IMG/VR virus record: IMGVR_UViG_3300023179_000443
Location: 1-26,374 of that record
Length of the DNA: 26,374 bases
Reading direction: 5' to 3' (one strand)
From: a virus
This document shows, piece after piece, positions 1 through 26,374 of this stretch. The notes under the pieces were generated by a model. It was not told where the DNA came from. It worked only from the letters and a program-made list of their open reading frames with translations, and made no database searches. The position numbers were made by a program, and so were the translations under genes. Positions within the stretch are counted from its first letter, which is position 1; the number at the start of each line of letters is the position of its first letter.

Positions 1-1602
1 GGCTCTTAAAACTTCTGCTCCATCGCAGAACAAGTACCCATTAGGTGGCGAAATTCCAGCATAAGACACAATTGTTCCTACAGGAACCACAGCTATACGA
101 GAAAATAATAAATTTCTAGTTGTTTTTTTAACTAAACCGTTCTGAATTACAAGAAATGTATCAGTGGGTAAAGCTGTATTTCCAGTAATAGTTTCTTTAT
201 CATTTAAAAAGGAAGGGTCAATTTCTACTGTAAACGTTTTTTGTGTGCCACCTGTAGCACCATCGAATAAAATTGAACCGTCGCTAGTGGTTCTTATATC
301 ACCACTAATATTAAAAGTTGTAGTGTTTGCTAACTGAGTAGCTGACCCGCTTATGCTACCAGTATAAACTCCAGTAAAATTACCTATAAATTGTGTTGTA
401 CCCGCATTATTTCCCACAACATCCGCATATACACGCCCATATGCTTTATTAGTATCTCCTAAATTATAAATTGAATTGGCACCAGGAATAATAGTCTTTG
501 ATGTTGTGGTATCATTCAAAGTAGTCTGCGATCCTACAAATAATTTCTTTGCTATACTTGTTCCACCGGCAACAATAAGAGCACCTGTTAAATTTGTAAC
601 AGTTGTATTAGATGCTAAATCGGTAGACCCTAATATCTTTACCGACTGAGAAAACTTTCCGGACCCTACTACATCCAAAGTTTCTAAAGGATTTATATTA
701 TTAACACCTATTCTAGTTCCTTTTAGTGTGAGCAAATCTACAGCATTAGGATTTACATAGGTTCGAAAAATAGTATTGGCACCATCTGTATTGTTGTAGA
801 TAACTAATTCTCCGCCAGAATTACTAGCAAAACTTATATTAGAATTAGATCCTAATGTTAAACCTTCGTCACTTCTAATAGTAAATCTATAATCTGTTGC
901 ACCTGCAATATCAGATCTTAAAAATTTTGTAGATTCAACAGTAAAATTTCCTACTAACAATGCGCTTGCTTTTTCAGCCGTTCCCCAAAATTTATTAGAA
1001 ACTCCTCCTGATTCTGCAAATGCTTTGCTACTAAGATTAATACCAGGATTTAGCTCAACAAACCCATCAATAGTAATCTTTGGTGTGAACTTATTTTTTG
1101 TTAAAATTATAACCGTTTCACCGCCTACAACAAATCTAATTATTATTCTATCAATATTTAAAGTATCTTTTATTGTTTCAATTACTGGACCACTATCAGA
1201 CCCTTGGCTAAACTGCGGACCGATCAATATCCAACTAGCTCCAGACCAGAAAAATAACTGCTTGTTTGTTAAATCTACCCAAATATCGCCAACTTTTTTA
1301 TTTGTAGGTGGAGTGAAAGATTTAAAAACGTTTCCTGCTGGTCCATAAGTTTGCCCATCAAACACTTTTAATTGATTGTTGTTACTATCATACCAAATTT
1401 GTCCGACAACTGATTTAGTAGGTAATGGCTGAGCAGTACCGGCAAAATTTTCTAAAAGATGTAAAAAATTTTCTCCTATTGACCTTGCGTATCCTGGATA
1501 GTTTTTACCTACAAACTCTAAACTAGTTTGAGTGTTTAATTGACTATCTTCTACAGTTATAGGATTTTTTGTAGTATCAGTAAAATTCAATGTGTATGGC
1601 AT
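1..1602 (-). CDS. Tail fibre protein with C-terminal tail-collar domain (partial, runs off left edge)
   Basis: The frame is open from an ATG at 1602 to the window edge, giving 534 residues without a stop; the C-terminus is missing. Residues 1-52 resemble the N-terminal module common in fibres of marine T4-like phages (motif VGKNYPGYARSIGENFLHLL), probably the baseplate-attachment end. Two WxD-type repeats follow, VGQIWYDSNNNQLKVFDG near 66-83 and VGDIWVDLTNKQLFFWSG near 104-121. The middle is Ser/Thr/Asn/Gly-rich with fibre-type modules (GSISGSATQLANTTTFNISG). From residue 507 the start of a phage tail-collar domain is clear: PVGTIVSYAG, then PPNGYLFCDG. The gene starts one base after the stop of the 202-residue gene, so it is probably translated from the same message. 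The role is inferred to be host-receptor binding, as in short tail fibres (gp12-like) or similar adhesins; which fibre it is cannot be settled from this part. Confidence 0.85.
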   Translation of the reverse strand, partial: MPYTLNFTDTTKNPITVEDSQLNTQTSLEFVGKNYPGYARSIGENFLHLLENFAGTAQPLPTKSVVGQIWYDSNNNQLKVFDGQTYGPAGNVFKSFTPPTNKKVGDIWVDLTNKQLFFWSGASWILIGPQFSQGSDSGPVIETIKDTLNIDRIIIRFVVGGETVIILTKNKFTPKITIDGFVELNPGINLSSKAFAESGGVSNKFWGTAEKASALLVGNFTVESTKFLRSDIAGATDYRFTIRSDEGLTLGSNSNISFASNSGGELVIYNNTDGANTIFRTYVNPNAVDLLTLKGTRIGVNNINPLETLDVVGSGKFSQSVKILGSTDLASNTTVTNLTGALIVAGGTSIAKKLFVGSQTTLNDTTTSKTIIPGANSIYNLGDTNKAYGRVYADVVGNNAGTTQFIGNFTGVYTGSISGSATQLANTTTFNISGDIRTTSDGSILFDGATGGTQKTFTVEIDPSFLNDKETITGNTALPTDTFLVIQNGLVKKTTRNLLFSRIAVVPVGTIVSYAGISPPNGYLFCDGAEVLRA

Positions 1603-1603
1603 A

Positions 1604-2212
1604 TTAGATCTCACTTAATCCTGTTAAACTTTGTACTCTTACTGTATAATCTATCTGAATTAAACGATTCAAACTTTTTTGTACAGGGTGAAAAATAACA
1701 TGAGTTAATAATCGTCCATCACCATCTGGATTATATGATTCTAGCCCTAGCTCATCAAATACATAGGTTCCTTCATTATTAGAACTATTATCAAAAGCCT
1801 CTTGATCAGCTGGCTCACCGTAATCTAATAAGCACGTAACAAAAATGTCTGTATAATTAGTACCTGTTATATGCCTAGTCTCAAGTTTATTTCTAATAGG
1901 ATCTATATTAACAACAGATCTATCATCAATAACTTTACTATAAGTTTTATTATATAAGCTGGCATTAGTGCCCGTGCTATTAGGAGTCAAGTAAGTTATA
2001 ATCCCGGTAGGATCGATTGTTGTTCCTCCATTACCAAAAATCATTTTATAGACAAAACCTCTACCCGAATTAGCCATGCTTTCTGCTAGACCTATACTCA
2101 TATTTTCATAATGTATAGCATTACGCTTATTAATATAAACTTTTCCGGAATTAGGATCAAATATTTTTATATGACCTTCTATATGAATTCCTGTTAATTC
2201 TTTATCTAGCAT
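1604..2212 (-). CDS. Virion structural protein, baseplate/fibre-associated, function unknown
   Basis: 202 residues from the ATG at 2212. A longer frame from a TTG at 2230 exists, but that codon would lie just before the purine-rich stretch AAAAGAGAC that can serve as ribosome-binding site for the ATG, so the ATG is preferred. The protein begins with a short beta-rich segment (GHIKIFDPNSGKVYINKRNA, about 13-32), followed by IHYENMS and a Gly-rich stretch around 49-63 (NSGRGFVYKMIFGNGG). I recognise this style of protein from T4-like phages of aquatic bacteria but know no proven function. No signal peptide or membrane segment is seen. It sits between the giant virion protein and the collar fibre, behind its own candidate late promoter. 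That position suggests a wedge-to-fibre adaptor, perhaps occupying the place of T4 gp8 or gp10, but the sequence does not prove it. Confidence 0.75.
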   Translation of the reverse strand: MLDKELTGIHIEGHIKIFDPNSGKVYINKRNAIHYENMSIGLAESMANSGRGFVYKMIFGNGGTTIDPTGIITYLTPNSTGTNASLYNKTYSKVIDDRSVVNIDPIRNKLETRHITGTNYTDIFVTCLLDYGEPADQEAFDNSSNNEGTYVFDELGLESYNPDGDGRLLTHVIFHPVQKSLNRLIQIDYTVRVQSLTGLSEI

Positions 2213-2230
2213 AGTTTTGTCTCTTTTCAA

Positions 2231-2238
2231 TATTTATT
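2231..2238 (-). promoter_or_regulatory. Candidate T4-type late promoter box for the 202-residue gene and fibre
   Basis: On the minus strand the box reads AATAAATA, close to the T4 late consensus TATAAATA. It overlaps the TAA stop of the giant gene and lies 18 nt before the ATG at 2212, the same spacing as the box before gp6. The expected start site would leave a very short leader containing AAGAGAC. The call rests on shared sequence and spacing only; such boxes also arise by chance in AT-rich DNA. Confidence 0.45.
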
Positions 2239-5200
2239 ATATATTAATTTCAGGATAAAAAGGTTTAACAGCAAGAATAAACCTAGCCTGTTCAGAATTC
2301 GAAGCAATTAACGGCAAATCCTTATCTTTCCAAGTTCTTCCTATACGTTTAACTACTAATATTTCTTTGTTTGAAACCACTGGATCTTGAAATTCAACTA
2401 AAGAACCGTCGGCGGGTACCGTAAATCCGGCTTGGAAAATAGAATCTGCTTCTGGACTATATGGATAATTTTTTAATTTATCAAATTTAACTATAGAAGA
2501 TTTATTTACTCTTTGACCGCTTAAGAATACCTCAACACCGTCCTGATCCGTCTGAGACTCAAAATCTTTATTTGGTACTTGTGGAACAAAATCTAAATTA
2601 ATCTGTGTTGTACTTTCTGTAGTAATTAACTTAGAAACTAATTGCTGATCTAAATAAGGAATAGTTTCTGTACTACCAATATTAATAACTAATATCCCAG
2701 CCTTGTGTAAAACAGGAGATCCTGTTCCTAAAGTAGCACGTCTAATTTTACGTAATTCATTGCCTTCTTTTTCAAAATATTCAATACGTTCTCCATTAAT
2801 TTCAATAATACCTGGTATATTCTCTATAATACTAGGTTCATCTAATACTGATCCATCATCAACCTTTATTACTGTAACAAATTGTGTTAAATCTTCAGAT
2901 AATCTTGTTATTTTATCTTTATTAAATCTTTTATAGTGTACTCTGCCTAACATGTCTTTAAACTGCATGTACCCAAATCCATCATCTTTAATCGCAGAAG
3001 TAAACAAGACTATATCAATAATATCACTAGTATCAACAGATGCAGTCAAAATAATTTGATCTTTAAAGGTATCTAAATAAAAATCAATACCAGATGATAA
3101 TAATTTATTATTCTTAATGACCCATACAAAGTCATCTATATTAACTTTTTTAGATAACTTTATTTTCCCTCCTTGTAAACTTCTATATCTATAAAAATCA
3201 GGAGTATCAATATCTAATCCTTGGATATAAGTCAAACTTTCTTGAGAACGTTCGATTTCTAATACATCATGGTTATAAAAACTAATAACTTCAATGTGTT
3301 TATTATTTAGAGGAGCTGAAACAAATTCTAAATTTAAAGAACTGTTTATCCTTTTTAAAGAATATTGAAAACTTATATTATTAGAAACTAATAGTTTTGC
3401 TCCTTCTATATATAATGATGAGTCTAAAATTATACTTACTCCGGCTACATCAACATTATAATCAGTTAACCTAGATAATAATTTTCCGTTAAGATACACT
3501 TTTAACTGCTCAACATTAACTTGATATGGAACTTGCTCATATTGTGTCAGACGATAACTTAAATTATTATTAGATAATTCAAAATACTCGTTTAGATAAG
3601 GATATAATATCTCTCCATCTACTATAACTATAACATTAGAATGGTCCGGTAACAAATTTCCTACTTGATTAGATAAAACAAAACTTAAGGTAGACCCGTC
3701 ACCTACAAAAGTTTCTGACTTAATAATACTAGCTGTAGAATTTTCATCATTAGTCATTAAGTAAGTTATTACAGATCCAGAAGTAGGAGCTTGTCCAAAT
3801 CTTATTCCGGTACGATTAGTCATTGAATAAGAAATGTCTGTTTCAAAAATTTCGTAATTTAGCACTGCTCCATCTACTAAAACAATATTGCCATTTGTTT
3901 CAGAAAATGGAGCATTAGTAATAAACTCTAATGTACTTCCATCACCTATAAAATAATCCTGATCTAGTAGATATTCCGAACTATAACCTATTGAAATAAT
4001 ACTAACTTGACTATTAACTACAGGAATATTGGTAAGCTTTACAGATCTCGATTTCCAATCATAACTATAATCATCTCCAGAGACTAGTATGATTGAATTT
4101 AATTTAACAATTATTCCATTTGTATTTTGTGGTAGTTGAGGAATAGAAAAAGTATCTTCAACCCCGTTAGCTATAAATGTTTTAAATAAAATCTTGGCTC
4201 CTGAAGTTCTAGGAGCTTGAAAAACTTTTATTGCTACAGCATCAACAATATGCCCAGGAACTACTTCTTCTGGAGCTGGACTATTTAAAGGTGTAATTAA
4301 ATCATCACCATCAACAATAATATCTTCTGGATTGACTCCATTAGCTGAAGAAAACGAAAAGCTTCCTCCGACTAACTGAGTATCATAATCATTAGGTTTA
4401 GGACTTATACTTCCATCTTCTGTTACTTGTTGATTTTCTTCTCCCCATAACTCGGAATTCCATCCAAGCGAATCCCACCCTCCGGTTCCAATGAAATTTA
4501 CTAAACCTTGTATATTCACTCCACCGTAATCAATTCCTGTCATAAGCTGACTAAAATCTTTGCCTACCATTCCAATTTCAGGATTGTAATAATGATGTAT
4601 TCTATCTAGGGCATGTAAATGTAAAAAGCTTATTTTATATTTTATCTCTATATTTTGCCCTCTTAAAGGAGCAGTTTCTAAAACTAGCATTCCATAATAA
4701 CTTGTAAATCCTCTAGAGACACTAGACTTAACAGTAACATAATAGTCGTCTTTTAATAGTTCAATTCCGTCTGCTTTAACTATATAGGAATCTTTAGAAG
4801 TCACAGGGGCATATTTTAATAAAAATTGACGCAGACTACCTGTTCCATTAAACGTTTCAGTAATATCTAATTCATTATCTTTATAATAATTTGATCTAGC
4901 AACTCGATCAAATTTCATTGAAACTTTAGAGGCTCGTACTACTTCTGATTCTAAAACAGCAACAACCTTAGCAGGCATGCCATTCTCTGATAATCCACCA
5001 TCTACTTCAATTAAAGGAGTAGTAAGATATCCGGACCCAGCATCAGTAATTTGTATTCTATTAAGCTTACCACCTGCTATATAACCGTTAGCTTTGGCTA
5101 TTTTCTTAGCTTGTCCATTAATTTTTATTATAGGATTAAACAAATAGCCAGAACCACTATCAACAATTACTAACTCTTTGATATAGCATCCTACGTTATC

Positions 5201-8200
5201 CTTAAAAAATTTCCATGGATATGAATTTAACATTGTATCTAATGTTGTGCTGTCATCGAAAATATTAAAATTAACAACATTCAACTTAAAATTTTCATCA
5301 ACATAAGAAGGCAAATCAAAGTCTGTGACAACTGATCCAGAATTTTCAATTCTAGAATAAGAACTTACATACTCCCTAATCTTAGTTCTATAAGGCTTAA
5401 CTTCTTTTATATAATCCTCAAAATTTTCTAAATTATCATTTTTATATGTTATCTTTTGTTTCAACTCTCCAAGATTGTGTTTGCTTTTAATAAAACTTGT
5501 TTTTGTTATATAATCAACAAAAGGTTGTTCATACAAAACATATCTTAACGAACTAAAGAATAATTCTAAATACTCAGTATATAAATCATCGACTAAAATA
5601 TTTTTCTTTAAGACATTAAGAATAATTCTTAATTCTTTTACAGGTAAGTTATCATAGTAAAAACTATCATACAAATTTCCGTCATACCCTATAATGTTTT
5701 TAGTAAAATCATAAAGTCCAGAATTTATCTGTATAGTTCCATTTTGTCTTCCAATAACTTTATAGTTTTTAGTATAATCAATAGTACTAACATTATTATA
5801 CTTTTCCAACAATAACCAACCACCAGATCCAATAGTTTCAACTTTAACTATATCTCCAATCTTTGACTCTAATAGATAAAGTTGATTAGTATTTTCAACT
5901 AAATGATTAATTTTAGTATATTGATTATATCCTTCAAGATACCAGTCAATATAATCCCAATATTTTTTTACATCGTAACTTTGACTTTTAATTCTAAAAA
6001 ACTTTCCAGTCCCTGAATATTCGTAAAGACTCCAAGTTCCAAAAACTACTTCATCATTTTTTACTAAAACTGTGTAACTGCGAACACTTAATATTGTATC
6101 GTCTATATATCCTTTACCTGCATTTATAATCTCAACACTAGTTACTTGACCTAATGTATCAATTACACAACGTAATTTAGCTCCTATTCCAGATCCTACT
6201 ACTTTTACCCATGGTGGATTTACATACCCATAACCAGGGTTAACTATCTTAACCTCTATAATTCTTCCACTTTCAATAATAGGCGTTACTGTTGCTTGAG
6301 ATAATAGAGCTGTGTTAATAAAACGTTGTTCTTCAACTATATCAATAGCTTTATCCCAAATACCACTACTACTAGACGGAGGAATATCATAATTGTTCAA
6401 ATCAGATATATCATATTCATCTGTTATAACTTTCCCCTTTAAAACTAAATTGACTCTCTCTACAAATTGTTTTAATGCTTCTATGCGATTAATAAACATA
6501 CTTTGTCTAGGACGATTACTAATTCCGTATCGTTTTTTAGGAGGCAATTTTAAACTAGGAATCTGTCGATTATATTGATCATATCCAATAAGGCTATCTT
6601 CCCACTTTAATTCTATACTAGGAGGAATAATTGTTTTTTCATGTGTGCTTAGAAGTTTCCAATGACTATGTAGATTTGAATTCTGATACTGTTCATCAAC
6701 AGTGAAATATTCTATATTTAAATTTGTTTTTTTAGATTTTATATAGTTTATTAGATTAACTAAAATAAAACTATTAGATCCAATTAAACTCATACATTCG
6801 TACCCGTAACCTATTGGATCTGCTATTAACTTACTTACATTATTAGCACTTAATTTTCTGTCTACTACAGAAAGAGGAACAATTGTAGGATTCTTTACCC
6901 AATAGTAATAAACATTTTTAAAGCTTTGACTTACATTATCATAAACTTGTCTTAAACTGTAAACACTATTTCCATAACGTGAAGTTCCGCTTATTCCTAA
7001 ACTATCGCCTTTATCGGATCCAGATAAAGTATCCCATTCTGATGGTTTATACTTAGTTTCTACCCATTCATAAACATCGATACTAGCAGTTTTATAAAGT
7101 TTATTCCAATTAGTGGATCTGTACGTGATATTACCTAAACTATTTTCTATAAACTTGGCACGACTTAAATCCCACCATAAAGTTCCTACATAATTTTTAC
7201 TCCAAAACTGTCCTTCATCAACAATAACTTGCGAAGTTCCTATGCTATAGACAGCTGGATCATAAAAGGTCTTAAATTTAATTTCTTGATCAGCAGGACC
7301 AGGAATCTTACCTTGAGTTGTATCAACTATATCTATATACTTTAAAAGTTGATTAAATTCTGTATCATACAAGTAAGATTTTTTAAACTTTGAAATATCA
7401 ACATTATCTTCTTGTATATACTTTATTTTCCAAGAAGTAGATTTAGGAAATTTTGTGTACGAAAATACCTTACCAGCATTAGAGGCTAAATCTTCTTCTT
7501 CATTTATTGCACTTACAATTATAGTATCATCACCTACTGCTAGACTAAATCCATAACCATCTGAAATGTCGGTAAACTGATCCGTAGATAAAGATTCACC
7601 AAAACTGTAATTTTCAAAAAACTTATCAAATACATCTACTCTTCCTGAATTTATTCTAATATCATTAAATCTTAAAGTATTATTATCAAATATAGTGTTA
7701 TCATTATCGAAAGTAGCAAAGTTATCAACGTCGCCATTTATAGACAAAACAACTAATGTCTGATCATTATTCATAAAAAATATAGAGTACCCGAAATAAT
7801 CAAAAGATCCCGGAGTCTTCGAAACTACATCTTGCTGAAAAACAAATACATCATTTACTAACTTATAAATTTTGACTAAACCTGAATTTACAATAGGATT
7901 ATCTGCCTCAATTTCTCCTACTGCTATCTTTTTTCCATCACTAGTAATTGCTACACTGTAACCAAATAAATTAGATAAAGTCAACGTTTGTGTCAAAGAA
8001 TAAAGATCTGATACTTTTTTATAAATTTTAACACTGTTTGTGTTTTTATCACCTAATACTGTTACTGTACCATTAGTTGCTAAACTTGTAGACGACACTG
8101 AAATTGATTGAATTTCAACCCATTGATTAGTAACAAATTTATAAGAATATAAATTACTAGAGCTAGTTACCAAAGTATAATATGTATTATCAGAATATAA

Positions 8201-11200
8201 AATCGAAATACAAGTTCCATACGATGTAACCGGTTTATTAAAAGTAGAAAAATACTGATAGGTTCCTAATGTACTATCCTTAATATAAAAATGAACGCTA
8301 TTTGTTAAATCTGCTTTAGTTTCAGATAAAACTAACCATTCAGTGTCCGGACTCAGAGCTACAGCTAACCCTAGTTGTGTCGAATCATCATAAAAAGTTT
8401 TTATTATTTGTTGTTGAACAAAACTATTATCTTTAGTATTTTTAAAAAATATACTAATAGTATCGATATCTCCTACTGCACTAACCATACCATTTTGGCT
8501 AACTGCGACAACTCTACCAAAATTTTCATTATTTCGTGGTATGTCTAATCCGTTAATCGTGTTAATATTATAGACTTTTTTATATTCTAAAACTGTTTTT
8601 TTACCATAACCGTTGTCATCAATCCATACGAGTTCATTAGACTTAATCCTTTCAGGAATAACATCATTTAGTTGGTCAATATGATTAACTCTAGATTCAG
8701 TGAATATATAAATCAGTGTGGCTGTACTATCCGGAAAAAGATCATCCTTCCATTCTGGTATAGTCTTTTTTATATTAATTTTTTTGCCTGATATACTATC
8801 AATTTTATAAAATCCGTTAATCAAAGTAACATTATCAATTCCTATTATTTGCCCTGCATACATATTTGGTATTGAATCAAGAGTAATTGATAATACAGAA
8901 TTATTATATTCAATCTTCTCTACTCTAGTAGCACTATGAGTTAAACGATAAACTGTCCATTTTCTCTGCGATTCTAGAAAAGCACACCAAACATAACTTC
9001 CTTCATTAAAATCTTCTATATCGAGACTCAATATCTCATCTAAAACGTCTAAACTAGCAGAGACATCATCATACCTAACATATCCTGGCGTTCTTAAAAA
9101 TTCTTTTTTAACTGATGTAGGCCAAAGATTAGTTTTATATTCTATAGGCTTAATATATATTTCACTACCTTTTACTCTATAAACAAAATCAGGTTTTACA
9201 ACATCTGTTTCGGTTAGTTCGAATGGCTGAGGATTTAATAATATTTTTTCTTCATTAAGATTAAATTCTATTTCTTCATAAGTAGAAATATTTCCGTATG
9301 TACCTAGTCTAATTGCCCACTCTTCATTGAATGAAAGACTTTCTTGATTATCTGCACTTAATACATCAAATAATTTGGAAAAAGAATTTAAAGTTCCTTT
9401 TTCTTTAATATACCCTTGATAAAATTTATATTGACTAATATCGTCTAAAACAATATTTTCTAGGTATTGTCTTTTTTGATATCCAATCAAATGTTGTGCA
9501 ATTTTTTGTTGTTCAATATCAAAATTGTCACTATCTAAATCATAAAAATCATTAAATTGTTCAGTTTTATAATCCCAATTTGGCAACATTTCTGAATTAG
9601 GTTTTTCTTTTAATATGTACCAATCGTTAGAATTAAACGCAGCAGTTCCTGTCAAAAAAGTTTTAGCCGAATAATAAAAATCTTTATGAAAAACAATATC
9701 ACCTAAATTGTAATCTGTCCATACTTCCCAATCTTGAATTTTAGCTTGATCGTAAATGAAACCTGGAATATTAAAACCTCCGTTCCAGTTTGTAGACACA
9801 TATCCCTGTATTTTTAATTTATCATGCTTATATCCAGATTCTACATCATAAATTACATCATTAAACAAACTAACGTTATCTAATAATACTATATGTTCTT
9901 TTTGAATAGTTCTAAAATTAGCTCCGTAGATTCCGTGAGGATTATTAGCTGGTACAGTCAAGGTAAATTCGTTATTTTCTCTAAAACTATTTAAAAACTC
10001 ATCTTCAAGTAATGACCCATCTACTCTAAATATCTGATACCCATAAAAAGTATCAGAAATATTATCTACTACGGCATAATCATTTGTAAAAGTCAGACTT
10101 ATCGCCGAAGGGCTCAAACTTAAGGCACTGCCAGTTTTCCAATTTTGTGTAGTCCAAAATACAAACTCTTTTATACTTGTGTCCCAATTTTCAACTGACT
10201 TTAAAGAAGTATTATATCTATCAAAGACAAAACCCTGTTCTTGTAAATATTTTCCATATCCTCCAATAAAATTCACTACCTCTTGAATAGTATAAAATTT
10301 AGTTCCATATGATAGAATATGCTCCGTTCTAGTGTCATATGATTCCGGAAGTATAATATCTTTACCTCCAATTATAGGCAATGAAGGAAGTTTTACATAT
10401 AAATCTGTATCAAATAAACTAGAACTAGTATGTGTAACCTTTACTCTATAATAAGACTTATTTTGATAAACTATGGTCCCTGATTGATATCTTTGATTAG
10501 TCTCCCAATTTATGTAAGACTCCGATATCCCTCCTACGTTAATCTCACGACCACGACCTAAAGTTAAATAATACTTAAAATAAGGCTGATTTTTAGTATA
10601 ACCTCGTACTTCATAACCGTCGTCAAATTTTGTTATAACTATTCCGCTATAATTTATATTTTTTAAAGGACTGCTTTTATTTAAAAATACTTTGTAGTTC
10701 TCACTAGGTAAAAAAACTCCATTTGTACTACTAGGATTCTTACTTGTTAAAATTATCTTAAATTTATCCTTATTTGTGAAACCACCGACTCTATATGAAA
10801 TTTTATTAATAATAGAATCTAAAGACGCTTTATATTTTAATAAAGGATTAACTAAACCTGGAGAAAAATTATTAACTACGTAATTTACTAAACCTGATGT
10901 AAACACACGATTATCAGAAACAACTGTAGTAGGTAAAACAAGATCTTTCAATCGGATTCTTAAATTAGTTGGACTATAAACAAGTTGTCCTACAAAATTT
11001 CTTACTATTCTACTTCTATCAAATGCTAAGGTTATCACTTTACTAGGATTCATTATCATAGCTGTTTGTAACAGACTAAACGAATGATAACTACTACGTC
11101 TCCAAGCAGTTTCTACAGGAGCTTGATCCCCAAATACATAATATCCTTTTTGTGTAGGCTGTACATAACCATTTACAAAACCAGAAATAATAGGATCTAA

Positions 11201-14200
11201 TAAATTACCATATTCGTCCACAGGATTTCCGTAAGATAAAATAGGTTTAGCAAATTTACTCAATACTTTAACAGTTTTTCCTGGCTCTCTAATAATACCA
11301 TCTTTTATATCATCCCATAAAATGAAATTATCTTTGGTATAAGGAGCTGAACCATAAACAGTTTTCCACCAAGTGGGTTCTATACTAAAGCCTAAACATT
11401 CCCAAGGATGAGAGTGAGGACGATCCGTATCTAATAACCATTTGTATATTCCTCTCCAAAAAGCAGGGCATGATGTTTTATCAGCTATTTCATATCCTCT
11501 ATAATTATAAGTCCAACGATTAGTTACATCCCATAAAAAGTCACTAAATTTCATATAATCATTTTGAATACTTGTTGTCCAGTGATAAAAGAATTGACTT
11601 AAAATTCTTTCATGTTCTTCTTTAGAATATTCGATAACTCTGCCATGTCCTGGAATAAAATCATAAATGTCAAAAATGTTTCTGTCATAACGTATTTTAA
11701 TATTATTAAAAATTCTCTTTTCTAATTCTAATAATACATCATCTCTATAATCTCCGAATCCTACTGTTATACTACCGTCGTGTCCTTGTATCACTGTTGT
11801 AGGAATTAGATAGGTGTTATCAATATATTTTTTAGGTTCATATAAAGGATACAACCCTAACTTAGTAGGTGTTGGAGGACAAAAACTACCATCAGTTGTT
11901 TCGTACTCATAAACTTCAATTATGTCATTTTCAGCTAAATCTACGAAAATCTCAAAAAAATCTCCTAAAAATTTGTAATCCTTTCCATGTAGTAATTGGT
12001 TATTATTAAGATAAACTAACACAGATTTATTTGATAAGTTATCTAGTGTAAAGGAATTCTTTAAAGGATATGATTTTATTCTTTCATCTAATACTGTATA
12101 AGAAAATTTAGTGTTAGCTGTATAGGCAAACATATCGCTTAAAAACCAAGGATTGCTCTTAGGTTTATCTTTGTTCAATTCATTCAATATTAAATCAACC
12201 ATCTGCTTAGGTTCTGTCTCAACACCTATCTCAGAACTGATTACAAGGAAAGAAGTCTTAAATTTTCCATAATCTTCTTTAGCTACATCTAATGCTTTAA
12301 AAATGTTAAAATCTGTAGTTCCTAAATTATAAAGAGCAAAATTTAAAGGACTACTATGTTGTACAAAACGTGTTCCGAATTTACTTAAATCGGATATATC
12401 TCGTAAATTTCCATTTCCTGGAAATTGACCTTCAAAAGTAGAAATGTTATCAACTATAGTAAACACATGATCAATAACCTGTCCTAATGTAAAACTCTCC
12501 AAGTTATTGTTTAAGGGATTATTTTGTAAATTTAACGGAATCTCATAATATCCGTTGTCATTCTTTGGTTGTTTAGAAAATAACCTTAAGGTAACTATAT
12601 CAGTATTAGTTATCTTACTTTTAAAATAAACCTCTTTTCTTACTGTGCCTTGACGAACTTCAAATGACGATGAATCCAATCGTTGACTATTAATATAGAC
12701 TTTAACCTTAAGATCTGATAAATCTAAAAATTCATCGAAAACATCAATAGGAAAACCTTTTGATAATCCATCTATATCATGGTCCTTGAATATTCTAACT
12801 ATAGGTTGAATATTTTCGACTTTACTATTAATCCAACCATTAAGATAGACATAATCATCAAGGCTTTTTATTTTTTTCAAAAAACCTATATTAGTAGTTT
12901 TTGTAAGAATAGTAGTTCCGCTTTTATAATAAAATGAATCTAAAAGTAAATTGAAATTAAAAACTATATCTCCAATATTATTAATATTTTTATAACTTAG
13001 ACTAAATCCTAATTCATTATCTAAAGAACCTTCTCCGACTTGATACGAAAATAATTTAGTACCATTAAAACTACTTCCGTTGTAAACACTAACATCACTG
13101 TAACTATAACCATCATTATCAAAAATATCAAACACAGGGGGTTGATTAGCAGTAAATTTTACTTGGCCTAAGAGCCATTTTGTTCCATCATACCAATACA
13201 TCAATCCTTGATTACCATTAATAGAACTACCGTTGTATGTAAGTGCCTCCTGACTTCCTTGTTTTACTAAAACTGTTTCATATTTCTGTGGAACGCTGTC
13301 TTCTGTTTCAATTAAAGTTATCTGCTTACGTAACCCCTCGAATACTTCAAAAGAATGAGTTCCATCACCTAAAGCAGTAATATCAACTTTATTAGATAAT
13401 TGATAGTCAGTAAATAATTGTAAATTACGTTCATCAATAACTTTTACATAATATATTTGTCTATGAGTCAATCCTTGTAATTGAATATTACCATTACTTA
13501 GATAAACAACTCTTTGCCCATTTATTAATCCGTGATCAGTTTCGCAACGAACAGTATCAGTTATTAAATTAATAGCTCCTGTTGAATCATCCGGCAGGGC
13601 AGCATTAAAAGTTATATCTCTACTCGATAGTGTTATATCAAGAAACTTAACTTGATAAATTCGTCCATTAACAAGTCTATCAGTGTCAGATGTGAATAAA
13701 ATTCTCATACCGTCAACTAAATCAACACCGTCTATGTTATACCCTAGACTTCCTTCGATTGTACTAAAGACATCTGTAGTAATATTATCTATAAGATCAA
13801 CACTTTTTTTGCTAACATGTCCAAAATTGTATAATTTTATATCATTATCAAATTCAATTATTGGTCTAGTAGCACGAGCTGATTGATCTAACTCAGGAAC
13901 TGTTCCTCTATATTCAGCAGTTTTACTAATTACATCTTGATGGAACCAACGATTAACCTTAGACCACGGGTTACCATCTAAACTAGCTCTTTTAAATAAG
14001 ATATAATCTTTAGACTTAGGCACGCTAGTTTGTGTACTGAATGGGGTCTGGTCAAAAGGATCATTATCAAATAATAAATTCTTTTCTTCTGTATATTGTC
14101 CAATTATTTCCAAGTCTGATAAATTAATAAGTCTTATAGCAGATCCAATACCTTCTACTATCCAATATCCAGACTGATATATCTCAGGATTAGTCTTTCC

Positions 14201-15133
14201 TAAAAACTCTAATTTCATTCCGTTAGAAAATGCGAATCCATTAGGCAAAGAATAATATTTTTTTCCCAATAATTCTTTTTCTACATCAAAAAATGTATTT
14301 TCTTCAATATTTTTTATTACCATTTCCCCGCCAACATTTGGATCTGTTTCACTAACATAATACAAGACGTCAGGAGCATTCACTGGTACTTTAAAAATAA
14401 TTGTACCTTCGGTCACAGCATTAGCACTTACAATTGATGTGTTATTTGTATAACGATTATTAAAGCCTGTTGTCCTTAGAGTTTTTAATGAAAAAGGATG
14501 ATTAGGACTGTCAATGTCGAATCGATAAGTTTGTCCTCTATATAATGTTAAGCTAGGATTCCTAGTTAACCCATCTGGTGTAATTAAATAGGCAAACACA
14601 TCGCCTTGATCTTCTAGACTAACAGTATAAGTACTATCTATATCTAACTGCTGACCTATAACCTGTATAGGATCAGGGCCATATGGGAGCCAATAATATT
14701 GTTGAAAATTAACAAATTTATCCCAATCAATATGCGGATTCCAGCTGTAAAATTCTTGTTTGTTTAACCTTTCATGATTATCAGTTATTCCATTTAAAAC
14801 CTTTATATGGTTAATATGATCAATATAATCTTTAAAAAAATTAACATTTCCAAATCTATCCTCAATAACTAAAGAAGGTTCAAGTTGGTAATTTTGTCTA
14901 TCACTATAAGGAGCTTCAATAAATGTATCTGATGATTTTACACTTTTAGCATTAGTACGACCTATATTTCCACTAACCTTTTTAATTGTACCCGGAGAAG
15001 TTAACTGATCTACAGTAGCAGATAAGAACTTTTTATTTGAATCAGTTCTATAAAAACGAGGTAATAAATTGTACGACTTTCGTTCTTCTTTTGTCCTATC
15101 TGTAGGAACAGGGTACTCATTATCCAATGACAT
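2237..15133 (-). CDS. Giant multi-domain virion protein (4298 aa), probable baseplate-periphery/wedge component
   Basis: One uninterrupted 12.9-kb frame with ATG at 15133, two bases after the gp6 stop. It resembles the very large structural proteins placed after gp6 in T4-like cyanophages (some annotated VrlC-like) and may take the place of T4 gp7 (about 1032 aa), though that equivalence is inferred. Visible parts: an N-terminal region; a cupredoxin-like beta domain at about 190-276 (LTLYRGQTYRF, HPFSLKT, LYYVSETDPNVGG) lacking the usual copper ligands; WSKVNRWFHQDVI after it; a Trp/Pro/Tyr-rich core at about 1083-1400 (CPPTPTKLGLYPLY, HSHPWECLGFSIEPTWW); seven FG-GAP-like repeats at about 2203-2561; two pairs of GxGY modules near 2964-3011 and 3318-3378; GDGSTLxF repeats at about 3661-3917; and a C-terminal module near 4100-4150 (RATLGTGSPVLHKAG). 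No protease, glycosidase or membrane motif was recognised. The all-beta modular build suits an outer baseplate or adhesion role. Confidence 0.8.
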   Translation of the reverse strand: MSLDNEYPVPTDRTKEERKSYNLLPRFYRTDSNKKFLSATVDQLTSPGTIKKVSGNIGRTNAKSVKSSDTFIEAPYSDRQNYQLEPSLVIEDRFGNVNFFKDYIDHINHIKVLNGITDNHERLNKQEFYSWNPHIDWDKFVNFQQYYWLPYGPDPIQVIGQQLDIDSTYTVSLEDQGDVFAYLITPDGLTRNPSLTLYRGQTYRFDIDSPNHPFSLKTLRTTGFNNRYTNNTSIVSANAVTEGTIIFKVPVNAPDVLYYVSETDPNVGGEMVIKNIEENTFFDVEKELLGKKYYSLPNGFAFSNGMKLEFLGKTNPEIYQSGYWIVEGIGSAIRLINLSDLEIIGQYTEEKNLLFDNDPFDQTPFSTQTSVPKSKDYILFKRASLDGNPWSKVNRWFHQDVISKTAEYRGTVPELDQSARATRPIIEFDNDIKLYNFGHVSKKSVDLIDNITTDVFSTIEGSLGYNIDGVDLVDGMRILFTSDTDRLVNGRIYQVKFLDITLSSRDITFNAALPDDSTGAINLITDTVRCETDHGLINGQRVVYLSNGNIQLQGLTHRQIYYVKVIDERNLQLFTDYQLSNKVDITALGDGTHSFEVFEGLRKQITLIETEDSVPQKYETVLVKQGSQEALTYNGSSINGNQGLMYWYDGTKWLLGQVKFTANQPPVFDIFDNDGYSYSDVSVYNGSSFNGTKLFSYQVGEGSLDNELGFSLSYKNINNIGDIVFNFNLLLDSFYYKSGTTILTKTTNIGFLKKIKSLDDYVYLNGWINSKVENIQPIVRIFKDHDIDGLSKGFPIDVFDEFLDLSDLKVKVYINSQRLDSSSFEVRQGTVRKEVYFKSKITNTDIVTLRLFSKQPKNDNGYYEIPLNLQNNPLNNNLESFTLGQVIDHVFTIVDNISTFEGQFPGNGNLRDISDLSKFGTRFVQHSSPLNFALYNLGTTDFNIFKALDVAKEDYGKFKTSFLVISSEIGVETEPKQMVDLILNELNKDKPKSNPWFLSDMFAYTANTKFSYTVLDERIKSYPLKNSFTLDNLSNKSVLVYLNNNQLLHGKDYKFLGDFFEIFVDLAENDIIEVYEYETTDGSFCPPTPTKLGLYPLYEPKKYIDNTYLIPTTVIQGHDGSITVGFGDYRDDVLLELEKRIFNNIKIRYDRNIFDIYDFIPGHGRVIEYSKEEHERILSQFFYHWTTSIQNDYMKFSDFLWDVTNRWTYNYRGYEIADKTSCPAFWRGIYKWLLDTDRPHSHPWECLGFSIEPTWWKTVYGSAPYTKDNFILWDDIKDGIIREPGKTVKVLSKFAKPILSYGNPVDEYGNLLDPIISGFVNGYVQPTQKGYYVFGDQAPVETAWRRSSYHSFSLLQTAMIMNPSKVITLAFDRSRIVRNFVGQLVYSPTNLRIRLKDLVLPTTVVSDNRVFTSGLVNYVVNNFSPGLVNPLLKYKASLDSIINKISYRVGGFTNKDKFKIILTSKNPSSTNGVFLPSENYKVFLNKSSPLKNINYSGIVITKFDDGYEVRGYTKNQPYFKYYLTLGRGREINVGGISESYINWETNQRYQSGTIVYQNKSYYRVKVTHTSSSLFDTDLYVKLPSLPIIGGKDIILPESYDTRTEHILSYGTKFYTIQEVVNFIGGYGKYLQEQGFVFDRYNTSLKSVENWDTSIKEFVFWTTQNWKTGSALSLSPSAISLTFTNDYAVVDNISDTFYGYQIFRVDGSLLEDEFLNSFRENNEFTLTVPANNPHGIYGANFRTIQKEHIVLLDNVSLFNDVIYDVESGYKHDKLKIQGYVSTNWNGGFNIPGFIYDQAKIQDWEVWTDYNLGDIVFHKDFYYSAKTFLTGTAAFNSNDWYILKEKPNSEMLPNWDYKTEQFNDFYDLDSDNFDIEQQKIAQHLIGYQKRQYLENIVLDDISQYKFYQGYIKEKGTLNSFSKLFDVLSADNQESLSFNEEWAIRLGTYGNISTYEEIEFNLNEEKILLNPQPFELTETDVVKPDFVYRVKGSEIYIKPIEYKTNLWPTSVKKEFLRTPGYVRYDDVSASLDVLDEILSLDIEDFNEGSYVWCAFLESQRKWTVYRLTHSATRVEKIEYNNSVLSITLDSIPNMYAGQIIGIDNVTLINGFYKIDSISGKKINIKKTIPEWKDDLFPDSTATLIYIFTESRVNHIDQLNDVIPERIKSNELVWIDDNGYGKKTVLEYKKVYNINTINGLDIPRNNENFGRVVAVSQNGMVSAVGDIDTISIFFKNTKDNSFVQQQIIKTFYDDSTQLGLAVALSPDTEWLVLSETKADLTNSVHFYIKDSTLGTYQYFSTFNKPVTSYGTCISILYSDNTYYTLVTSSSNLYSYKFVTNQWVEIQSISVSSTSLATNGTVTVLGDKNTNSVKIYKKVSDLYSLTQTLTLSNLFGYSVAITSDGKKIAVGEIEADNPIVNSGLVKIYKLVNDVFVFQQDVVSKTPGSFDYFGYSIFFMNNDQTLVVLSINGDVDNFATFDNDNTIFDNNTLRFNDIRINSGRVDVFDKFFENYSFGESLSTDQFTDISDGYGFSLAVGDDTIIVSAINEEEDLASNAGKVFSYTKFPKSTSWKIKYIQEDNVDISKFKKSYLYDTEFNQLLKYIDIVDTTQGKIPGPADQEIKFKTFYDPAVYSIGTSQVIVDEGQFWSKNYVGTLWWDLSRAKFIENSLGNITYRSTNWNKLYKTASIDVYEWVETKYKPSEWDTLSGSDKGDSLGISGTSRYGNSVYSLRQVYDNVSQSFKNVYYYWVKNPTIVPLSVVDRKLSANNVSKLIADPIGYGYECMSLIGSNSFILVNLINYIKSKKTNLNIEYFTVDEQYQNSNLHSHWKLLSTHEKTIIPPSIELKWEDSLIGYDQYNRQIPSLKLPPKKRYGISNRPRQSMFINRIEALKQFVERVNLVLKGKVITDEYDISDLNNYDIPPSSSSGIWDKAIDIVEEQRFINTALLSQATVTPIIESGRIIEVKIVNPGYGYVNPPWVKVVGSGIGAKLRCVIDTLGQVTSVEIINAGKGYIDDTILSVRSYTVLVKNDEVVFGTWSLYEYSGTGKFFRIKSQSYDVKKYWDYIDWYLEGYNQYTKINHLVENTNQLYLLESKIGDIVKVETIGSGGWLLLEKYNNVSTIDYTKNYKVIGRQNGTIQINSGLYDFTKNIIGYDGNLYDSFYYDNLPVKELRIILNVLKKNILVDDLYTEYLELFFSSLRYVLYEQPFVDYITKTSFIKSKHNLGELKQKITYKNDNLENFEDYIKEVKPYRTKIREYVSSYSRIENSGSVVTDFDLPSYVDENFKLNVVNFNIFDDSTTLDTMLNSYPWKFFKDNVGCYIKELVIVDSGSGYLFNPIIKINGQAKKIAKANGYIAGGKLNRIQITDAGSGYLTTPLIEVDGGLSENGMPAKVVAVLESEVVRASKVSMKFDRVARSNYYKDNELDITETFNGTGSLRQFLLKYAPVTSKDSYIVKADGIELLKDDYYVTVKSSVSRGFTSYYGMLVLETAPLRGQNIEIKYKISFLHLHALDRIHHYYNPEIGMVGKDFSQLMTGIDYGGVNIQGLVNFIGTGGWDSLGWNSELWGEENQQVTEDGSISPKPNDYDTQLVGGSFSFSSANGVNPEDIIVDGDDLITPLNSPAPEEVVPGHIVDAVAIKVFQAPRTSGAKILFKTFIANGVEDTFSIPQLPQNTNGIIVKLNSIILVSGDDYSYDWKSRSVKLTNIPVVNSQVSIISIGYSSEYLLDQDYFIGDGSTLEFITNAPFSETNGNIVLVDGAVLNYEIFETDISYSMTNRTGIRFGQAPTSGSVITYLMTNDENSTASIIKSETFVGDGSTLSFVLSNQVGNLLPDHSNVIVIVDGEILYPYLNEYFELSNNNLSYRLTQYEQVPYQVNVEQLKVYLNGKLLSRLTDYNVDVAGVSIILDSSLYIEGAKLLVSNNISFQYSLKRINSSLNLEFVSAPLNNKHIEVISFYNHDVLEIERSQESLTYIQGLDIDTPDFYRYRSLQGGKIKLSKKVNIDDFVWVIKNNKLLSSGIDFYLDTFKDQIILTASVDTSDIIDIVLFTSAIKDDGFGYMQFKDMLGRVHYKRFNKDKITRLSEDLTQFVTVIKVDDGSVLDEPSIIENIPGIIEINGERIEYFEKEGNELRKIRRATLGTGSPVLHKAGILVINIGSTETIPYLDQQLVSKLITTESTTQINLDFVPQVPNKDFESQTDQDGVEVFLSGQRVNKSSIVKFDKLKNYPYSPEADSIFQAGFTVPADGSLVEFQDPVVSNKEILVVKRIGRTWKDKDLPLIASNSEQARFILAVKPFYPEINI
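7451..8525 (-). other. Seven-repeat FG-GAP-like (beta-propeller) domain inside the giant protein
   Basis: Residues about 2203-2561 hold seven related units of roughly 50 residues. Each starts with an (F/Y/L)G-x-hydrophobic strand and most end in a V-x-I-Y-K-like strand: FGRVVAVSQNG, LGLAVALSPD, YGTCISILYSD, a degenerate unit around LATNGTVTVLGD, FGYSVAITSDGKKIAVGE, FGYSIFFMNND and YGFSLAVGDDTIIVSA. This is the pattern of FG-GAP/integrin-alpha-type propellers, and seven is the usual blade number. The fold is inferred from repeat periodicity alone; a sugar- or protein-binding role is plausible. Confidence 0.65.
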
Positions 15134-15135
15134 AA

Positions 15136-18100
15136 TTAACTTCCTGAGCTAGTAATACTTTGTTGAGCCAAATACTTAGAAGTACTCACTATAGATCCTT
15201 CTGCTTTAATACGAGAAGCAGTTACAGCACTAATAATTTCAACATCGTCAATTGTGGCACTGCTTATAAAAATCTGATCTTTTTCCGCTTTAATTTCTAA
15301 CAAACTTCCAAAAGATAAATTAGGTTTTTTAGGAACAATTAAAAAGTTAGTTATGTATGTTGCCATTTTGTTCATAACATATGTAGACAATTCTGTAAAA
15401 TAAAAACCATCTCCAAAATCCCAATTATCAATCGTAAAAAATTCATTTATAGAAGATATCACTTGAGATTTTATATCATTGTCGCTTACAACAACTTCCG
15501 TATTTTTAACAACTTTAAAAATTGCTTGTAAATCTAAATTGGCAGATTTTCCAAATAATATTTTATATCGAGCAGGATGATATATGATCTCATCACTAAT
15601 TGTTTTAATAGGATTAAGTGTAGGACTTAGTAAATTATATAAACTATCAGTGCTCGGAGGTAACGGCTGAATGGTTCGTAATCCATTTAGATATTCTCTA
15701 AAATTCTGATCATATTGTTTGGTCATTACAAATACATCAACAATATTTGTAATGCCAGGATCTAATCTTGTTTCATAATCTGCATTATGAATATATTGAA
15801 ATTTTATATCGCTACGCCCTAGATAACATTTGTAATCAAAAGTTACATTTAAGGCACTTCTAGGTTTGTCAAGTTTCTTAACTAAATCTAAATCTATAAA
15901 ATAAAAATATTGTCCATCAGGATAAATGTTTAGATTATCTATTAAATCTTCAGAATCCATAACATGAACTAAGCCGAAGTCTGTGCCATTTAAATTAGAC
16001 ACATAACGATAGTCTTCTTGCTGATCTTCAATAGTGTATTTTTCTAAAATTATGTAATCATCTTGCTTATTAGTAGAAGTTAAGTTACCCACAATTAATT
16101 CAAAAATTTCAGGATTATCTACTATACCATCATCATCATAATCAGCAAAACTTATTTGTATTTTTTTAGAATCAATATATCCATCAAGACCTTTAAATTC
16201 TTCAACAATTTCCCAGTCATGATCTATGGTAAAACTTCTATTTGTAGGAACTAATATTCCTGCTACATTGATAGTGTCGGTTCTGTCAACATTAATACTT
16301 AAAATTTTAATTTTATCTTTTTCAATAGTATTTGTTCGAGTATCATAAATCTTATCACTACTATCATAATAAAATCTAATTTGTTTATCACTTTCAAAAA
16401 TATATCTCAACAATCTTAAACTTACCGTATAATATTCACTATCAGTAATAAAGCTTATCAACCAGCTACTGTCTGTTTTTTCATTAATGTTACTACCAGC
16501 TTGCCCTAAACTGAAATTATCTACTAAATTTAAATTTACTTCATATATAATATTCCAGGAAGTAGTTTCTTGCGAATATCGTAAACCAAAAGGTTTATGA
16601 TTAACAATTAAGTCAATTATCGATGTAATTACATTTTGATTTAATGTAACTTTAAAAGGAGGAATAGCGGAAATTAATTTAGCATTTTCAGGAATAATAT
16701 CATTTAATTTTATCACACCTTCGCCATTAGACGATATACCAGTACCGCCATTAGTTCCATCTCCTTCTATACTAATAACCTTAGTCCAAAGAAATTTGCT
16801 AGTTCCGTAAACATTGTTAGCTACAAGTTTATTATTTTCAAAAGTATTAAAAAAATAACCTTCAGGAGCTTCGAACTTTAACAAAGAACCAATCTGAACA
16901 TTTTTTAAAATAGTAGATGTATAACTTCCAACTTTTACTGCTATAAATGTATTATTAATATTGCTTAAATAACCTGTCGATAAGTTTGTTTCAGATGACT
17001 TATTTTTCCAAATAATAGATAACTCTGATATATCAAATTTAATAAACTTATTATAATAATAATCACGTAAAGTTGTTTTACTCATATAATCATATAACTG
17101 ATTATAAATTATAGACTCAATATCTGTTTTCGTATCGAATCTGAATTCAAAACTATCAACATATTCTTCTCGATACAATATTCCGTCATCTGCAAATAAA
17201 TTAGTTTTACTATACTTCCCGGTAGGATCAACTAAATCAAAATAACGACTAATTCCACTACTAGATCTATTAACCGATTTTACTTTCATGATTTGCTGAT
17301 TAACATTAAACGGCATTAAGTTATAATCTTCAGCAGTTATCATACGGTTCTGAGTATAGAAATTAGATGGAGCACGCTGTTTTATGCTTTCTATACTTTC
17401 TGTAGGACTACTATTATTCACGCTCGAAGTCAAACTTAAACTAATAATTAAACTTTCCGGTTGTCCAAAATTACTAATATATGGTAACTCTATACTAATA
17501 TTTCTCATATCTCTCGGATTTATTGTATAGCTTATTCCTTCACTAACCCTATAATAAACCTTAAAACTTCCTACAGGAATATTTCCAAATACTCCATCAC
17601 TAAATTGAAGAGTAACTCTGTCATTTACTCTAGTTGTAGCAGAATAAAAATTCTTAATAGACTTTTTTAAGCTATTATAAATTACATTATTGCCCTCTAG
17701 GGCCGAAATTTTTTCCCACAATTCAAACTCTTGTCCAACTTGATTTAATTTATAAAGCCAAATGTCATCATTATTAATATTATTACTATCAATATCTAAT
17801 GTTGTATTAGGAACAGACTGAGTAAAAGTAAAAGTGCCTTGATTTAATTGTCCTTGCTTAAAAAACATAAAAAATCCAGTGTTTGCACTACCATTACCTT
17901 TACTATCATTACGATACAAAAATGCTAATCTATTTCCTTGAATAGGAGCTTCTTCATATATTTCATTTCTATTCTTGAAAGTACTACTAACTATTTCAAA
18001 AGGCATCATCCTACCATCGATATTTTTTTCAAAATTATAAATGGGAACATCTATGTTATTGCTTTGAAAACGATATTGCTCAGTAGCTACTCCGTAAACA

Positions 18101-18633
18101 AATCCTTTATCATCAGGAGTTCCAAACTGTCGTGTAATGGGTAAAGCAGCATTAATAACTTTAATAAATTGATCATACCAATTTGAATTACTAGCATCAT
18201 TCCAAGAAATAACTTGTCCAGAAAGATTTCGTCCTGCACTATCTAGAACATTTTGACTGGTTTGCACACTAACCATCTTTAAAAAACCACTTCCAGCTAT
18301 ATTACGTTTTGCATTATAACTTAATAATCGAGCTAGTCGTAAAACACTTTCCTTACGTTCAGAAAGTTCTAAAAAATTATCTCGACTATTAAGGTCAATC
18401 CTATACGCTAGACTTTGTCCTAAAAATGCTATTAAATCAATCAAAGCAAGATATTCACTACTTTCAATATAATCATTAAAGTCTTCGGGGTAATTTTCTC
18501 TAATATATTGAATCATAGTTCGACGTAGATTTTCAAAATCATAACTTTGAAAATCAGCATTGCGATATGTCTGATAAATTCTACGCCAATCTTCGGCTAC
18601 TAATAATCTATTTTGTCTATCAGTTATTGACAT
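15136..18633 (-). CDS. gp6: Baseplate wedge protein, gp6-like
   Basis: 1165 residues from an ATG at 18633, with GGAAG four bases upstream as ribosome-binding site. The N-terminus (AEDWRRIYQTYRNADFQSYD, then SSEYLALIDLIAFLGQSLAY and RDNFLELSERKESVLRLA) is characteristic of gp6 of aquatic T4-like phages. A baseplate-J-like region is seen around 340-450, including FSDGVFGNIPVGS and APSNFYTQNRMITAEDYN. The C-terminus carries INEFFTIDNWDFGDGFYFTE, matching the C-terminal wedge-ring region of gp6. T4 gp6 has about 660 residues, so this protein is much larger, with extra beta-rich sequence in the middle. In T4, gp6 dimers form the ring that joins six wedges around the hub. It follows gp25, its usual partner, across a 45-nt gap holding a candidate late promoter, and is followed at once by the giant gene. 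Confidence 0.88.
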   Translation of the reverse strand: MSITDRQNRLLVAEDWRRIYQTYRNADFQSYDFENLRRTMIQYIRENYPEDFNDYIESSEYLALIDLIAFLGQSLAYRIDLNSRDNFLELSERKESVLRLARLLSYNAKRNIAGSGFLKMVSVQTSQNVLDSAGRNLSGQVISWNDASNSNWYDQFIKVINAALPITRQFGTPDDKGFVYGVATEQYRFQSNNIDVPIYNFEKNIDGRMMPFEIVSSTFKNRNEIYEEAPIQGNRLAFLYRNDSKGNGSANTGFFMFFKQGQLNQGTFTFTQSVPNTTLDIDSNNINNDDIWLYKLNQVGQEFELWEKISALEGNNVIYNSLKKSIKNFYSATTRVNDRVTLQFSDGVFGNIPVGSFKVYYRVSEGISYTINPRDMRNISIELPYISNFGQPESLIISLSLTSSVNNSSPTESIESIKQRAPSNFYTQNRMITAEDYNLMPFNVNQQIMKVKSVNRSSSGISRYFDLVDPTGKYSKTNLFADDGILYREEYVDSFEFRFDTKTDIESIIYNQLYDYMSKTTLRDYYYNKFIKFDISELSIIWKNKSSETNLSTGYLSNINNTFIAVKVGSYTSTILKNVQIGSLLKFEAPEGYFFNTFENNKLVANNVYGTSKFLWTKVISIEGDGTNGGTGISSNGEGVIKLNDIIPENAKLISAIPPFKVTLNQNVITSIIDLIVNHKPFGLRYSQETTSWNIIYEVNLNLVDNFSLGQAGSNINEKTDSSWLISFITDSEYYTVSLRLLRYIFESDKQIRFYYDSSDKIYDTRTNTIEKDKIKILSINVDRTDTINVAGILVPTNRSFTIDHDWEIVEEFKGLDGYIDSKKIQISFADYDDDGIVDNPEIFELIVGNLTSTNKQDDYIILEKYTIEDQQEDYRYVSNLNGTDFGLVHVMDSEDLIDNLNIYPDGQYFYFIDLDLVKKLDKPRSALNVTFDYKCYLGRSDIKFQYIHNADYETRLDPGITNIVDVFVMTKQYDQNFREYLNGLRTIQPLPPSTDSLYNLLSPTLNPIKTISDEIIYHPARYKILFGKSANLDLQAIFKVVKNTEVVVSDNDIKSQVISSINEFFTIDNWDFGDGFYFTELSTYVMNKMATYITNFLIVPKKPNLSFGSLLEIKAEKDQIFISSATIDDVEIISAVTASRIKAEGSIVSTSKYLAQQSITSSGS

Positions 18634-18651
18634 TATACTTCCAGTTTAAAA

Positions 18652-18659
18652 TATTTATT
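18652..18659 (-). promoter_or_regulatory. Candidate T4-type late promoter box for gp6
   Basis: The minus strand reads AATAAATA within the 45-nt gap between gp25 and gp6, 18 nt before the gp6 ATG. The predicted start falls just upstream of the GGAAG ribosome-binding site, giving a short leader. This is the clearest of the three late boxes because it lies in a true intergenic gap. Confidence 0.6.
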
Positions 18660-18678
18660 TTAATAATAAACATAGCAT

Positions 18679-19122
18679 TTAACCTATTAATAAACCATTT
18701 TCTTGATCAAACTTAAACTGTAATGACTCCTGTATATTATAAGGATAATAGGTCAACACACACTCTATTTGTATCCCACTTTCGTAAGTAGTTACTATAA
18801 CTTGCTCAGCTCGTATTCGTGGATCATAGTTAATAATTTGCTCTACATTTTTAATTACAGCTTCTTTCAATTGTTCTGTTAATGGTTCAAAAACTAAATC
18901 CCAAATTATAGTTCCAAACTCAGGCTGTTCAAGACGCTCACCCATACGTATATGAAAATGATTAATTAAATCTTGTTTAATTAACTCTAAATCATATAAA
19001 CTAAAAGTATTATATGAAGTATTAACTGTACTAAACCCTTTATATGTTTTAGTTCCAGGAATAAACTTAGATTGTTTATTTGCTAATATTACTTTATCAT
19101 AAAGTCTACTATTTGCTGTCAT
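18679..19122 (-). CDS. gp25: Baseplate wedge protein, gp25-like
   Basis: 147 residues from the ATG at 19122. An in-frame GTG at 19131 would add three residues, but the ATG gives an ATGA overlap with the gp5-like stop, the arrangement used by two other junctions in this operon, so it is preferred. The gp25/GPW-type domain is unmistakable: HIRMGERLEQPEFGTIIWDL at 57-76, VFEPL at 77-81 and a DPRI segment at 100-103. T4 gp25 has 132 residues. gp25 is the small conserved wedge protein that touches the sheath-initiating core and is shared with type VI secretion (TssE). The conserved EPR triad of the family reads DPR here. Its place before gp6 matches T4 relatives. Confidence 0.92.
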   Translation of the reverse strand: MTANSRLYDKVILANKQSKFIPGTKTYKGFSTVNTSYNTFSLYDLELIKQDLINHFHIRMGERLEQPEFGTIIWDLVFEPLTEQLKEAVIKNVEQIINYDPRIRAEQVIVTTYESGIQIECVLTYYPYNIQESLQFKFDQENGLLIG

Positions 19123-21203
19123 AGTCCCCACAATCCTTCATCATCTTGACTAGGTTCTACAGGAGGATTCCTAGTGAATGTATCTATAGTTGTAGTGTAT
19201 TTTCTCCAATGTGAAGCAACTTCTTTTTCATCTGTAGCATCGTATCTAAGAGGAAATCCTTCTCCTCTTGGACCAATATGTTCTCTTTGTATTGGTCCTG
19301 ATTTAACTAATTTAGGATCTAAATTCTCATGGTGCGGATATGGTTCAGGAGTAGGCATACGACGCATAATCACATCTTTAGTTGTGAGAGATTGCCAAGC
19401 ATCCTGACTTGGTATCTCTGGCATACTGATTACCTTAAGTTCGTGAATCAAAGTAGCCTTGGCTGTTATTCGAGCTTCTACCGATTCTACAGCTATAGCA
19501 GCAGTAGGAGCAGTTCCAGCAGTTGGTCCATTCATATGGATTTGAGGTGCAGTTTCGATAATATTTCCGCCTGCTAATGTTTCATTGGTCCCTGCTGATG
19601 TATTAAAAATATGTCCTCCAGAGTTAATATCGATATTTCCGGCAGATGTATGTTTCCAAGTTGAATCGGTATTAATATCTACACTACCATTAACTTTTGT
19701 CTTTGAGTAGCCAGTGATAATATGATCTAGATTGTGTCCATTTATATGCCTTACACGCATGTCTTGATTAATAACAATATCTATCCGATCAGGAGTGGGA
19801 CCATGAACATCTTTTATCGGTTTTGTTTTACCGCCATCATTAGCGCAAGGATTTCCTGGGTCATCCTCCCTAGGACGGTAAGGGGCAAAATCAGGATCTG
19901 CCGGGTTTACTCCTTGTGAAAAACTAAATCCTTTAGCTATTCTCCAATCTAATCTGCCATCTATATTATGAGTATAATCTGTCTTATAATATTTTTTAAC
20001 ATGATTGTGTACAGTTTGACGATATTCTTCGTCGATAGTTTCATCTTTCCTATTTTTAATGTGTATTTTTTGATCACGATCTACTATTAAAACATTATCT
20101 TTCATAACATGTGTATGCATTTCACCGTGAACTTTAATGTTAAAATTCTGAAAAACTTCTAAATTAAAATCTCGATCACATATAAAATTAAAATCTTTCT
20201 TTGTCCGAATACTAATACTATCATCTGCAAATACGTCGATTTTACCGTCGCTAGTCAATTCTATCCAAGCAGTTCCTCTGCTGTTACATATATAGATTAA
20301 ATCTTCGCTATTATGTAAAAGAATTTGATGTCCTGTTCGTGTTCTAAATCTTAATAATTCATTATGAGGTCTATCTCTTAAACCTGTTTCATTTTCTTCT
20401 ACATTTTTATAGTCTGGAGGACCATCAGATGGTAGTTTTTCTCTTTCCCATTTATCATCTCCATCATCCATAACTATACTACTACCACCTAGTCGACTTA
20501 CAAAAGCATTATTAATTTCGCTTTCGGCTTTACCTACTTTTCCAGTTTTTCCCCCTTTATCAATGGGGCCGGGTGTGCTGATTCCAAATACCATACTAGG
20601 TACTTCTCGTCTAGCACTACTAGTAGTAATACCTCTTGTATCATCTTTAAGTAAACCTTGTTTTTCTAAAAATCTAGCAAATGGATGCTCTGGCTTAAGT
20701 TTTTTAGTTCCATCTTCATTCCCTTCATGAATTTTTTTATTATATTCTGTTCCGGGAACACGTTCCTTTTCTCTATCTGTTTGTCTGCTTATATCTGAAA
20801 TATATTTTGTAGCAGCAAACCCAGGTGTACTAAAATTCATATTTTCGTTAATCATAGGGCATCCAATCCAATACCCTTTCTTTTCATCACCATTTAGAAA
20901 AATCACAACAACAAAGCTTCCTACATCAGGAGGAATCATCCAAAATCCATAACTTTTTTGAGTTTCATTATGTACATCTGGATCTTGACCTAGGTAATCA
21001 TAACTAGTAACTCCATAAAATGGACTAAGATATTTCACTTGTCTTATTTGGCTACCGCTTTTTTCGTTGTTTCCAACTTCTCGCATTAATTGCACTTCTA
21101 ATACACCATTATAAGTTTGATCAACTATACTAATAACTTTCGCTAAACAAGGAGTACCATCTTTAGTTGTTGTATTTGGTATTGATCTATTTTCTTCTGT
21201 CAT
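19119..21203 (-). CDS. gp5: Central spike/baseplate hub protein, gp5-like, without lysozyme domain
   Basis: 694 residues from an ATG at 21203 that overlaps the hub stop as ATGA; AGGAGAT lies 8 nt upstream. Residues about 15-120 look like the gp5/VgrG OB-fold (CLAKVISIVD, YNGVLEVQLM, GSFVVVIFLNGDEKKGYWIG). Residues about 130-280 are charged, low in complexity and probably a linker. A beta-helical spike region begins near 284 (LLRFRTRTGHQILLHNSED) and continues with repetitive short strands to about 360; another such stretch (GNIDINSGGHIFNTSAG) lies near 481-545. The C-terminal 100 residues are Pro- and His-rich (PTPEPYPHHENLDP). The T4 gp5 lysozyme domain between OB-fold and helix is not recognisable: no glutamate-aspartate-threonine catalytic arrangement was found. 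The protein probably forms the trimeric tail needle without a muralytic domain of its own. Confidence 0.82.
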   Translation of the reverse strand: MTEENRSIPNTTTKDGTPCLAKVISIVDQTYNGVLEVQLMREVGNNEKSGSQIRQVKYLSPFYGVTSYDYLGQDPDVHNETQKSYGFWMIPPDVGSFVVVIFLNGDEKKGYWIGCPMINENMNFSTPGFAATKYISDISRQTDREKERVPGTEYNKKIHEGNEDGTKKLKPEHPFARFLEKQGLLKDDTRGITTSSARREVPSMVFGISTPGPIDKGGKTGKVGKAESEINNAFVSRLGGSSIVMDDGDDKWEREKLPSDGPPDYKNVEENETGLRDRPHNELLRFRTRTGHQILLHNSEDLIYICNSRGTAWIELTSDGKIDVFADDSISIRTKKDFNFICDRDFNLEVFQNFNIKVHGEMHTHVMKDNVLIVDRDQKIHIKNRKDETIDEEYRQTVHNHVKKYYKTDYTHNIDGRLDWRIAKGFSFSQGVNPADPDFAPYRPREDDPGNPCANDGGKTKPIKDVHGPTPDRIDIVINQDMRVRHINGHNLDHIITGYSKTKVNGSVDINTDSTWKHTSAGNIDINSGGHIFNTSAGTNETLAGGNIIETAPQIHMNGPTAGTAPTAAIAVESVEARITAKATLIHELKVISMPEIPSQDAWQSLTTKDVIMRRMPTPEPYPHHENLDPKLVKSGPIQREHIGPRGEGFPLRYDATDEKEVASHWRKYTTTIDTFTRNPPVEPSQDDEGLWGL

Positions 21204-23527
21204 AAATTTGTATCTCCTAGTTCACTACCATATTGTTCTTCTTCATATGTTGGTTCCAAAGATCCTGTCCATTCAGGAGCGTTTGCTGGCAAACCTATAT
21301 CTGCATAATCTGCTGCTTCAAGTTCTGTAAGTTGAGTTGGTCCTAAATAGTCATCATCTGGCTCTGGCTGAGCTGCAACTGCTAACTTTCCTTGAGGTAC
21401 ACTACGATTATCCTGATCTGGTAATCTAATTAGTGTTAGATCTTGTGTGAATTTTCCCTTATTAAATATATTATTAACACGTAAAACCCTAAAAATTCCG
21501 CTAAACTGAAACTGGCTTCCGGGATCACCGAAGTAATAAAGTCCATCCCATTCAGGCATTTTATCATTTGGATTTTGATCTATTGGGGTCCTAAAATACA
21601 CCCCAATATAAACTTCTCCGTGTTCATAATCCATCTCCTTATCACCATTAATTCCCTGCTTATTAGTATGTGGAGCTCGATAATTTCCTGTACCGCTACT
21701 AGTTATATAAAAAGGATCTCCTAGAATTGATAATTCTAAATTAATCATATCATGACCAGTAGTTGCTAAATCATGAAATTGTCTAGCAGCTAATGTAGCA
21801 GGATCATCTGATTGGAAACCTCCTCCTTTATTACTAGTTTTATTAGCATTTTTGTTGAATCTAATAGCAGAAGGTTGTTTATGGGTATCTGGAGATAATC
21901 CTGGAGGATTTGGTTCTTTTTGTTTTCCTATTTGCTCAGAGTTAGATCCTCCTTGAGCTGGGCCAACTCCTTCGTATTGTTCAGTTAATTTTCCTGCATC
22001 AGAAGTTAAAGCCTTATAAAATCCTGTATTAAACTGTAACTGAACATCCAGAACATCTAAATTTTGTCCTGTATAGATATAATAATATTCTTTAACAATT
22101 TCTTGGAACTTGTTTTCTAATCCTGGATTCTTCGTATTAGGAGGTGTAAATTTTTGAGCATCAACATAATATTCCTCTACTCTGAACACAATCTTTTTAG
22201 GACTATAAGCTGTTTTTAAATCTTCTGGACCTTTATAATAAACTTTAGTATCGATACGCCACCAAATTATTTGGCCTTGGGGAGTCCAATTTTTTAAGGC
22301 ATATTTTGGGTAATCACTAGTTAGTATAACTTGATTTATAACATCGGTAACAAGCTGCCCTTGATCAAAAGTAAAAATACCGTTATTAGGATTTACTTTC
22401 ATCTTTCCTCGCTTATATACTCCATTCTCATAGACAAAATTATCATCGGCAAATCCTGTTTGCCCTTTATTATAATTATTAAATCCTAAATTAGCTAATC
22501 CAATCTTGTTAACACTGCCATCACTTCTTGATTGATCTGGAAATACTATATCGATCTCATCATAGTATTCGGTAGTCTTTTGATCTTTTCTTTCTTTCAT
22601 ATATTGATTAAAGACATTTACTAAGCTTCTTTCGCTTTTACGTAAAAGCTCTTCAACAGTTTTCGGTGCTTTATCATCAACAATAAGTTGTACGTCATGT
22701 TTTATCTGATTATGAGTGTCACTAAAGCCACTTTCATTATAAGGATAGGCAGCTACTTCATACAAACAACCTTTTTTACTTACAGCCATTTCTATTTGTC
22801 TTAGTTTCAAAGGAATGTATTTTCTACTTACAGTTGATTCAATGTTTAAATTGTCAGGATCATGATGCCCTGTAAACTTTATTGTCAACAACATTACCGA
22901 ATCAGCGTAATTTTTGTAACCTTGTTTTATAGCCGCAGTTTGAAGTGCCTGAAAAAATAAACCCATACTATATGGCTCTACGACCTGGAAATTTATTTCT
23001 AAAGCATTACTATTCCCTGTCTTCTCGTTCAATCCGGTAATACAAAGAATTTTTAGATTTTCAATATGATAGTCGTGCCTTCCTGAAGCAGTCTCTACTA
23101 GTTCAGGTTCCTTATAAGCTCCTGCACTAGCCAAAATAATTTGACCCCTATCCCCTCCTATATAACCAGCACTGTTGTAAGTTCCTTTTGATATTACACT
23201 TAGAGTAAAATGATAATTATAAATACTGTAATCAAAAAGTTTATTAGGTTGTGGTCTATCATAGATTCCATCTAATTGTTTCAAAGGACTTCCGGAGGAA
23301 GATCTTCCTCCGGAAGATACACCCGGTACACCCGGTACACCCGGTACTAAATTATTAGGTATTCCAAGATTGGTAACACCTTGTCTACTTACTTGTCCTA
23401 ACGTGTTTGCACCAGAAGTTATTGCATTTAGACCATTAGTCACTTGGCTAACATTAGACAAAACATTTTTTACTGCTCCAGAAATTGTTGTTGTAGCAGC
23501 ATCAACAAAATTATTAAGTAAATTCAT
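21200..23527 (-). CDS. Baseplate hub protein (possible gp27 counterpart)
   Basis: 775 residues from an ATG at 23527 that overlaps the gp53 stop (ATGA). The first 60 residues are a Ser/Thr/Val/Asn-rich, probably helical segment. A flexible linker at 61-80 consists of three Val-Pro-Gly units and a Ser/Gly stretch; its DNA is a tandem repeat plus a perfect palindrome. The following region (FDYSIYNYHFTLSVISKGTY, then PYSMGLFFQALQTAA) resembles hub or tube-domain proteins found between gp53 and gp5 in T4-like aquatic phages. The C-terminal half includes DPFYITSSGTGNYRAP and WDGLYYFGDPGSQFQFSGIF, ending in an acidic tail rich in Glu/Asp/Pro. I call it a hub protein from position and general appearance; equivalence with T4 gp27 (391 aa) is inference. 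No enzymatic motif was identified. Confidence 0.72.
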   Translation of the reverse strand: MNLLNNFVDAATTTISGAVKNVLSNVSQVTNGLNAITSGANTLGQVSRQGVTNLGIPNNLVPGVPGVPGVSSGGRSSSGSPLKQLDGIYDRPQPNKLFDYSIYNYHFTLSVISKGTYNSAGYIGGDRGQIILASAGAYKEPELVETASGRHDYHIENLKILCITGLNEKTGNSNALEINFQVVEPYSMGLFFQALQTAAIKQGYKNYADSVMLLTIKFTGHHDPDNLNIESTVSRKYIPLKLRQIEMAVSKKGCLYEVAAYPYNESGFSDTHNQIKHDVQLIVDDKAPKTVEELLRKSERSLVNVFNQYMKERKDQKTTEYYDEIDIVFPDQSRSDGSVNKIGLANLGFNNYNKGQTGFADDNFVYENGVYKRGKMKVNPNNGIFTFDQGQLVTDVINQVILTSDYPKYALKNWTPQGQIIWWRIDTKVYYKGPEDLKTAYSPKKIVFRVEEYYVDAQKFTPPNTKNPGLENKFQEIVKEYYYIYTGQNLDVLDVQLQFNTGFYKALTSDAGKLTEQYEGVGPAQGGSNSEQIGKQKEPNPPGLSPDTHKQPSAIRFNKNANKTSNKGGGFQSDDPATLAARQFHDLATTGHDMINLELSILGDPFYITSSGTGNYRAPHTNKQGINGDKEMDYEHGEVYIGVYFRTPIDQNPNDKMPEWDGLYYFGDPGSQFQFSGIFRVLRVNNIFNKGKFTQDLTLIRLPDQDNRSVPQGKLAVAAQPEPDDDYLGPTQLTELEAADYADIGLPANAPEWTGSLEPTYEEEQYGSELGDTNL
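23289..23316. repeat. Perfect 28-bp palindrome inside the hub gene
   Basis: The 14-base half CTTCCGGAGGAAGA is followed immediately by its exact reverse complement. It encodes the Ser/Gly part of the linker (SSGGRSSSG) and is far more GC-rich than its surroundings. Transcripts could fold into a strong hairpin, but no T-run follows on either strand, so it is not a standard terminator. Confidence 0.95.
23321..23347. repeat. Three exact 9-bp tandem repeats (ACCCGGTAC) in the hub gene
   Basis: Three head-to-tail copies of ACCCGGTAC, read on the minus strand as GTACCGGGT, encode Val-Pro-Gly three times at residues 61-69. They lie four bases from the 28-bp palindrome. Copy identity at the DNA level suggests recent expansion by slippage. 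Confidence 0.95.
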
Positions 23528-23823
23528 ATTCCTATACTATTCTTAATGTTACTAATTTTTGGAAGATATATTCGAACTCCAGGAATAAAATCGTATATAG
23601 GATCTGATAATACGTCCATGTTTCTTTGAATGAAAACCCACCATAATTTATGATCTCTGTACAAATCATAAGCCAGTAAGTCCGGTCTATGTGTGTATTG
23701 AACTTCAATTGTATATAAAATATCATCCGATTCTGCTATAATAGGACGAATCTTAAAATAACCTAGATAATTCCCTATAATTTTAGTATTAAACCAAGGA
23801 CTATTTTCTTTATATTCTGCCAT
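23524..23823 (-). CDS. gp53: Baseplate wedge protein, gp53-like
   Basis: 99 residues from an ATG at 23823 whose A is also the last base of the gp48-like stop (TAATG). The core at 43-88 is typical of gp53: YTHRPDLLAYDLY, LWWVFIQRN, DPIYDFIPGVRIYLP. The last part has the look of a LysM-type fold. T4 gp53 has 196 residues, so this is a short form with only the core domain. In T4, gp53 clamps neighbouring wedges together around the hub during baseplate assembly. The downstream hub start overlaps its stop, so translation of gp48, gp53 and hub is probably coupled. A different minus-strand reading frame inside the gene is a shadow. Confidence 0.88.
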   Translation of the reverse strand: MAEYKENSPWFNTKIIGNYLGYFKIRPIIAESDDILYTIEVQYTHRPDLLAYDLYRDHKLWWVFIQRNMDVLSDPIYDFIPGVRIYLPKISNIKNSIGI

Positions 23824-24878
23824 TATAGATATCCCGGTTTACTATCTACATAATCACCATTAACAAAACTGTCTAAATTAAATGTCCTAACTTTTTTCCG
23901 ACTCCATACAGGCTGACAAACCACACTTATTGTACTTTTCACAGGAACATGTGTTTTTCCACCTTTACTAAACGGAGCACTTCCTCCTCCAGTAGCACCT
24001 GCTAACATATTACCTGCATTATTCACAGCACTCAAAATTGCTCCAGCTGCTCCAAGAGCATTGGCTGCTTTACCTGCACCCAGAAATCCTGCTACTCCAC
24101 CCAAGACTCCAAATGTATTGCTAGCATTTTCTATAGTTTGATTGCTTCCACCAGTACTCATTCCAAAACCACTAGTTGGTTGCTGACTACCCATAGTAGT
24201 AGCAATGTAAGCAACGTCTTGTGGCAATTCAACAGTGAAACTAGTTATGATAACAGGAATATTTTTAAAAACAAAATCCCCATAACCGTTTAGATAAACC
24301 ATAGGTGGCGGGTTTCCTGAATAAGCACTGTCTCCTGTAAACATTTTTGTAACACTTCTAAGATAATGAACTACTGCTATCCAATACTGAGCTTGAATAT
24401 GATCTTCAACATTAAAGGGTCCGGAAATAGTAATAGCATTTGCAGCACTGTTTACATAACTAAAATAGCTATAATTTTGATGAGTAACTGGAGTGTTTTC
24501 ATAAGTAGCAGCACCTTGCATTTGTATAGTAGGTGTGTATGGAAATACTAGTCCACCAGCAGATATTAAAGGACTAAGTATAGGACTACCTTTGAATGGA
24601 GCAGCATTAGGTATACTTAAACGTACTCTCCAATCATCTCCTGCTTCATTACCACCAAAACTAGCATTACTACTTGCTCCAGTAAACCCTGGCATTGCTC
24701 CGTTAGGTAAACTAGCACTTCGTAATGCTGATACTAAAGCAGCTGGATTTGATAAATTATTAAGTGCCCCGGCGACTCGACTTACAGTTCCTAATGCTCC
24801 TTGAACTCCAGATCCTAGAGTATTGGCTACAGACCCTACAGTATTTAAAACACTACCTACTGAATCGAACAACGCCAT
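23823..24878 (-). CDS. gp48: Baseplate tail-tube cap/initiator, gp48-like
   Basis: 351 residues from the ATG at 24878, which has a strong AAGGAGAC ribosome-binding site. A TTG at 24893 would extend the frame but would include that site within the coding sequence, so it is rejected. T4 gp48 has 364 residues. The first 60 residues are a Gly/Ala/Val/Ser-rich helical segment. The conserved body, about 82-225, includes DWRVRLSIPNAAPF, VFPYTPTIQMQGAATYE, HYLRSVTKMFTG and FVFKNIPVIITSFTVELPQD. This resembles tube-initiator folds related to the tail tube. A Gly/Ala-rich hydrophobic stretch lies at 256-300, followed by a final beta segment (VPVKSTISVVCQPVWSRKKV). It is the first gene of the late operon, and order gp48-gp53-hub-gp5-gp25-gp6 supports the call. 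gp54 is the main alternative. Confidence 0.72.
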   Translation of the reverse strand: MALFDSVGSVLNTVGSVANTLGSGVQGALGTVSRVAGALNNLSNPAALVSALRSASLPNGAMPGFTGASSNASFGGNEAGDDWRVRLSIPNAAPFKGSPILSPLISAGGLVFPYTPTIQMQGAATYENTPVTHQNYSYFSYVNSAANAITISGPFNVEDHIQAQYWIAVVHYLRSVTKMFTGDSAYSGNPPPMVYLNGYGDFVFKNIPVIITSFTVELPQDVAYIATTMGSQQPTSGFGMSTGGSNQTIENASNTFGVLGGVAGFLGAGKAANALGAAGAILSAVNNAGNMLAGATGGGSAPFSKGGKTHVPVKSTISVVCQPVWSRKKVRTFNLDSFVNGDYVDSKPGYL

Positions 24879-24889
24879 ATTTGTCTCCT

Positions 24890-24905
24890 TCAACTATTTA
24901 GTTGA
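24890..24905. repeat. Inverted repeat in the divergent promoter region (possible operator)
   Basis: Arms TCAACTA and TAGTTGA are exact reverse complements separated by TT. The repeat covers the candidate late box of the baseplate operon and most of the -35 element of the sigma-factor promoter, a good position for a repressor or for competition between polymerases. A 7-bp repeat in AT-rich DNA may be chance. Confidence 0.5.
24895..24902 (-). promoter_or_regulatory. Candidate T4-type late promoter box for the gp48-gp25 operon
   Basis: The minus strand reads ACTAAATA, one base off the AATAAATA seen at the other two candidate boxes. It lies 16 nt before the gp48 ATG, and the predicted start lies next to the AAGGAGAC ribosome-binding site. 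Its last base on the plus strand is the first base of the -35 element of the divergent early promoter. Confidence 0.45.
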
Positions 24906-24930
24906 CAAAATTAAGTGCGTAGTTTATAAT
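24902..24930 (+). promoter_or_regulatory. Consensus sigma70 early promoter for the gp55-like sigma factor
   Basis: TTGACA at 24902-24907, a 17-nt spacer and TATAAT at 24925-24930 match the bacterial housekeeping consensus at every position. The expected start near 24937 leaves about 11 nt before the ATG, just including AAAGGA as ribosome-binding site. Confidence 0.85.
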
Positions 24931-24947
24931 AACTATAAAGGAATACT

Positions 24948-25772
24948 ATGACAAAGATTAATTATCTTAATAATAAAGACTTATTAGATGAAATACACAA
25001 AAGTAAAACTACATTTTGTTCATTTACCCGTGCTGAATACAGTCAATACGATATAATTTTACCTCATATTGATCGAATCAATATAAGAACCGTAGCAGAA
25101 GCCAAACGTAATCGTGCTAAAAGATTAGGGATACAAGATTTTGAACGTAGAAAAGCAGCAGGAGAAAAGATCAAGCAGGCAGATTGCGAAATCGATTATA
25201 AAAAAATCGGCAAGCAGGACCTAATTTTTAGGATCATGACCTATGAGCATATTCCTATAAACACTACTCGTAAGAAAAATCCAAAAAGCGAAGCTGACGG
25301 AAGAGATAGAGTAAACTTTCCGCCATTCCAACATTGGAAATTTAACGAAGAAGATATCCTAACTTGTGTAGGCAAAAGTCATTGGAAGGGCAGCATGGAA
25401 CGAGGCAAGTTCAATAAAGAACATGGGCAGATCACTAATAACTTGGCTCGCATGTATATCAAACTATGCGAACGTTATGCTACTCGTGGTAATGTTCGTG
25501 GTTATACCTATAACGATGAAATGAAAGGTCAGGCTATTTTACAACTAACACAAATCGGTCTACAGTTTGATGAATCAAAATCCAATAATCCATTTGCCTA
25601 TTTTACTGCGGCAGTGACCAATAGCTTTGTAAGAATTATCAATATAGAAAAACGTAATCAAATTATTCGTGATGATTTATTAGAAATCAATGGCATGAAC
25701 CCAAGCTACAGTAGGACCAGCGAAGGTGAACATGCTGCTGCTTTGAAAAGATACGAATATAATGAGGATTGA
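24948..25772 (+). CDS. gp55: Late-transcription sigma factor, gp55-like, with large internal insertion
   Basis: 274 residues from an ATG at 24948 with AAGGA upstream. The N-terminus NYLNNKDLLDEIHKSK lines up with the start of T4 gp55 as I recall it (NYVNNKELLQAIIDWK). Residues about 160-240 carry the sigma region-2-like core: ITNNLARMYIKLCERYATR, GYTYNDEMKGQAILQL, LQFDESKSNNPFAYFTAAV and IEKRNQIIRDDL. This core binds polymerase and reads the late -10 box. T4 gp55 has 185 residues; here about 130 extra, Lys/Arg-rich residues separate the two conserved parts (including VAEAKRNRAKRLG and NFPPFQHWKF). The C-terminus ends soon after the core (LKRYEYNED), without a hydrophobic motif like the sliding-clamp-binding tail of T4 gp55. 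It is transcribed away from the late genes it should activate. Confidence 0.85.
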   Translation: MTKINYLNNKDLLDEIHKSKTTFCSFTRAEYSQYDIILPHIDRINIRTVAEAKRNRAKRLGIQDFERRKAAGEKIKQADCEIDYKKIGKQDLIFRIMTYEHIPINTTRKKNPKSEADGRDRVNFPPFQHWKFNEEDILTCVGKSHWKGSMERGKFNKEHGQITNNLARMYIKLCERYATRGNVRGYTYNDEMKGQAILQLTQIGLQFDESKSNNPFAYFTAAVTNSFVRIINIEKRNQIIRDDLLEINGMNPSYSRTSEGEHAAALKRYEYNED

Positions 25773-25797
25773 CTCTGTAATTTATAGATGTTATAAT
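25769..25797 (+). promoter_or_regulatory. Sigma70 early promoter for the gp47-like gene, overlapping the sigma-gene stop
   Basis: TTGACT at 25769-25774, a 17-nt spacer and TATAAT at 25792-25797. The TGA stop of the sigma gene lies inside the -35 element. The expected start near 25804 leaves about 11 nt before the ATG at 25815, with CGGAGG as ribosome-binding site. AGTCAA at 25799-25804 is the exact reverse complement of the -35 hexamer. Confidence 0.82.
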
Positions 25798-25814
25798 AAG
25801 TCAACGGAGGCTAG

Positions 25815-26374
25815 ATGAGTAATCTATTCAAAAAAGTAGCACTATTCACAGATATACATTTCGGATTAAAGTCGAACAGTCACACTCATAATCAAGATTG
25901 TGAAGATTTTGTTGATTGGTTTATAGCAACAGCCAAAGAAAACGGTTGTGATACAGGCATGTTTCTTGGAGACTGGCACCACAATCGTAATAGCCTTAAT
26001 ATTACTACCATGGACTATAGTCTTAGAGCCTTGGAAAAGCTAGGTAGGGCATTTGATCAATTTTTCTTTTTCCCTGGTAACCATGATCTGTATTATAAAG
26101 ACAAACGAGATATCCATAGTGTAGAGTTTGGCAAATATATTCCTGGAATTACCATTGTTCATAAACCCATGACTGTGGATAATGTCACAATGTGTCCGTG
26201 GTTGATCGGAGATGAATGGCAAAACATAGCAAAAAAAGGTGGACAATACATATTTGGACACTTTGAACTACCACAGTTCATGATGAACGCCATGGTTGCC
26301 ATGCCCGATCACGGTGAAATACAACTGGAACACTTTTATCAATACGAACTTGGGTTCAGCGGTCACTTTCATAA
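25815..26374 (+). CDS. gp47: Recombination nuclease subunit, gp47-like (SbcD/Mre11 family; partial, runs off right edge)
   Basis: The frame is open from an ATG at 25815, preceded by CGGAGG, to the window edge; 186 residues are visible. All early motifs of the calcineurin-like metallophosphoesterase fold are present: DIH at 13-15, GD at 52-53 with His56, GNHD at 88-91, GHFE at 148-151 and GHFH at 183-186. These residues bind the two catalytic metal ions. T4 gp47 with the ATPase gp46 forms the Mre11/Rad50-like complex that resects DNA ends for recombination-dependent replication and helps degrade host DNA. The position next to gp55 agrees with T4 relatives, and a gp46 gene would be expected downstream, outside the window. 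An antisense frame at 26040-26261 is a shadow. Confidence 0.92.
   Translation, partial: MSNLFKKVALFTDIHFGLKSNSHTHNQDCEDFVDWFIATAKENGCDTGMFLGDWHHNRNSLNITTMDYSLRALEKLGRAFDQFFFFPGNHDLYYKDKRDIHSVEFGKYIPGITIVHKPMTVDNVTMCPWLIGDEWQNIAKKGGQYIFGHFELPQFMMNAMVAMPDHGEIQLEHFYQYELGFSGHFH

Follow-up and report, generated by a model that had tools for sequence, protein, structure and literature searches.

The divergent gap between a phage late sigma gene and a baseplate operon carries a sigma70-type promoter and a T4-type late promoter that run antiparallel and overlap completely, over a shared 36 bp. The DNA is a 26.4-kb virus record (called the window when its full length is meant). The best explanation of this arrangement, and in our judgement a reasonably probable one, is that two polymerases exclude each other from the gap and that the sigma gene is hence autorepressed while the late promoter fires strongly. 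A first-pass annotation had already proposed that the late sigma gene is read from a sigma70-type promoter and the baseplate operon from a late promoter overlapping it, and this assignment by promoter type holds; which sigma factor would serve which promoter is something that we infer from the sequence. The same annotation had the two sets of elements sharing one base, 24902, which is indeed common to the late box ACTAAATA and the -35 TTGACA, but the overlap really spans about 36 bp. The features of the locus, those between and overlapping the genes being read directly from the sequence, are as follows.

24948-25772, plus strand: gp55-type late sigma factor, 274 aa (phrog_12791, E=1.4e-76; phrog_234, E=1.2e-24)
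23823-24878, minus strand: first late-operon gene, virion structural protein (phrog_12050, E=2.2e-47)
18679-23823, minus strand: promoter-near remainder of the operon (gp53 wedge, structural protein, gp5-type hub/lysozyme, gp25)
24902-24907, plus strand: -35 element TTGACA
24925-24930, plus strand: -10 element TATAAT, spaced 17 bp from the -35; start predicted near 24937
24895-24902, minus strand: late box ACTAAATA, core TAAATA at 24900-24895, predicted start near 24889
24909-24926, minus strand: extended late element TAAACTACGCACTTAATT, TACGCA core at 24921-24916, inside the sigma70 spacer
24885-24889, minus strand: Shine-Dalgarno AGGAG, 6 nt away from the ATG at 24878 and at the 5' end predicted for the late mRNA
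24890-24905, no strand: 7-bp inverted repeat TCAACTA-TT-TAGTTGA
25769-25797, plus strand: separate gp47/SbcD promoter, TTGACT-17-TATAAT

The product of 24948-25772 is, on the basis of profile searches and a structure model, a T4 gp55-type late sigma: the profile search against the PDB found T4 gp55 (7d7c_F, E=8e-8), the AlphaFold2 model (mean pLDDT 86) had the same entry as its best Foldseek match (rmsd 1.6), and the sigma-domain-2 region of gp55 is thus matched in both sequence and fold. T4 gp55 corresponds to the C-terminal half of the protein, and the N-terminal ~155 aa (24948-25412) have no matched counterpart in it. This N-terminal part (YLNNKDLLDEIHKSK...) is conserved and has no clear PDB match; a known DNA-binding fold was considered for it and discarded, as Foldseek matched the sigma-2 half only. 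The nearest named relatives are PA5oct-like Pseudomonas phages, with a sigma identity of 44-45%. On the other side of the gap, the minus-strand operon starts at 24878 and consists of baseplate genes, the first of which has a homologue in the same orientation in 334 of 350 relative loci; gp6, at 18633, has a late box of its own. The sigma gene is followed on the plus strand by gp47/SbcD (ORF from 25815), whose promoter overlaps the sigma stop codon.

TTGACA and TATAAT at 17 bp spacing (24902-24930), as a sigma70-type early promoter should have them, occur where the first-pass annotation put them and once in the window, against 0.02 copies expected from shuffling. The late box was likewise found at its proposed place, 24902 to 24895 on the minus strand; as a lone 8-mer ACTAAATA is not rare (1 found, 4.4 expected per window), and its support therefore comes from position and conservation. 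It lies 16 bp from the ATG of the baseplate operon, about one turn before the predicted start and with late structural genes downstream, as a TATAAATA-like box of the T4 type does, and its TAAATA core is near-invariant among relatives. In the window and the contigs of six relatives, ATAAATA is the top-enriched 7-mer upstream of genes (~33-fold), CTAAATA and GTAAATA are enriched ~9-fold, and the reverse complements are much rarer there; the late motifs proposed for Aeh1 and T4 are CTAAATA and TATAAATA, respectively (PMC1524935). As boxes of the form [ACG]TAAATA are thus enriched ahead of genes throughout the clade, ACTAAATA is credible as a T4-type late promoter of the baseplate operon. Could the minus-strand TAAATA instead be an AT-rich UP-like element of the sigma70 promoter? 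It does sit directly upstream of the -35, the usual UP position, yet we hold this to be very improbable: (i) this box shows strong enrichment ahead of genes across the clade, (ii) in the sister clade it stays ~21 bp from the minus-strand ATG although the sigma70 promoter sits elsewhere, and (iii) other TTGAC/TATAAT promoters in the contigs have no TATTTA before their -35. A place for TATTTA in a general early-promoter consensus was rejected on the third of these grounds and because the combined motif is confined to the gap in the clade's contigs.

Two further patterns concern late boxes away from the gap. Boxes with an ATG only 4-5 nt downstream are over-represented in the relative contigs G003, G005, G007, G008, G011 and G012 (L087-L125), with 33 cases where permuted motifs gave 3 to 12, the usual box-to-ATG distance being 15-24 nt; this suggests leaderless late mRNAs. 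Moreover, two opposed late boxes, TATATAAATA...TATATTTATC, precede a 273-274-aa gene in five relatives (G003 at 66412, G005 at 35228, G007 at 87933, G011 at 74907 and G012 at 94924).

Alignment of the gap in related phages, proposed with the original annotation, shows that about 140 distinct relatives keep the overlap. Four scans, all of viral contigs belonging to the window's clade, yielded 142 distinct gaps (gp55 ~70-92% identical), a count of distinct sequences and not of independent events, as the IMG/VR relatives are fragments and partly redundant. TATTTA, 0 or 1 nt, TTG, 20 bases and a TATAAT-like -10 follow one another in 132 of the 142. All 132 have TTG and 129 have TTGAC; TATAAT is exact in 111 and one change away in the remainder. 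Across relatives the flanks of the 36-bp block are near-random and the block itself is not. Of 14 relative contigs, 13 have the string TATTTA[GT]TTGAC exactly once, in every case at the gap between the sigma gene and the baseplate operon, and the fourteenth has a one-base variant at the same gap. The interlocking of late box and sigma70 promoter is far beyond chance. The other ten gaps, which form a nested clade (SH-aLRT 97), have a TG-TATTAT promoter and no TTGAC -35, and their late box still occupies the would-be -35 position.

The inverted repeat that the first-pass annotation saw across both elements is present, but a role for it was not borne out: all five outer pairs occur in only 1 of the 132 relatives, the usual number being two of five. 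We rejected it as an operator because it is not conserved, and judge it a coincidence of the window's sequence.

In a tree made by a quick method and with several open forks, the relatives with the overlap form one well-supported group (SH-aLRT 100). In the sister clade a distance, mostly of 36 bp, separates the late box from the sigma70 promoter, and no such overlap was seen in PA5oct, 121Q or a Vibrio phage. Agrobacterium phage Atu_ph07 (40% identical sigma) has TATTTAGTTGACA in the same gap (L004, 3894-4000); as there is no -10 at 17 bp, it was not counted as the same arrangement, and may be an ancestral remnant or a convergence. Since PA5oct, the sister clade, 121Q and the Vibrio phage manage without the overlap, a T4-type programme does not need it. 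The gap is also ~40 bp shorter where promoters overlap (median 79 bp against 119 bp in the sister clade; medians only, as the ranges included mis-assigned gaps), so that compaction could have produced the overlap. A divergent gap that simply shrank, each promoter being conserved for its own need and the overlap bringing no regulatory benefit, is an explanation that we consider unlikely but worth stating: the shortening resembles the usual 36-bp separation in the sister clade, the distant relatives fare without overlap, and two needed promoters summed would account for the conservation with no feedback at all. It fits less well with the retention of the overlap when the TG-TATTAT subclade rebuilt its early promoter, or with the absence of separated promoters from every sampled member of the overlap clade; besides, however the overlap arose, exclusion would be its consequence.

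The conservation of the sigma70 spacer gives a second view of the late promoter. On the minus strand, TAAACTACGCA (24926-24916), missed by the first-pass annotation, sits 15 bp upstream of TAAATA, and the extended element TAAACTACGCACTTAATT, which overlaps TATAAT by 2 bp, has one match in the window and none in 100 shuffles. The spacer is conserved at 1.23 bits per position in the overlap clade against 0.28 in the sister clade, and we attribute this to the late-strand element TAAACTACGCA that it carries; a need of sigma70 itself was rejected, because the spacer of the promoter that serves this gene in the sister clade is not conserved. TAAACTACGCA, exact or with 1-2 changes, recurs at the same spacing before the gp6 late box in most of ~30 relatives, and the gp6 promoters that bear it are without sigma70 motifs. 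In a ranking of 1.4 million positions by a model built from gp6 promoters only, the window's gap came second. Set side by side, gap and gp6 have the late element as their common columns, while the conserved columns peculiar to the gap are the sigma70 hexamers: conservation of the sigma70-specific positions (the -35 and the outer -10 bases) is seen at the gap and not at gp6, where part of the TAA conservation may be due to the gp25 stop codon.

The upstream element has a limited distribution. It is found at a few further sites besides the gap and gp6, the window's own gp6 promoter has no TACGCA, and gp6 promoters of the TG-TATTAT subclade are only loosely similar at its position. We rejected it as a trait of all late promoters, as most late boxes in the clade are without it, and a pattern search of T4-like phages beyond the clade gave no signal clearly above its control. 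T4 late promoters, as described in PMC2988020, lack a conserved -35 element; judged from its sequence, the late promoter at the gap appears to depart from this rule of the box alone by its conserved element TAAACTACGCA 15 bp upstream. What reads TACGCA may be asked in two ways. It might be bound by a third regulator, encoded by the phage, which would activate the late promoter (and gp6) and repress the sigma gene from within the spacer. We treat this as possible rather than probable: the distance of 15 bp to TAAATA is fixed and the element is confined to two or a few promoters, most other late boxes do without it and the T4 description has nothing alike, but no candidate protein emerged, the sequence of the element is not a palindrome, and the fixed spacing fits recognition by a polymerase/sigma complex equally well. 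Such a regulator is compatible with polymerase exclusion and could add to it. Alternatively, and no less tentatively, the enlarged gp55 may itself read a two-part promoter, TACGCA-15-TAAATA, and have its own early promoter kept atop one such promoter for autorepression with no separate repressor.

A mechanism based on mutual exclusion may be suggested from these elements. Early in infection, host sigma70 polymerase would read TTGACA/TATAAT rightward to produce the gp55-type late sigma; later, gp55-polymerase would read TAAATA, aided by the upstream TAAACTACGCA, leftward into the baseplate operon. Because the early -35 abuts the late box and the late upstream element fills the early spacer, only one polymerase should fit at a time; with predicted starts ~48 bp apart (24889 and 24937) and the same 36 bp needed by both, joint occupancy seems implausible. 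The element sets, their full overlap, its conservation and its lineage come from the sequence, and the exclusion, the feedback and their timing are what we infer from them. Occupancy by sigma70 polymerase would hold back the baseplate operon in the early phase, a reverse exclusion that the first-pass annotation did not mention, and strong late firing would, as autogenous negative feedback, stop further sigma from being made. In T4, the sliding (replication) clamp strongly activates late promoters (PMC2988020), and at overlapping divergent promoters of E. coli polymerases compete when one direction is strongly activated (PMC12825309), which together argue that late firing should suppress the sigma gene. 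Exclusion is further favoured by the TG-TATTAT subclade, in which a rebuilt early promoter continues to overlap with the late box, and by a spacer that is conserved only where the promoters overlap. As gp47 has promoter-like sequence of its own (25769-25797), it need not depend on the sigma-gene promoter, and the shut-off could be confined to the sigma gene. T4-like phages have other means of turning off sigma70 transcription. Given these, feedback through the overlap might matter little.

If mutual exclusion is true, the change from early to late transcription has a hard-wired exclusion between making and using the late sigma, with no repressor protein, in a common group of large T4-like phages. 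Some gp55-type late promoters would also have a conserved upstream element, against the box-alone rule of T4. The ~140 natural variants make both ideas directly testable.

Our literature search found no description of a gp55-gene promoter overlapping a late promoter, and the known systems each share part of the arrangement. The gap resembles T4 and Aeh1 late promoters in its TATA-like box 6-13 bp before the predicted start (PMC2988020, PMC1524935), and the window resembles these phages in having the box upstream of structural genes and a gp55 homologue in the phage. It differs from T4 in the TACGCA found 15 bp upstream of the box at the gap and at gp6 promoters of relatives, where T4 has none at -35, and in the extra N-terminal part, ~155 aa, of its gp55. 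The bidirectional promoters of E. coli (Warman et al., PMC12825309) likewise have two divergent promoters on shared DNA, and there one polymerase excludes the other; these are pseudo-symmetrical sites that polymerase uses in two orientations, whereas the strands of the gap differ (TTGACA/TATAAT against TACGCA/TAAATA), two different sigma factors are proposed, and only at the gap would the product of one promoter serve the other. The pLS20 promoters Pr and Pc (PMC4207663) also overlap and diverge, serve a regulator gene and the operon that it targets, and act as a switch; pLS20 uses a DNA-binding repressor and looping, while at the gap the regulator itself would read the target as a polymerase subunit. 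Finally, the A2c-A2b/A3 region of phi29 also makes its early-to-late switch at closely spaced early and late promoters and does so with the proteins p4 and p6 (PMC3100819), where an exchange of sigma factors is proposed for the gap.
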